Shown: positions 1 through 64,000 of the stretch, piece by piece | How positions within the stretch are numbered: position 1 is the first letter of the stretch | Layout: every line of letters begins with the position of its first letter | Assembly: GCA_012516125.1 (NCBI GenBank) | Contig: JAAYXB010000033.1 | Span: 1 to 64,000 of the forward strand | DNA: 64,000 bases | Reading direction: 5' to 3' | Origin: Bacillota bacterium | GTDB taxonomy: Bacteria; Bacillota; SHA-98; UBA4971 | Position numbers and translations under genes: made by a program | The notes under the pieces: generated by a model | What the model saw: the letters and a program-made list of their open reading frames with translations, nothing else | Databases searched by the model: none | Told to the model about the DNA's origin: nothing

Positions 1-420
1 GGCGTCAGCGAGGGGGCGGGGGACGGCGGGGGCGGGCGGGTCCTTGCCCGCGAGGGCTTCGGTGGTGGGTTGGCTGGAAGGGATGCGGGGAGCGGAAGTG
101 GTGCGCATGACAGGGACATGCCCGGTGCTGGCTTGCGTGACACTGACGCCCCAGTGGGGAGCTTGCACGGTGGCCAGACGCGGGGCGGTAGCGCGCACTA
201 TCTGGAATACACCATAGTTGCCACGAATGGGAACTTGCTCTTGCCGTGCATATTCGAGACCGTTCAGGCAAGAGGGGCGAGGATCGCTTCAGTCTCGCTG
301 AAGAGACCCACTCTCGATGACGTGTATCTCGCGTACACGGGCCGCGCGCTGCGAGACGAGCACGGGAGCAGGGAGGATGCCCGGAGGTTCATGATGGCGA
401 TGAGGAGGGTGCGTAGATGA
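1..420 (+). CDS. ABC transporter ATP-binding protein, C-terminal part (truncated by window edge)
   Basis: Frame ending at 420 carries the ABC-2 ATPase C-terminal pattern 'ARIASVSLKRPTLDDVYLAYTGRALRDE', followed directly by an ABC-2 permease ORF. Confidence 0.55.
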   Translation, partial: GVSEGAGDGGGGRVLAREGFGGGLAGRDAGSGSGAHDRDMPGAGLRDTDAPVGSLHGGQTRGGSAHYLEYTIVATNGNLLLPCIFETVQARGARIASVSLKRPTLDDVYLAYTGRALRDEHGSREDARRFMMAMRRVRR

Positions 421-1334
421 GTTGCCACGGCGAGATCCACGGTGGCGAGACCAACACCGGTGCCGAGACCGGCACAAAGGGGTATGGAGGCGCTGGCGCC
501 GCTCGTGCGAGCGGGTTGAGACGCCAGCACCACCAGCACCACCCGAGTCTGCTGATGCTGCGGTTATCCGACGTTTACTGGGTTTGCTGGCGGGAGATCA
601 AGCGCTTCGTAGGCCAGAAGGTCCGCATCCTCATGACGGTCGTCCAGCCGCTCATCTGGTTGCTGTTCGTCGGGAATACCATGTCCGGGCTGACGAGCAA
701 TCCATTTGCCGCGCGTATTCTTGGCGTCAACAACTACCTTGCTTTCATGACCCCGGGGATAATGATCATGACCGCCCTGTTCGGGGGCATCTTTGGAGGC
801 ATGAGCATAGTTTGGGACCGGCGGCTGGGCCTTCTCAACAAGATGCTTGCCGCTCCCATTTCGCGTGCGGCGATCCCGCTTGGCAAGATGCTGGCCGCTG
901 GGCTGCAAAGCATGTTGCAGGTCACGATCATCACGGCGATAGCCATGATCCTCGGAGTAAGGTTCGCGTGTGGCGTGCCCGGGTTCCTTCTGATACTGGT
1001 GATAGTCTTCCTCTTCAGTTGCGGGCTGTCAGGAATCTCGCTCTCGTTTGCCGCTGTCATCAAGTCGCACGAGACTCTGATGGCGACAGTCAATTTCCTG
1101 ACTATGCCGATGATGTTTACGAGCAACGCGATGTTTCCGACTGAAGCCATGCCGACATGGCTCCGCACCATCGCGCGCTGGAACCCACTGTCATACGCGG
1201 TGGGCCCGATTCGCACTCTGACCACGCGCGGCCTGGTCTGGGGCCAAGTCGTCCCCGGCCTCGTGGCGATGTTCGCCTTCGCGCTGGCGATGTCGGCGAT
1301 CGCGGCAAGGCAGTTCGAGAGGTCTACAGGTTGA
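417..1334 (+). CDS. ABC-2 type transporter permease
   Basis: 305 aa ORF with several hydrophobic segments and ABC-2 membrane motif region 'NPLSYAVGPIRTL'; overlaps the upstream ATPase ORF. Confidence 0.85.
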   Translation: MSCHGEIHGGETNTGAETGTKGYGGAGAARASGLRRQHHQHHPSLLMLRLSDVYWVCWREIKRFVGQKVRILMTVVQPLIWLLFVGNTMSGLTSNPFAARILGVNNYLAFMTPGIMIMTALFGGIFGGMSIVWDRRLGLLNKMLAAPISRAAIPLGKMLAAGLQSMLQVTIITAIAMILGVRFACGVPGFLLILVIVFLFSCGLSGISLSFAAVIKSHETLMATVNFLTMPMMFTSNAMFPTEAMPTWLRTIARWNPLSYAVGPIRTLTTRGLVWGQVVPGLVAMFAFALAMSAIAARQFERSTG

Positions 1335-1502
1335 CAGCCGGTTTCAGCGTTTGGCTGGCAGCGTCTGGCTAGCGATACGAGGGCTCTGAAGAAGTTCGCT
1401 TTTCCGAGGGGTTTAACAGCGGCAGAGGCGACAGTGAGCAGGACCACACAAAAGTCCTGCTCACTGTATAAATGCTTGTTTAATCAATTTCGCTCAAAAA
1501 GT

Positions 1503-1559
1503 TGGTGCCGAAGCCGGGATTTGAACCCGGACGGCCGCAATGGCCACTAGACCCTGAAT
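1503..1559 (-). repeat. att remnant: duplicated 3' end of tRNA-Leu (distal boundary of element A)
   Basis: 57-nt direct repeat of 10229-10285 (3 mismatches) covering T-arm, variable arm and part of the anticodon arm of tRNA-Leu. Confidence 0.85.
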
Positions 1560-1720
1560 TTCGCCGAGGCTTTCCTGCTGCGTCCTACCACCTCCATTGT
1601 GTCCTGTCTAGTAGGCGTCTAGCAGGCAAAATGAACTCCCCGACTCCTGGGGAGTTCTATCTTTTCCTGTCCTCTTCCATCCTCTCCGAGGCGTCTTCGT
1701 TCCCAAGGTCGTTCCCCAGG

Positions 1721-2941
1721 CTATGGGCACGAACCCACCAGACTTTCACTATACTTACGGAGGCCCGATAGCTTCGGGTTACGCTTCCGGAAAGACGCCT
1801 GACTCTCTGCGATTCTGCAGGCGGTGCTGCACCACTTGCGGTTAGGCCGCGTGGGGATGAAGAGCTTCCCGCAATTGCGCCGTGCGCACCGCCTGAACGT
1901 TCTGCCTTGCATAAGGTCCAGGAAGGTGAGCAGATAAACCCATCCCAGAAGGGAATTGCACTGCCACCCGAACAGCCACGCCTTCTTCTCGGCGTCGTAA
2001 ATCGGCCTCGGGTGCGCGCACTCCTGGAGCCACCCAGAGAGGTGTAGTTCTGCTTCTCTGACCGCGTGTTGAGGGTCGCGAAGCACCTCTTCGTCCTCAG
2101 CGACGAAACCGGCCTCAACAAGCCTAGCGCGCATCGCCGCCGGTATGTCGTCGCCTTTCGCCACTAGCAAGAAAGCGTATAGGAGCTGGTACTTCTCGGC
2201 GGCAAGCCTGAACAGCTCGACAGGCTCACAGAACGAGTGCATATACAATCCCTTGTTGCTCTGTCGGTAAAACTCGTCCCAGATATACCAACCTGAGTGC
2301 TCTTCCCTACCCTCCCAGTCTCTTGGTCCCGCCTTATGACTCGCGAAGAGTCCTGCGCCTGCCTTATACCTGTGGACCCTCCACAAGCCGAGGAGACCCC
2401 ACTTATTCACGAAGCGCAGGACGGCCTCTTCTTTCGACGGATCCAGGTTCACAAGTGCCACGTGTGGGGCGTAATCCTGTTCCGCACTGTCGCGCCCCTT
2501 AGGTTGCTTCGCAGGCGCGTTGGCGCGCCATTCCGTTAGCACGTCGTACCACTCAGGTTTCCGATAGGTTCCATCGGCGTTCAACTCAGGGACCGCCACA
2601 ATACACCGAACGGGAATCTCCGAGACCTCCGGTGGAGCCTCGCGAATCTCATACTTGCACCGCCACCAGTACGTGCCCCACGTGAACGCGGGTTCTGCGT
2701 CGCGCGATACGGTTTCTGGGCCTTTGCGTTCGTCCTCGTCCAACCGATCATCCTCTGCTGCTTCCAGCAAATCTTGGTTTCGTGCCATTCGAGCCGCGAG
2801 CTTGACGCAGTTCTCCACGTCCTTGGTGCTGCCATACTGACGGGTTTCTAGGTGGTGCACAATAGCTTCGCGCACCCATTTCCGAGGTAACGCGGACGCC
2901 TGCTTCCAGACCGCGTTCATAAACTCCTCCTGCGCACTCAT
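1721..2941 (-). CDS. hypothetical protein with C-terminal zinc-finger motif (CGNR-like)
   Basis: 406 aa ORF; C-terminal 'CARRNCGKLFIPTRPNRKWCSTACR' resembles CGNR zinc fingers. Confidence 0.55.
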   Translation of the reverse strand: MSAQEEFMNAVWKQASALPRKWVREAIVHHLETRQYGSTKDVENCVKLAARMARNQDLLEAAEDDRLDEDERKGPETVSRDAEPAFTWGTYWWRCKYEIREAPPEVSEIPVRCIVAVPELNADGTYRKPEWYDVLTEWRANAPAKQPKGRDSAEQDYAPHVALVNLDPSKEEAVLRFVNKWGLLGLWRVHRYKAGAGLFASHKAGPRDWEGREEHSGWYIWDEFYRQSNKGLYMHSFCEPVELFRLAAEKYQLLYAFLLVAKGDDIPAAMRARLVEAGFVAEDEEVLRDPQHAVREAELHLSGWLQECAHPRPIYDAEKKAWLFGWQCNSLLGWVYLLTFLDLMQGRTFRRCARRNCGKLFIPTRPNRKWCSTACRIAESQASFRKRNPKLSGLRKYSESLVGSCP

Positions 2942-3290
2942 GGCACGGATTCCCTCCCCGTTGTTAGACCCTCCACGCGTGTTGGCATAATCGTTTTGTA
3001 AGCAGTTTGCGGTTACTCACAGTCTATGCCAAAATCGTCCTTGAGTCAAGAATCAGTTACCCGCCCGGATGTGCGAGACGAAAGCTGTCGAGCTTCCCCG
3101 GGCCCATTGGGAGGTATTTGCTTTGGGTCATCCAGATCGGACTTTGAAGCGCCTCAGGCGTCGTGAACGGCATCGAGAGCCATCGCTTCCGACCAGGACG
3201 ATTTCGCACCGCGACCTGACGCCATGGAATGCCGTGGAAATCCTGGCGGGGCGACGGCGGCAGAGAGATATTCGATTGAACTAAGGGGGG

Positions 3291-3521
3291 GTGAGTCTTG
3301 TGCTGTACCTACGTCAGGAGCGCCAGCGTCGAGGCTGGTCGTTGACCCAGCTTACTGTCAAAACGGGGATTGATAGCGCGGCGCTGAGCAAGATCGAGCG
3401 GGGCGTATGGCCCTGCGGCCCGGAGTGGCGGCGCAGGATTTCCGAAGCATTCGACATGCCCGAGGACGCGCTTTTCCAGGAGGTGCCGAGCCGTGGAGAA
3501 GAACGACCTGGCAACGCTTGA
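3291..3521 (+). CDS. XRE-family HTH protein
   Basis: 'LRQERQRRGWSLTQLTVKTGIDSAALSKIERGVW' helix-turn-helix. Confidence 0.65.
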   Translation: MSLVLYLRQERQRRGWSLTQLTVKTGIDSAALSKIERGVWPCGPEWRRRISEAFDMPEDALFQEVPSRGEERPGNA

Positions 3522-3711
3522 GCCCGGGCAGCTTCCAGCGGTTCTCAAGGTGCGCGAGGTCGCGGCCTACTTGCGCATGCCGCTGTCGCGCTGCTACGCG
3601 CTAATTCAGGCAGGTCAGATACCTTGCCTCCGATTCGGGCGCAGTGTCAGGGTGCCGCGGCAAGTTCTCGTGGACCTACTTACGAGAGTAACCGAACGCG
3701 GCGAGCAGTGA
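3493..3711 (+). CDS. excisionase-type HTH (MerR/HTH_17) protein
   Basis: 'VLKVREVAAYLRMPLSRCYALIQAGQIPCLRFGRSVRVPRQVL'. Confidence 0.65.
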   Translation: MEKNDLATLEPGQLPAVLKVREVAAYLRMPLSRCYALIQAGQIPCLRFGRSVRVPRQVLVDLLTRVTERGEQ

Positions 3712-3747
3712 AACGACCCGGGCGGAAGCCGGGCGGGAGGTGGTGAT

Positions 3748-4296
3748 ATGTCCCTTAACATTGTATCATGCGAGCGGCCCGTCGAGAAGTTCCTGGCACG
3801 GCTGGAGCGCGTCCGCGAGACAGGCCCAGGTCGCTGGATCGCGTGCTGTCCTTCACACGAGGACCGCTCGCCTTCTCTGTCAATCCGCGAGAGCGATGAC
3901 GGGCGAGTGCTGCTTCATTGTCACGCAGGTTGTGCGCCGGAGGCCGTGCTAGCGGCCCTGGGGTTGTCGTGGACAGAGCTGTTCCCTGCCGCAGGGCGAA
4001 GGCGAAGCAGGCACCTGACCCCTGTGGAGCGCAAGGCGGCTGCCCGTGCTCAGGCTGAGGCGGAGCTTCGCCGACGCCTCGACGCCGCGTGCGAGGCGCT
4101 ACACCGGCGGCTCTGCGTTTACGTTCGGGCGATTCGTCTCGCGCTGGACGGCGCGGACCTGGCAACGTACGAGAGGCTGGCGGGTTGGGTCCACACCCTA
4201 CCTTACCTGGAATATCTCCTGGATAGCCTGGAGGCAGCAGACTTGGAAGCACGGCTCTGGGCGGCGAGGGAGGCGAGAAGATGGCTGCTGACTTAA
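3748..4296 (+). CDS. CHC2-type zinc-finger primase-like protein
   Basis: 'CCPSHEDRSPSLSIRESDDGRVLLHCHAGCAPEAVLAALGL' matches the primase zinc-finger pattern. Confidence 0.7.
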   Translation: MSLNIVSCERPVEKFLARLERVRETGPGRWIACCPSHEDRSPSLSIRESDDGRVLLHCHAGCAPEAVLAALGLSWTELFPAAGRRRSRHLTPVERKAAARAQAEAELRRRLDAACEALHRRLCVYVRAIRLALDGADLATYERLAGWVHTLPYLEYLLDSLEAADLEARLWAAREARRWLLT

Positions 4297-5669
4297 TCAA
4301 GCTAGTTGCAGAAGAACTACGGCAACCTGGCGGGGCCGCGCTGGCTGAGGCGCTAGGCGTGGAGGCAGCACTGGAGGACGACCCTCAAGAGGATGATACA
4401 CCCATCGTTGCCGTCCCGTGGCCTGACCCTCCTGCTCCCGAGGCATTTCACGGCCTTGCAGGCGACATTGTGCGCGCCATCGAGCCGCACACCGAGGCGG
4501 ACCCTGTGGCACTGCTCGTGCAGTTTGTTGTTGCCTTCGGTAACGCTGCGGGGCGAGGTCCGCACTTTGTCGCCGAAGCCGACCGTCACGGCCTGAACCT
4601 CTTCGCCTGCCTCGTGGGCGCGACGGCGAAGGGCCGCAAGGGTACGTCCTGGGGACATATCCGGCGACTCTTGGAGGCCGTTGACCCGGCGTGGGCTAAA
4701 GACCACGTCGCAAGCGGCTTATCTTCCGGCGAGGGGCTTATCTGGGCGGTCCGGGACCCTATTGAGCGGCGCGAGCCGGTCAAGGAGAAAGGGCGCACAA
4801 CGGCATATGAAACCGTTCTCGTGGACGCGGGGGTGGAGGACAAGCGCCTTCTCGTGCTCGAAAGCGAATTCGCTTCCGTGCTCCGCATTCTCCAGCGTGA
4901 GGGCAACACGCTGTCAGCCATCATCCGCAACGCCTGGGACTCGGGCAACCTGCGGAGCTTGACGAAGAACTCTCCTGCGGTTGCCAGCGGGGCGCATATT
5001 TCCATCATCGGACACGTGACCAAGGGCGAACTTCTGCGCTATCTGGAAAGCACGGAGGCCGCGAACGGGTTCGCAAACCGCTTCCTTTGGGTGTGCGTGC
5101 GCCGCTCGAAATGCCTCCCGGAGGGCGGCAACATCGGTGAAGTAAACTTCGCCCCGCTCGTGGCTCGTCTCGCGGAGGCCCTGGAGCTTGCGAAGCACGC
5201 GGGGGAGCTAAAGCGTGATGAGGGGGCGCGCGCGGTATGGCACGCGGTGTATCCCGAGCTGTCCGAGGGAAAGCCTGGTCTCCTCGGGGCTGTCCTTGCC
5301 CGTGCCGAAGCACAAGTAATGCGCCTAGCTTGCATCTACGCGTTGCTGGACCTGTCGCAGGTGGTGCGCCCAGAACACTTGCTGGCGGCGCTGGCACTGT
5401 GGGAGTACGTCGAGGCGTCCGCGAGGTTCATCTTCGGCGACGCCTTGGGCGACCCGGTAGCAGACACAATTCTCAACGCGCTGAAGAAGGCACCAGACGG
5501 GCTGACGCGGACCGAGATCAGCAACCTGTTCGACAGGCATGAATCGAGCAAGAGTATCACACGCGCACTCACGGACCTTCTCGCCGCCGGGCTGGTGGAG
5601 CGCGAGACCGTGCCGCCTGAAGGAGACCGCAAGAAGCCGGTCGAGGTGTGGCGGGCGGTTCGGCAGTGA
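4281..5669 (+). CDS. DUF3987-like / replication protein
   Basis: 462 aa ORF overlapping the primase-like gene; 'VQFVVAFGNAAGRGPHF...LNLFACLVGATAKGRKGTSWGHI' resembles the ATPase-like domain of integrative-element replication proteins. Confidence 0.65.
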   Translation: MAADLIKLVAEELRQPGGAALAEALGVEAALEDDPQEDDTPIVAVPWPDPPAPEAFHGLAGDIVRAIEPHTEADPVALLVQFVVAFGNAAGRGPHFVAEADRHGLNLFACLVGATAKGRKGTSWGHIRRLLEAVDPAWAKDHVASGLSSGEGLIWAVRDPIERREPVKEKGRTTAYETVLVDAGVEDKRLLVLESEFASVLRILQREGNTLSAIIRNAWDSGNLRSLTKNSPAVASGAHISIIGHVTKGELLRYLESTEAANGFANRFLWVCVRRSKCLPEGGNIGEVNFAPLVARLAEALELAKHAGELKRDEGARAVWHAVYPELSEGKPGLLGAVLARAEAQVMRLACIYALLDLSQVVRPEHLLAALALWEYVEASARFIFGDALGDPVADTILNALKKAPDGLTRTEISNLFDRHESSKSITRALTDLLAAGLVERETVPPEGDRKKPVEVWRAVRQ

Positions 5670-5687
5670 CGTGGGCACAGGGACATG

Positions 5688-5935
5688 CGAAATTAGCGAA
5701 TTTGCGAATTTAATCCGGGAAATGGCGTATACACTGGGGTTTTGTCATGAAGAGGCTTGCGAATTTGCTGCGAACTTATTGCGAATTTAATCCTCCCCCG
5801 AAGCCTCTGGGGTTGGGCGACGGATTAAATTCGCAACGTTTCGCGATTAAATTCGCAGGCACTTAGAACCCTCAAAGCCTTGTCACACAAGGGCAAGCGG
5901 GTTGCTGGCCGATTAAGTTCGCTAAATTCGCATCC
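5688..5935. repeat. AT-rich iteron cluster (GCGAATTTAATCC family), candidate replication origin of element A
   Basis: Copies of GCGAATTTAATCC or its complement at 5704, 5781, 5822, 5843, 5910 and 5923, plus partial GCGAA(A/T) copies at 5688, 5696, 5759 and 5770. Confidence 0.7.
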
Positions 5936-5966
5936 CTAGATACTTTCGAGGAGGCATCGGAGAGGC

Positions 5967-6398
5967 ATGGGTCGGTATATGGACATAGCCCGGCAGGCGA
6001 AGCGCCACGAAGTACAGCCTCGGGTTCCGGCGGGCGACTCCCCGGCGCGCGTGGAAGCCCCTTCGAGGAGACTTGCTCCCGAAGCGCGGGAGGCGACTCA
6101 CGAGCACAAGGCCGCGCTTCTCGAACTCCTGCGACCCTACTCGCCTCCCGTGCTTCCGGGACCTGACCCGCTCGACTACCGGCGCGACCCGCTCACGGGA
6201 GCATGGCTCCACGACCCCGGTTGGTGGCGCGGTCCCGCTCAGGTGCGCGAGATTCACGAGGCTCGTGCTCCCTGTTCTCGCTGTGGCGGGACGCGCTTCT
6301 GGGTGACGCTGTGCCATAGCGAAATATGCGCCACCTGCTACCCTCCCAGGCCGGGAGACAGGGTCCTCGGGTGGCTCGTGGGAGAGGAGGTGCATTAA
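5967..6398 (+). CDS. hypothetical zinc-ribbon protein
   Basis: CxxC pairs 'CSRCGGTRFW...CHSEICATCYPP'. Confidence 0.5.
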   Translation: MGRYMDIARQAKRHEVQPRVPAGDSPARVEAPSRRLAPEAREATHEHKAALLELLRPYSPPVLPGPDPLDYRRDPLTGAWLHDPGWWRGPAQVREIHEARAPCSRCGGTRFWVTLCHSEICATCYPPRPGDRVLGWLVGEEVH

Positions 6399-6400
6399 CT

Positions 6401-6607
6401 GTGCGAGAGCAACTAGCTGACGCCTGTCCGCGCTGCCTCGCAGTGAGCTATCCCTACGCCTGGCGCGAGGACCGAGGGAGCATCCTCGCGCTGTATCGCT
6501 GCCGGACCTGTGGCCGTCAATGGCGTTGCTGGTGGAATCCTGCGTGTCTGGAGGTGAATGCGCATGATAGAGATTCGCCTACCGAAGTGCAGGCTGTTTC
6601 TCACTGA
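6401..6607 (+). CDS. small zinc-ribbon protein
   Basis: 'CPRCLAVSYPYAWREDRGSILALYRCRTCGRQWRCWW'. Confidence 0.45.
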   Translation: MREQLADACPRCLAVSYPYAWREDRGSILALYRCRTCGRQWRCWWNPACLEVNAHDRDSPTEVQAVSH

Positions 6608-6802
6608 GGAGGAGGTTGAACACCTGCTCAAGCATGACCCTGAGCTGTGGGAGGCGGCCTTAAAGCGCGGCAAGGCCATCATGCGCGCGCGGCAACGTAA
6701 CGCGCGGCAAGGGAAGGAGGGTGAGAAGCATGGATAAGGTTCTCGACGCGCTGTTCCTGGTGACTCTAGGTTGGATAGGCGTATGCCTGTGGCTCATCTG
6801 CT

Positions 6803-6838
6803 GGCGCGGACCCCGAACGCGGTGACGCGCCTTTTTTA
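6803..6838 (+). terminator. rho-independent terminator
   Basis: GGCGCG-N17-CGCGCC followed by TTTTTT. Confidence 0.6.
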
Positions 6839-6882
6839 TGGGTGTGCAACTGTGTAACTTCGCGATGGGAGGATGAGCAAGC

Positions 6883-7122
6883 ATGAAGAAGATCGTCTTG
6901 GCCATTAAGGATAACAACTGTGCGAGTAATGACGCGTGCGCCCTTTGCGGAAGGAGGACCGAGCCTTCGTGTGGCCCTGAACTCTTCCTCGATGGCACGT
7001 GGTCGCTGGTCTGCCATGAGTGCGGCGAGAAGCACGCTCCCGGCCTTGTGAAGCTACTGGCGCTGGCCCGTGACGCGGAAGAGTATTTCCAGGCGCAGTG
7101 GGGCGGGCACTCACTAGACTAA
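6883..7122 (+). CDS. small zinc-finger-like hypothetical protein
   Basis: 'CALCGRRTEPSCGPELFLDGTWSLVCHECGEKH'. Confidence 0.5.
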   Translation: MKKIVLAIKDNNCASNDACALCGRRTEPSCGPELFLDGTWSLVCHECGEKHAPGLVKLLALARDAEEYFQAQWGGHSLD

Positions 7123-7196
7123 GTATCAGGCGAGGCCGTCAGAACGCTTGCCGCGCAAAGGGTTGCTGTCCCTTGGGAACGGCGTGGGAACGAAAC

Positions 7197-7226
7197 GAGC
7201 GCCCCGACACGTGAGGCGCTTTTCTG
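7197..7226 (+). terminator. rho-independent terminator
   Basis: AGCGCC...GGCGCT hairpin followed by TTTCTG. Confidence 0.5.
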
Positions 7227-7329
7227 TTGCTGTCGTGTTGTTGGGTGCTGCGACGCGGTGTAGTTGTGTAACCCGGCTCTTTTTTTATGCGTGCGACCTT
7301 GTGCATTTCCGAGGAGAGGAGGCGAGAGC

Positions 7330-7545
7330 ATGACTCTTACGCCGGAGGAGCGCGAGACTATCCTTCGGTTCGACGATTCAGGCGACGCCTGCGAGGTGTG
7401 GACCGCCTCTCCCACGGTTGCCGCGAGGCTGAGGCGCGCCGGTCTTGCTGTCACCCAGGAGCCTGGCGGGTGGCGCGCTACGTGCGCGAAGCAGGCTGTC
7501 CGGATCAAGGCCGGTCGGTACTCCTGCTATGTTGGCGGCAGGTAG
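7330..7545 (+). CDS. small hypothetical protein
   Basis: ORF preceded by a gaggagaggagg-type RBS; start MTLTPEERETILRF. Confidence 0.45.
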   Translation: MTLTPEERETILRFDDSGDACEVWTASPTVAARLRRAGLAVTQEPGGWRATCAKQAVRIKAGRYSCYVGGR

Positions 7546-7693
7546 CGGGTGAAGGTGGCGCGTCAGAATGCGTTCCATGCCTCCGAAACGGTCAACTGTT
7601 GACGTTTTCGAGGGGGTGAGCGCGCGCGGAGGTATTGCACCGTGGCCGTCCTGAGCGGACCTGTTACGAGCCTGTTCTCGGGGAGGTGAAAGC

Positions 7694-7927
7694 ATGAACA
7701 ACTACTGGCAGACTGAAACGCCTGTCGTGGCGACAAGCGCAAAGAACGTGCTGCGCTGGTTCCCGAAGGCCGGGAGGTTGCAGGTGTCCTTACCCGACTG
7801 GACCGGCGGCAACGGCAAGACGAACCCCGGCAAGACCGTCACGCTGAACGTGGAGGCCTTGCGCGAGAGTGAGGACGTGGAGGCCGCGAGGCGCATATTC
7901 CGGGAGATCCTCGAAAGCCTGGAGTGA
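7694..7927 (+). CDS. small hypothetical protein
   Basis: 77 aa ORF preceded by a purine-rich RBS (ggggaggtg). Confidence 0.45.
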   Translation: MNNYWQTETPVVATSAKNVLRWFPKAGRLQVSLPDWTGGNGKTNPGKTVTLNVEALRESEDVEAARRIFREILESLE

Positions 7928-8207
7928 CCGAAGAAAGCGAGGGAAAAGCGGCCTTACCCATTTTCGCGCCATTTTCATGGCCGAGCCGTTTTCCCTCCGT
8001 TTCTCCGGTGCGTTGTTTCCGCGTTGTTCTCGCGCTCAGGACGGCCTAGGAGCCGCGCTTCTCCCCACGGCAGGGGTTAGACTACCCACGGCGCAAGAGA
8101 GGCACCTTCTAGACCGTCCTGCGCGCCTTTTTTATGGTGTCCAACTGTCCACCTGCGCGCCTCTTTTCAGGTGTCGCTTTTTGTAGAATCGCCTGCTAGA
8201 GGGAGGG

Positions 8208-8489
8208 TTGCTCGTGCCATACAAGGACCGCGAGGAGTACAACGCCTACATGCGCGCATACCGGCAACGGCGCGCGCGTAAACCTGAGCATAAACCGGAG
8301 GAGCCTGCGCCTGAGCTGGTGGCGAAGGCCGACCCAGAGCACCTGCGACGCCTGGCGCAGGCCGTGGGGATGGCCGTGGCGACGCCGAGGGGACGAGGAA
8401 CCCTCCTTCACGTGTCGCAGGACCACGCTACAGTGGCCGTCGCAGGCGCGGCCGTCGTGTTCCCTTCGGCGCAGGTGGGGTTGTGGTAG
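8208..8489 (+). CDS. small basic hypothetical protein
   Basis: ORF 'YKDREEYNAYMRAYRQRRARKPEHKP' preceded by gagggagg. Confidence 0.4.
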   Translation: MLVPYKDREEYNAYMRAYRQRRARKPEHKPEEPAPELVAKADPEHLRRLAQAVGMAVATPRGRGTLLHVSQDHATVAVAGAAVVFPSAQVGLW

Positions 8490-8615
8490 CGGAGTGGGGA
8501 ACGGACCCCGTTTTCGGACCGTTTTTCGGGTGCGTTGCCCCTCTCCGTTGTTCCAGCGTAGGACCTATTGACATGCCATGCTAAGGCATGTATAGTCATG
8601 TTGGAGGTGGTAGTT

Positions 8616-8807
8616 ATGGACGAGCGGCAGGAATGGCCGGAGGTAATGACCGTTGCGGAGGCGGCGCGCTACTTGCGACTGGATCATAGAACTGTCCGCA
8701 AGCTCATCAATGAGGGCACGATTCGGGCTGCCCGCGCGGGTTGGGTGTGGCGCGTTGCCAAGAGCGAACTAGACCGATTCCTGAGAGGAGGCACTTCTGA
8801 CGAATGA
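8616..8807 (+). CDS. excisionase / HTH_17 DNA-binding protein
   Basis: 'MTVAEAARYLRLDHRTVRKLINEGTIRAARAGWVWRVAKSELDRFL'. Confidence 0.75.
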   Translation: MDERQEWPEVMTVAEAARYLRLDHRTVRKLINEGTIRAARAGWVWRVAKSELDRFLRGGTSDE

Positions 8808-8980
8808 GCAAGATCGAGTTCGTGACCAACGAGAACTACAACCCTGCCGACCCGGATGCTATCATCGTGGTGCTCTACACACACGGGCGCGAGATCGTCG
8901 TAAGGCGCAGGGACCTGGAGGAACCCCAAGCGGCCCCGCGCAAGGCACTTCCGCTTGTGCCGGAGGGTGGCCAGAAATGA
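8804..8980 (+). CDS. small hypothetical protein between excisionase and integrase
   Basis: 58 aa ORF (MSKIEFVTNENYNPADPDAIIVV...) overlapping both neighbours by a few nt. Confidence 0.45.
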   Translation: MSKIEFVTNENYNPADPDAIIVVLYTHGREIVVRRRDLEEPQAAPRKALPLVPEGGQK

Positions 8981-10140
8981 AGGGCTTTATCGAGAAGCGC
9001 GGCAACTCGTGGAGGCTCAGTGTGTACCTTGGCAAGGACCCTGTCACCGGCAAGGAAAGACGCATACGTAAGACCGTCAGGGGTTCCGAGAAGGACGCAC
9101 AGAAGGCCTTGCGTGACCTGCTGCACAGCATAGACGAGGGGACCTTCGTCGAGCCGGCGAAGATGACTGTTGAGCAGTACCTGGGGCAGTGGCTGGAGAC
9201 GCACAAAGCGAACGTCGAGCCGACCACTCACGACTGGTACGCCCTGGTGTGCCGCAAGCACATAGCCCCGCACCTGGGGCAGGTGCAGCTTCAGAAGCTG
9301 ACGCCGCTTGCCATCCAGCAGTTTTACGCGAGCAAGCTGCAGGAAGGCCGCCTTGACGGGAAAGGCGTGTCCCTCTCGCCCAACACGGTGCGCCACATTC
9401 ACAGAGTGCTGCACAAGGCGCTGAATGCTGCCGTAAAGCTGCAACTCATCCCTCGCAATCCCTGTGACGCGGTGGAGCCACCCAAAGCCGTGAAGAAAGA
9501 AGCTCGCTACTGGACGCCCGAGGAGGCGGCGCAGTTCCTGGAGGCGATTCAGGAGGACAGGCTATATGCACTGTTCTACGTGGCCTTGGGGACCGGCCTG
9601 CGGCGCGGTGAACTGCTAGGCTTGCGGTGGCAGGACGTGGACCTTAACGAGGGGCGGCTGACTGTGAGGCAGGAGATCGTGAGGAAGAGCAAAGGCACGC
9701 TCGTTAAAGCCCCCAAGACAGAGAAGAGCCGGGCGACGATCAGCCTCTCGCGTGGCGTCGTGGAGGTTCTGAAGAAGCACAAGGCGCGGCAAGCGCAGGA
9801 ACGTCTTCTCATGGGAGATCAGTACCACGACAGCGGCCTCGTGTTCACGACCTTCGAGGGGAAGCCCCTGGACCCGAGCTACATAAGCGGGGACTACTTC
9901 GGCAAGCTGATTGAGAAGGCGAAGGTGCGCAAGATAAACTTCCACGCCCTGCGCCATACTCATGCCACTATTCTCGCGAGCCAAGGGGTTCCCTTGAAGG
10001 TGGTAAGTGAGCGCCTGCGGCATTCGTCCGTTGCCATAACCGGGGACATCTACTCTCACGTATTCGCTGAGATGGACCGCGAGGCGGCTGACTCCTTCGA
10101 CGCCGCTATGCAGGCGGCAAAGGGGCGGCGGCGAGCATGA
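8977..10140 (+). CDS. tyrosine recombinase / phage-type integrase
   Basis: 387 aa; 'GTGLRRGELLGLRWQDVD', 'HALRHTHATILASQGVPLKVVSERLRHSSVAITGDIYSHV' catalytic motifs; next to tRNA-Leu. Confidence 0.95.
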   Translation: MKGFIEKRGNSWRLSVYLGKDPVTGKERRIRKTVRGSEKDAQKALRDLLHSIDEGTFVEPAKMTVEQYLGQWLETHKANVEPTTHDWYALVCRKHIAPHLGQVQLQKLTPLAIQQFYASKLQEGRLDGKGVSLSPNTVRHIHRVLHKALNAAVKLQLIPRNPCDAVEPPKAVKKEARYWTPEEAAQFLEAIQEDRLYALFYVALGTGLRRGELLGLRWQDVDLNEGRLTVRQEIVRKSKGTLVKAPKTEKSRATISLSRGVVEVLKKHKARQAQERLLMGDQYHDSGLVFTTFEGKPLDPSYISGDYFGKLIEKAKVRKINFHALRHTHATILASQGVPLKVVSERLRHSSVAITGDIYSHVFAEMDREAADSFDAAMQAAKGRRRA

Positions 10141-10228
10141 GCGCAGGCGTCGTTCCCAAATCCGTTCCCAAAGGGGTGTTCTTATGGGTCTCGGGCGGGC
10201 GGGAGACCATACGAAACCCGTACATAGC

Positions 10229-10316
10229 TGGTGCCGAAGCGGGGATTTGAACCCCGACGGCCGTAATGGCCACTAGACCCTGAATCTAGCGCGTCTGCCA
10301 TTTCCGCCACTTCGGC
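10229..10316 (-). tRNA. tRNA-Leu (anticodon CAG)
   Basis: GCCGAAG/CTTCGGC acceptor stem, long variable arm, anticodon loop TTCAGGG, T-arm CGGGGTTCAAATCCCCG, encoded CCA. Confidence 0.93.
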
Positions 10317-10431
10317 ACTTGTTCCACTGGAGCCGCGAAGCCCGCGCCCCGAGGCACGTGCTGCTCTCGGCCCCGCGGTATTCGCTTCACGGAGTTTCGC
10401 GGCATGCGCCGCGCGCCAGCCATGCACTCTG

Positions 10432-10460
10432 ATAATAGCAAAGCGTAGGCTGCGTGTCAA
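10432..10460 (-). promoter_or_regulatory. sigma-70 type promoter upstream of tRNA-Leu(CAG)
   Basis: Minus strand TTGACA-N17-TATTAT. Confidence 0.65.
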
Positions 10461-10568
10461 GGTCGGACCGCTTTACGTGTTGGCCAGTTCCTCTACCCTG
10501 AGCTACTGAGCGGGCGCGGCCCAGCATGGAGCCCCGCCCGCGCACCGATCGAAGCTAGGCACCAGCCT

Positions 10569-11789
10569 TCACTGGTTCTTCGACGCCTTCCTCTGGAGGG
10601 TTTCGAGCACTTCCGCGCCGCGATCAGGCTTCACCCAGAGCAGTTTCAACTGATCCCAGAACGCTGCCTGGAATTCGCCGCCCACGGTGTCATCGAGGTC
10701 GGCGAGGGCCACGCGCCCCCGGAGGAGTTCGGCCACTTCCCTATCCACCGGCGGGTACGAATCGATGGCCACATGGGCGTAGGTGGCGATGTGCCCGCCT
10801 TTCGTAACCTGGATCTGCTGTCCCTTGGTGGAAAGGAACGCCAGGAGCTTCTTCGCTTCCTCCGGATACTTTGTGTACGCCGGCACGAACGCGAAGTCAG
10901 GCGCGAAGACGATGCCCCTCGCGCCGGGGAGCGAGAACACGCCGAGGTCGTTCGGATCCTTGACCATGCCCGTTATCCAGCTTCCCATGAAGTATAGGCC
11001 GTAATTGCCCTGCCACCAGAGTTCCAGGGCCTGCGTCCATTCGATAGGCTCACTGAACCGGTTGGCCTTGAGGAGCGGGATGAGCCTCCCCTCGAATATG
11101 CCCTTGACCACGGGATCCGTCCAGGCTATCGTCCCAGCGGCAAGTTCCTTATGGAGCTGCGGGCCGCCGAAGGTGGCAATGAAATGTTCGGTAACGTCGG
11201 ACAGTGGCCAGCCGACGCCGTCGCCGCTCACTATGGGCGCTTTGACGCCCGGGATTTTTGAGATCTTGTCAAGCAGCTTGTTGAACTCGTCCCAATTGGT
11301 CGGGACCGTAAGCCCGTGCTTCTTGAAGAAGGACTTGCGGTACCAGAATCCCGGCTTGACCTTGCCGGTGTAAACCCCGCCGTAGAGCTTCCCGCCCGAC
11401 TTCACGGGATCCAGGGCGCCCGGCAGGAAGTCTTCATCGCGCAACAGACCTGTGACGTCCAGCACGTGCCCCGCTTCGCCCTGCTTTGTGATGAACCAAG
11501 CCCACATGAAGATTACGTCGCCTGGTGCCGTCTTCGCGGCGAACTGGGCTGGCAACTGGGCCGCGAGGTCTTCAGCTCTGTAGATGCGGTAGTCAACCTT
11601 GATGCCAGTCTCTTTCTCGAAGGCCTGCAGGACCGGGAGGAATGCTTCCATCTCAGGACCGGACCAGCCGGATATGCAGGTCAACGTCTTGCTGGCCGCG
11701 GCGGAAGCCGCGAGACTCCCCAAGAGCAACACCATCAACACGCCGAACGCGACCTTCCTGAACATTCGTTGTGAACCTCCTCCCATCAT
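10569..11789 (-). CDS. ABC transporter extracellular sugar-binding protein
   Basis: Signal peptide plus SBP family 1 features ('FEKETGIKVDYRIYRAEDLAAQLPAQFAAKTAPGDVIFMWAWF'). Confidence 0.85.
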   Translation of the reverse strand: MMGGGSQRMFRKVAFGVLMVLLLGSLAASAAASKTLTCISGWSGPEMEAFLPVLQAFEKETGIKVDYRIYRAEDLAAQLPAQFAAKTAPGDVIFMWAWFITKQGEAGHVLDVTGLLRDEDFLPGALDPVKSGGKLYGGVYTGKVKPGFWYRKSFFKKHGLTVPTNWDEFNKLLDKISKIPGVKAPIVSGDGVGWPLSDVTEHFIATFGGPQLHKELAAGTIAWTDPVVKGIFEGRLIPLLKANRFSEPIEWTQALELWWQGNYGLYFMGSWITGMVKDPNDLGVFSLPGARGIVFAPDFAFVPAYTKYPEEAKKLLAFLSTKGQQIQVTKGGHIATYAHVAIDSYPPVDREVAELLRGRVALADLDDTVGGEFQAAFWDQLKLLWVKPDRGAEVLETLQRKASKNQ

Positions 11790-12092
11790 GGGCTTTCAAG
11801 GTCTTCCCTGGAACCATGCACCCTTGCGTCTCCATGCTCGCCAGCACCGCGCCACCTCAATGGTCTGTCACACCACCTCCCTCGGCGCAACGCGCCTCAC
11901 CCCGCGCAAGCGAGGACCCCGCATGATAAGTGAGAGCCCAGACCCGTGCAACCGGTTGAACTCGTATTTAGACTTGCTCCATGCACAGGCACCGCGCCTT
12001 GCGCCCAGCATATTGGACCCATGCGCAAGCGGTTGCACATCCCATTGGTAATAGTTCGCAACTCTCTCGGAAACTCCTTCTTGTCTTGCGGG

Positions 12093-13145
12093 TCACCGGA
12101 GAGAATCTATCAGCTCGTCGAGGCCGATCTCCGCTAACGCAATTGCGTGGTCGGCAGCGCCGTAGTAGACGTACAGCCGACCATTTGAACGATGAATGAC
12201 CCCGCAGGCAAAGACGACGTTGGGATAGAAGCCTTGCGTCTCGTAGGGTGCCACAGGCCACAGGAGAGGTTCGCGCGACCGGGCGAGGACCCTCGTCGGG
12301 TCGTGGAGGTCCAGCAGTAAGGCCCCGAGACAATATGTGTTGCTCTCGAGCGCGGCACCATGGTATATGGCGAGCCAACCATGCCGCGTCTTCAGTGGAG
12401 GGGCGCCCGCCCCTATGCGGGCGCTGTCCCAGGTGCCGGGGCGCGCGCCTGCCAGGAACCGATGGTCTCCCCAGTGGACCAGGTCGTCCGAGAAGGCCAG
12501 CCATATCCCCGACGATCCGAATGGCTCCGAATTCGGCCGGTGCATCATCACGTAGCGTCCGCCTATCTTCTCAGGGAATACGGCGGCGTTCCTGTTCTCG
12601 GGCGGAAGGACGATGCCTAGACGCCTGAAGTTGGCGAAGTCCGGGGTCTCCGCTAGCTCCACACACACTCCGTGCTCGGAAACCGCCGAGAAACTGATGA
12701 TGAACCTGCCGTCGGCAAGATGCGTGATTCGTGGATCTTCGATGCCATACGTCTCATAAGCCGTGTCCGGAGCTAGCATGGGGTGTCTTTCGACATCAAA
12801 ATGACGGCCGTCCCGGCTTCTCGCAAGACGCAGGTGAGACACGGATGTCAGGTAAACGCGGCCCCTGTACACCACGAGCCTGGGATCCGAGACGTCTATG
12901 TCCGGCGAGCTTCGCGGCAAGCAAATGGCGCGCAGTTCGCGCGAGATCGGGTCAACGACGGGAACGCGTACCCAGTTGGGGTCGACCTCGCGGAAAGACT
13001 CGGCTACCCGCATGAGCAGGATCGTCTCTTCTCCGAGCTGGACTGCGGCTGGGTTGAAGACACCTACGACCCTGACCGCTTCGGAGCTCGGCTCTACATC
13101 TTCCGGCCGGATGATTGGGTTGCCTTCGTATCGAATGGCTTCCAT
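12093..13145 (-). CDS. GH130 family beta-mannoside phosphorylase-like glycosidase
   Basis: 'YEGNPIIRPEDVEP', 'ETYGIEDPRITHLADGRFIISFSAVS', 'GAGAPPLKTRHGWLAIYHGA' typical of GH130. Confidence 0.85.
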   Translation of the reverse strand: MEAIRYEGNPIIRPEDVEPSSEAVRVVGVFNPAAVQLGEETILLMRVAESFREVDPNWVRVPVVDPISRELRAICLPRSSPDIDVSDPRLVVYRGRVYLTSVSHLRLARSRDGRHFDVERHPMLAPDTAYETYGIEDPRITHLADGRFIISFSAVSEHGVCVELAETPDFANFRRLGIVLPPENRNAAVFPEKIGGRYVMMHRPNSEPFGSSGIWLAFSDDLVHWGDHRFLAGARPGTWDSARIGAGAPPLKTRHGWLAIYHGAALESNTYCLGALLLDLHDPTRVLARSREPLLWPVAPYETQGFYPNVVFACGVIHRSNGRLYVYYGAADHAIALAEIGLDELIDSLR

Positions 13146-13311
13146 CGCAGTCTCCCCAGGACATGAGATGAAATGAGATGAGATTGGGCCGATAATACAT
13201 TCAACGCGCGCCGGTGGATCCCTTCGCCCTGACGAGAACGGGACTCCGTCTAGCCGCCGGAGTGGGCCCCGTGGCTCGGTCAGTCGCAACTCACGCTTCT
13301 CGAGATTGTCC

Positions 13312-13511
13312 TCTAAGTGGGGGTGCAAAAATGCTCCCGACTCTTGGGAGGGGTTGCCGGTGATTGCACGAGGGGTGTCAAAACCCGGCTGCCTAGCCGG
13401 ACGGGACGGATTTTGTCAAGGCGCCCCGCCTGGGGCGCCGTCCCCGAGTGCAACACCGGCAACCCGGCAACTACTGGAAGAGGGGCGAGGACTAATGCAC
13501 CCTCACTTAGT
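13312..13511. repeat. GGTTGCCGGTG-family structured inverted repeat, copy 1
   Basis: Stem GGGTTGCCGGTGaTTGCACGAGGGG (13351 on) pairs with CCCCGAGTGCAACACCGGCAACCC (13442-13465); outer ends TAAGTGGGGGTGCA / TGCACCCTCACTTA. Confidence 0.65.
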
Positions 13512-13859
13512 GCCGCGATGACGACCAGCTCACGATCGGTTTTCACTACAAAGGAAAGCCTCGGTTTGCCGCAAAAGAAGAGCGAGCGCTCTTCACCCGC
13601 TCATGCCGTTATGAAAAACGTAACTTGACATCTGTGGACCATCGCTGTATAGTAGTGCCGGCGGGTAATACGCAGACTAGCGATGTTGCGCAGTCAAAAA
13701 GGAAAAGCGCCCATATGAGAACCATCACTTGGTGGAACCACAGCCCAGTGGAGGCACTGCACGGCGCAAGCGCCGCGCGGTCCCCGCGGTGCGGCGACCG
13801 GACGACAGAGCCTCCGTACACCGGAACCACCGCACAGCGTTATGGGGAGGGACGGCCTG

Positions 13860-14414
13860 ATGGACTTCGGAGAAAGACTCAGGAGGATGCGTACGAACGC
13901 TGGACTTAGTGTAAGGGCTCTTGCGGAGAAGGTGGGAGTTTCGCCTAGCTTCATTTACCAGCTCGAGCGGAATGAGACCACTCCTTCGTTCTCCACCCTG
14001 AAGCGTATCGGCAGCATTCTCGGGACGGGCGTGTCGGTGCTCATCGACGACGAGTTTCCCGAGGAGTGGGTGGTGGTGCGGAGAGCCGGGCGTCGCAAGC
14101 TCGTCACGGGGTGCGAAGGCGTCAACGTGGAGCTCTTTGCGTTCCTCGGCTCACGCAGCAAGCGCATGCAAGCGTGCGTCGTCTCGCTCGGGCCGCGCGC
14201 CAGCTATCCGCGGGAGAGCCTTGTGTACACCCATGAGAGGGACGACTTCATCTATGCGCTCGACGGAACAGTTGAGGTGTTGAGCGGGGGAAAATGGTAC
14301 CGACTGGAGCCCGGGGACGCCGCTCACTTCTCGATCCATAACGTGGACGGCATCCGTAACCCAGACAACTCGCCCGCTGCGGCCCTGTGGGTGGTTTCTC
14401 CATCTAATGTCTAG
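13860..14414 (+). CDS. XRE-family transcriptional regulator with cupin domain
   Basis: HTH 'LRRMRTNAGLSVRALAEKVGVSPSFIYQLERNETTPSFSTLKRIG' and cupin-like C-terminal half. Confidence 0.85.
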   Translation: MDFGERLRRMRTNAGLSVRALAEKVGVSPSFIYQLERNETTPSFSTLKRIGSILGTGVSVLIDDEFPEEWVVVRRAGRRKLVTGCEGVNVELFAFLGSRSKRMQACVVSLGPRASYPRESLVYTHERDDFIYALDGTVEVLSGGKWYRLEPGDAAHFSIHNVDGIRNPDNSPAAALWVVSPSNV

Positions 14415-14812
14415 GCAAGGCTGAGAATCGGTCCAGCCCGAGCCCGTGGGCCGGATCGATCTTGCGGGGGCCACTCCCGGAGCGAAGCGAGCCAAAGCGC
14501 ACAGTCGCGCCTAACTTTGTGCGAGCTTTCACAAGCTCAGGAGCGCGCTTTCCGAGGAGCCGTGCCGTAACGGGGCGTTGGGCCAGGCTACGGCGAGGCG
14601 TCCGGCCGGGGCGTGGCGAGGTGTCGCGCGAGGCGTCGCGCGACGCGTCGGACGAAGAATCGAAGGTCAAAGACCAAAGACGCCAGTCCCCGGGCTTTCC
14701 GCGCGACGCCCCGGGCCACGAGGGGTGAGAGCCTCGGGTGAGATCGCGTCCAAGGCCCGGGGCCCCGGGGCTAAGATCCGGAAAGAACTCAATGAGTTTG
14801 GAGGTAGCGTTT

Positions 14813-15430
14813 ATGGCGGTGGTAGGGAACGAGATCTTTCAGCGCAGGTTCGATAAGGTCAACAGCATCATCGAGAAGCACGGTGGCAAGGTGTCCAACC
14901 TCATAGCCATCCTCCAGGAGATCCAAGCGGAGTACCGCTATCTCCCTGAGGAGGTGCTGACATACGTCGCGACGGCCCTCGGAATACCACCGGCGACCGT
15001 GTACGGGGTCGCCACGTTTTACGCGCAGTTCTCGCTCAAGCCCAAGGGCAAGTACATCATCAAGGTCTGCGACGGGACCGCCTGTCACGTACGCGGCTCC
15101 GAGAAGCTTCGCTACGTGGTGCGGGAGAAGCTGGGGCTCGATGACTCCAAGGACACCACTGATGACCTCAAGTTCACCCTTGAAACGGTGTCTTGCATCG
15201 GGGCGTGCGGACTTGCGCCGGTGGTCACCGTGAACGACCGCGAGGTGTACGGGCAACTGACTCCAGAAGCGCTCTCGATAATCCTCGACCAGCTTGTGGC
15301 AAAGGAAAAGTCCAGCGACGGGACCAGCGGCGCCAATTCCGATGCTGACGCTGACGCTGATGCTGACGCTGATGCCGCCATTGATTCTACGCGGGCTGCA
15401 GGAACTGATGTGCCAGGAAAGGGGTGTTAG
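14813..15430 (+). CDS. NADH dehydrogenase/hydrogenase 24-kDa [2Fe-2S] subunit (NuoE/HndA-like)
   Basis: 'LPEEVLTYVATALGIPPATVYGVATFYAQFSLKPKGKYIIKVCDGTACHVRG'. Confidence 0.92.
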   Translation: MAVVGNEIFQRRFDKVNSIIEKHGGKVSNLIAILQEIQAEYRYLPEEVLTYVATALGIPPATVYGVATFYAQFSLKPKGKYIIKVCDGTACHVRGSEKLRYVVREKLGLDDSKDTTDDLKFTLETVSCIGACGLAPVVTVNDREVYGQLTPEALSIILDQLVAKEKSSDGTSGANSDADADADADADAAIDSTRAAGTDVPGKGC

Positions 15431-17379
15431 GAGTGTCGGTGGTGCTGAAGACCCGACAGGACGTTGAGTCATTTGCGGATGAGATGAGGAGAGCGTTGGG
15501 TCGCCAGAAGGTGCGCGCCCTGGTGTGCGCCGGGACGGGCTGCATGGCGAACGGCTCGCTCAAAGTATACGAAAAACTCAGGGGCCTGGTGAGGGCGAAG
15601 GGTCTTCTGGTCGAGCTCGACATGGCGCGCGATGCCTGCAGCGGCGCCGGCGCAGTCGAAGGGACGAAGGTGACTTCGGATAGGACGGCTGGCCCCACGA
15701 CGGCCGCGATTGGCGTTTCCATTAGCGGTTGCCACGGGTTCTGCCAGATGGGCCCGCTCGTCCGCATAGAGCCGCAGGGTATCCTGTACGTCAAAGTAAA
15801 GCCCGAAGATGTAGAGGAAATCGTCGAGACGACCCTTGTCAGGGGTGAGGTAGTCGAGCGGCTTCTCTACCACGACCCGTCCACCGGCGAGCCCGCCCGC
15901 ACGGAGGACTCGATCCCGTTCTATCGCAGGCAGGTCAGGGTGGTCCTGGCGAACTGCGGGCGCATGAATCCCGAGGACATCCGCGAGGCCATCGCCCACG
16001 GGGGCTACCAGGCCATCGCGCGCATCCTCGACGGGATGACGCCGGAGCAGGTGATCGAGACCGTGACCGCCTCAGGCCTTCGGGGCCGCGGCGGCGCCGG
16101 TTTCCCGACCGGACGCAAGTGGTCCTTCGCGCGCGCGGCGGTGTCCGACAAGAAGTACGTGATCTGCAACGGAGACGAGGGAGACCCTGGCGCCTTCATG
16201 GACCGCAGCGTCATGGAGGGCGACCCCCACAAGGTCATAGAGGGGCTGATGATAGCGGCCTACGCGATCGGCGCGGACGAGGGGTTCATCTACGTCAGGG
16301 CCGAGTACCCCGTCGCCGTGAGCCGCCTCAAGAAGGCGGTGGAGCAAGCGCGAGAGTATGGCCTGCTCGGGCGCGACATCCTGGGGAGCGACTTCGCGTT
16401 TGACATCACGATCAAGGAGGGCGCCGGGGCGTTCGTATGCGGCGAAGAGACGGCGCTGATCTCCTCGATTCAAGGCAAGCGCGGCATGCCGAGCCCGAGA
16501 CCGCCCTACCCGGCGACGTGCGGCCTTTTCGGCAAGCCGACCGTCATAAACAACGTGGAAACCCTGGCGAACCTGCCGTCCATCATTCTCAAGGGGCCGG
16601 ACTGGTTCAGGTCCTACGGAACCCCAACCAGCCCGGGCACGAAGACGTTCGCCCTGGCGGGCCAGGTGGCCAACACGGGCCTCGTCGAGGTCCCGATGGG
16701 TCTCCCCTTGCGCGACCTCATCTTCGAGATCGGGGGCGGCATAAGGAGCGGCAGGAAGTTCAAGGCCGTCCAGATAGGAGGGCCGTCAGGCGGCTGTCTC
16801 GGCGAGGAGCACCTTGACGTCGGTCTGGACTACGAGTCGCTGGCAAAGGTCGGCGCGATGGTCGGGTCAGGCGGCATGGTGGTCATGGACGACACTGCGT
16901 GCATGGTGGAGGTCGCCAGGTTCTTTATGAAGTTCACGCAGAGCGAGTCGTGCGGGAAGTGCGTCCCGTGCCGGGAGGGCACAAGGCAGATGCTGGCCCT
17001 CCTCACGAAGATCACCGAAGGCAAGGGGACGCCTGACGACCTAGAGCTTCTGCAAGAGCTTGCGCTCGCGGTGAAGGACGGGTCCCTGTGCGGCCTGGGC
17101 AAGACCGCTCCGAACCCCGTCCTGACGACGCTCAGGTACTTCCGTCCGGAGTACGAGGCGCACGTCGTCCAAAAGCGCTGCCCGGCTGGGGCGTGCCAGG
17201 CGTTACGCGTGTACTCCATCGACGCGTCGAAGTGCCGCGGGTGCACTCTGTGCGCGAAGGTGTGCCCTGTCGGCGCGATCTCGGGTGAGCGGGGCAAGCC
17301 CCACGCCATCGACCCGGAGAAGTGCATCAAGTGCGGGACCTGCGCCGAGAAGTGCAGATTCGGCGCCATACGGGGGTAG
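15424..17379 (+). CDS. NADH-binding hydrogenase subunit (NuoF/HndC-like)
   Basis: 'RGRGGAGFPTGRKWSFA', 'ICNGDEGDPGAFMDRSVMEGDPH', 'SCGKCVPCREGTRQM', C-terminal 2x[4Fe-4S]. Confidence 0.95.
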   Translation: MLGVSVVLKTRQDVESFADEMRRALGRQKVRALVCAGTGCMANGSLKVYEKLRGLVRAKGLLVELDMARDACSGAGAVEGTKVTSDRTAGPTTAAIGVSISGCHGFCQMGPLVRIEPQGILYVKVKPEDVEEIVETTLVRGEVVERLLYHDPSTGEPARTEDSIPFYRRQVRVVLANCGRMNPEDIREAIAHGGYQAIARILDGMTPEQVIETVTASGLRGRGGAGFPTGRKWSFARAAVSDKKYVICNGDEGDPGAFMDRSVMEGDPHKVIEGLMIAAYAIGADEGFIYVRAEYPVAVSRLKKAVEQAREYGLLGRDILGSDFAFDITIKEGAGAFVCGEETALISSIQGKRGMPSPRPPYPATCGLFGKPTVINNVETLANLPSIILKGPDWFRSYGTPTSPGTKTFALAGQVANTGLVEVPMGLPLRDLIFEIGGGIRSGRKFKAVQIGGPSGGCLGEEHLDVGLDYESLAKVGAMVGSGGMVVMDDTACMVEVARFFMKFTQSESCGKCVPCREGTRQMLALLTKITEGKGTPDDLELLQELALAVKDGSLCGLGKTAPNPVLTTLRYFRPEYEAHVVQKRCPAGACQALRVYSIDASKCRGCTLCAKVCPVGAISGERGKPHAIDPEKCIKCGTCAEKCRFGAIRG

Positions 17380-17395
17380 AGGAGGGAACCAGGCT

Positions 17396-19402
17396 ATGCC
17401 GCATGTGACTGTTGATGGCCAGAAGGTTGAGATAAACGGCGAAAGGAACATCCTCGAAGTGGTGCGCAAGGCGGGCATCGAGCTTCCGACCTTCTGTTAC
17501 CACTCTGAGCTGTCCGTGTACGGGGCATGCCGGATGTGCGCCGTCGAGGTGGACGGGATGGGCCTCGTCGCGGCGTGCTCCACGCCGCCAGCGGATGGCA
17601 TGGTGATTCGCACGAACACCGAGAGGACGCGGAGGCTGCGTCGCATGGTTATCGAGCTTCTCCTGGCGAATCACCACAGGGACTGCACCACGTGCGAGAA
17701 GAACGGCATGTGCAAACTGCAGAGCCTCGCGTACCAGCTCGGTGTGAGGAAGGTGAGGTTTGGCGAGCGGGAGGAGATGCTTCCCATAGACGACTCGAAC
17801 CCGTCGGTCGTCCGGGACCCCAACAAGTGTATCCTGTGCGGGGACTGCGTGAGGGTGTGCTCCGAGATCCAGGGCATCGGTGTCCTGGACTTCGCGGGGC
17901 GCGGGTCCCGCACGTGCGTGAGCCCGGCATTCGGACGCAAGCTCTCCGAGGTCGAGTGCGTGTACTGCGGTCAGTGCGTCGCCGTGTGCCCCACGGGGGC
18001 GCTCACCGGGAAGCCTGAGGGGGAGGCGGTGTGGTCTGCCCTCCACGACCCGACGAAGACCGTGGTGGCACAGGTGGCGCCGGCGGTGCGCGTCGCACTG
18101 GGCGAGGTCTTCGGGGGCAAGCCGGGCGAGATCGAAACCGGCAAGATCGTGGCTGCCCTCAGGAAGCTGGGCTTCGCGAAAGTCTTCGATACCGTGTTCG
18201 GGGCTGACCTGACCGCTGTGGAAGAGTGCCACGAGTTCCTGGGCAGGCTCAAGAAGGGGGAGGACCTCCCCCTGTTCACGTCGTGCTGCCCAGGCTGGGT
18301 GAAGTTCATGGAGCAGTACTACCCGGACATGCTGCCGAACCTGTCCACGTGCAGATCGCCGCAGCAGATGTTCGGGTCGGTCATAAAGCGCTTCTACTCT
18401 AAGGAACTTGGCGTGCGGCCGGAGGACATCTTCGTGGTGTCGATCATGCCGTGCACGGCCAAGAAGTTCGAGGCGAAGAGGCCCGAGTTCGTGTCGGACG
18501 GTGGGGTTCGCGACGTGGACGCGGTGCTGTCCACGAACGAGCTTGGGCTGCTCCTGAAGCAGGCGGGTATCGTCTTCGACGAGCTTGAGGGCGAGGGCTT
18601 CGACCAGCCGTTCGGCCTTGCGACCGGCGGCGGGGTCATATTCGGCGTGACCGGTGGCGTGGCCGAGGCGGTCCTGAGGACAGCGGCGGCCTCCCTTGGG
18701 GTAGACTCCGGCAGGATAGACTTCCAGGAGGTCCGCGGCTTCGAGGGGACGCGCGAGGCGACGGTGCGCCTGGGCGACGCGGAGGTCCGCATGGCGGTCG
18801 TCCACGGCCTCGCGAACGCCCGTGCGCTCGTCGAAGCGGTGCGCAGGAAAGAAGTGTGCTACAATCTAGTTGAGGTCATGGCTTGCCCGGGCGGGTGTGT
18901 CGGAGGCGGTGGCCAGCCATACCCCAACGACATGCCAGCACGGAAGTCCAGGGGCAAGGGCCTCTACCGGGCCGACAGGACGATGCAGCTCCGCAGCCCC
19001 AGCGAGAACCTGGCGGTTGCGAGGCTCTACGAGAAGTACCTCGGCGAGCCGGGGAGCGAGCTCGCGCACGAGGCTCTCCACACGAGCTACGGTCCGCGCA
19101 GGCGGATCTCCGGCGACATGAGGATAAACGGCGCGACACCGGGAGCTCTCGACGTTTCCGTGTGCGTTGGCACCGGGTGCTACCTGCGGGGGTCGTACGA
19201 CGTGATCGACGTATTCACACGGCTTGCTGAGAGCGACGAGTTCATAGGGCGCGTTAACCTGAAGGCCACGTTCTGTCTGGAACAGTGTGACCGCGGGGTC
19301 TCGGTCAAGGTAGGCGACAAGATCGTGACTGGGGTTACCCCTGAGAACGCGGAGCGCGTTTTCTTCGAAGAGGTCGTGCCGCGACTACCCCAGGAGAGGT
19401 GA
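17396..19402 (+). CDS. [FeFe]-hydrogenase catalytic subunit (HndD/HydA group A)
   Basis: H-cluster motifs FTSCCPGW (L1), IMPCTAKKFEA (L2), VEVMACPGGCVGGGG (L3); N-terminal 2Fe-2S and 4Fe-4S domains. Confidence 0.96.
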   Translation: MPHVTVDGQKVEINGERNILEVVRKAGIELPTFCYHSELSVYGACRMCAVEVDGMGLVAACSTPPADGMVIRTNTERTRRLRRMVIELLLANHHRDCTTCEKNGMCKLQSLAYQLGVRKVRFGEREEMLPIDDSNPSVVRDPNKCILCGDCVRVCSEIQGIGVLDFAGRGSRTCVSPAFGRKLSEVECVYCGQCVAVCPTGALTGKPEGEAVWSALHDPTKTVVAQVAPAVRVALGEVFGGKPGEIETGKIVAALRKLGFAKVFDTVFGADLTAVEECHEFLGRLKKGEDLPLFTSCCPGWVKFMEQYYPDMLPNLSTCRSPQQMFGSVIKRFYSKELGVRPEDIFVVSIMPCTAKKFEAKRPEFVSDGGVRDVDAVLSTNELGLLLKQAGIVFDELEGEGFDQPFGLATGGGVIFGVTGGVAEAVLRTAAASLGVDSGRIDFQEVRGFEGTREATVRLGDAEVRMAVVHGLANARALVEAVRRKEVCYNLVEVMACPGGCVGGGGQPYPNDMPARKSRGKGLYRADRTMQLRSPSENLAVARLYEKYLGEPGSELAHEALHTSYGPRRRISGDMRINGATPGALDVSVCVGTGCYLRGSYDVIDVFTRLAESDEFIGRVNLKATFCLEQCDRGVSVKVGDKIVTGVTPENAERVFFEEVVPRLPQER

Positions 19403-19788
19403 ACGTCGATGCCGAAGCCGAAAGCTGCCCATTGTCGATGTTCACGTTGATGACGAGCAGCCTGGTCCGGGCTGAGGAAGGAATGCGAGGTGCCGTTCCT
19501 GTGGTGACGATCTGGGTGTGTGTTGGTAGCTCCTGCTTCCTGCGAGGCGCCCCCGATGTGATCAAGGCGTTCGAGGCCGAGATCGAGCGGAGGGCGCCCC
19601 GCCAGGTGGAGCTCAAGGGCACGTTCTGCCAGGAGCTCTGTACCATGGGCGTCACGGTGAGGGTCGGGAGCAAGGTCTTTACCGCCGTAAAGCCCGACGA
19701 TGTGCCGCGGCTGTTCGAGGAAGAGGTTGTGCCCCTGATCGAAGGGGGTTGCGAAGGAAGCTGTGACGCTTCCCCGGGGGACCCGTGA
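19399..19788 (+). CDS. stand-alone thioredoxin-like [2Fe-2S] ferredoxin domain protein
   Basis: 'IWVCVGSSCFLRGAPDVIKAFEAEIE...LKGTFCQELCTMGVTVRVG' with conserved Cys spacing. Confidence 0.8.
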   Translation: MNVDAEAESCPLSMFTLMTSSLVRAEEGMRGAVPVVTIWVCVGSSCFLRGAPDVIKAFEAEIERRAPRQVELKGTFCQELCTMGVTVRVGSKVFTAVKPDDVPRLFEEEVVPLIEGGCEGSCDASPGDP

Positions 19789-19914
19789 TGTACATCACTG
19801 AACCGTCAACTGTCAGCTCAAGCGACCGCGGCACGGCGAGGTTCATACGTGACACGGAGCAGTCTTCGGCGCGCGCGAAATGAGGCGTGAGCTGGGAGCT
19901 GGGAGAGTGGTAAG

Positions 19915-21780
19915 GTGAGCGTGATCGAGACTATAGAGGCAAAATGCAAGGACTGTTACAAATGCCTGAGATCGTGCCCTGTGAAGGCCATCAGGATGGA
20001 GCGGGGCGGTGCGCCCCACGAGCTTCATGCCAGGGTCGCCGAGGAGCGGTGCATATTCGATGGCACGTGCGTCCTCGTCTGCCCGCAAAAGGCCAAGAAG
20101 GTCGCAAGCGACCTCGACAAGCTGCGGTCGCTGATCGCTGGCGGAGCAAAGGTAGCCGCGAGCCTGGCGCCGTCGTTTCCGTCCGCCTTTCCCGACGTCG
20201 ATCCCCTGGTCATCCCGGCGGCCCTTCGTCTCCTGGGCTTCCAGATTGTCCAGGAGACCGCCGTGGGTGCGGAGCTTGTCAGCGCCGAGCACGCGAGGCT
20301 CTTCCGGGAGACCGGCGGCCCGCTCATCTCGAGCTCTTGCCCCGCGGTGGTGAACCTCATCGAGCGCCATTACCCCGAGGCGATTACATACCTTGCGCCC
20401 GTGGTGTCGCCCATGATTGCCCACGGTCGCTTTCTCAAGCAGCTCGTGCCCGGTGTGAGGGTCGCCTTTATCGGTCCCTGCATCGCGAAGCATGAGGAGC
20501 GGAGGGTGCCCGGGCTCGACGACGCCGTGGACTTCGTCCTCACGTTCGACGAGCTAGCGGGCCTCTTCAAGCGGGAGGGGATAGACCTGAGGCGGGTCGC
20601 GCCCGGAGATTTCGACGGGCCCATGCCCGGCCTTGCGCGCCTCTTCCCTGTCGGCGGCGGTACGCTGAAGGCCTCCTTTCTGAGCACGGACATGCTCGAC
20701 TGCGAGGTGCTGTCTGTGTCGGGCGTGGACAACTGCCGGGAGGTGCTGCGCTGGTTCATCGAAAGCGACCGTAGGGCGCCGGGCCGGCGCGGCGGCGGTG
20801 AGGATGGCGGTGGCCGTCGCGACGATGACACCGGCGATAACGGCGGCGCGGCTTCGACAGCCTCCAGGCTGCCCCGCCTGGTGGAAATGCTTGCCTGTGA
20901 GGGGGGCTGCGTCGGCGGGCCTATGAACTCGAGCTGCGAGGACGTATACACCCGCAGGGCGCGGGTGCTCGCGTACGCAAAGTCCCGCGCCGGCCTGGGC
21001 CAGAGGCACGATAGTGACAACAGCCGGATCACGCTGCCTCGCCACCTCTTGCTGCGGTCTTACCGCAACCTCCGGCCGAAGGCTCCTGCCCCCGAGGAGG
21101 ACGCCATCAGGGCTGTCCTGGCGAAGACCGGCAAGTACGGGCCCGAAGACGAGCTGAACTGCGGCGCGTGCGGTTACGATTCGTGCCGCGACAAGGCCGT
21201 TGCGGTCCTCCAGGGGATGGCCGACCCAGAGATGTGCATCCCGTACATGCGCGAGCGGGCGGAGTCCATGGCGAACCTGTTCGTGGCGTCCGCGCCTTAC
21301 GGGATAATCGTCGTGGATGAAGACGAAGTCATCCGTGATCTAAATGCCGCCGCGGAGCGGATGTTCAGGCGGTCCAGGCACGAGGCTGTTGGCGGAAAGC
21401 TCGCCACACTCATGGACCCGTCGAGCTTCCAGCAGGTCCTCGCCAGCAAGACCCCCGTCCAGGTCGAGGTCGCCTACCCTGAGCTCGGCCTCGTCACGAG
21501 ACAAACGATATTCTACGAGCCTGACGAGAGGCTCGCGATGGGGGTCATCGCGGACATCACCGAGGAGAAGAGGCAGGCGGCCCACCTCCAGAAGCTCCGC
21601 GCCGAAACCCTCGAGAAGGCGCAAGGCGTGATAGACAAGCAAATGGAGGTCGCGCAGAAGATAGCGGGCTTGCTCGGCGAGACCACCGCCGAGACCAAGG
21701 TCCTCTTGACGAGGCTCATGAATGTATTCCGGGAGGAAGGCGCGCAGAATGGTGGACCTCAACACAGGCCTCCACGTTGA
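19915..21780 (+). CDS. sensory-type [FeFe]-hydrogenase-like protein with FeS and PAS domains (HydS / group C-like)
   Basis: L1 SSSCPAVV, L2 IGPCIAKHEE, L3 VEMLACEGGCVGG, 'CGACGYDSCRDKAVAVLQGMADPEMC', then a PAS domain 'SAPYGIIVVDEDEVIRDLNAAAERMF'. Confidence 0.85.
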   Translation: MSVIETIEAKCKDCYKCLRSCPVKAIRMERGGAPHELHARVAEERCIFDGTCVLVCPQKAKKVASDLDKLRSLIAGGAKVAASLAPSFPSAFPDVDPLVIPAALRLLGFQIVQETAVGAELVSAEHARLFRETGGPLISSSCPAVVNLIERHYPEAITYLAPVVSPMIAHGRFLKQLVPGVRVAFIGPCIAKHEERRVPGLDDAVDFVLTFDELAGLFKREGIDLRRVAPGDFDGPMPGLARLFPVGGGTLKASFLSTDMLDCEVLSVSGVDNCREVLRWFIESDRRAPGRRGGGEDGGGRRDDDTGDNGGAASTASRLPRLVEMLACEGGCVGGPMNSSCEDVYTRRARVLAYAKSRAGLGQRHDSDNSRITLPRHLLLRSYRNLRPKAPAPEEDAIRAVLAKTGKYGPEDELNCGACGYDSCRDKAVAVLQGMADPEMCIPYMRERAESMANLFVASAPYGIIVVDEDEVIRDLNAAAERMFRRSRHEAVGGKLATLMDPSSFQQVLASKTPVQVEVAYPELGLVTRQTIFYEPDERLAMGVIADITEEKRQAAHLQKLRAETLEKAQGVIDKQMEVAQKIAGLLGETTAETKVLLTRLMNVFREEGAQNGGPQHRPPR

Positions 21781-22915
21781 GGTCGGAAAAAGCCAGCTGA
21801 ACAAGCACGGCGAGGAGCTGTGCGGCGACAGTGTCGAGGTGGGCGAGGGTCCCGGCTCCACCATCGTGGTCCTCTCAGACGGGCTCGGGAGCGGGGTCAA
21901 GGCGAACATCCTATCGTCCCTCACCGTCAGGATGATCGCCACGATGTTGAAAGGCGGGCTTGCGCTCGAGGACGTCATCGACACCCTTGCCCGCACCCTT
22001 CCCGTGTGCGAGAAGCGGCACCTCGCCTACTCGACGTTCAGCATCCTCCAGGTCTTCCGCGACGGATCGGCCTACCTCGCCGAGTACGATAGCCCTCCGG
22101 CGTTCATCGGGCGCGGCCGCGACCTGCGGCCCGTGCCGAGGTCCGAGTGCGTCGTCGGCGGACGGGTGGTAAAGGAAGCTTTCTTTTCGGTCCAGGACGG
22201 GGACTGGGTCGTGATGGTCAGCGACGGAATCCTGCACGCCGGCATCGGCGGGGTATGGAACACCGGCTGGGGATGGGATAGAGTTGCGAACTACATCCAG
22301 TCAGTGGCCGCCTGGGCAGAGACGGCGCACGAGTTCGCTGAGGAGATCGCGCGGGTCACTGATAAACTGTACGGTCAGAAACCCGGCGACGACGCTACCG
22401 TCGTAGCTGTTCGCATCAGGCGCCCCCGTACCCTGACCATGCTGGTAGGTCCTCCCGTGGATCGGAGGGACGACCCTGTGGTCGTGGGGAAGCTTGTCGA
22501 GGAGCCTGGCAAGAAGGTCGTTTGCGGCGGGACCACGGGCAACATGGTCGCGCGTATCCTCGGCAAACCCATCACGGTGGATCTCAAGTGCCAGGACAGG
22601 CGGGTACCCCCCACCGCCGAGATCGAGGGGATAGACCTCGTTACCGAGGGTATGCTCACGCTCTCTTACACGCTGGAGAAGCTCAAAGCCGACGCGAAGC
22701 TGCGCGACGTGGCGTGGCAGAGGGACGGCGCGAGCCGCCTCGCATCTGTGCTCCTCGAGGCGGACAGCGTTCGCATCATCGTGGGGCGGGCCATAAACCC
22801 CGCGCACCAGAGTCCAGACGTGCCGGTGACCCTCGCACTGAAACACAAGATAGTCGACGAGCTTGCGCAGGTCCTCCGGGGCATGGGCAAGACGGTACGT
22901 GTGGAATACTACTGA
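21749..22915 (+). CDS. SpoIIE-family PP2C serine phosphatase
   Basis: 'CGDSVEVGEGPGSTIVVLSDGLGSGVKANILSSLTVRM', 'DWVVMVSDGILHAG', 'GDDATVVAVRI'. Confidence 0.85.
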   Translation: MVDLNTGLHVEVGKSQLNKHGEELCGDSVEVGEGPGSTIVVLSDGLGSGVKANILSSLTVRMIATMLKGGLALEDVIDTLARTLPVCEKRHLAYSTFSILQVFRDGSAYLAEYDSPPAFIGRGRDLRPVPRSECVVGGRVVKEAFFSVQDGDWVVMVSDGILHAGIGGVWNTGWGWDRVANYIQSVAAWAETAHEFAEEIARVTDKLYGQKPGDDATVVAVRIRRPRTLTMLVGPPVDRRDDPVVVGKLVEEPGKKVVCGGTTGNMVARILGKPITVDLKCQDRRVPPTAEIEGIDLVTEGMLTLSYTLEKLKADAKLRDVAWQRDGASRLASVLLEADSVRIIVGRAINPAHQSPDVPVTLALKHKIVDELAQVLRGMGKTVRVEYY

Positions 22916-23210
22916 CTGTGCGTTCAGCAACCTGCGCCAGTTCTCCCGGTTTCCGGGTGCGTGTGACAATTGTGGCACACAAGGGCTGCGACCCGTGGGT
23001 GACTGTGAGAGCGCTGCCCAGCTTTAGTCGCTCTTACGGGGCCTTGTGTGCGGACGGGGGGCATCGTTCACGACGATGAGACAAGTTGGCCATCTAGGCA
23101 GGTGACCCTTAGCAGGTGACCCTTAGGCGCCACAAGCGCTACACGCGCCCCCGGTTTCCAGGATCTTGACACGGAGCCAGGGGCGTGATAGTTTATGGAG
23201 TGCAGGGCAT

Positions 23211-23226
23211 GACTGACCGGTCAGTC
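23211..23226. promoter_or_regulatory. TetR-type operator palindrome
   Basis: Perfect 16-bp palindrome GACTGACCGGTCAGTC upstream of a TetR gene. Confidence 0.75.
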
Positions 23227-23333
23227 TAAATCCGGCGACGTTATGTCTGCGACCTCTATCGTGAGGGAAAAGAGTCGCAGAAGCGGGGGAGTGCCGTGTG
23301 GACACGGGGAGAGGCCAACTTGACGGCGGCGAA

Positions 23334-23954
23334 ATGAAAGAGGCAGGGAAGCGCGACCTCATCCTCGACGCGGCCCAGCAGGTATTCTCGAAGAAAGGGT
23401 TTCATGAGGCTACTGTCGAGGAAATAGCGGAGAGGGCGGGTGTCGGAAAGGGTACAGTCTATCTCTACTTTCCGAGCAAAAAGGAAATCCTCGTTGCCCT
23501 CATCGAAGAGCGGCTCAAGGATCTCACCCGGGCGCTCGAAGAGCGTGTGGAGGCTGCGGGAGCCGGGCCGCGAGACCACACGGAAAAGTTACGTCAGGCC
23601 ATTTCCTTTCAAATGGAGGTTTTGAGGAAATCGCAGGACTTCCTTACCGTAATGTCCGGTGACATTGGCGAGCTCGGGCAAGAGCTTGACAAGCGGACCA
23701 GAGAGGCGCGTCGCGCGTTCATCACTGTGATGGAGACTGTCATCCGTGAGGGAACGCGCAAGGGAGAGTTCCGAAACATAGACCCCCGGCTGGCCACATA
23801 TGCCATAGAGGGGATGATCATACACGCCGCCGTGGGCTTGACGATAGGAGAGGGCACGCAGCTTACAGACGAGCACATCTCGCAGGCGGTTGACCTCTGC
23901 CTTCACGGCATCGTCCGGGGAAGCGGCAGCGCGCATGCCTGCAATGGCCCGTAG
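23334..23954 (+). CDS. TetR/AcrR-family regulator
   Basis: 'RDLILDAAQQVFSKKGFHEATVEEIAERAGVGKGTVYLYFPSKKEIL'. Confidence 0.93.
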   Translation: MKEAGKRDLILDAAQQVFSKKGFHEATVEEIAERAGVGKGTVYLYFPSKKEILVALIEERLKDLTRALEERVEAAGAGPRDHTEKLRQAISFQMEVLRKSQDFLTVMSGDIGELGQELDKRTREARRAFITVMETVIREGTRKGEFRNIDPRLATYAIEGMIIHAAVGLTIGEGTQLTDEHISQAVDLCLHGIVRGSGSAHACNGP

Positions 23955-24169
23955 GGAACGCGCACTCCTCCCACGGGTTGCGCGCGCTCCTGCCGCGGGT
24001 TCGGCGAACTCCCTCACGGTTTGCTCCGGCTCCCCCACGAGGCCCCAGGGGTCCCAGGGGTCCCAGGGGTGAGGTCGGGCCGACGGAACGGGCGGCGGCT
24101 CGACGGGGTATGCGCGACTGGACGAAGCAGGCCGCAGGACGGAAGTGAGGGTTCAGGGGGTACATAGCT

Positions 24170-26659
24170 GTGGAAAGACTCGTAAGGGCTATTGTGAGAC
24201 ATCCCGGAAGGGTTGTGGCCACGCTGTGTGTGGTGACATTCGCGTTTGCGTACTACCTGCCCCGTGTGCAGCTCAAGACGGATACCGCCTCGCTTGCTCC
24301 TCATGACGATCCCGTGATCCGGGAGCTCGTGGAGACCGTCGAGGACTTCGGTTCGCAGGACATCATCATGGTCGTCCTCAAGGGTGACGTCTTCACGCCG
24401 GAGACCCTCGCCAAGGTCCGCCGACTGGCCGACGGCATTTCGGGCATGGCGGGAGTAGACAGGGTGATGACGCCCCTTGATGTCGAGCTTGTCCGCGGGG
24501 ACGAGTTCGGCCTCCAGATTGCCCTCGCTACGGACCACGTGCCCGAAACACCCGAGGAGGTGGAGGCCTTCCGGGAAGCCCTCAAGGCCACCCGCCAGGG
24601 CTCCGCCATGGTTGCGTCGAACGACGAGGCTATGGCCATCTTCATAACGCTCGAGCCCGATGTTATGGCTTCTACCAGGGCTCAGGAGCTCGCTGGAGAG
24701 ATAGAGGCCCTCGTTCGCCAGGAGGAGAGCCCGGGGCAAGAGATTTACATAGTTGGCGAGGCGTACATGGGTTACTGGGCCTCCCGGAACATGCGCCGTG
24801 ACCTCAGGTTCTTGTTCCCGCTCGCGGTCGCCGTCGTGATAGGCGCCCTCTACCTTAGTTTCGGGAGCGTGTCGGACGTTGGCGCGCTGCTCGCGGGCAT
24901 CGTGATGAGCGTCATATGGACCGTGGGCCTCATGGCCGCTCTGGGCTACAACATCACCATCGTGTCGATGATGTTGCCCACCATTCTTGTCTCCATGGGA
25001 AGCGCCGCAGGGATCCACATCCTCAACCGTTTCCACGAGGAGACGAGGTCCGGCACAAACGTGGAGGACTCCATCGTAAAGATCGTGCTTGAGCTCACAA
25101 GCCCGATATCCATGACGACCCTCACCACCGCCGTGGGGTTTGCGTCTTTCCTGACGTCGTTCGTTCCTCCTGTGAGGGAATTCGGCGCGCTTGCGGCGGT
25201 TGGCATAATCTTCAACATGCTGATCTCGCTTACCTGGATACCGTCGGTTCTCGCAATACGCGAAAGGCGCAGGGCGGCTGCGGTGCGCGCGCGAGGTCAC
25301 CATACCACGGATGTAGCTGGTATCGTGCGTGACGCGGGTAAGGCGGGCGGTGCAGGTGATGCGGAGGACGAGAGCCGTGCGGCGCCCGTGGTGCACCAGG
25401 TGGGTCGCCGCTCTTTTCTCCAGAAGCTGCTCGACGCCACCGGGAAGCTCGTGATCTCGCACCCGTGGGCCGTCATAGTGGGAGCGGCCGTGATGACTGT
25501 CGCCTTTGCCTCCGGGATCCCGGGGCTTGCGGTGGAAACAAACTTCCTCCGGTATTTCAGGGAGGATAGTCCTGTTGTGCAAGGCACGAAGGCCGTGGAG
25601 GAGTATTTCGGCGGAACCCTTGGCCTATCCGTGCTCGTTGATACCGGCGAGCCGGACGGCATCAAGGATCCGGCGGTTTTGAACCGTATGGTCGAGTTGG
25701 AAGATAAGCTCAAGGGCCTGGACGAGGTAAGCGACCCGACTTCGGTGGCGGGACTCATCCGTGAAGTGAACAGGGCCCTGAACGGTAACGATCCCGCATA
25801 CTACACGATCCCAGACAGCCGGGAGGCCGTTGCCCAGGAGCTCCTGCTCTTTACGATGCAGGGCGGCTCGGGCCTTGATACGATGGTGAGCTACGACTTC
25901 CAGAAGGCGCTCGTGAGCACGAGAGTGCTCAATCTTCCGACTTCTGAGCTTCATCGCGTGATTGGTGCGGTCGAGGATGTTTCCAACGAGGTCTTCGGCG
26001 GCACTGGTGTCAGGACGGCGGTGGTGGGTCTGCCAAAGGTGATGCTGCGGCTCATGGAAAGGTTCATGGACAGCCAGATCAAGAGCCTTGTTGTCTCCAT
26101 GGCAGGTGTGTGGGCTGTCGTCGCCCTCATCATGGGCTCTGCGTGGCTGGGCCTCCTGTGCCTTGTGGCGCTCTTCATCAGCGTCATCGTGAATTTCGGG
26201 TTCATGTCTTTCGCTAGCATACCTCTTGATGTGGTCACGATAATGATATCCGGCGTCTGCATCGGGATAGGTGTCGACTACTCGATCCACGTTCTCAGCC
26301 GGTACCGCCTGGAGCTGCGGAGCGGAAAGGAGAGGGAGGCGGCGCTCGCGAGTGTCGTCGGTTCCACGGGACGAGGCGTGTTCTTCAACGCTTCCACCCT
26401 GGCGCTGGGGTTCGGGCTCCTGGCGTTCTCGAGCTTCAAGGCGATCTCGCTATTCGGCCTCCTTGTGGCGGCCACTATGTGCACGAGCGCACTCGGGGCG
26501 CTCCTGGTGCTGCCGGCGGTGTTGAGGCTGGTGAGCGCAGACCGCGTGCGCTATGCGGGATTCGGGACAAGACGCGCGGCATTCGGCGCAAGAGGCGCGG
26601 CGCGTCCCGCGCCGGCGCATTCGGTGGGAACAGGCGGGAAACCATCCCGGTCCACATGA
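24170..26659 (+). CDS. RND-superfamily (MMPL-type) exporter
   Basis: 829 aa with two repeated TM bundles; 'SMGSAAGIHILNRFHEE', 'GIGVDYSIHVLSRYRLE'. Confidence 0.92.
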   Translation: MERLVRAIVRHPGRVVATLCVVTFAFAYYLPRVQLKTDTASLAPHDDPVIRELVETVEDFGSQDIIMVVLKGDVFTPETLAKVRRLADGISGMAGVDRVMTPLDVELVRGDEFGLQIALATDHVPETPEEVEAFREALKATRQGSAMVASNDEAMAIFITLEPDVMASTRAQELAGEIEALVRQEESPGQEIYIVGEAYMGYWASRNMRRDLRFLFPLAVAVVIGALYLSFGSVSDVGALLAGIVMSVIWTVGLMAALGYNITIVSMMLPTILVSMGSAAGIHILNRFHEETRSGTNVEDSIVKIVLELTSPISMTTLTTAVGFASFLTSFVPPVREFGALAAVGIIFNMLISLTWIPSVLAIRERRRAAAVRARGHHTTDVAGIVRDAGKAGGAGDAEDESRAAPVVHQVGRRSFLQKLLDATGKLVISHPWAVIVGAAVMTVAFASGIPGLAVETNFLRYFREDSPVVQGTKAVEEYFGGTLGLSVLVDTGEPDGIKDPAVLNRMVELEDKLKGLDEVSDPTSVAGLIREVNRALNGNDPAYYTIPDSREAVAQELLLFTMQGGSGLDTMVSYDFQKALVSTRVLNLPTSELHRVIGAVEDVSNEVFGGTGVRTAVVGLPKVMLRLMERFMDSQIKSLVVSMAGVWAVVALIMGSAWLGLLCLVALFISVIVNFGFMSFASIPLDVVTIMISGVCIGIGVDYSIHVLSRYRLELRSGKEREAALASVVGSTGRGVFFNASTLALGFGLLAFSSFKAISLFGLLVAATMCTSALGALLVLPAVLRLVSADRVRYAGFGTRRAAFGARGAARPAPAHSVGTGGKPSRST

Positions 26660-26737
26660 ATCCGTATGAGACTATTGGCACGATACAGTGCATCACAGGA
26701 AGGTGACGTCTGATGGTGGTGATGGTGGTGATGACCC

Positions 26738-27562
26738 ATGGTGCGGTGTGAGACGCGACAGGTGGCGTCAAGGGGCATTGTGGCCTGCGTCCTTCTTGCC
26801 GCCGTGCTCGCGGTGGCATGGGCGCCGGTCGCTCCGGAACGGGTAAGGGCGGCAGACCTTACCGCCGAGCAGATCCTGGACAAGCTCGAGGGCACGACTA
26901 TGCTTACGGGGAGCGGCTCGGCCACGATCGAGCTTGTCACGGAGAACAAGCGCGGCCAGCAGCGAAGCAACAAGCTCAGGGTGTTCCGGAGCAAAGCCGC
27001 TGACGGAACAGAAAAACAACTTCTTGAGTACCTGTCACCGGCCGATGTTGCCGGGACCAAGCTCCTCAGCATAACCGGCGGCCAGGAGACCCAGATCTGG
27101 CTGTTCATGCCCGCCCTGGGCAGGGAGAGGAGGATCGCCGGCGCCGAGACGCGGACGAAGTTCATGGGGACGGACTTCACGTACGAGGAGATATCCGGCG
27201 GCTCGGCGTACAAGGATGACTATAAGGCCGAGAGGCTCAAGGATGAGGATCTGGACGGGCGCAACTGCTACGTGCTGCGCCTTACGCCAACGGGTGAAAG
27301 CGACTATGGTTTCGTCAAGATGTGGGTCTGGCGGGACGAGTTCATCCCGCTGAAAATCGAGTTCTATAACAGGGATGGTAAGGTACGCAAAGTTCTCTCA
27401 AACTTGGACCTGAAGAAGAGCAGCAAAGGCAAGTGGGAGCCTTCCACCATTGTGATGAGCGACGTTGTGGCGGGGACGAAGACGATAATCAAGATCCTCG
27501 AGATGTCAGGGGAGCCCGTGCCTGACGAATACTTCACCGTCCGCTACCTGAGGCGGCGCTAG
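26738..27562 (+). CDS. outer-membrane lipoprotein-sorting protein (LolA-like)
   Basis: Signal peptide; 'SATIELVTENKRGQQRSNKLRVF', 'QIWLFMPALGRERRIAGAETRTKFMGTDFTYEEIS'. Confidence 0.85.
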   Translation: MVRCETRQVASRGIVACVLLAAVLAVAWAPVAPERVRAADLTAEQILDKLEGTTMLTGSGSATIELVTENKRGQQRSNKLRVFRSKAADGTEKQLLEYLSPADVAGTKLLSITGGQETQIWLFMPALGRERRIAGAETRTKFMGTDFTYEEISGGSAYKDDYKAERLKDEDLDGRNCYVLRLTPTGESDYGFVKMWVWRDEFIPLKIEFYNRDGKVRKVLSNLDLKKSSKGKWEPSTIVMSDVVAGTKTIIKILEMSGEPVPDEYFTVRYLRRR

Positions 27563-27678
27563 GCGGGAATCGGCGGGCTCGCGTCCGGCCCGGCGCTGGC
27601 ATCCGGGCTAGCGCAGGGCCAGGGTTGAGCTCATCATGCCGGTGGATGGGATCTCGGTCTCAAGGAGGTTGAAAGATC

Positions 27679-29079
27679 ATGAGGCGATACACGAAGGCCG
27701 GATGGGTGAGCATCGGTAGCTTGGTGTTCCTTGCGGTGCTGGCGCTTTGCGGTGCGTGGACAGGGACCGCGTGGGGCGAGGAGTCCGGGGCCGAGGTGTC
27801 CGGGGAAGTTCAACACGATCTCGTGATCTCTCTGAACGGAGACGGCGTCGTCGCGAACATGGCGAGCTACCGTTTATCGCTTTCGGGAGAGCTTGGCGGA
27901 GCGGGATGGGCCGTGCCCGGAAGCGCCTACATATCTGTAAAGGGTGAGTACGATCTCCAGCCAGAGTCGGGTAAACTCGTGGACCTCGACGAAGCATACG
28001 TTGACCTTTACTTCAGTTGCGCCGACTTGCGACTCGGCCAGCAGGTTATAAGCTGGGGCACGGCCTACGGGCTCAACCCTACGAGCTACGTGAATCCCAT
28101 GCCGAATCCCGCGTCGTCGGGTGGCGCGGGCGTTGCGGGAGGAGTGGCGCTCGAGCTTGCCAGGCTTCCCGTGCCGGCCATGAGCGCAACGATATACCCG
28201 TCCTGGGGGGACGTGGGGCTGGTGGCCGTGCTGAACCCCAGGCTACAGGGGGTGCCCGTTCCGGGGGATGCGCAGGCGGAGATCCTGCGCGGGGTCGCCT
28301 ATCAGATTGCCCAGCGTCAGGGCCTGCCGCCCGATCTGGTGACGGTGTCGGCTGAGCGCTTCTCTGCCGAGCCGCCGGAGTCGCTGTCGGACCGTCTCGA
28401 GTATGCGGCGCGCGTCGGGACCAGGATGGGCAACTGGGACCTGTACCTCAGCGGGTTCAGGGGATGGGATGACCACCCGGTGCTCTGGGTGAGCATGGCG
28501 CCGGTCACCGATCCTGTCACCGGATACCTCACCGGGGTGCGTGTGGACCCCAACGCGGCGTACCGGAAAGTGACGAAGGCCGGGCTCGCGGCAAGCTGTG
28601 CATGGGGCCCGTACACGCTCTGGGGCGAGGGCAGCTATGCCTGGCCCGACAAAGTGCCCGAGCTCGACGACCCCAACAATATCGCCTTTTCGTCCAACGA
28701 GCCGCACTGGCAGGCCGTCCTGGGAGGAGACAGGACCTTCGGGGACGCAGGCGATGTCTACCTGATGGCGGAGTACATATACAACTCGAACGGTTCGCTC
28801 CTGGTGCCGTATCAGTTTGTGCCCGGCAAGTCTGAGGCGAGGCACTACGTGGTCGGCATGGCACGCTGGCAGCCTGCGCAGGACCACCAACTCGAGGTGT
28901 CGGGCATTTACTGCATGAACGACGGGAGCTACGTGGCCATGCCACGTTATACCTACCAGTTGAGCCAATCCACCAGCCTGTGGTTCGGGCTTGCGCTTCC
29001 GGGCGGCGATGAGGAGACCGATTTCGGGGGCCTCAGTGACGCCCGCTCGGCAACTCTCGGGGTGAAGCTGGCGTTCTAA
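27679..29079 (+). CDS. DUF1302-like outer-membrane beta-barrel protein
   Basis: Signal peptide; alternating beta-strand pattern; 'LRLGQQVISWGTAYGLNPTSYVNP'; C-terminus ATLGVKLAF ends in aromatic F. Confidence 0.65.
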   Translation: MRRYTKAGWVSIGSLVFLAVLALCGAWTGTAWGEESGAEVSGEVQHDLVISLNGDGVVANMASYRLSLSGELGGAGWAVPGSAYISVKGEYDLQPESGKLVDLDEAYVDLYFSCADLRLGQQVISWGTAYGLNPTSYVNPMPNPASSGGAGVAGGVALELARLPVPAMSATIYPSWGDVGLVAVLNPRLQGVPVPGDAQAEILRGVAYQIAQRQGLPPDLVTVSAERFSAEPPESLSDRLEYAARVGTRMGNWDLYLSGFRGWDDHPVLWVSMAPVTDPVTGYLTGVRVDPNAAYRKVTKAGLAASCAWGPYTLWGEGSYAWPDKVPELDDPNNIAFSSNEPHWQAVLGGDRTFGDAGDVYLMAEYIYNSNGSLLVPYQFVPGKSEARHYVVGMARWQPAQDHQLEVSGIYCMNDGSYVAMPRYTYQLSQSTSLWFGLALPGGDEETDFGGLSDARSATLGVKLAF

Positions 29080-29155
29080 AGCTGGCGTTCTGAGGGTCTG
29101 CGGTGGTCGAATACCTGGAGCGTCTCATCAACTCACGGCAGCCCCGGGAGTTCTC

Positions 29156-29338
29156 ATGTCCATCAACGGCCCCGCGCTTCGCCTCGGCCAGACGCTGGGG
29201 CCTGTCCTCGCAGGCGCGGCGTTTGGTGGCTGGGGGACCGCAGGTCCCTCCCTGGTGGGCGTGATCGCTTCCGGGGCCATGCTCGTGCTGGTCCTGCTCG
29301 CTGTGCCGCCCGGGTTGCAGGGCGCGTTGCGCTCTTAA
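29156..29338 (+). pseudogene. C-terminal remnant of an MFS transporter
   Basis: 60 aa 'ALRLGQTLGPVLAGAAFGGWGTAGPSLVGVIASGAMLVLVLLAV' resembles the last TM helices of an MFS protein; no upstream body. Confidence 0.45.
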
Positions 29339-29708
29339 CCCAGAGGTTCATATCGTCGAGAAGAAAGACTCCTCCGGCTGTTCACTGGCGTCATAGGATG
29401 ATGTCGGCGGATGCTGCGCGGTCACGCTGGTTTCCTCCTGTCACTTCGACGACCTTCTCATCTCTCAGAAGCCGCAATATGCTAGTATAGGGCAAACTCT
29501 ACGGGCGGAAAGCGGGGCGGCATGCCCGCTGTGACGCACACCAGAATATGAATCGCGTGGCGATGGATGCGTCCCGGTGCCCTGGGGTCCCCAGAGTTCC
29601 GGTTTTCCTGTGTTGCGTGACCGTCCGTTTTCATCGGGCTTGCGATCTGATACAATCAAGTCGCAAGCGACGCTTAAGACGACTCCAGCTGGAAGGGAGC
29701 GAATGGTG

Positions 29709-30419
29709 ATGGTGCGATACATGAGGAATCTCGTGAGGAACTTTGTTGTGATCGCGTGCGCCGTTGCATTGATGACGATGGGCCTCGCCGCGACGGCGCT
29801 TGCGAGTTCCCCCACGGAGAGGATCGACGAGGCCATTCAGGTCCTGAGGGAGATGTCTCAGCAGGAAGACTATGAAGCAATGGCCTACATCCTCAAGAAG
29901 GCGCATGGCGTCGCCATCTTCCCATCAGTCCTCAAGGCAGGTCTCATGCTCGGCGCAAGGCACGGGGAAGGCCTCGTTCTCCGTCGCGATCCCGTCAGTG
30001 GGACCTGGTATGGCCCCAGCTTCGTCACGATCACGGGTCTGTCATGGGGACCGCAGATAGGCGTTCAGTCCACGTCGCTGGTCCTGGTCATCACGAACGA
30101 GCGCGGTCTCAAAGGCTTCGAGGAAGGCAAGATCACTCTCGGGGGCGAGATGTCGGTGGCGGCGGGCCCGGTGGGCCGCCATGCGGAGGCAGGGACCGAC
30201 ATCGAGCTGAAGGCGGCTATATATAGCTACTCCATGAGCAAAGGTGTGTTCGCCGGGGCGTCCCTGGAAGGCGCAAGGATCGCCCTGGACGAGTCGGCAA
30301 ACGAGCTGTACTGGGAGGCGAAGGTGTCGCCAGACCTGATACTCGAGCGGAAGGTCGCGGACCACAGGGTCAGGGCGCTCGTGGAGGAGCTGAACCGGTT
30401 GATCTCGGAGGCCGTGTAG
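29709..30419 (+). CDS. SYLF / YSC84-domain lipid-binding protein
   Basis: Signal peptide then 'AHGVAIFPSVLKAGLMLGARHGEGLVL', 'SWGPQIGVQSTSLVLVITNERGLKGF'. Confidence 0.85.
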   Translation: MVRYMRNLVRNFVVIACAVALMTMGLAATALASSPTERIDEAIQVLREMSQQEDYEAMAYILKKAHGVAIFPSVLKAGLMLGARHGEGLVLRRDPVSGTWYGPSFVTITGLSWGPQIGVQSTSLVLVITNERGLKGFEEGKITLGGEMSVAAGPVGRHAEAGTDIELKAAIYSYSMSKGVFAGASLEGARIALDESANELYWEAKVSPDLILERKVADHRVRALVEELNRLISEAV

Positions 30420-30716
30420 CGGGAGTCCCGGGCCTGCACGGGCTGTCGAGCGCCGCGCTTGGCCTTGCCTCGGCCACCGTCGGCCGCGTGCCCATGGCCC
30501 GCGCGCGCTGCGGGGCGACTCGTGTCACGGCCGACGCCGCCTCCGCCAGCACTGCCGTCTGGCCGCCGGCAGCCGGCTGTGGTGCCGAAGCTGACGTCGC
30601 GAGCATCGCGCGTCCTCGGCCGCTGCTTGAGGACGATACTGCTGAGGACGATGCTGGTTTCCGAACGAGGATCCCCCTTGACTACGCCCCTTGCGGGGCG
30701 TATCATGTTGGTTAGA

Positions 30717-30742
30717 CATAAACATACGTTTATACGTTTATG
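30717..30742. promoter_or_regulatory. ArsR-type operator
   Basis: Imperfect palindrome CATAAACATACGTTTATACGTTTATG just upstream of the arsR-like gene. Confidence 0.65.
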
Positions 30743-30772
30743 CCAACTCGCGGCGGGGAGGAGGGTGGTAGA

Positions 30773-31132
30773 TTGAAGAGGGCGGTAGAGATGCTCAAGG
30801 CCCTCGCTGACGAGACGAGGCTCGAGATCATGTCGATGCTCGCGCGCGAGGAGATTTGTGTGTGCGAGTTGATGGAGAGGCTCAACATGACTCAGCCGGC
30901 GGTGTCATATCATCTGAGGACGCTTCGGCAGGCGGGCCTTCTGGACCAACGCCGGGAGGGCAGGTGGATTTTCTACTCCGTCAACCGAAAGGCTCTCGCG
31001 GAGCTTCGGGCCATGCTCGCAGACAGGGTGTTCACGCCGGCCGAGAGCAAAGCTCCGTGCCGGAAGGTCCATCCAACCGCGAAGTGCGTTCCAGGCGAGT
31101 CCCGAAGACCCGAGAAAGCTTTCGGTGTGTGA
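30773..31132 (+). CDS. ArsR-family metalloregulator
   Basis: 'ALADETRLEIMSMLAREEICVCELMERLNMTQPAVSYHLRTLRQAGLL' with ELCVC-like metal motif; TTG start with gggaggaggg RBS preferred. Confidence 0.88.
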   Translation: MKRAVEMLKALADETRLEIMSMLAREEICVCELMERLNMTQPAVSYHLRTLRQAGLLDQRREGRWIFYSVNRKALAELRAMLADRVFTPAESKAPCRKVHPTAKCVPGESRRPEKAFGV

Positions 31133-31181
31133 TATGATTTTCGCCCTACAACCCACAACACAGAGGATCGAGGGAGGAGCT

Positions 31182-32309
31182 ATGGAAGGACGTGCGGCGA
31201 CCGGTCGGGACCTTCGTGAACGTGCTCTCAGGAAAGAGCGCAAACTCGGATTCTTCGAGAAGTACCTTTCACTCTGGGTCCTCGCATGCATGGGGACCGG
31301 CATCCTTTTGGGGTCGGCTTTTCCCGGGGCGGCGAGGTTCCTGAACTCGCTCTCCGTGGCCCAGGTCAACATCCCGACGGCCATCTTTCTTTTCTTCATG
31401 ATGTACCCCATTATGGTGCAGATCGACTTCTCCGAGGTGGTTGAGGCGGTGAAGGCGCCGAAACCGGTCCTCACCACGCTTGTTATAAACTGGGCCATTA
31501 AGCCCTTCACGATGCTGTTCTTCGCCACTGTCTTCATGCGCTATATCTGGGCGCCGTTCATCCCGCAGGACATGGCCACGTCCTACATTGCCGGGATGAT
31601 TCTGCTCGGCATCGCGCCGTGCACGGCCATGGTGCTGGTTTGGAGCTACCTTGCGGACGGGTTCATGGGCCACACGCTGGTCATGGTCGCGATAAACTCC
31701 CTCACGATGCTGGTGCTCTACGCGCCGCTCGGAAGCTTCCTCCTGGGAGCGTCGAACATCAGGGTGCCGTTCCTGACCCTCTTTTACACCATCCTGTTCT
31801 ACGTCGGCGTCGCCCTGGTAGCCGGATTCATCACCCGGACCCAGCTCATAAAGAGGAAGGGGCTGGACTGGTACGAATCGGTGTTCCTCCGCCACACGGG
31901 ACAGGTGTCCGTGACCGCGTTGCTCCTAACCCTCGTGTTCCTATTCATGCTGCAGGGTCACGTCATCGTTGAGCGTCCGCTCGTCATCCTGATGATCGCG
32001 ATACCGCTCTTCATCCAGACCATGTTCATCTTCATCCTGGGGTACTGGGCATCGAAGATCCTGGGGCTGGCGTACGAGGACGCGGCGCCCACCTCGATGA
32101 TCGGGGCGAGCAACCACTTCGAGGTGGCCATCGCCACGGCGGCGACGCTTTTCGGCCTCGGCTCCGGCGCAGCGCTGGCGACGGTGGTGGGCGTGCTCAT
32201 CGAGGTGCCGGTCATGCTCATGCTCGTGCGCATCTGCCTGCGCACGCGCGGGTGGTTCCCGTCGAAGGCCACGTCGGGCGCGGCGGTGCTCGCACGCGAG
32301 CGGGCGTAG
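31182..32309 (+). CDS. ACR3-type arsenite efflux transporter
   Basis: 'MMYPIMVQIDFSEVV', 'GIAPCTAMVLVWSYLADGF', 'GASNHFEVAIATAATLFG' ACR3 motifs. Confidence 0.92.
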   Translation: MEGRAATGRDLRERALRKERKLGFFEKYLSLWVLACMGTGILLGSAFPGAARFLNSLSVAQVNIPTAIFLFFMMYPIMVQIDFSEVVEAVKAPKPVLTTLVINWAIKPFTMLFFATVFMRYIWAPFIPQDMATSYIAGMILLGIAPCTAMVLVWSYLADGFMGHTLVMVAINSLTMLVLYAPLGSFLLGASNIRVPFLTLFYTILFYVGVALVAGFITRTQLIKRKGLDWYESVFLRHTGQVSVTALLLTLVFLFMLQGHVIVERPLVILMIAIPLFIQTMFIFILGYWASKILGLAYEDAAPTSMIGASNHFEVAIATAATLFGLGSGAALATVVGVLIEVPVMLMLVRICLRTRGWFPSKATSGAAVLARERA

Positions 32310-32604
32310 CCCGACTAAGTGAGAGTTCGTGAGAGCATTTCTCCGCCCTCACTTGCGGACGACAGGTGAGGGACGCTCGCATGAACTTCGTACGAGGAAG
32401 ACGAATCTCCGGAAGGTGAAGAGCGCTCACCGTTGAACACTACTGGTGGAGCGAATAGCCGCGGGATTGCTAGGACAACCGGCACAGGCTGGAGGGCCTC
32501 GACTGGTGACTGATTCGACCGAAAGGTGGGGCAAGCCCGTGTGTGTGCCCGGCGATGAGGATCGTGACCAAGAGCGCGGCTCCGGCGGATGTCTGGCGGG
32601 GTCC

Positions 32605-33765
32605 ATGGCCGACGTGGGCATATACATGGATAACGCCGCCAGCTCGTTCCCGAAGCCGGAAGCCGTGATCGAGGCAATGGCCGACTTCCTGCGCAATGTC
32701 GGCGGCAGCTCCGGCAGGGGGGCGTATCGCAAGGCGCTCGAGGCCGACAAGATCGTCTTCAGGGCGAGGCAGGCGGTGGCGCGCCTCCTGGGCGTGGCCG
32801 ACGTATCACGGGTGGTTTTCACGGCAAATGCCACCGAGTCGCTCAACCTCGCCATAAAGGGCCTGCTTTCGCCCGGCGACCACGTCGTGACCACGTCCAT
32901 GGAGCATAACGCCGTCTGGCGCCCCCTCAAGGCGGTTGAGAGGAGGCGCGGGGTGACCATTTCCCAGGCGTCCTGTGCCCACGATGGCACCCTGGACCCA
33001 GCGGACATAGAGGCGCTCCTGCGCCCCAACACCCGACTCATCGTAATGACCCATGCCTCCAACGTTACCGGCACGCTTATGCCCGTGGCCGAGGCGGCCG
33101 CCATCGCCCGGGCCAGGGGGATTCCCCTCCTTGTGGATTGCGCCCAGACTGCGGGGGTCCATCCCATCGACATCGAGAGGCTCGGGCTCGACCTTGTGGC
33201 GTTCACCGGACACAAGGGGCTTATGGGTCCCACAGGGACCGGCGGCCTGTACGTTCGGGGAGGTCTTGATCTCGTGCCACTCAAGGACGGTGGGACGGGC
33301 GGAGACTCCATGCTGGAGCACCAGCCGGAGTGGCTTCCGGACCGGTTCGAAGCGGGCACGCTCAACGTGTGTGGCATAGCAGGCCTCGGCGCCGGCGTGC
33401 GCTTCGTGCTCGAGGAAGGTGTCGAGCGCATCAGGGAAAAGGAGGCCGGCCTCCTCCGGAGGCTGCTGGACGGGCTTTCCGAGATCCCCGGGTTGGAGGT
33501 ATACGGTCCCAGGGATCCCGCCCGCCAGGTGGCCGTGGTGTCGCTGAACGTGCGTGGCGTCCCCGCCGAGGAGGTCGCGAGCAGGCTTGACCGGGAGTAC
33601 GGCATCATGGTCCGGGCCGGCCTGCACTGCGCTCCATGCGCCCACAGAACCATTGGTACCATCCAGCGCGGCGCGGTGAGGATATCCCTTGGCTACTTCA
33701 ACACCGAAGGCGACGTGGACCGCTGCGTGGAGGCGCTGGCCGGGATCGCGCGGGCGGCTGGGTGA
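32605..33765 (+). CDS. class V aminotransferase / cysteine desulfurase-like
   Basis: 'IYMDNAASSFPKPEAV', 'VVFTANATESLNLAIKGLL', 'LVAFTGHKGLMGPTGTGGLYV'. Confidence 0.88.
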   Translation: MADVGIYMDNAASSFPKPEAVIEAMADFLRNVGGSSGRGAYRKALEADKIVFRARQAVARLLGVADVSRVVFTANATESLNLAIKGLLSPGDHVVTTSMEHNAVWRPLKAVERRRGVTISQASCAHDGTLDPADIEALLRPNTRLIVMTHASNVTGTLMPVAEAAAIARARGIPLLVDCAQTAGVHPIDIERLGLDLVAFTGHKGLMGPTGTGGLYVRGGLDLVPLKDGGTGGDSMLEHQPEWLPDRFEAGTLNVCGIAGLGAGVRFVLEEGVERIREKEAGLLRRLLDGLSEIPGLEVYGPRDPARQVAVVSLNVRGVPAEEVASRLDREYGIMVRAGLHCAPCAHRTIGTIQRGAVRISLGYFNTEGDVDRCVEALAGIARAAG

Positions 33766-33930
33766 GGTGCGGCTCCGTGCGGATCGTAGTTGATTGTCCA
33801 TTGTCGCCGATTTGCGCCAACCCGCGCCGATCCGCGCCAATCCCTGCGCTCCACGCTGACTTGCTCCGCGTCGGCGCCCGCTCATCCGAAGCGCTGATCT
33901 GCGCGATCCACGCCCATTCTCAGCGATTGG

Positions 33931-34524
33931 TTGGTTGCCGGCGGGGTTGCCGGCCGCGTCAGAGGAGGACTGCTGTTGCCGTTCCTTGAGGATATCGCCA
34001 TCGCGTTCATTGAGCCGTGCGTGGCCGACCCCGGGAGGGTGCGGCTTTACGCGGAGCCGTCGCGGGACCTTGCGGAGGTGCTGCCGTACCTCAACGCAGT
34101 GGTAAACCATGCCGCCTACAACAAGGACGGGCCAAGCCTGACCTTCATGAAAGAGTTCCGGCTCATAACCATCTACCCACGCCGGATCACCATGTCGAAG
34201 GCGCAAAACACAACCGACGCCTGGCAAGTGCTAGACTGGCTGAAGGACCTCATCAACGACACATACGACAGGCGCGGGTCGATTACCCCGGTCCACGGGG
34301 TCCGCTGGCGGCCGACGGCGCTCCAGATCTATGAGTGGTTGCCGCGGACGAACTGCAAAGCCTGTGGGGAGCCGACTTGTCTTGCGTTTGCGGTGAAGCT
34401 CCTACTGGGTGAGCGCACGCCTCAGGAATGCGAGCCCCTATTCCTCCCGGAACACGCAAGCCTCAGACGTGCGTTCTTCGAGATAGTCGCGGCATTCGGG
34501 TATCCAGCGCCCCCTGGAAGGTGA
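33931..34524 (+). CDS. 4Fe-4S-domain protein (CdhD/AcsC gamma-like FeS domain at C-terminus)
   Basis: 'EWLPRTNCKACGEPTCLAFAVKLLLGERTPQECEPL'. Confidence 0.7.
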   Translation: MVAGGVAGRVRGGLLLPFLEDIAIAFIEPCVADPGRVRLYAEPSRDLAEVLPYLNAVVNHAAYNKDGPSLTFMKEFRLITIYPRRITMSKAQNTTDAWQVLDWLKDLINDTYDRRGSITPVHGVRWRPTALQIYEWLPRTNCKACGEPTCLAFAVKLLLGERTPQECEPLFLPEHASLRRAFFEIVAAFGYPAPPGR

Positions 34525-34704
34525 TGGTTCGATTCCGACGCGCGTGCTGACCGCACGGGCGCCGATGTCACGGACTCGCACCGGCCGAACCGTCAATATC
34601 AGGTGCTGTTCGACGCGGCAATCGACCTTCCGGTCAAGAAACCTACACGCAACGCGATGTGCAGGTGTACCGGTGGATATCCGGAGTGAGACACGGCCGG
34701 CGTT

Positions 34705-35787
34705 CTACACGGTGCCGCCACCGTGCTGGCTTCTCTTGAGAATCCCCAGGACGAGCTTGTAAGTGAGCGCCAGCAGCAGGAGAAGGCCGGCGTAGCCGAC
34801 CGCGGGATAGAGGGTCCTCACAATGCGGCTGAAACCGAGGCGGCCCGCCAGCAGCGCAACCACGCTGGTGGCGACCACGAGCCAGCGGAACGCTGCGCTG
34901 CGCGGCTTCACAATGCGTGCCACGAATCCGTAGAGGTTACCAACGGCCGTGGTGTATATCTCAAGGAGCAGGATCAGGCTGTAGCCCACCTGGACCAGCA
35001 CGGGGAACCGCCCGGCGATGTATATCATGGGGACCTGGAGCCTCGCGGACTGCGGGAGCGTGGCAAGAAGCGCAAGGTGAATCGCGAGCGCCCCGATGCC
35101 GAGGCCGAGCCCTCCGAGGGCCGACCCGAGTTTGAGTGCGCGCGGGCCTGCCGCTATAGTCCCCAGTGGCGCAAGCACCCCCACCGTGAGCACTATGTTG
35201 TAAGACACGTACACCACTGCGGAGAGCGGCCACGACGGCACCGCGGCCCGCGCCGGGTCGACCGCTCGGATAGCGGCAGGGTTGAGGGGCGTACGCAGGA
35301 GCGTGGCGACGCTGATTCCCACCACCGCGACAAGGAGAGCCGGCACCACGAGGCTTATGGCGGTGACCACCCCGTGGATCCCGGCGAGCACCGTGAGGAG
35401 CGCGGCCACCACCAGCAGCACGTTCCCAACGGCTGACGGCAGGCCGAACTGCTCGTCGAAAACGGCTCCGGCGCCGGCCGTCATCGCCACGAGCGCGCCG
35501 AACAGGAAGAACGTGATGACACCGTCAACCGCCGTCCCCACCACGCGCCCGCCTGCCTCCCGTACCACAGGCAGGTGTGACTTGGCACCAAGCTTTTTGC
35601 CGAGCTCCAGTATGAGGTATCCGTATAGCGAAAACAGGGCGACGGCCAGACCTATGGCCGGGATGCCTCTCAAGCCGAAATGCCCGAAGAACTGGAGGAC
35701 TTCCTGTCCCGAGGCGAACCCTGCGCCTACGACCGTGCCGATGTAAGTGGCCGCCACCCCAAACGCGGAAACGTGCTTTTCGGTCAT
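34705..35787 (-). CDS. YkvI-like membrane protein (APC superfamily)
   Basis: 'VAATYIGTVVGAGFASGQEVLQFFGHFG' N-terminal motif; about 10 TM segments. Confidence 0.8.
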   Translation of the reverse strand: MTEKHVSAFGVAATYIGTVVGAGFASGQEVLQFFGHFGLRGIPAIGLAVALFSLYGYLILELGKKLGAKSHLPVVREAGGRVVGTAVDGVITFFLFGALVAMTAGAGAVFDEQFGLPSAVGNVLLVVAALLTVLAGIHGVVTAISLVVPALLVAVVGISVATLLRTPLNPAAIRAVDPARAAVPSWPLSAVVYVSYNIVLTVGVLAPLGTIAAGPRALKLGSALGGLGLGIGALAIHLALLATLPQSARLQVPMIYIAGRFPVLVQVGYSLILLLEIYTTAVGNLYGFVARIVKPRSAAFRWLVVATSVVALLAGRLGFSRIVRTLYPAVGYAGLLLLLALTYKLVLGILKRSQHGGGTV

Positions 35788-35844
35788 ACAGGTATACAGC
35801 CCGCGGCCAGGTGTAAGTTCAAAAACAACTGCCGCTTTTCCGGC

Positions 35845-35954
35845 GGTTGCCGGTGTTGCACTTTGTGGACGGCGCGCCTTGGGTACGCCACCGTGGAACC
35901 TGGCGGTTGGGCCGGCCGGATTCCGAAAGCCTTATCGTGCAAACACCGGCAACC
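35845..35954. repeat. GGTTGCCGGTG-family inverted repeat, copy 2
   Basis: GGTTGCCGGTGTTGCAC (35845-35861) and GTGCAAACACCGGCAACC (35937-35954). Confidence 0.65.
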
Positions 35955-35996
35955 CCGAGCCTGGTGGCAACGTGATACGAACACATGAACCCACAC

Positions 35997-36233
35997 TCAG
36001 GTAGTGGCCGTACCTCCGAGTTCCTGGATGCGACGCTTCACTCCTTCGGCCTCGGCCTGGAGGTCGCTGAGGTAGTCTTCCAAGTACTCTTTCTCTTCCC
36101 GCTCGCTCAGATACCGCCGGTGAGCCATGCCTGTGCCGCCGCACATAGGGCACGGCCCGCCCATTCCCATCATCATGGGCCCCCAGTGGCGCATTCGATG
36201 GCCCATCATCGGGCGACGCACTTCGCCTGGCAC
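35997..36233 (-). CDS. DUF5320-like small CxxC protein
   Basis: 'GGPCPMCGGTGMAHRRYLSEREEKEYLEDYLSDLQAEAEGVKRRIQEL'. Confidence 0.6.
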   Translation of the reverse strand: MPGEVRRPMMGHRMRHWGPMMMGMGGPCPMCGGTGMAHRRYLSEREEKEYLEDYLSDLQAEAEGVKRRIQELGGTATT

Positions 36234-36553
36234 TGCGAAACACCTCCTCTTCGCTTCCTAGTTTGGCCCCGCGCGGGCTTTCCTAACCATAATCGAGCGA
36301 CAAAGCCACACTGCTCTCCTAATCTTTGCCGTCGGCGAGCAGGCGAGCGGGCCCTGTGTGACCGGTTCCGGAAGGAAACTTGCGCCGCGTGTAGAATCAC
36401 AGTCATCGTAAGATGAACGGCCTCCTTATGTTGGGCGGCGCCGCATGGTTGCGGGCGGTGCTAGGCCGGCGCGAAAGGAGAGAGGACGCCCGGTCGGGGA
36501 GGCTGCCCGTCCTCGCGGCTACGCGGCATGCGTGTCTGCGGACGGGAGATGGC

Positions 36554-37102
36554 ATGAACGACCGGTGCGGCGCGAGGATGAACAAAAGTGTCGTGTTTCT
36601 CACGCGGACCGCTGTGTTGCTGGCGCTCACACTTGCCATTCAGATGGTGGGGATGCCCCAGTATGCCACCGGACCGCTCGTCAACACCATGCTCTACATT
36701 GCCGCCACCTTCGTGGGGATCTGGGGCGGCGTGGCCATCGGTGTGGTGACGCCGGCGATCGCCTTCTGGCGCGGAATCCTGCCGCCCCCGCTCGGCCCGA
36801 TGATACCCTTCATTGCCCTTGGGAACGCCGTGCTCGTCATCGTGTTTGGTCTGCTTGAGCGGCGCGGCAGGCTCGCCGCGATAGCCGGCATCGTGGCCGC
36901 CTCGGTGCTGAAGTTCCTGGTCCTCTCGAGCGCCGTGCGGTTCGTGGTCGAGGTAAAGCCTGCCATAGCGAAGATGATGCAGACCCCGCAGCTCTTCACG
37001 GCGCTTGCGGGCGGGGCGATCGCGTTCGTTGTGAGCGAGGCGCTCCTTCGTACGGGTGCTGTGAAGCGGCTTTCAGATATGGGCACGCGTAGCGCCCGAT
37101 AA
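36554..37102 (+). CDS. ECF-transporter S-component-like membrane protein
   Basis: Six-TM pattern 'AVLLALTLAIQMVGMPQYATGPLVNTMLYIAATFVGIWGGVAIGVVTPAIAF'. Confidence 0.65.
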   Translation: MNDRCGARMNKSVVFLTRTAVLLALTLAIQMVGMPQYATGPLVNTMLYIAATFVGIWGGVAIGVVTPAIAFWRGILPPPLGPMIPFIALGNAVLVIVFGLLERRGRLAAIAGIVAASVLKFLVLSSAVRFVVEVKPAIAKMMQTPQLFTALAGGAIAFVVSEALLRTGAVKRLSDMGTRSAR

Positions 37103-37222
37103 CCTGTGCCTGGGCACGGGCACCCGGGCACGCCGATCGCGTGATCTCTCTGCCGGTGGATCTCGGCGCCACCGGCTGAGGCGCGACTGCTACCGGGTTG
37201 AGTCGGTACGGCCGGGAGCGAT

Positions 37223-37810
37223 ATGTCCGAGCGATATGTCCGACCGAGGAATAGGACGGAGGGACACGAGTTGGCGCGGAACTTCTTTTTGACCGGGCCA
37301 AAGCATGCGGGTAAATCCACGATCCTCTCCACCGCGCTCGAAGGCTTTCCCAGACCGGTCGGAGGCTTTCGCGTTGAGAGAGTGTTCGAGGGAAAGCGGC
37401 TCCGCGCCTTCCGTCTCGTGGACCTCATATCAGGTGAGGCTACTGTGGTCGCCTCAGCGCGCCGGGGTGGCTGGGACGTCCACGCGGACGCTTTCGAAGG
37501 TGTAGGAGTGCAGGCAATCAAGCGGGCTTCAACGGGCGCCGAACTCATTGTCATGGACGAGCTGGGCCGGTTCGAGCTTCGCGCGCCCGTGTTCCGCCAG
37601 GCGGTGATGGATGCGCTTGCCAGCCCTGTCCCTGTGGTCGGGGTGCTCAAGGCTGACTCTAACCCGTTTATCGATGCGATCCGTGGGCGTGAGGACACGG
37701 CTGTGGTGGAGGTTACTCCTGAAAACCGAGAGGAGGCCATGCGCCATCTCAAGGCGTGGCTGGCGGACGTGCTGTCGCCCCGCTTGAATTCTGGGGATGC
37801 TTCTAAGTGA
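37223..37810 (+). CDS. THEP1-like nucleoside triphosphatase
   Basis: P-loop GPKHAGKST; 'VGGFRVERVFEGKRLRAFRLVDLISGE'; 'ELIVMDELGRFEL'. Confidence 0.82.
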   Translation: MSERYVRPRNRTEGHELARNFFLTGPKHAGKSTILSTALEGFPRPVGGFRVERVFEGKRLRAFRLVDLISGEATVVASARRGGWDVHADAFEGVGVQAIKRASTGAELIVMDELGRFELRAPVFRQAVMDALASPVPVVGVLKADSNPFIDAIRGREDTAVVEVTPENREEAMRHLKAWLADVLSPRLNSGDASK

Positions 37811-37832
37811 GGATTCATGTCTTGGAGTCACC

Positions 37833-38018
37833 GGCAACCCGTCGCAAGAGTCGGGGGCATTTCCGCACTGTCATTCAGTACCAGCTGGCATAGCGCACTG
37901 GCCCCGTTGGCAGGTCCGGATCGAGGGGATTGCCGGCATCGCGTGTTCCTCGCGCACCATCGCACCGTACGGTCTTGCGCTCAGGCACGTTCCCACACGA
38001 ACACCGGCAACCCCACCT
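37833..38018. repeat. GGTTGCCGGTG-family repeat, copy 3
   Basis: CACCGGCAACCcgtcgcAAGAGTCGGGgGCATTTccGCAC is the reverse-complement counterpart of the copy 1 left end; second CACCGGCAACCCC near 38005 pairs with GGGGATTGCCGG. Confidence 0.6.
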
Positions 38019-38056
38019 GGTGTGTGGCGCGCCCCGCGCCCCACGCATCAGGGCCG

Positions 38057-38356
38057 CTAAACATGCTGCTGCATCGTGCTCACGAGGTTTTGAACTCTTG
38101 CTACGTCCTGGGGCTGGGCCATGGCCGGCTGGTACCAGCCCTTCCTGTTCATGAGATCCCAGATCTCTTTCTGGTGCTTCAGGTCTGTGTCAAGGCTGCT
38201 CATGATCTGACGCCGGAGGTCGGGGCTGGATGCCTCGATGGCCCCCTTTGCCAGGCTGCTGATGGAGAGCTTGTGCTCGTCCAGGATCACCTGCATGAGG
38301 TCCCGGTCGGTGAACCCGGTGTCACCTCTGCGGACGTTGACGTTCGGCATGTTCAA
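38057..38356 (-). CDS. spore coat protein CotF-like
   Basis: 'LMQVILDEHKLSISSLAKGAIEASSPDLRRQIMSSLDTDLKHQKEIWDLMNRKGWYQPA'. Confidence 0.82.
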   Translation of the reverse strand: MNMPNVNVRRGDTGFTDRDLMQVILDEHKLSISSLAKGAIEASSPDLRRQIMSSLDTDLKHQKEIWDLMNRKGWYQPAMAQPQDVARVQNLVSTMQQHV

Positions 38357-38431
38357 GCTGATTCCCCCCTTACATTTCGGTGCGATGTCGTGTTCTGGTT
38401 CCGGTCCATCCGTCCTGCGGGGCTCCGGGCG

Positions 38432-38641
38432 CTACTGCAAGGTCGCGCGAGCCCCAACGAACGCCGAGTACGCGTTCATCTCGGACCTGTGATCCTTTGC
38501 AAGCCGGTCGCACAGCGACTTGATCTCCGGGTCCGCGCTCACCTGCGAGGCGTAGTCCAGTAGTTTAGTCACGGACGCGGTGGACCTGAGGTGCTCCTCG
38601 ATGAACATCAGCTCCTGCGTGGTCAACCTCTCCTGAGCCAC
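38432..38641 (-). CDS. CotF-associated small protein
   Basis: 'LTTQELMFIEEHLRSTASVTKLLDYASQVSADPEIKSLCDRLAKDH'. Confidence 0.65.
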   Translation of the reverse strand: MAQERLTTQELMFIEEHLRSTASVTKLLDYASQVSADPEIKSLCDRLAKDHRSEMNAYSAFVGARATLQ

Positions 38642-38797
38642 CCTATCAGCCTCCTTTCATATGATGTCGCACGGGTTGCGCACAGGCGACCGCGCTTAGT
38701 TTGCTCCCGGAATACGGGCGTTTATTCGGAATCCGCAGGATTCGGCGTTGTGTCAGAGGCATCGAGTGAGAGTGCAGAAAGATCATCGGAAACGGCG

Positions 38798-39106
38798 TCA
38801 TCCGCAGGGAGCGCCGTCCGCCCCTTGGGTGCGAATTCCTGCTCTCGCGGTTGCCCGGTCGACGTCTATGGCGCAGTCCGGGCAATGGTCCGCGCAGGTG
38901 CGGCACGCGATGCAGCCCGCCCCGTCCACTTGTACCGTCGGCGTGCCGTACGCACCGAGGTCCTTGGACCAGTGAAGCACGTCCTCGGGGCATGTCTCTA
39001 TGCACAGACCGCAGCCCTTGCAGAGCTCCGGGAATATGATCCACTTTCCGCGCGGGACCCTGTAGACCTTTGCGGTGAACAACCTGCCCATGCCCGATCC
39101 CCTCAC
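38798..39106 (-). CDS. 2-oxoacid:ferredoxin oxidoreductase, ferredoxin (delta) subunit
   Basis: Two 4Fe-4S motifs 'CKGCGLCIETCPEDV', 'CIACRTCADHCPDCAI'; co-oriented with gamma, beta and alpha. Confidence 0.88.
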   Translation of the reverse strand: MRGSGMGRLFTAKVYRVPRGKWIIFPELCKGCGLCIETCPEDVLHWSKDLGAYGTPTVQVDGAGCIACRTCADHCPDCAIDVDRATARAGIRTQGADGAPCG

Positions 39107-40038
39107 TTGCCTGTTTGCGGCTGGCAGCCTGCCTCCGTTCCAACCCCAGAGCGCACACCAGCGGTTGCCGCGTCTCCCATCCGTAGGGTTCCTGCGGATG
39201 GGGGCTCAGCGCGCCCTGCCGCCTCGCGGTCACGCTTGCGGCGAATGATCTGGGCTCCGCGCTCGAGCGCCCGGTGGTTGAGGTCGCGCAGCCCCGGGTC
39301 GTCCTTGAACTTGTGGCCTAGCTTAAGGTCGAGCGCTTCCTTCACCTTATCCATGGTGACCATTCCGGTGGTCTCGACTACCGCGCCCATCACGATGACG
39401 TTGAACACCCTCGGGACGAACTCGCGCCTCGCGATGTCGGCGGCTGGCAGGCCGACGACAAACGGCGCCACGCCAGCCCTGCCGTCCTCGTCTTTGTCCT
39501 CGTCCTTGTCCTTGTCCTTGTCCTCCTTCCCGTGCCCGCCAGGCTCAGTCCCCGTCATGTGAGCGAACGCCTCAGGCGCTATGGTGTCCCATGATTGGAT
39601 GCCAATGGCGTCGTCATCGATGACAGGCGGCTGGACGCTGGAGCTGTCGTACATGAGCAGGGTCCCGGGCCCCACAAGGGGTCTCGTCCTTTCGATGGCC
39701 CGGTTGCTCAGCGCGACGAGCACATCGGCGTGCCTGAATTTGGGAGAACCTATTGGATGACGGGCGAGCTGGACATATGCGAGCGACACCCCGCCGCGCT
39801 GCTCGACGCCGAAGTTCGGGATGTACAGAGCGTGCAGCCCCGAGAGGAACCCGGCCATGGCGAGGACCTCCCCTACAAGCTGGACGCCTTGCCCGCCCTC
39901 GCCGGCAAGGGCTATCTTCATGTCCTCAAAGCCGGCGTGCGGGTCGGCTCGCCGCTCAGCCCCGTGGTCAGCCGAGCGGCTGGCCTGACGATCGGCCTGA
40001 CGGTCGGCCGGGCGTTCGTCAATGGTTTGCACGTGCAC
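39103..40038 (-). CDS. 2-oxoacid:ferredoxin oxidoreductase gamma subunit
   Basis: 'MKIALAGEGGQGVQLVGEVLAMAGFLSGLHALYIPNFGVEQRGGVSLAYVQ'. Confidence 0.9.
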   Translation of the reverse strand: MHVQTIDERPADRQADRQASRSADHGAERRADPHAGFEDMKIALAGEGGQGVQLVGEVLAMAGFLSGLHALYIPNFGVEQRGGVSLAYVQLARHPIGSPKFRHADVLVALSNRAIERTRPLVGPGTLLMYDSSSVQPPVIDDDAIGIQSWDTIAPEAFAHMTGTEPGGHGKEDKDKDKDEDKDEDGRAGVAPFVVGLPAADIARREFVPRVFNVIVMGAVVETTGMVTMDKVKEALDLKLGHKFKDDPGLRDLNHRALERGAQIIRRKRDREAAGRAEPPSAGTLRMGDAATAGVRSGVGTEAGCQPQTGK

Positions 40039-41035
40039 CCTCGTTGCCGCCCCGGGGGATCCCGGCTTCAGCCGGTGAAGAGAGGCGGCCTTCCCTCCTC
40101 TCCTGACCCTCTGCTTTACCCTCTGCTTCGTCCCGGCTAAACTCGCCGATTCTGAACACCTTCCCCATTTCGTGCTCCAGGAAACGCCAGGTCTCCTTCG
40201 GACCGGTCCGCCAGTTGGTGGGGCACGTGGAGAGCGCCTCCACGAAGGACAGGCCGCGTCCTGCCATCTGGTTCTCGAGGGCGCGTTTTATGAAGAGCTT
40301 GAGCTGGCGAAAGTTGGCCACGGTGCCGCGGGCCGCGTAGACCCCTTCGGTGCGGATGCACGTCACAAGCTCGGGCCCTGATACGGGAAGCCCTGTCTCG
40401 AGAGGGTCGCGCCCGTAAGGCGTGGTCGTTGTCTTTTGGCCTGAAAGTGTGGTGGGGGCGAGCTGCCCGCCCGTCATCGCGTACACCGTGTTGTTGCACA
40501 CGATCACAGTGATCTTCTCGTTGCGGATCGCGGCGCTCACAAGGTGCTGGGCCCCGATGGCGTATGCTCCGCCGTCCCCCATGTATGCGATGCCCACGAG
40601 GTCCGGCCTTGCGCGCTTAATCCCAACGATCACCGGGATGGTGCGCCCGTGGTGGGTCTGGACGGTGTCCAGGTTGAAGAGGTTCCAGCTCAGGAGGGAG
40701 CACCCGATGTCGCAGCCGTACACCGTCCTTGCCGCGATACCGAGGTCATCGATGGCCTCGCCCAGGGCGCGCAGGATGATGCCGTGCCCGCAACCTGGGC
40801 AGAAGGGGTGGGGCTTGGTTTCGGTGCGCCACGACCGGGGCATGCGTCCCGGCCGCATCTGGACGACCTCGGGGGCGGTGTCGGGCGCATGTTCCGGCAG
40901 GCATTCGGATACCTTACCCTGCGTCTCTCCGGACGCTTTTGGGGGAGGCTCTTCGGGCGGCTCTTCGGGTGCCGCGGACCGGGGCGCGGTTTTCGGTGCC
41001 CCTTCGTGGCGGTTCGTGCGGACCGGGTCGCTCAT
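40019..41035 (-). CDS. 2-oxoacid:ferredoxin oxidoreductase beta subunit (TPP-binding)
   Basis: 'HPFCPGCGHGIILRALGEAI', 'GIAYMGDGGAYAIGAQHLVSAAIRNEKITVIVCNNTVYAMTGGQLAPTT'. Confidence 0.93.
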   Translation of the reverse strand: MSDPVRTNRHEGAPKTAPRSAAPEEPPEEPPPKASGETQGKVSECLPEHAPDTAPEVVQMRPGRMPRSWRTETKPHPFCPGCGHGIILRALGEAIDDLGIAARTVYGCDIGCSLLSWNLFNLDTVQTHHGRTIPVIVGIKRARPDLVGIAYMGDGGAYAIGAQHLVSAAIRNEKITVIVCNNTVYAMTGGQLAPTTLSGQKTTTTPYGRDPLETGLPVSGPELVTCIRTEGVYAARGTVANFRQLKLFIKRALENQMAGRGLSFVEALSTCPTNWRTGPKETWRFLEHEMGKVFRIGEFSRDEAEGKAEGQERREGRLSSPAEAGIPRGGNEGARANH

Positions 41036-41176
41036 CCTCTCGTCCTCTCCGTCCTTTCCATCCTATTCATTCTCTCATCCTCCCATCTTCCCAGCTTCCC
41101 ATGCTTCCATGCTTCCATGCTTCCATGCTCCTATCCTCTCATCCCGTTCCTCCCATGCTCCTATTCCCTCATTCCC

Positions 41177-42304
41177 TCATCCTGTCGCCGTCTTACTCCC
41201 GTGGCGCTCCTCACCGGAACTCGCCTCGCGTTCCACGGCGTCCACGATCTCCTCCGCGGTGATCCCGACGCCGGGCCTGAGATACGTGCGCACGTTCACA
41301 GCGGCTCGTCCGTATAGGGCCTCGCGGACCAGGCCTGCGAGCTGGCCGTGCGCCGACTCCACCACCAGAAGCCGGTCCGCCCTCCGAACGGCATCCGCAA
41401 GCGCCGCTGCAGGAAACGGCCGCAAGGTGATGGGCCTGAAGTACCCGGCCCGGATGCCCCGCGCCCGCAGCACTTCCGCAGCCTCCCGCGCGGCCCGCGC
41501 AACGATGCCGTGGGCCACCAGGACTACCTCTGCGTCTTCGCACCCGTCCTTCTCGAACTCCACGACTGACGGGGCCATCTCCTCGTAGTCGCGGATGTTG
41601 CGCGTAAGCGCCTCGTAAAGCTCGTCCTCGATGCTGAAAGTGTTGCGGAAGTGGGCCGGGGGCCTGTCCAGGCCTGGGGTCCCGGGCTTTCCGACGAAAG
41701 GCTCTGGGGTCGCGAGCGGCACACCTCTGTCCTCGGGATTATACAGGGTGAGCGCTTCGAGCATCTTCCCTTGGTAGCCGTCGCCCAGCACGAATGTGGG
41801 GAACCTCGTCCGCCAGGCGGTGGAGAACGCCTTGATGGTGTAATCGAAGAGGTCCTGGTGGGACGACGTGGAGTACACGATGCGGTGCCCCTCGCCATTG
41901 CCTCCGAGACATGTGAGGCGCACCTCCTGCTGGCTGTAGATCACCGTTGCCGTGGAGGGCCCTCCCCGCTGCTGGATGATCCAAACGGCGGGGATTCGCA
42001 TCATCTCCGCCATGGAGATGGGCTCCTGCATGAGGACGTTGCCGGGCCCTGCGGTCGCTGAGAAAGCCTTTCTGCCGGCCATGACGGCGCCGATGGTGGC
42101 GAAGCCCGCGGAAAGCTCGTCCTCGGTCTGGAGGAAACCGAGGCCATGTTCCCTTGCCAGGACGGCCCAGGTGTGCATGATCTCGTTCTGGGGGGTGATG
42201 GGGTAGCCGCACATCATGTCGGCGCCGGCGGCGAGCGCCGCCCGCGCTACGACTTCGTTCCCCGTCATGAACCTGCGCTGTTCGCGTTCGACCACTCTCA
42301 TCAC
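41177..42304 (-). CDS. 2-oxoacid:ferredoxin oxidoreductase alpha subunit
   Basis: 'FMTGNEVVARAALAAGADMMCGYPITPQNEIMHTWA', 'FSATAGPGNVLMQEPISMAEMMRIPAVWIIQQRGGPSTATV'. Confidence 0.93.
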   Translation of the reverse strand: MMRVVEREQRRFMTGNEVVARAALAAGADMMCGYPITPQNEIMHTWAVLAREHGLGFLQTEDELSAGFATIGAVMAGRKAFSATAGPGNVLMQEPISMAEMMRIPAVWIIQQRGGPSTATVIYSQQEVRLTCLGGNGEGHRIVYSTSSHQDLFDYTIKAFSTAWRTRFPTFVLGDGYQGKMLEALTLYNPEDRGVPLATPEPFVGKPGTPGLDRPPAHFRNTFSIEDELYEALTRNIRDYEEMAPSVVEFEKDGCEDAEVVLVAHGIVARAAREAAEVLRARGIRAGYFRPITLRPFPAAALADAVRRADRLLVVESAHGQLAGLVREALYGRAAVNVRTYLRPGVGITAEEIVDAVEREASSGEERHGSKTATG

Positions 42305-42568
42305 GTCTCGCCGGTGCGGAGACCCCGGGCTTTAGCCCTGGAGCGGTTCACCTCATGACGAGTGTGCTCGAAACGGGGGAGGCCTATACAAGAATGCTGT
42401 TGGGGTCGGGCTGGCGAGAGGTCCCATTGCCGGCTCTACGACGCCGCAACGGGCTCGGTCGCCAGTGTCGCGGCAGTTGACGGGTGGCGGGGCAGCGCTG
42501 CGGCGCCCCAGGTAAGCGGCGGCGTCCGGCCCCGAGGAACTCGCTGGCGCCGGCGAGCCGCGAGGGGG

Positions 42569-43302
42569 TGGTCGGCACGAGACCAGCTTTAGCACCAGGC
42601 TGGTCTGCAAGCGACCATGCTCGCCGGTGACCTGGTCGCGCTGCGTCCACCTCCAGACGCAAATCACAGGATGTGGTCTCGTGGCGACCAGGAGAGGGCG
42701 GAATGTGGTCACCAGACGACCACTTCACGCATAGCGTTGGCCGCGCAGGAACCACTTTCGCACGTTGCTACGCGGGGGTGGTTCGTAGACGACCAGAACG
42801 CAAGTTCAGGTGGGCGCGAGGGAGCCAACTGCGTGCGAAACCTGGTCGCGCCACGACCACCCCATCTCGCCTTCGAAGGGAAAGAGGGCGAAGTTGGCTA
42901 CGGGGCGACCAGGGTCGCCGCCAAAGTGGTCGGTATGGGACCAGCTTCGGGGGCAAGCTGGTCGCGACGGAGCCAGTCTCGTGCATCGGGCGAAAAGGGT
43001 GGTCGAGCAGGAACCAATTCTCGCGCAAGGTTGGGTTGTACAAGACCAGGTTCGCTTCGAACCTGGCTTTGTAGCGACCACCCTCTCCGGCTTACGCCCG
43101 AAGGTGGTCTCGTGGCGACCAGGACGTCTTCCGAGCTGGCAGGCAGGCGACCAACCGGCCGCGGATCCTGGTCGCAAGCCAACCACCACACCGCCTATCG
43201 GGCCGTGGCGACTGTAGGGGTGGTAGCCAGCGATCCAGGATTAGCGCGTGGGTGGCTTCCAGCCGACCAGCCAGCCCCGGCGACCTGGTCGCGGCAAGAC
43301 AG
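42569..43302. repeat. Hierarchical array of 21 palindromic 17-mers (TGGTC-N7-GACCA)
   Basis: Unit starts 42569,42601,42633 | 42674,42706,42738 | 42779,42811,42843 | 42895,42927,42959 | 43000,43032,43064 | 43105,43137,43169 | 43221,43253,43286; TGG and CCA outer triplets kept in all but the last unit. Confidence 0.95.
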
Positions 43303-43465
43303 CCGTCCGTGAGATTGCATCCAGGCGACCACATAGGGGCAATTACATCGTGGCGCCGCCAGCGGAAGCAGTCTGACACGCGGACGTGCGCGCCCGCCGG
43401 ACCACGGGGCGGCGACGACTCCTGGGCGCCACGATGGCAGCACGCACCCGCTTGCAAGCGCTACA

Positions 43466-43494
43466 TTGTTAAGGGCTAGGCCACATGATATAAT
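43466..43494 (+). promoter_or_regulatory. sigma-70 type promoter of tRNA-Leu(UAA)
   Basis: TTGTTA-N17-TATAAT about 30 bp upstream of the tRNA. Confidence 0.7.
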
Positions 43495-43526
43495 AATGTC
43501 GCAGAGCAATACCAACGTAGACGAGT

Positions 43527-43614
43527 GCCGGAGTGGCGGAACAGGCAGACGCAAGGGACTTAAAATCCCTCGGGCCCTGGGCCCATGCGGGTTCGATCCC
43601 CGCCTCCGGCACCA
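43527..43614 (+). tRNA. tRNA-Leu (anticodon UAA)
   Basis: GCCGGAG/CTCCGGC acceptor, anticodon loop CTTAAAA, long variable arm, T-loop GGTTCGATCCC, encoded CCA. Confidence 0.95.
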
Positions 43615-44150
43615 CCCTTCTTAGGAGCCTGGTGACACGCGCTTTCGCAAACTCGAAGAGATCAGCAGCTACCGAGCAGCTAACGAGAGAATACTGGCCG
43701 GCGCCAGGTCGAGCTGCTGCTACCCCAAAAGTCGGCGAGGGAGCCTGGTCTCCCGTGCCCACCGGCCCCATCCGAGCCTGTCTGTCTGCGCGGCTCCGAC
43801 CGAGGGCGACCCCGGTTGCTCTTTCAAAGACCTCTGATGCTGGCGTTTGACAGCGATTTCCGTAACTTTCGCCCGCGCCGAATCTGTCACGTGGCACAGG
43901 TTCGCGAGTCAGGATCGCTCAGAGCGTTTCACCCTCGCGATCACAGTGGACGGTGATTGCTGGCTGTGGAAGTCAAGGAAGGGCAGTAGAAAGCGACGCC
44001 AGAATCAGAATGTGAAAGGCACTGAGGCAGCCGCTGCCACAGCACTGGTGATGAATAGCAAGCCGACTGTGCCGGATGCACCGCCTGTTTTCTGTGCGGT
44101 TAGAGAAACGTGGGGTCGGGAGCGAAGCGGGTCATCCGGAGGAGGAATAC

Positions 44151-44681
44151 ATGGAGCTTAGAATCGGACTTGTGGCACCGTATCCGCGTCTGGCAGAGCT
44201 TGCGATCGAAGTATGCCGTGAGCTCGGTGAGGACCTGGAAGTGCGCCGTGGTGATCTCAGCGCAGGCGTTGAAGTCGCGAGAGAGATGCAGTCCCGCGGC
44301 GTGGATGTGGTGATCAGCAGGGGTGGCACGGCACTCGCTATCGAGCAAGCGGTGGACATTCCGGTGATTCCCATCCAGGTGACGGGTTTTGACATAGTGA
44401 GGGCCATTCATGCTGCGAAACAGCTTGGAGGCGCAATCGGTGTCGTCGGTTTCAAGAACGTCATCTACGGCACCGAAGGCATCCAGGATGCTCTAGGCGT
44501 CTCACTACGACTCATCTACCTTGAGCACGAAGCCGATGCCGAGGAACAAATCGCGGCGGCTGTGCGAGGGGGTCTCCAGGTCATCGTTGGAGACGCGATA
44601 TCGGCGCGCATCACCGCGAAGTACGGTGCGAAAGGCGTCTTGATTGAATCCGGCAAAGAGGCCATCATCAACAGCATTTAG
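44151..44681 (+). pseudogene. 5' part of interrupted sigma-54 activator: PrpR_N sensor domain
   Basis: ATG with aggagg RBS; 'RIGLVAPYPRLAELAIEVCRELGEDLEVRRGDLSAGVEVAREMQSRGVDVVISRGGTALAIEQ'; stop arises at the element B junction. Confidence 0.88.
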
Positions 44682-46380
44682 GATTTGCTATATCTTCGAT
44701 AGGGACTATTCCCCTCACTTCAATACGGTCTTGGTACACCCACAACTTAATCTGTAGTCTGTCAAACAATTCCTCCCAACTCATTATCTTTTGCGGGAAC
44801 CCAAGAGTCAAGCGTAAAGGGTCTCTGCTCCGAATTATGGCAAAAGCTAGCTCCTCGGTGACGGCTGCTTCCTCCGGCTGGTAAATAACGTCAAATTGTT
44901 CTGCCTCAATCGCCTCCCTCACCGCTGCCACGTTCTGTTCCAATTTGTGAATCGTGTCAATTTCTGGCGAGTACTGCTCATACCGCTGGCGGATAGCCAA
45001 TTCCTGTTCTTTAAGCTCGTTCTGTTGGCGGTTATAGTCTTCGTCCGATAATATTCCGTTGAGGTAAACGTTGGCGAGCCTGCGCTGTTTCTCCTGGATT
45101 TGAAAGAGTTGTTCGTTTATTGGCGAGAGTAAGGTTTCCAGTTCTTCCTTTCTCCGTTCCAAGGTTTCTACATATTCTTCGATGGCTGTCCTCATCTGTT
45201 CTGGGCTACGAAGGAGCTTTACAATGCGGCTTTTAACCTCTTCCGTTAACGCTTCACCGTTAAGGATAGGACTAGTACATCTTGGGCTACCGTCAAGATG
45301 GTTTTTCTTGAGCCTGCCGTTGCACTTGAAGACCAGCGTTTTTCCCGTGTTGTAATACCCGATACCGTAGGCGTGCTGGCATAACCCACAGTTAATACGT
45401 CCTGCAAGTAACGGTTTAGGATACTTTCTGTTGAATCCGCCCCTCGCTCCAACTCTCTTTTCCTGAGCCTTCTCCCACAGGAGAGGGTCAATTATAACAG
45501 GGAAGTCAACCGCGTACCACCCATCCTTGGAATTTGCCGCCTTAGCTCTTTCAACCCGCTCTTGGCTTACCGGAATGCTATCACCGCGCCAGAAGTAGTT
45601 GGTGCCTTTATAAGCGGTGTGGGTAAGGATTCTCTGAACCGTGGTTTCGCTCCACTGGGTGACCGGTTTACCCTTCTTGCCTCGGTGAACGCCGCGAAAT
45701 TGAGAGGGCGTAGGAATACCAAGCTGGGTAAGTTTCTCAGCAACTCTAACCGTACCCATCGGACCGGACTTACCATCACCGTAGACGTACCAGTTATAGA
45801 TGAGCCGGACTATTTTGGCTTCTTCTTCGACAATCTCCCATCGTTGCTTTTCCTTATTCCACTGGTAACCGAATAGCTCTGCGGTACCGAAGAATTTTCC
45901 TTCTTGCGCTCTCTTCTTCTTACCGGTCAGGGTTCTAAGGCGGATTACCTCTCTTTCGTACTCTGCGAACGAGCCCTGAATATTGGAAAAGAGCCTGCCT
46001 TCCGGTGTATCCTCAAATCCACCTTGAACGAAAATAAAGCCTTCACCTTTGGTTCCGCATCGGCGCGGTTTGAGGGCTTCATCCCGAAGTGCCGAGAGGA
46101 TTGCTACCGAGCGCGCAAGCCTGTCCTGCCGGTAAAGGAAGATGGCGTCGTATTCTCCAGCCTGATACTTTTCCCACAGGTTACGGAGGATAGGTCTGTC
46201 GTTAATACCAAGGGCACCGCTGTACCCATCTTCTTTGAAAACATCAGCAGGGGTAATGTGGTATCCTCTCTTTTGAGCCTCCGCCATGCAAATTTCGACT
46301 TGAGTATCGAGAGAGGTACCCTCTACCTGGTCTTCTGTGGAAACTCTTGCCAGTATCGCTGCTCGTTTCCGTAGTATCAC
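44668..46380 (-). CDS. large serine recombinase
   Basis: 'RAAILARVSTEDQVEGTSLDTQVEICMAEA', 'FLYRQDRLARS', recombinase zinc-beta ribbon 'CGLCQHAYGIGYYNTGKTLVFKCNGR'. Confidence 0.95.
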   Translation of the reverse strand: MILRKRAAILARVSTEDQVEGTSLDTQVEICMAEAQKRGYHITPADVFKEDGYSGALGINDRPILRNLWEKYQAGEYDAIFLYRQDRLARSVAILSALRDEALKPRRCGTKGEGFIFVQGGFEDTPEGRLFSNIQGSFAEYEREVIRLRTLTGKKKRAQEGKFFGTAELFGYQWNKEKQRWEIVEEEAKIVRLIYNWYVYGDGKSGPMGTVRVAEKLTQLGIPTPSQFRGVHRGKKGKPVTQWSETTVQRILTHTAYKGTNYFWRGDSIPVSQERVERAKAANSKDGWYAVDFPVIIDPLLWEKAQEKRVGARGGFNRKYPKPLLAGRINCGLCQHAYGIGYYNTGKTLVFKCNGRLKKNHLDGSPRCTSPILNGEALTEEVKSRIVKLLRSPEQMRTAIEEYVETLERRKEELETLLSPINEQLFQIQEKQRRLANVYLNGILSDEDYNRQQNELKEQELAIRQRYEQYSPEIDTIHKLEQNVAAVREAIEAEQFDVIYQPEEAAVTEELAFAIIRSRDPLRLTLGFPQKIMSWEELFDRLQIKLWVYQDRIEVRGIVPIEDIANPKCC

Positions 46381-46622
46381 AATGGGACACCTTCCTCTAC
46401 AGCTTGCCCTCTAATTCTGGCTTTGTGCTGGAGCATATTGAAAATAGCCAACCCGGCGCAGTAGAGGGCAACGTCTTCCCGCCTGATGAACCAGCGGTCA
46501 ATTCCATCCGGGCCTCGTCTCTTGATACCTGGCAGTTTCTTATCCCGAAGGAGATTGGCGACCGCAATGGGCGATATTCCGAGGATTTCAGCCGTTTCAT
46601 TGGTAGTAAGTAGCTCGTTCAC
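46377..46622 (-). CDS. excisionase / MerR-type HTH protein
   Basis: 'LLTTNETAEILGISPIAVANLLRDKKLPGIKRRGPDGIDRWFIRREDV'. Confidence 0.7.
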   Translation of the reverse strand: MNELLTTNETAEILGISPIAVANLLRDKKLPGIKRRGPDGIDRWFIRREDVALYCAGLAIFNMLQHKARIRGQAVEEGVPL

Positions 46623-46901
46623 CAGATTTCACCTCCTATGTTATTATTATAGGATGTATGCTAGCAACTTAAAAGATGGCTTCCAAAAAATCTCACGAGT
46701 TTCGACACGCCCAGCTTAGGCAATAGCTACTCTTACCGGCTGAACATTTAATGAATTACTCGTTTGCGGAACCCTCCCCCAAGTACCTCGTGAACATTTT
46801 CTATGGCTACGAAAGCGCTATCGTCAATTTCTCGGATAATAGATTTTAGTTTAGCCAATTCTAGGCGAGAAACAATGCAATAAAGAATCTCTTATCTTAG
46901 G

Positions 46902-48329
46902 CTACTCCAGCAGAGCTATCAGGTGCTCTTTATCTTCCTGGTAGGTCAGGATAAATAAGATATCTCCCTCCTGGATCTCCGTGTCACCCCTGGGAGGTAC
47001 TATATCGTCATGTCTTACAATGGCAGTAACCAGCGTGGTCTTTGGTAGAGGGATATGCTCCAAACGCTTACCGATCAAAGAAGACCCTTTTTCCACTTCA
47101 AACTCCAACAACTCGCATTTGGTATTTTCCGTGGAGATTAACTCCAGGGAATGGGGAGAAGTCTTTTTGGTTCCAGCAAATAACTTGAGCTTGTGGGCTA
47201 AAATGTCGAGGGATGACCCCTGGATTAAGGCTGTTAGTAAAACGATGAAGAACACGACGTTAAAAAAATAGTTGCTGTGGTCGACTCCTGCAACGTAGGG
47301 GTAAGTGGCCAGTACAATGGGGACTGCGCCCCTTATACCTCCCCAACAGAGGAATAATTTTTCCTTGAGGTTGTAATCCCAGAACAGTGTCGTTAAAAAG
47401 ACCGCTGTCGGCCGTGCCACTAGCATTAGCAGCAGAGCAATAAACACCCCCTCCTTGATAAAGGCGGGAAGTTGCGAAGGAAAGACCAGCAGCCCCAGCA
47501 TTAGAAAGATAATGATGTTGCAGAAAGTGGAGGTGCCTTCTAGGAAGCGGGCTATTCCCTGCTTGTAGACGAACTTGCTGTTCCCCAGCAAATAACCAGC
47601 TATGAATACAGCGAGGAAGCCGTTGGCTTTGATTATCTCCGCTACTCCGAAGCTCAAATAGCAGAAACCGAGACTCAAAACATAGTAAAAACCACCCGAT
47701 TCAAGGCGGGCCCGGTTAAAGAGATAGGGTCCAAGCTTACCGAACAAGTACCCCACACCAATTCCGGCCACAATCTGCCACATTAAGTGAGCGATAAAGG
47801 GAAAAAGGTTGAAATTTGTATTCTTCATATAGTCGAGCAGAGCTATGGTCAGGATAATGGCCATTGGATCGTTGGAGGCAGATTCGGCTTTCAGGGTGGT
47901 GGCCAGTTTGGGCTGAATGCTCTTATTGCGAAAAATAGAAAAAACTGCTGCAGCATCGGTGGAAGAAACGATGGCCCCTACCAGTAGGGAGGCCTCGAGG
48001 CTGAGCCCAACGATGTAGTGGGTGGCCAGTCCTAGAGTTACGGCGGTAATAAAGACACCTACCGTCGCCAAGGTAAAAGCTGGTTTGAAGGACGACTGTA
48101 ATTCCTCTCTTTTGGTATTAAAGCCACCTTCAAAAAGGATAATAATGAGGGCTACATTGGCTATCCGCTGGGCTAGTAAAGGGTCATCAAAATATACTAG
48201 GTTAAGGCCATCGCTCCCGAAAAGCATTCCCAAGCCCAAAAAAATCACTAAACCGGGAACGCCGAATCGAGAGATCAGTTTGGTCGAAAAAGTGGCCAGA
48301 AGTAACAAAATAGATAATAACAGGATCAA
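46902..48329 (-). CDS. K+/H+ antiporter, CPA1 type with C-terminal TrkA-C domain (NhaP2/CvrA-like)
   Basis: 'SKLISRFGVPGLVIFLGLGMLFGSDGL', 'GAIVSSTDAAAVFSIFRNKS', 'CWGGIRGAVPIVLATYP', TrkA-C-like C-terminus. Confidence 0.9.
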   Translation of the reverse strand: MILLLSILLLLATFSTKLISRFGVPGLVIFLGLGMLFGSDGLNLVYFDDPLLAQRIANVALIIILFEGGFNTKREELQSSFKPAFTLATVGVFITAVTLGLATHYIVGLSLEASLLVGAIVSSTDAAAVFSIFRNKSIQPKLATTLKAESASNDPMAIILTIALLDYMKNTNFNLFPFIAHLMWQIVAGIGVGYLFGKLGPYLFNRARLESGGFYYVLSLGFCYLSFGVAEIIKANGFLAVFIAGYLLGNSKFVYKQGIARFLEGTSTFCNIIIFLMLGLLVFPSQLPAFIKEGVFIALLLMLVARPTAVFLTTLFWDYNLKEKLFLCWGGIRGAVPIVLATYPYVAGVDHSNYFFNVVFFIVLLTALIQGSSLDILAHKLKLFAGTKKTSPHSLELISTENTKCELLEFEVEKGSSLIGKRLEHIPLPKTTLVTAIVRHDDIVPPRGDTEIQEGDILFILTYQEDKEHLIALLE

Positions 48330-48448
48330 CTATCTTTCCTCCCTTTCCATAAAAACCAAACTAAAACACCTAGTGTTCCAAAATACGTCTCCACACCCTT
48401 CTAATAGGGAAGAGCAGCTACACCTTTGTCAAAACGATAAACCAGCAA

Positions 48449-48955
48449 CTACTTAGCTTCTTTATCGATATAAATTGGTATTTTCAATGTGTCTAGCGCC
48501 TTGATAAAGTGAGGGTCGATAATGTTGTTAAGTTTCAAAACCTGTTTGGCATACCATTCATAATTCATTCTGAAATGCTCATTCATAAAGTACGGGTTGA
48601 TAATGTCAACCAACGTATCTCCTGATTGAATGGTTATCTCCCGTACCTCTTTTAGCTCCCATACATCATTAGGTCGCTCTGAGATGTTGATACCTTCAGG
48701 TATGACTACTTCTTTAGGGAAATATTCTTCGGGTGGTATTACCTTATATCCGTCCTTAACGATATACCAAACACCGGTAGTTTTGTTAGTATACCGTCCA
48801 GTTTGTTCATCATAAATGTATCCTTCAACTACTTCCTGAACCTGATTATTCTTTGCTGGCTGTGTTACCTCTTGAGGTTTTGAGAAAATTAAATATCCGC
48901 CAACAGCGACAGCAGCTATTGCCACCGGTATAACAATCTTATACCAACTTTTCAT
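48449..48955 (-). CDS. membrane-anchored protein with possible LysM-like domain
   Basis: N-terminal TM then 'ITIQSGDTLVDIINPYF...LKLNNIIDPHFIKALDTLKIP'. Confidence 0.5.
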   Translation of the reverse strand: MKSWYKIVIPVAIAAVAVGGYLIFSKPQEVTQPAKNNQVQEVVEGYIYDEQTGRYTNKTTGVWYIVKDGYKVIPPEEYFPKEVVIPEGINISERPNDVWELKEVREITIQSGDTLVDIINPYFMNEHFRMNYEWYAKQVLKLNNIIDPHFIKALDTLKIPIYIDKEAK

Positions 48956-49169
48956 CACCGATTTCCTCCTTTGCAATCTCGCCGCTCGGGAGCAGTTCAA
49001 CCTCTCTAAGGTACTTTATCGCAGCCCACCGGACAAGGGCTGCTAGACTACGGTCGGTCATCAACGCTGCCTTCTTAACGGCTTCGTATTCGTCTTCGGT
49101 AAAGGTAACACTTACCAATTTAGTACGTGGTTCCGCTTTCCGAGGAGCCATGCAACCCACCTCAATCAA
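48939..49169 (-). CDS. ribbon-helix-helix-like protein
   Basis: 'KLVSVTFTEDEYEAVKKAALMTDRSLAALVRWAAIKYL'. Confidence 0.65.
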   Translation of the reverse strand: MIEVGCMAPRKAEPRTKLVSVTFTEDEYEAVKKAALMTDRSLAALVRWAAIKYLREVELLPSGEIAKEEIGDEKLV

Positions 49170-49573
49170 CTTGATGTATTCTGATAGAAATTATATCAAA
49201 GCCTATCACGAAAGTCAACTACGGAAAGTAAATCGAGGTGGGTTAGGCTGCCTAGAGATAAAGCTGATACTTTAATGTACCAGAATTCTTCCAACGGTTG
49301 TAGTGACAGACGTAATCGCTGCCGTAAGTAGCCATCGCTTTCTCTGTAGTCCATTTGGTAGAAGGGTTAACGAATCCCATCCGGCAGCGAGAAAGTTCTC
49401 TATCATAGAGAGGGCAGGACTTGCAGGTACGCACTTTCGTCATGGTATCACCTCCAAAGAAAGGTGGTAATTGGCACCGGAGTATAAAAGTATTGACGAA
49501 GGAAGTTCCGTAGGGCATAGAGTCGTATAATTGGTTTGCAAGAGAGAAAAACCAGAAGGCGCCACGCTTTTCT

Positions 49574-49927
49574 TCACGCAGCGCCTTCCTTCTTGGCTTT
49601 TTCTTGTTCAGGTTCCGTCTCCTTTTTCTCCGCTTTGCGTTTGAGGTAGTATCGCTGGATTTCCTGCTCCACCTCGGCAATCTTTTTTGAGTACCAGTCA
49701 ACCCGTAACCTTTGCTCCAGCATCTTCAGTTCCGCCAACTCGTCGCCGTCCTCAAACTTCTCGCGGTAGGCTTCCTCTTGCTTGATGGCGTACTGGAGGT
49801 TAGCGCGGAAGGCATCTCTTTTCGACCGCAACGCCTGCAATTCCGGTGGAGTGTTGCCCGTTGGGATAACTAAAGGCTGCTTGGGTTCAACCGGCTCGCT
49901 CTTGGCTCTTGCTGCCACGGTAATCAC
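49574..49927 (-). CDS. hypothetical coiled-coil protein
   Basis: 117 aa, highly charged helical sequence. Confidence 0.45.
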   Translation of the reverse strand: MITVAARAKSEPVEPKQPLVIPTGNTPPELQALRSKRDAFRANLQYAIKQEEAYREKFEDGDELAELKMLEQRLRVDWYSKKIAEVEQEIQRYYLKRKAEKKETEPEQEKAKKEGAA

Positions 49928-50352
49928 CTCCCTTCGCTATGTAGGAGTTGCTTCAGCCGGTTAAGGACACTGCTTACGTCCTCTCCGGAGTGCAGAAGCC
50001 TGGCTGTGGATGCAGGAAAGGTCATAAACGAGAGAAGCTGGAGCCTCTTTTATGAGCATCTCCAGCTTCTTCGTAGCTACCACAGAGCAGGTGTTCGTGG
50101 GTAGCGTTTGTTGGTGTTCCAGACATCGGATGATGTCTCGCACTCTTTTGAGTGCTTCTCGTTTGTTCATAGTACCATCTCCCTCCTGCGTTGGAAACTT
50201 CTAACTTCTTATGGTAAAATTATAATGTACTTCCAAAGGACTTAAAAGAGGGCCACCAAAATTTTTGTCGGAAATTGTCGGCACAAAAATAAGAGGCCCT
50301 GGTGAGCCTCTCTTAACTGACAGGACTTCTTCGCATGAAAAGGTTTGCCGGC

Positions 50353-50748
50353 CTAATCAGCGATAACCGTACTTACTCGTTCCAATGCAGCGTTGACGAT
50401 GGTTCTCCATAAACGAAGCCGACTAGCTACATCGTTATAAAGCTCCAAGTTTGGGGGTTGTTCTCCCAGTATCCCCAATCCAACGTCTATGAGTTCCAAC
50501 TGAGCCTTCAGGTAATGAAGATAACGGTAAGTGTCTCCCAAGCGTTCTCCGCCGTCATTGCCCTTTTGGGCGGCAAACGCCATCGTTATGGCTTCCTCAT
50601 CCAATTGAAACTCGAACTCATCAATCTCATTAAGGAGGACAGAAAACATCATGGCTTCCTCTATTGGCCGTTCCGCCTCCCACGCTTTTCCCGAAATTCG
50701 GTGCTTCCTTTCCACAGGAGTGAGGGTATCTGCAATCTCAGCGGCCAT
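50353..50748 (-). CDS. hypothetical protein
   Basis: 131 aa ORF within the minus-strand gene set of element B. Confidence 0.5.
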   Translation of the reverse strand: MAAEIADTLTPVERKHRISGKAWEAERPIEEAMMFSVLLNEIDEFEFQLDEEAITMAFAAQKGNDGGERLGDTYRYLHYLKAQLELIDVGLGILGEQPPNLELYNDVASRLRLWRTIVNAALERVSTVIAD

Positions 50749-50945
50749 CCGGTATCACCTCCTTTCCAATTCCAATGGTACCAGGCGAGCGAGGAAAAGT
50801 AAGATAACAAGTAGGCCCAACGGTTTGGGCAGGTGCGGGTCTAAGTTGGGGGTATTCTCGCAAGTAGCGGGAGAGAAGGAAAATCGAAAGTAGGCCCAAA
50901 GGTAGCGCCAAGGTTTGGGCCAAATTTGGGCCTTCGGGAAACAGA

Positions 50946-51002
50946 AAAGTAGACCCATAGGCCCAAAGGTATATATATACCTTGGGCCTTTGGGTCTACT
51001 TT
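50946..51002. repeat. 57-bp near-perfect palindrome
   Basis: AAAGTAGACCCA-TA-GGCCCAAAGGTATATATATACCTTGGGCC-TT-TGGGTCTACTTT. Confidence 0.85.
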
Positions 51003-51194
51003 GTGCCTACTCAACTTGGGTTTGGACTTACGCAGTTTCGGTTGCCCGCGGTATCTTTCTCCTGCTTTCCGACCCAGCGGTAGATTTTGGGTTTCTGCCC
51101 TTTACCGCCTTCTTCCGTTATAGGCATGTTCTCTCTAGCCCCCTAACCCGGGTGGAGAAAGAGGCTCAATCGAGTCTATACTGGAGTAGGGGGG

Positions 51195-51515
51195 TTGATG
51201 AGGTTGCATCGGAACAGGTATTCGGAGGAGTTCAAGGAGCAAATCGTGCGGGAGTGTCAGCAGGTCGGCAACATAGCCGTAGTGGCTCGGCGTCATGAGA
51301 TCTCGGCGAAGACAGCTGCCAACTGGGTCAGGGCGGCCAAGGCGAGAGGGTCGGCAAGCCCCCTTCCGAAAGACAAGGATGCAAGGCTTAAGGAACTTGA
51401 AAGGCGTCTTAGGACCGTAAGCACAGAGAACGATAAGCTCAAGAGGCTTGTGGCGGAGAAGGAACTCGAGCTGGCAATCCTGAGGGAGTTGAGAACTCTT
51501 CCAAACCCTCGGTAG
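51195..51515 (+). CDS. IS3-family transposase OrfA
   Basis: 'RYSEEFKEQIVRECQQVGNIAVVARRHEISAKTAANWV' and leucine-zipper-like C-terminus. Confidence 0.9.
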   Translation: MMRLHRNRYSEEFKEQIVRECQQVGNIAVVARRHEISAKTAANWVRAAKARGSASPLPKDKDARLKELERRLRTVSTENDKLKRLVAEKELELAILRELRTLPNPR

Positions 51516-51574
51516 CCGACAAGGTCGCGATAGCAGACAAGTGGATCGGCGCGGGATACAGGGCAAGTTTAGTT

Positions 51575-52477
51575 TTGGGCTTTGTCGGCTTGGCGGTATC
51601 TACGTACTACGAGAACGTATCCCGCGGGGAGAAGACAGAGAATGGTGCCCAGGTTAAGGTTACAGGGAAGAGACCGGTGGGCAGGCCGGTTAGGGGGTAT
51701 TCGCTCACAGATACCGGTCGCAAGGTGTGTGACGCCCAGATCAAGGAGTGGCTATGCGGGCTTATCTGTGGGGACGGTTTTCCATATGGGTATCGTAAGC
51801 TTGCCGTCTGCCTGAGGGAAGATTACGGGCTTAAGATCAACCACAAGAAGGTTTACAGGCTCTGTAAGGAACTTCGCATCTTAAGGCCGCAGCGGATAGT
51901 GAAGCGAAACTATCCAAGACGCATAGCGAGGAAGGACACGGTATCCGGCCCTAACCAGCTTTGGGAGATGGACGTCAAGTATGGTTACATTGCAGGAACG
52001 GACAGCTTCTTTTTTCAGTTATCGCTCCTGGACGTGTTTGACAGGTGTGTAATCGACTATCACCTGGGGACGAGCTGTACAGCGTCCGACGCGGCAAGGG
52101 TGCTCAAGAATGGTCTTCGCAAGCGTGGGCTACGTGACGGTTTGGTCCTGCCGAAGTTAAGGACAGACAACGGACCTCAATTCATCGCCAGGCAATTCGA
52201 AGAGGTGTGCAGGGCACTCGGCATAACGCATGAGAGGATACCGGTCAAGACGCCGAACATGATCGCGCACATAGAAGCGTTTCATTCGATTCTGGAAGAC
52301 GAGTGTTACACAAGACACGAGTTTGGCAGCTTTGGGGAAGCGTATGCTATCGTAGCTGAATACATACGGTACTATAACCACCGCCGCAGGCACGGAGCGA
52401 TATGGTTCATGTCGCCGGAGGCGTTCCATGAAGCATTCATTCGCAATACTGTGCCTGCCAGAGTATGTGTCGCATAA
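51575..52477 (+). CDS. IS3-family transposase OrfB (rve integrase core)
   Basis: 'QLWEMDVKYGYIAGTDSFFFQLSLLDVFDRCVIDYHLG', 'LRTDNGPQFIARQFEEVCR' DDE motifs. Confidence 0.93.
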   Translation: MGFVGLAVSTYYENVSRGEKTENGAQVKVTGKRPVGRPVRGYSLTDTGRKVCDAQIKEWLCGLICGDGFPYGYRKLAVCLREDYGLKINHKKVYRLCKELRILRPQRIVKRNYPRRIARKDTVSGPNQLWEMDVKYGYIAGTDSFFFQLSLLDVFDRCVIDYHLGTSCTASDAARVLKNGLRKRGLRDGLVLPKLRTDNGPQFIARQFEEVCRALGITHERIPVKTPNMIAHIEAFHSILEDECYTRHEFGSFGEAYAIVAEYIRYYNHRRRHGAIWFMSPEAFHEAFIRNTVPARVCVA

Positions 52478-52503
52478 ACTCCGGAATTAGGGGGCCAGGG
52501 GGT

Positions 52504-54483
52504 GTTCCTGTCCTGAAGCTCTCGGATGTAGCGCCGTACGGTTTCCTCGCTTACTCCCAGTTCCTGGACTATGTCTTTGAAGGCTATCCCGTTCTCGCCG
52601 CTCTGTTTAATGAGTTCCAGCACCTTGCCACGAGTAGAGGTGTCCTCAACCCTTACAACAAACCCTGTGGTAGTCATTTTGAAGGTTTCCGGGTTGACGT
52701 AAACCTCGATGGCTCTGTCCGTGACCCTCCCACGAGAATCAGTCAGTGGTGGAATGTCTCTACCGTCAAGCCGTAGGTAAAGAATGCGGTCGCCGGTGGC
52801 TTCGTTGGTTTTGTCCGTTTTTTCCAGGAAGATGCCCACGTCAGCTTCCCCGCTGCTCCGGCTGGAACCCCGGAAGGCGTCCCAACCGGTGTCCACGCCC
52901 TGGCGCTTGCCGAAATGGTGGACAACCAATACCGCCGCGTCAGGGAACCGCAGGACAAGCTCGTGCAGGCGGTCCCACACCTCGCCCATTTCCCAAGCCC
53001 GGTCCTCAACCTTGCTGTGAATCCTCTGGAGCGGGTCGAAAATAATCAGGTCGGGCTGGTAATCCTCGCAGACCTCAATCAATTTGTCCACCCAGTAGGG
53101 GTTATCAAGCTTCACGCCCTGGCGGTGCACCCAGCGGACGCTATCTGGAGGAATGTCGCTCAGCAGGCGCTTTATTCTTCTCGCGAAGGCGACGGGAGAG
53201 CCCTCCTCTTCGACGCAGAGAACCTTGCAAGGCTTGCGGACACTCCAGCCAGGGTATTCAAGGAAATCCTCTCCGCTGACCGCCGCCCGAATCAGGTTGA
53301 GGATGAAGAAGGTTTTCATGGCCTTTTGCGGCCCGCCGACCAAAACCTTATCGCCCCTGGCAATCAAACCATTGATGAGCCACGGTATTTCCTGTTCGGC
53401 CAGTTCCAGCATTTCTTTGTGGGTGGTAAAAAAGCTCCTAGTTTTCCGCCAGGGGATTAGCTCGGCCAGTTCCGCGTCGCTGTGGAGGCGGAGCCAGTCG
53501 CACACGTCTTTTCCGGCCTCGCCCCGCTTCCAGGGGAGCTTCACCACTACGCAGCGGTAGTCTCCCAGGACTTTAACGGCGTTAGCGACAAAGTTGTTCC
53601 ACGATGGGTCATCAGCTTGAGGGATGAGGTAGACCGTGTGGATGCCTTGAAATTCCCGCTCCCACTCGCGCCTGAAGGTAGCTCCGGGAACGCTCAAGAC
53701 CGGCACGTCAATCCCGCAGCTTTCCAGCGCCTGAATAGTCCGCAAGGCGTCACTTTCGCCCTCCACAATCACCGCTTGGTCGTGACCTTCCAAGGCGTCG
53801 AGATTCCAAAGAACGAATCGGGAGCCTTTGGCTCCGCCCTTGCGGCCGTCTCTAGCCCGGCCGCGAATACCGACAACCCGCCCGTTGACGATGAAGGGAA
53901 CAACGATGCACTCTTCCTGGCCGGGGACAAAACCTTCAGGAACGTAACCCCAGCGGTAGCGGGTTAAGAGCTCGTAGTTGATACCCCTTGCAGCCAGGTA
54001 TTCCTGCACGATTTCTAAATCCGGGGAGAGCCTTTTAGCGGCTTCGCTGGCGTACTCGTTGAAACCCTTCGGCGGGATGACAAAGGCGCTGCTGTAGTTG
54101 TCCACCTTTTCAAAAGCTGGCTTGTCTTCAAACCGCAGTTCAAAACGGTATTGGTCAAGGGTAAAGCTTGCCTCGTCTTTCGGCAGCCCGAGGATTTCCG
54201 TGAGGAAGCGAAAAGGGGAGAAGCTGCCGCAAACCGAGCAGTGGTAGACGCCGCTTTTAACGTTGACCGCAGCGGACGGCTTTTTGTCCCCGTGCTGGTG
54301 GTTTAGAGAGTTCAGGCAGCGGACGGAGATGAACCCGCTGCTGTCAGGCTGCCTTCCGACTATCTCCGGAAAGTGCGGCTCGTAAAACTCCCGGTAGGGT
54401 TCAGGGTGGGCCACCTTTGCGAAATGGATTGCCCAACCGTGGCTAGATGGTAGGTTGCTGTCCAGTAGCCTCGTTACGGTCAT
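52504..54483 (-). pseudogene. Toprim/AAA_25 (RepA-like) primase-helicase protein, C-terminus truncated by the IS3 insertion
   Basis: Zinc finger 'CLNSLNHQHGDKKPSAAVNVKSGVYHCSVCG', Toprim 'VIVEGESDALRTIQALE', Walker A-like 'VLVGGPQKAMKTFF'; reading frame continues on the far side of the IS (51011-51126). Confidence 0.8.
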
Positions 54484-54772
54484 TTTGACCAGCCTCCTTC
54501 TTCAATGTCTCTCGTTTGATGTAGTTAATGCGGTCGCCAAGCTCCCGCATCGCTCTAACGTAATCGAACAGGTTCACGGTCAGGTTCTTGTCACCCTCAA
54601 ACCTTGTCCGCAAGTCCCGCAGGGTGGAGAAGTCCGCTTCTGGGTAAAGGAACATTACTTTTTTCGCTCCAGGGAACGGAACTCTGATTTCCGGCTCATA
54701 ACCGTTCATCATTAAGTAAGCGGCGAAATGCAAATCCTTCGTGTAGAAAGGCTCTCGTTTCATAGCTGTCAA
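54443..54772 (-). CDS. hypothetical protein
   Basis: 109 aa ORF, overlaps the primase-helicase start. Confidence 0.5.
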   Translation of the reverse strand: MTAMKREPFYTKDLHFAAYLMMNGYEPEIRVPFPGAKKVMFLYPEADFSTLRDLRTRFEGDKNLTVNLFDYVRAMRELGDRINYIKRETLKKEAGQNDRNEATGQQPTI

Positions 54773-54981
54773 ACCCCCTTTTTAAGTTGGTTTTTCTTTC
54801 CACGTATAAAAATAGTTGACGAAAAAAGATCCGAGGTGCATAGAGGCTTATAAACGTTAATGCAGCGATATTTTTACGTGCTAACTCGCGATTTTAATTT
54901 CTTTCAAGTAAAGATAGCCGTTTGCTACTACTGACAAAGTTACCAGCGACCAGATTAACCAGAACATTGCTTGGCACCTCC

Positions 54982-55224
54982 TTATCCGGCATTCTCTAAC
55001 TGCCTCTTGATACGGCGCGGTACTAGCTCGTAGTGGTAGGTTGCTTCACTGCACTGCATTCCCAACGGGCAGTAGCAGAGAGCTTTCCACTCGTTGTCAC
55101 TAAAGGCGCAGATAAAGTCGTACCCGAAGTTTCCAAAACAGGTTCGAGACAGCCTTTCAGCCAGCTCGTCTTTCATTAGTTCGTCCCACTTAATCCAGAA
55201 AGCAATCGGTAGCATGACGTTCAT
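54982..55224 (-). CDS. hypothetical protein
   Basis: 80 aa ORF in the element B gene set. Confidence 0.45.
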   Translation of the reverse strand: MNVMLPIAFWIKWDELMKDELAERLSRTCFGNFGYDFICAFSDNEWKALCYCPLGMQCSEATYHYELVPRRIKRQLENAG

Positions 55225-55236
55225 CCCCCTTCGTGG

Positions 55237-56547
55237 TTACTCGTTAAAGATTTTCTGGTTAATCAGCTTGCTGAGTTCGTGAGAGGGCGGTAGCGTCCTG
55301 AATAAGCTGTTCCAGAAATCGCTATCGTCACGCTTTTCAACGTCCGGCTGAATGTTGTCTGGATATTGCCAGCGTGCCACGTTGTATAAAGTTTTCAGGT
55401 CACCGGAGAGGTAGCTTCTCTCAGACTTCTCCTTTTCCACGTTAGCCTGAACTCTTTTCACAAAGGTGTACCAGTTGCTAGCAAATTCCTGCCCTCGCTT
55501 GAAGAATTCCTCCATCTCCAATTGCGTGTACGTGATACCGTCACGCTTACGAGTAGGGGTAGAAATCTTATCAACGGTGGCATCGTCTAATGTGCCTGCG
55601 GTCACCAGCATGGAGAAAATATCGGTTAACTGTTTGGTAACCTTTTCCTTAGCTGTATCCGTGAGCCTGTCCCGGTAGCTGAGGGCATTCGGCAATTCCT
55701 TTAGCCACTGGCTTAACCGTCCCTGCAAATCCTTGGCCTGCAACGTTACTGCACGGTACATGCTCGGCGGGTAGGGTTCGTAACGTTCTTTATTGTCCTT
55801 GGAGAACCGTGTGAAGTCACTAGGAGCAAACGGCGGGCGTTTCAGCCCGTAGGTATCTTCGAGGAAGCGACCAATGCGCTGCAAGTCGTAGCTTCCTTCC
55901 TCAACCTCTCTCTGCAAAGCGGTAGCTCGCCGGAAGTTCTTCTGGACGACCTCCTCCTTAACGGAATCTAAAAGTCCCTGGAGGATTTCGTCATCGGAAC
56001 GCGCGAAGGATGTACCGTTGACAACAGATTTCGATACTTCGTAGTTGCGGAGGACTACCTCCACGTAGCTTTCAAAGGAACTTCTGTTACCCCTCAACGC
56101 TCTCCATTCTTTAGCAACCTTGTCAACCTTTTTGCGGAATATCTCGTCGGTTTCGTAACGCTTCCTTACTTCATCCCACATACCTGACCCCTCCTTTTGA
56201 GATTTTGAAGTAGTGGCCGTATTTACGGCTTTAGTGGTAAAATGTTGGGAGAGCAATCGCATCAGGTTATCAATGCGCTCTACCGTCCTGGCTTCGTCCA
56301 GGCTGCTCTTGACGTAATTGACGAAGGCATCTTCTTGCGGATACGGGTTCAGTTGTTCCAGTGCTCTCCGTTTGGCACGTTCCAGTTCGCTGTTTTCGTC
56401 TTTCTGTACTGGGATGAAGAATGAGTTACCAACCTGCTTACCGCTTGGACTGAAAAGCTGCACCTCACCGGTCTTGGTGTTGGTGCGTTTCAACAGCGGT
56501 CCGAACTCGCTGGTGATAAATTCTTCCTTCCAGTTGTCAATGGACAT
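55237..56547 (-). CDS. hypothetical protein (436 aa)
   Basis: Long ORF in the lower-GC element; no recognised domain. Confidence 0.6.
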   Translation of the reverse strand: MSIDNWKEEFITSEFGPLLKRTNTKTGEVQLFSPSGKQVGNSFFIPVQKDENSELERAKRRALEQLNPYPQEDAFVNYVKSSLDEARTVERIDNLMRLLSQHFTTKAVNTATTSKSQKEGSGMWDEVRKRYETDEIFRKKVDKVAKEWRALRGNRSSFESYVEVVLRNYEVSKSVVNGTSFARSDDEILQGLLDSVKEEVVQKNFRRATALQREVEEGSYDLQRIGRFLEDTYGLKRPPFAPSDFTRFSKDNKERYEPYPPSMYRAVTLQAKDLQGRLSQWLKELPNALSYRDRLTDTAKEKVTKQLTDIFSMLVTAGTLDDATVDKISTPTRKRDGITYTQLEMEEFFKRGQEFASNWYTFVKRVQANVEKEKSERSYLSGDLKTLYNVARWQYPDNIQPDVEKRDDSDFWNSLFRTLPPSHELSKLINQKIFNE

Positions 56548-56634
56548 CTGGCAGCACCTCCTTGAAAATTTCTAGTTAGGCTGCTTTGAGAGTGAGGATA
56601 AAGGGAAGTCCTTCCAGATTTGAGCGGTTCCTAA

Positions 56635-58023
56635 ATGCTGAAAGCGATCGAGGAAGCCAAGCATGTTGCTACTGTCCGAAGGCGCGAACGGCAGAGGGCC
56701 GAGGAGTTCAAGGCCATACTGGATTTCGCGTACGAGGGAATTGTTGCCATAGACCAGTTCGGCCTCGTCAAGGTGTTTAACCCCATTGCCGAGCGGCTCC
56801 TCGGGGTGAGTGCAGCTAGGGCTATCGGTAGGCCCATCACGGAGGTCCTTCCAGGCGTTGGTCTTGACCTCGTCCGGGCAAGTGGTCGACCGGAACTCGG
56901 CGCAGTGCAGCGCCTAGGCAGTACGCTCATTGTGAGCAACCGTGTTCCCATAACCGTGGGTGGGGAGACCGTCGGCGTTGTCTTCACTTTCCAAGATGTC
57001 TCCCGAATACAGCAAGTGGAGAAGGAGGTGAGGCGCGAACTTTATCTCAAAGGGCACGTGGCGAAACACACGTTTGACGACATCATCACGGTTGACGACA
57101 CTATGCGCGAGGTCATCGCACGGGCACGAAGGTTTGCCTCAACTGACTCGACCGTGCTTATTTTCGGCGAGACAGGGACAGGCAAAGAGCTTTTTGCACA
57201 GAGCATCCACAATGCGAGCCGCCGTCGCAACGGACCTTTTGTGGCAGTCAACTGTGCTGCTCTCCCTGAGAGCCTGCTGGAGAGCGAGCTGTTTGGCTAC
57301 GAAGAAGGTGCGTTCACGGGTTCGCGAAAAGGTGGCAAGCCAGGTCTATTCGAGCTTGCTCACGGCGGGACCATATTCCTCGACGAGATCGGCGACATGT
57401 CCATGCAAATCCAGGCTCGCCTTCTCCGAGTGCTTGAACAACGGGAAGTTATGAGGCTGGGTGGCGACAAGGTTCTTCCCGTAGATGTGCGCGTGATTGC
57501 TGCAACCCATAGAGATCTCAAGCGAGCGGTCAGTGATGGGACGTTTCGAGCAGATCTATTCTATCGGCTGAACATACTCACCATTGCCCTTCCGCCCCTG
57601 CGGGAAAGGACCTGTGATATTCCGGCACTCGCTGAGCGCTTCATTGCAGCGTCGTGCCGCAGTCTCGGTATACCGCAAAAGACACTCAGCTCCGGGGCGA
57701 TCACGGCCCTCGTGAGCCACACGTGGCCGGGAAACGTGCGCGAGCTGCGGAACGTGTGCGAGCGGTTGGCAGTCGGTGTGGAGTCTTGCGAAATCGATGA
57801 GGAGACCGTGTGGAAACTACTGGGGCGCGACGATCGCGCTACCGAAAGCACACAGCCTGAGGGGACCGTTACGGTTTCAATCAAAGGGGGTCTTCGCCAG
57901 ATTGAAGACGAGATCATGCGACAGGTGCTCAGAAAGGTAGGTGGCGACAGAACAGAGGCTGCGCGGTTGCTGGGTATCAACCGCAGCACACTCTGGAGGA
58001 GGCTTGGGGCAGGTACCAGTTGA
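56635..58023 (+). pseudogene. 3' part of interrupted sigma-54 activator: PAS - AAA+ - Fis domains
   Basis: '[22 protein letters not shown]', '[40 protein letters not shown]', Fis HTH 'GDRTEAARLLGINRSTLWRRL'; continues the frame of 44151-44675. Confidence 0.9.
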
Positions 58024-58146
58024 CAGTATGCTCTTTGTGCCTGATAGTATGCCCCTCAGAGGACGGGAGACTCGGGATAAGGCAGGCGGGTCTTGCTAGC
58101 ACGCGATCTAGGCACGCGATGAAGTCCGGACCTGCACGGCACTGAC

Positions 58147-58173
58147 GTTGCATAATGGGTTGCATTATGCAAC
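58147..58173. promoter_or_regulatory. candidate activator binding site (UAS1)
   Basis: GTTGCATAATG-GGTTG-CATTATGCAAC inverted repeat, containing GTTGCATTATGCAAC (58159-58173). Confidence 0.65.
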
Positions 58174-58224
58174 ACACCCCCATCGCACACCAATGCCATT
58201 CGGCGACAACATGTCCGGATCCAA

Positions 58225-58239
58225 GTTGCACTGCGCAAC
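58225..58239. promoter_or_regulatory. candidate activator binding site (UAS2)
   Basis: GTTGCACTGCGCAAC, same GTTGC-N5-GCAAC pattern as UAS1. Confidence 0.6.
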
Positions 58240-58381
58240 ATCGGCCTGCGCGGTGAGCCGCCGCGGGCCTGTTTTGTCTTTGGATCCAGTTGCTCCAGAC
58301 GCCGCTCAGGACTGCGTTGTGGCGGCCGTCAACTGCTGCCTTCGCTTCCGAGAGCTGTTCGGCAGTCGCAGACTCCCGTAC

Positions 58382-58398
58382 TGGTACCGGAATTGCAT
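58382..58398 (+). promoter_or_regulatory. sigma-54 promoter (-24/-12)
   Basis: TGGTACCGGAATTGCAT, GG and GC 10 nt apart, matching TGGYAC-N5-TTGCW. Confidence 0.75.
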
Positions 58399-58550
58399 AG
58401 TAGCACTGATGACGACGGCGGGCTTGCTGACGGCGGCGGGCTCCGGCTGGCAAGGCGGCATTCTCCGGACGTGCTTGACGCCCGCGCGAGCGACACGGCC
58501 GAGCCGTGGGGGAGAGGCAGGTGACTCGTTGGGACTGAGGCGCGCACGCA

Positions 58551-60020
58551 TTGCTCGCTTTCCCCGTGCGAATGCCTAGTACGCTTGTCCCGACCTGGGC
58601 ATTGAGGGCAGCAACGAGACTTGGTGTTATTGCGGACGACCTGACGGGAGCGAACGACACAGGCGTACAGTTTGCGAAATACGGACTGTGCGCGATGGTA
58701 GTTCTCGATATCAACTCGATAGATGCACTGGCGAATCAAGCCGATGTGGTTGTCGTCGACACTGATAGCAGGTGGAGCGATCCCCAGACTGCTTACAACA
58801 AAGTGAGAGCAGCGGCCGAGGTGCTCAAGAAGGCCGGCATTTCAACGATTTACAAGAAGATCGATTCGACTCTCCGTGGTAATGTGGGCGCTGAGATCGA
58901 CGCAGTCATGGACGTCCTTCAAGCCGCAGTAGCTTTCGTAGTGCCGGCCTTCCCTGCCACTGGTAGGGTAACTATAGACGGCAAACAGCTGCTGAGGAAC
59001 GTACCTCTCCACAAAACGGAAGTTGCATCAGATCTTCTATCGCCTGTCGTAGAATCCCACGTGCCGACTTTGCTTTCCAGGCAAACCAGGAGAAAGGTCG
59101 GACACGTGTCTTTGGAAGTGGTAAGAGCTGGCGCTAACGCGCTGCAGAACGCATTCCAGGACAGGGTCCGCGCTGGCGACCAAATCATCGTAGTCGATGC
59201 GTCTGAGCCGGCAGACCTGCGGATTATCGCGACGACTATTGCTTCCCTTGATGTTATGGCAATCACGGTTGGATCCGCTGGGCTTGCCGCGGAGATTCCA
59301 GGGGCACTCGAAATGGTGCCGAGGAACGAAAAACGGGAGACCACGAGGGGGCGCTGTGGGGCCTTAATCATGGGTGGCTCGGTGAGCCCAACTGCCAGGG
59401 AGCAGTTGGAGTATGCGGTTGCTTGTCTGGAATTGCCCGCTATTACCATCAGTGCAGACGACATCCTGTCAGGGCTCGACACAGAGGAGTGTAAAACGCT
59501 TGAGATAGTGCGAAAGGCCTGTTCAGTATTGTCAAAAGGGCAAGACCTGGTGCTATTCCTCAAGCCGAGGGAGGGCCTCAAGAGCCCTCGCCTCTCTCCA
59601 GATGCACCGGCTCGAACCGGTGCTGGGACGACCGCACCTTCGGGCGAAGCTGCTCTGACTACCGAGACGGAAGGCCATGACACGTATGACGGACGGAGGT
59701 GTCAAACAATCCTGCCGTCTCGTCACGTCGAGGATAGCCGCAGGATCACAGGGTACCTGGGAATGCTGGCCAGCAAGATCCTGCGCGTTTGCAATGTAGC
59801 CGGGCTCGTTCTCACTGGCGGCGACACAGCGGTTGCAGTGTGCAAGGCTCTTGGGGCGAGCGGGGTTGCGCTGCGCGACGAGATTGTCCCTGGCGTGCCC
59901 TCGGGACGGCTGATAGGCGGGCCTTATGCTGGGTTGATGATGGTGACGAAGGCTGGTAGCTTCGGTGATAGAGACGTGATCGTCAGGGCCATACGCTATA
60001 TACACCACGACACAGAGTAG
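58551..60020 (+). CDS. four-carbon acid sugar kinase family (DUF1537)
   Basis: 'LGVIADDLTGANDTGVQFAKYG', 'YKKIDSTLRGNVGAEIDAVMD', 'LVLTGGDTAVAVCKALGASGVAL'. Confidence 0.9.
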   Translation: MLAFPVRMPSTLVPTWALRAATRLGVIADDLTGANDTGVQFAKYGLCAMVVLDINSIDALANQADVVVVDTDSRWSDPQTAYNKVRAAAEVLKKAGISTIYKKIDSTLRGNVGAEIDAVMDVLQAAVAFVVPAFPATGRVTIDGKQLLRNVPLHKTEVASDLLSPVVESHVPTLLSRQTRRKVGHVSLEVVRAGANALQNAFQDRVRAGDQIIVVDASEPADLRIIATTIASLDVMAITVGSAGLAAEIPGALEMVPRNEKRETTRGRCGALIMGGSVSPTAREQLEYAVACLELPAITISADDILSGLDTEECKTLEIVRKACSVLSKGQDLVLFLKPREGLKSPRLSPDAPARTGAGTTAPSGEAALTTETEGHDTYDGRRCQTILPSRHVEDSRRITGYLGMLASKILRVCNVAGLVLTGGDTAVAVCKALGASGVALRDEIVPGVPSGRLIGGPYAGLMMVTKAGSFGDRDVIVRAIRYIHHDTE

Positions 60021-60163
60021 CCGTGCGGGAGGTTTCCGGGTTCTTCGGCCAGTTGCCTCGGGTGGGAGCGGGCCGAGACCGGGCCGAATTGCGGAAAGCC
60101 GCCGAGCGCTCGGTGCCCGATCCGGGGGACGGCCGGGAAGACCATTGGGCATAGTAGTGATTC

Positions 60164-61294
60164 GTGCCAACGATAACTCTCAGGGGGGTCGCGGAGTTGG
60201 TACAGGACGGCAAAGCGTGTCGCAGGCGTGGAGGTACGTCCAACGACCAGGATTCGTACGTGAACGACGGGCTTCCAGTAATTGCTGTCACAATGGGCGA
60301 TCCTGCTGGAATCGGAGCAGAAATCGCGGTGAAGGCTCTGGCTGACCCGGCGGTGCGGGACGTGTGCCGGCCGGTCATTGTGGGCGATGCGAAGGTCGTG
60401 GCAGATGCCATCAGGTTCACGGGCAGCTCCGCCCGAGTGAGGAGCCTTTCTGACATCTCACAGGCTCTGTACAAAGACGGCGTGGCCAATGTCCTGGATC
60501 TCGACAACGTAGACTTTAGCAGACTTGTCTACGGCCGGGTTAGTCCTGACGCCGGGCGAGCGGCTTTCGAGTACATCAAGACAGCGATAGAGCTCGCCCT
60601 GGCGCGAAAGGTTAAGGCAGTAGTTACAGGGCCGATACACAAAGAGGCTCTCAACCTTGCAGGGTATCACTACTCCGGACATACCGAGATCTTTGCGGAT
60701 CTCACGGGCACGAAAGACTACGCGATGATGCTGGTCGACCAGGGTATGCGAGTCGTACACGTCACGACGCACGTGTCGCTCCGGAGAGCTTGCGACCTTG
60801 TGAAAAAGGAGCGGGTGCTCGTCGTCATCAAACTTGCCGACGAGGCTGCCAGGACCTTGGGCATATCGTTGCCTCGAATCGGAGTGGCCGGGCTGAACCC
60901 CCATGCAGGCGAAGACGGCCTATTTGGGACGGAAGAGTTGGAGGAGATTGGCCCGGCGATCCAGGAAGCACGAGCGCTCGGGATCAACGCTGAAGGGCCG
61001 ATCCCGCCGGACACGCTTTTTGCGAAGACCCGTGGCGGCCAGTACGACGTGGCAGTAGCCATGTACCATGACCAGGGGCATATTCCACTCAAGACTGTGA
61101 GCTTCAGGCTGGATAGCGCCAGCGGGCGCTGGACCGCCGTGAGCGGCGTCAATGTCACGCTCGGGCTTCCTATCATAAGGACTTCAGTTGACCACGGCAC
61201 TGCGTTCGGGAAAGCGGGCAAAGGCACAGCGAATCCCGAGAGCATGGTTCAGGCTATCAGTCTTGCAGCACAGTTTGCGGCTGGGCGGAGCTAA
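60164..61294 (+). CDS. PdxA family 4-phospho-hydroxy acid dehydrogenase (PdxA2-like)
   Basis: 'VIAVTMGDPAGIGAEIAVKAL', 'GHTEIFADLTGTKDYAMMLV', 'VAGLNPHAGEDGLFGTEELEEI', 'YHDQGHIPLKTVSF'. Confidence 0.92.
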   Translation: MPTITLRGVAELVQDGKACRRRGGTSNDQDSYVNDGLPVIAVTMGDPAGIGAEIAVKALADPAVRDVCRPVIVGDAKVVADAIRFTGSSARVRSLSDISQALYKDGVANVLDLDNVDFSRLVYGRVSPDAGRAAFEYIKTAIELALARKVKAVVTGPIHKEALNLAGYHYSGHTEIFADLTGTKDYAMMLVDQGMRVVHVTTHVSLRRACDLVKKERVLVVIKLADEAARTLGISLPRIGVAGLNPHAGEDGLFGTEELEEIGPAIQEARALGINAEGPIPPDTLFAKTRGGQYDVAVAMYHDQGHIPLKTVSFRLDSASGRWTAVSGVNVTLGLPIIRTSVDHGTAFGKAGKGTANPESMVQAISLAAQFAAGRS

Positions 61295-61332
61295 ACCAGC
61301 GAACCCAGAGATTTGCCGAGGAGGATGCAAAG

Positions 61333-62376
61333 TTGGATACGATGCAGGCGTTGGTGAAAGCGAGACCGGAACCTGGTGCCGAACTGTCGACGGAGGCCAT
61401 CCCGCAGTTGAAGCCGTTTGATGTTTTGGTTAGGGTTAAGGCAGCTGCCATTTGCGGGACCGACGTCCATATCTACGACTGGACTCCTTACGCTCAGGCC
61501 AGGGTGAGACCTCCTATGGTGTTCGGCCACGAGTTTTGCGGGGAGGTTGTGGCTACGGGTCCCAACGTTACGCGTGTGGCTACCGGCGATCTCATCGCCG
61601 GCGAGACGCATGTGCCGTGCGGACACTGCTTTTTGTGCAATACGGGTCTCGAACACATATGCAAGGACATGAAGATCCTCGGAGTGCATATCCCCGGAGT
61701 TTTCTCGGAGTATGCGGTCATTCCCGAGTCCGTAGCATGGAAGCTTCCTGCCGATACCCCGCCATTAGTGGGCGCAATCTTGGAGCCGGTTGGAGTTGGA
61801 GTTCATGCGGCGTACGCAGCTGACGTCCGAGGAGCAACTGTGCTCGTAACAGGATGTGGTCCGATCGGGCTTACGACCGTTGGTGTCGTCAAGTCGCTGG
61901 GCGCGAGACTTGTCATTGCAAGCGATGTGAGCGAAAAACGCGCTGAGCTTGCGAGGGAATTTGGAGCGGACATCGCGGTAAGCCCTCTCCGTGAGGACCT
62001 TGTCGAACTAGCACGTAGCGCCACCAGTGGGCTAGGCGTAGACGTGGCCATCGAAGCGTCCGGTGCCGCGAGCGCCGTGGGACAGGCTCTTGCAAGTACT
62101 CGGCGGGCGGGACAGGTGGTCCTCTTCGGTCTCATGGGGGGGCCGGTCGCGCTCGACCTGGTGGAAGATGTCATCTACAAGGAACTGAACATCAAGGGCA
62201 TCACGGGACGCGAAATGTGGCGGACCTGGTACCAGGTAATGGAGATCGTCCGCTCAGGCGCTATAGATGTCAAGAAGCTTGTGACCCACGAGTTTCCCAT
62301 GAGTGAGTTCGAAGAGGCTATCAGGGTCGCGAAATCGGGCGGTGCCGGGAAAGTCGTTCTCTACCCCGGGCAGTGA
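61333..62376 (+). CDS. zinc-dependent alcohol/polyol dehydrogenase (MDR family)
   Basis: 'AICGTDVHIYDW', 'GHEFCGEVVATGPNV', structural Zn 'CGHCFLCNTGLEHIC'. Confidence 0.92.
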   Translation: MDTMQALVKARPEPGAELSTEAIPQLKPFDVLVRVKAAAICGTDVHIYDWTPYAQARVRPPMVFGHEFCGEVVATGPNVTRVATGDLIAGETHVPCGHCFLCNTGLEHICKDMKILGVHIPGVFSEYAVIPESVAWKLPADTPPLVGAILEPVGVGVHAAYAADVRGATVLVTGCGPIGLTTVGVVKSLGARLVIASDVSEKRAELAREFGADIAVSPLREDLVELARSATSGLGVDVAIEASGAASAVGQALASTRRAGQVVLFGLMGGPVALDLVEDVIYKELNIKGITGREMWRTWYQVMEIVRSGAIDVKKLVTHEFPMSEFEEAIRVAKSGGAGKVVLYPGQ

Positions 62377-62462
62377 GCAATTGTCGCAGCTTCCACCAGG
62401 CTGCGCCGGGGCGCTCATGCCGCTGTGCGTGCCGCGTGCTGTCGGAAAGGAGGTCTTGTCCT

Positions 62463-63482
62463 GTGGAGAAACTGATCATCACCGTTGCTCTCGGGGGCGC
62501 CGAAGTCGCGCGGAGGTTCAATCCAAACGTGCCCACGACTGCGGAACAGCTTGCCCAGGCGGCTTACGATGCGTACTGCGCTGGTGCCTCCATAGTCCAC
62601 CTGCACGTCTATGATGATGCTGGCCAGCCGACTGAGGACCTGGGGCTCTTCCAGAAGGCTGTAGACCTGATTCACGAGAAGTGTCCGCTCATCATCGAGG
62701 GGTCCACTGGTGGTGGCAGGGCCGACTTTTCTCCGGAGCAGCGGAGCCGATCCATTGAGGCGTGCGGAGTTGAGCTTGGAACGCTCAACATGGGTTCCGT
62801 GAACTTCTTCGGCAGGCCATTCATCAACGCGCCTCAAGATTTGGAGTTCTGGGCCAAGAAGATGAAAAGGCTCGGTGTCAAGCCGACGCTCATGATATTC
62901 GAGGTCGGAATGGTAAGAACAGCGGAGCGGATGGTGGAAGCCGGCTTGCTGGATCCTCCGCTCTACTTCGACCTGGTCATGAACGCGGAAGGTGCCATTC
63001 CTGGCACGGCCAAGAACCTTCTGCACCTCGTGGAGTGCCTCCCGTCCGGATCACAATGGTCCGTCAACGCGTTTACCCCGGAAAGCCAGCTCTGCATGAC
63101 CACCATGGCCATTCTCATGGGTGGACACGTCAGGGTGGGTTTCGAGGACAACATGTATTACACGCCCGGCGTGCTGGCTTCCAACAACACTGTGTTTGTT
63201 GAACGGGTGACCAGGCTTGCCAAGGAGATAGGCCGCGATATTGCTAGCCCTGAGGAGGCCCGGGAGATTCTCCGGATTCCGCCTAGGGTGCAGTACAACG
63301 AAACGGAGGGTGATACTAGTGCCAGTTGTCAGAGCATGGGAGGAAAAGGGAACACACGTGCCGGAGCCGTACGAGCGCATCATTCGGATCCTTCTTGCAC
63401 CGGACCGGAATGGCGTGCGGGAGTTGACGTTCTGCAACGCGTTGATCTACCCACACAGCCAGACCGACTTGCACACCCATGA
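62463..63482 (+). CDS. BKACE (DUF849) beta-keto acid cleavage enzyme
   Basis: 'GASIVHLHVYDDAGQPTEDLGLFQKAV', 'GSVNFFGRPFINAPQDLEFWAKKM', 'LMGGHVRVGFEDNMYYTPG'; last ~60 aa look non-homologous. Confidence 0.88.
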   Translation: MEKLIITVALGGAEVARRFNPNVPTTAEQLAQAAYDAYCAGASIVHLHVYDDAGQPTEDLGLFQKAVDLIHEKCPLIIEGSTGGGRADFSPEQRSRSIEACGVELGTLNMGSVNFFGRPFINAPQDLEFWAKKMKRLGVKPTLMIFEVGMVRTAERMVEAGLLDPPLYFDLVMNAEGAIPGTAKNLLHLVECLPSGSQWSVNAFTPESQLCMTTMAILMGGHVRVGFEDNMYYTPGVLASNNTVFVERVTRLAKEIGRDIASPEEAREILRIPPRVQYNETEGDTSASCQSMGGKGNTRAGAVRAHHSDPSCTGPEWRAGVDVLQRVDLPTQPDRLAHP

Positions 63483-63714
63483 CCGACCTGAGTTGATATA
63501 CGTTGTATCTGGAAGAGGAGAGGCCGTCATGGGTGAGGATGTAGTGACGATTGAACCGGATGTCGTTCTTTGGGCTTCTGCCGGGGAAAGGCATCAGGTA
63601 AGGAATACGGGGGATGACATGCTCAAACTGGCCACCGTCTTTGTGCCGGCCTATACTGCTGAAGAGTTGATGAAGGGTATTCTAGCTGCCGCCGAGAGAG
63701 ACAGAAAGGCATGA
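63319..63714 (+). CDS. cupin-domain protein
   Basis: 'PHSQTDLHTHDRPELIYVVSGRGEAVMGEDVVTIEPDVVLWASAGERHQVRNTG'. Confidence 0.85.
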   Translation: MPVVRAWEEKGTHVPEPYERIIRILLAPDRNGVRELTFCNALIYPHSQTDLHTHDRPELIYVVSGRGEAVMGEDVVTIEPDVVLWASAGERHQVRNTGDDMLKLATVFVPAYTAEELMKGILAAAERDRKA

Positions 63715-63964
63715 TGCACGAGACGTACTCCAATTCGAGGAAGAGGGTGATAATGGGGCGGGAGAACAGTGCCAACACGAGAGTGAACCTGCGGTTCTTC
63801 CGTAGACAGCTATGACCTGAATTGGCCCAAGCCGGGGAGAGCGGACGTGCGCTTGCAGGCGCGTGCCGTGGCTGCCGTGGACTGTTTGGAGTCGGACATT
63901 GGGCGCTTGTGAAGCTGGTGTCATAGACATTCTCAATGTACGAAGAGGGAGGGGACAGTGAGCC

Positions 63965-64000
63965 ATGAAGAGGAGAAATGCATACAGGTTGCCGTTTCTC
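63965..64000 (+). CDS. start of a further ORF, cut by the window end
   Basis: ATG AAG AGG AGA AAT GCA ... open to the window edge. Confidence 0.3.
   Translation, partial: MKRRNAYRLPFL

Follow-up and report, generated by a model that had tools for sequence, protein, structure and literature searches.

Array of palindromic units upstream of an oxidoreductase operon

The DNA analysed here, referred to as the window, is a stretch of 64,000 nucleotides from a Bacillota bacterium genome of 3.24 Mb in 98 contigs (G000; G-numbers denote the genomes compared and L-numbers denote loci). Positions 42569-43302 of the window are occupied by an array of 21 palindromic units with the 17-bp consensus TGGTC-N7-GACCA, arranged in seven triads. 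The array is located upstream of a 2-oxoacid:ferredoxin oxidoreductase operon, whose start is at 42304 on the minus strand. The features of the locus are listed below.

41177..42304, minus strand: flanking gene, 2-oxoacid:ferredoxin oxidoreductase alpha-type subunit (POR_N, PFOR_II)
42399..43450, no strand: about 1.05 kb (array and flanks) present in the window; the syntenic locus of G004 holds about 150 bp of unrelated sequence
42569..43302, no strand: complete array of seven triads (21 palindromic units)
42569..42649, no strand: triad 1 (units at 42569, 42601, 42633)
42674..42754, no strand: triad 2 (units at 42674, 42706, 42738), preceded by a 24-bp linker
42779..42859, no strand: triad 3 (units at 42779, 42811, 42843), preceded by a 24-bp linker
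42860..42894, no strand: 35-bp linker (52 spacing) between triads 3 and 4
42895..42975, no strand: triad 4 (units at 42895, 42927, 42959)
43000..43080, no strand: triad 5 (units at 43000, 43032, 43064), preceded by a 24-bp linker
43105..43185, no strand: triad 6 (units at 43105, 43137, 43169), preceded by a 24-bp linker
43186..43220, no strand: 35-bp linker (52 spacing) between triads 6 and 7
43221..43302, no strand: terminal triad 7 (units at 43221, 43253, 43286; last gap 16 bp)
43315..43331, no strand: weak degenerate half-unit TTGCATCCAGGCGACCA past the terminal triad
43527..43614, plus strand: flanking gene, tRNA-Leu (taa)

The units start 32, 32, and 41 bp apart, with a step of 52 bp following each third triad, resulting in periods of 105, 116, and 326 bp. 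The module is an 81-bp triad with intra-triad gaps of 15 bp, and it repeats every 105 bp with a 24-bp linker (41-bp step) or every 116 bp with a 35-bp linker (52-bp step). Twelve matches to the unit with at most one mismatch are found in the window, including 11 inside the array, compared with an expectation of 1.9 and a maximum of 6 in 100 shuffles. A coding repeat was ruled out, since none of the steps of 32, 41, and 52 bp is divisible by three and the ORFs overlapping the array lie in differing frames.

The spacings and periods had been claimed in the original prediction, together with an essential invariance of the outer TGG and CCA and a drift at positions 4/5 and 13/14. The spacings and periods were confirmed; TGG and CCA are intact in every unit except the last one, and positions 4/5 and 13/14 do vary. 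The 3x3 'nonad' order of the window array is not general. At the array end, the final triad departs from the regular spacing with a gap of 16 bp (33 spacing). The same trait is found at the end of many arrays, and homologues of the terminal triad end other arrays, such as L028 (G000 C27) and L053 (G001 C11).

Dispersal, gain, and loss of the arrays

The window array is one of approximately 35-40 scattered arrays spread over the contigs of its genome. The exact TGGTC-N7-GACCA unit occurs 229 times in this genome vs 7 times for the reversed control pattern, and a four-unit pattern has 42 forward and 44 reverse matches vs none for the control; the sequence examined outside the window comprised the stretches around arrays and genes. 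With one array as a query, about 35 copies were retrieved in G000 and about 45 in G004. All arrays read, save a few short or degenerate ones, follow the triad rule, and the order of the 24- and 35-bp linkers varies, being for example 35-24-24-35-24-35 elsewhere. Numerous dispersed copies have a common left end plus 50-200 bp of flank.

The syntenic loci of G004, G002, and G005 lack the window array, and an array with 81% identity to it is located elsewhere in G001. No arrays were found in the same-genus genomes G002 and G005, nor in G006 and G010, and the copy number per genome varies from about one to about 45. The shared ends and flanks and the presence or absence between species would be compatible with a transposable or MITE-like element, but a clean empty site or a target duplication was found neither at the window locus nor at L043. 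The dispersed arrays are likely to be non-coding elements, each of which can be gained or lost as a whole, their mobility being inferred.

Two further dispersed repeats were noted in the window: a ~200-bp repeat at 13313-13510, which also flanks many of the array loci of G004, G001, and G000, and a ~138-bp repeat at 43840-43977, directly downstream of tRNA-Leu, with more than 10 copies in G000 and G004.

Conservation and helical phasing in related genomes

Using the four-unit pattern, we identified triads of the same geometry in 10 of 17 genomes belonging to the class. In a set of 400 genomes from the phylum, G391 was the only one outside the class to have them, and all reversed controls were zero. 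The relatives carrying arrays include those named Candidatus Fermentithermobacillaceae. The letters of the half-site vary by lineage, namely TGGTC(C/G) in G000, TGGTCA in G391, G012, and two named MAGs, TGGTCGa in G008 and G011, TGGTAAgt in G013, and TGGCGAaa in G016. The matches obtained in the genome scan from 'Aquifex' QNXQ, Arthrobacter, Bacteroides, and a deltaproteobacterium have no triad architecture and were treated as unrelated or chance matches. The QNXQ01 loci (L064, L069, and L079; labelled Aquifex sp. MAG 11) contain a different repeat of a regulator-like kind, with near-perfect TGGTCATAGTATGACCA palindromes recurring irregularly around genes.

Species-specific weight matrices, applied without imposing the spacing, gave lineage spacings of 31-33, 41-42, 51-52, and 62-63 bp, with rare others, which are near 3, 4, 5, and 6 turns at 10.5 bp. 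Other lineages have other linker lengths, yet their between-module spacing changes mainly in helical-turn steps. The original prediction would have been refuted by spacing in relatives that ignores helical phase; the spacings near 31, 41-42, 51-52, and 62-63 bp, found despite other linkers, do not refute it. In the window alone, the three step sizes are within 1 bp of whole turns, which we estimate at about 2% by chance. The dispersed copies within a genome are not independent, and the weight of the phasing rests on a few lineages with different linkers. A phased multi-site array, with symmetric sites at whole helical turns that are maintained in relatives, is shown; protein binding to these sites is inferred.

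The substitution rate between G000 and G004 is 3.2% in TGG/CCA, 4.8% at positions 4-6, 12% in the unit centre, 15% in the gaps, and 18% in the linkers, as calculated for seven flank-matched array pairs, taken as orthologous, and pooled over the well-aligning pairs. Some of these pairs differ in length, and gene conversion among copies cannot be excluded. The half-sites are under selective constraint, with the letters of the spacers drifting between these two close species.

DNA sites or RNA hairpins

The preference of the original prediction for a protein site on DNA over an RNA stem is supported. Significant covariation, set beforehand as the refuting outcome, was not detected either within units or in spacers. 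Among 237 distinct triads, intra-unit Watson-Crick matching equals the expectation from column composition (0.65 vs 0.64, 0.70 vs 0.66, and 0.63 vs 0.61). In 74 representatives, positions 4-8 have 600 paired cells vs 578 +/- 11 in shuffles, and the linker, dyad, and gap pairings are below the shuffled level. Mismatches have no wobble signature, with G-T (109) not commoner than A-C (130). The strongest covariation connects position 6 or 12 across different units and represents an array-wide choice of C/G or G/C, which might fit one binding specificity per array, or else shared descent. The triad consensus is itself a dyad, in which gap 1 is GGTTGCGCGCGAAGn and gap 2 is the reverse complement of GGTTGCGCGCGAAGn; in single triads, the two arms are complementary no more than in shuffles, and some pairs are anticorrelated. 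A search of Rfam gave no match for the array, and the only Rfam matches in the window are two tRNAs. RNA hairpins were rejected on the basis of the covariation test, the wobble test, and the absence of an Rfam match.

Putative partner protein encoded beside the arrays

Clustering of the ORFs flanking the arrays, with no candidate preset, singled out one uncharacterised protein family of ~250-280 aa with one locus per genome. The adjacent gene was found first in G000, G004, G016, G012, and G391, and then in G009, G008, and G007, i.e. in eight genomes. The family member in the window genome is a single-copy 251-aa protein (C89:5354-6106). In G012 and G391 the gene-side array lies downstream of the gene, and in the other six genomes it lies upstream; for G012 and G007 it is the only array found. 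The probability of chance adjacency in six independent genomes, by our own rough arithmetic from array counts, is ~1e-12 before and ~1e-9 after allowing for thousands of gene families. Within the class, close orthologs are confined to array-bearing genomes. A close ortholog is lacking in G001, G015, and G014, although arrays or a remnant are present; in G001, and likewise in G015, the arrays are accompanied by no more than a distant paralog and gene fragments.

Other recurrent neighbours of the arrays, including response regulators, sugar kinases, and PrpR-type activators, belong to large families and have no consistent position, and they were rejected as candidates. Neither a ParA-type ATPase nor a replication initiator is a recurrent array neighbour. 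The plasmid and phage records contain no full-length relative of the partner protein, and viral contigs have only the nuclease domain in common with it.

The partner protein begins with a winged helix, as indicated by Pfam (MarR_2, HTH_24, and others), which has no match to the C-terminus. In PHROG, each of the 19 homologs hits family 9084 'homing endonuclease' along with related ones, and no HUH/Y1 transposase match was obtained for them in Pfam and PHROG scans. The residues invariant in the 19 homologs are N125, R127, P128, F130, L131, E141, D143, E153, G156, Q158, H159, T163, D179, and K182, of which E141, D143, E153, Q158, H159, D179, and K182 form a putative catalytic set. The AF2 models have a pLDDT of 90.7 for the whole protein and 91.9 for the C-terminus. 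In Foldseek searches, the full model retrieved only generic winged helices, and the best sensible matches of the C-terminal fold were Vsr with DNA (1cw0, TM 0.47, E 1.8) and TnsA, both weak. Published accounts portray the EDxHD enzymes as Vsr-like proteins that dimerise on long target sites (PMC3943268, PMC11879112). Based on the PHROG matches, the invariant residues, the weak Vsr and TnsA matches, and these descriptions, the C-terminal domain is likely a nuclease, although this has not been shown and cleavage is inferred. A PD-(D/E)xK-type core with conserved acidic, His, and Lys residues, as in the Vsr/EDxHD family, is a tentative reading of the same evidence.

Paralogs and their palindromes

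Three further paralogs in G016 adjoin arrays of TGCTA-N5-TAGCA, ACTAT-N9-ATAGT, and GTCAT-N3-ATGAC. In G188, which is outside the class, a homolog adjoins TGTCG-N7-CGACA units, whose geometry is again 17 + 15 = 32 bp, and another contig carries one further array of these units. In a palindrome scan of homolog loci with N excluded, clusters of at least five palindromes were detected at 18 of 58 homolog loci. Neither the 290 shuffles nor the 65 viral-contig loci carrying the nuclease domain alone had any such cluster. About two thirds of the homolog loci have no palindrome cluster with the detector used. Several of the clusters amount to ordinary tandem repeats, whose periods of 16, 34, 75, or 85 bp are not whole turns; helical phasing is therefore limited to the main group and does not extend to every homolog locus, the periods near more distant paralogs being not always helical.

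At L177:1123-1404 (G011 C93), six near-identical TGGCTCTTCCTGAGAGCCA palindromes with a period of 53 bp adjoin a further paralog. The one-contig genome G353 has long tandem palindromic repeats with periods of ~75 and 86 bp (L226 and L227) upstream of two of its six homologs.

Proposed mechanism and alternative explanations

We propose that the array is a multi-site DNA platform for cooperative dimers of the winged-helix/nuclease protein, a reading that we moderately favour, with both binding and cooperativity inferred. The architecture, phasing, and constraint, the lack of RNA covariation, the dispersal, the adjacency of gene and array, and the paralog-specific letters are shown. Each 17-bp palindrome would bind one winged-helix protein dimer, so that an 81-bp triad would hold three dimers, and the triads connected by 24- or 35-bp linkers would occupy almost the same helix face, an arrangement suggestive of cooperative dimer-dimer contacts. 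The most likely binder would be the family member at C89:5354-6106, with its winged helix and Vsr/homing-endonuclease-like domain. The gene-side array may serve as a control site of its own gene, and the other arrays would be non-coding elements gained or lost as units, probably dependent on the protein in trans. Cutting by the nuclease domain, followed by repair, may serve to copy or move arrays; like binding, the nuclease activity, autoregulation, and mobilisation are inferred.

Against the binder model, there are no binding, cleavage, or transposition data, arrays occur without a close ortholog in G001 and G015, and two array classes differ within one genome, TGGTCG in the window and TGGTCC beside the gene. 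Because of this difference in class, the window copy may be an older relative that is not best bound by the present-day protein. The model is also weakened by the lack of a clean empty site or target duplication, the weak Vsr fold match, the many homolog loci without a cluster, the cluster periods other than whole turns, and the downstream position of the array in G012 and G391. A bolder reading, which we consider tentative and slightly more doubtful than not, is an undescribed class of bacterial system in which the winged-helix/Vsr-like nuclease polymerises cooperatively on the phased arrays and spreads or maintains them across the chromosome as non-autonomous elements, with one alphabet per paralog.

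The main rival, which remains possible, is a host-function platform for chromosome organisation or segregation or for control of distant genes, involving the same or another protein, with the nuclease-like domain co-opted or inactive. It is supported by the ~35-40 phased arrays over the contigs and their constrained half-sites, and by the winged-helix fold of the centromere-binding AspA and the chromatin protein TrmBL2, which are generic matches. It is opposed by the patchy distribution, with arrays missing from two genomes of the same genus as well as from G006 and G010, by the absence of the window array at all three syntenic loci and the widely varying copy number, and by the invariance of the putative catalytic residues in 19 homologs. 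The nucleoid, segregation, or regulatory role that the original prediction had offered as inference is unproven, and the evidence points rather to a winged-helix/nuclease protein with arrays that are gained and lost.

It is unlikely that the arrays are merely dispersed transposon-like repeats, with phasing inherited from one ancestral array and an incidental adjacent gene. Many arrays are indeed homologous copies with common ends and flanks, but the 17/15 geometry is found with unrelated letters in other lineages and even in another class (G391, G188), linkers change in turn-sized steps, half-sites are several-fold better conserved than spacers, and adjacency of the gene in eight genomes is very unlikely by chance. 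Least probable is a structured RNA, i.e. a chain of hairpins transcribed from the array, which was already disfavoured. Units can be perfect palindromes, and some gaps give local hairpins, such as GGTTCGCTTCGAACC at 43049-43063. However, covariation does not exceed the marginals, G-U pairs are not favoured, pairing within gaps and across the dyad is below shuffles, the array matches no known RNA family in Rfam, and in units such as TGGTCCCCAGGGGACCA the palindrome extends to the central base, leaving no loop.

Comparison with known systems

The platform model with its partner protein resembles the REPIN/RAYT systems (PMC3116915, PMC8266576), where a single chromosomal nuclease-like gene lies by palindromic DNA with many dispersed non-coding copies and different paralogs are paired with different palindromes. 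The trait of dispersed non-coding palindromic repeats, one of which flanks a cognate single-copy gene, is met here. In contrast to RAYT, a REP-associated tyrosine transposase, the partner protein combines a winged helix with a Vsr/homing-nuclease-like domain and has no HUH/Y1 (IS200/IS605-like) match. REPINs consist of one or two 20-40-bp hairpins, whereas the arrays described here are long, phased, and composed of 17-bp units. The REPIN/RAYT repeats are single-strand hairpins with a 5' tetranucleotide tag, and the hairpin trait fails here, the symmetric units being loopless and not covarying. By analogy, the arrays and their protein are like REPIN/RAYT in logic but not in parts.

The EDxHD/Vsr-like homing endonucleases (I-Bth0305I; PMC3943268) are similar in the PHROG-matching C-terminal domain, with a D/E-rich core and Q-H and K residues. 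Enzymes of this group reportedly have several DNA-binding elements and dimerise on a long target (PMC3943268). Unlike them, the partner protein, for which cleavage is not shown, is fused to a MarR-type winged helix and encoded beside arrays rather than in introns, with dozens of putative cognate arrays per genome. Plasmid centromere and iteron arrays (parS/parC-type) likewise have phased sites beside a gene for a binding protein, binding being inferred in our case, but the present arrays are chromosomal, with tens of dispersed copies and a nuclease-like domain and without a recurrent ParA-type ATPase or replication initiator. The REP/BIME elements of enterobacteria are also dispersed intergenic palindromic repeats; they differ from our arrays, which have no covarying hairpin, a triad/linker spacing rule, and lineage-specific half-site letters.

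The arrays are undescribed in the open-access literature searched, with subscription papers and preprints outside the scope. The arrays and the partner protein fail the defining tests of REPIN/RAYT (no Y1 match, no hairpin covariation), and their function is inferred. The class is known mostly from metagenome assemblies, with arrays often at contig ends, which may explain why they were overlooked. If correct, this would be a new dispersed bacterial DNA element with a partner protein, in which geometry rather than spacer sequence is selected, and a homing-nuclease-like domain would be tied to large chromosomal binding arrays. It would also provide natural sets of paralogs and palindromes for learning winged-helix specificity, and a system showing how helical phase builds cooperative nucleoprotein assemblies.

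Integrated element in the window

A gene for a PrpR-type sigma-54 activator is split into two parts, at 44151-44678 and 56635-58005 of the window, by ~12 kb of lower-GC DNA, which has a serine recombinase gene at its left end (44668-46380, minus strand). This lower-GC DNA is an element integrated within the sigma-54 activator gene.
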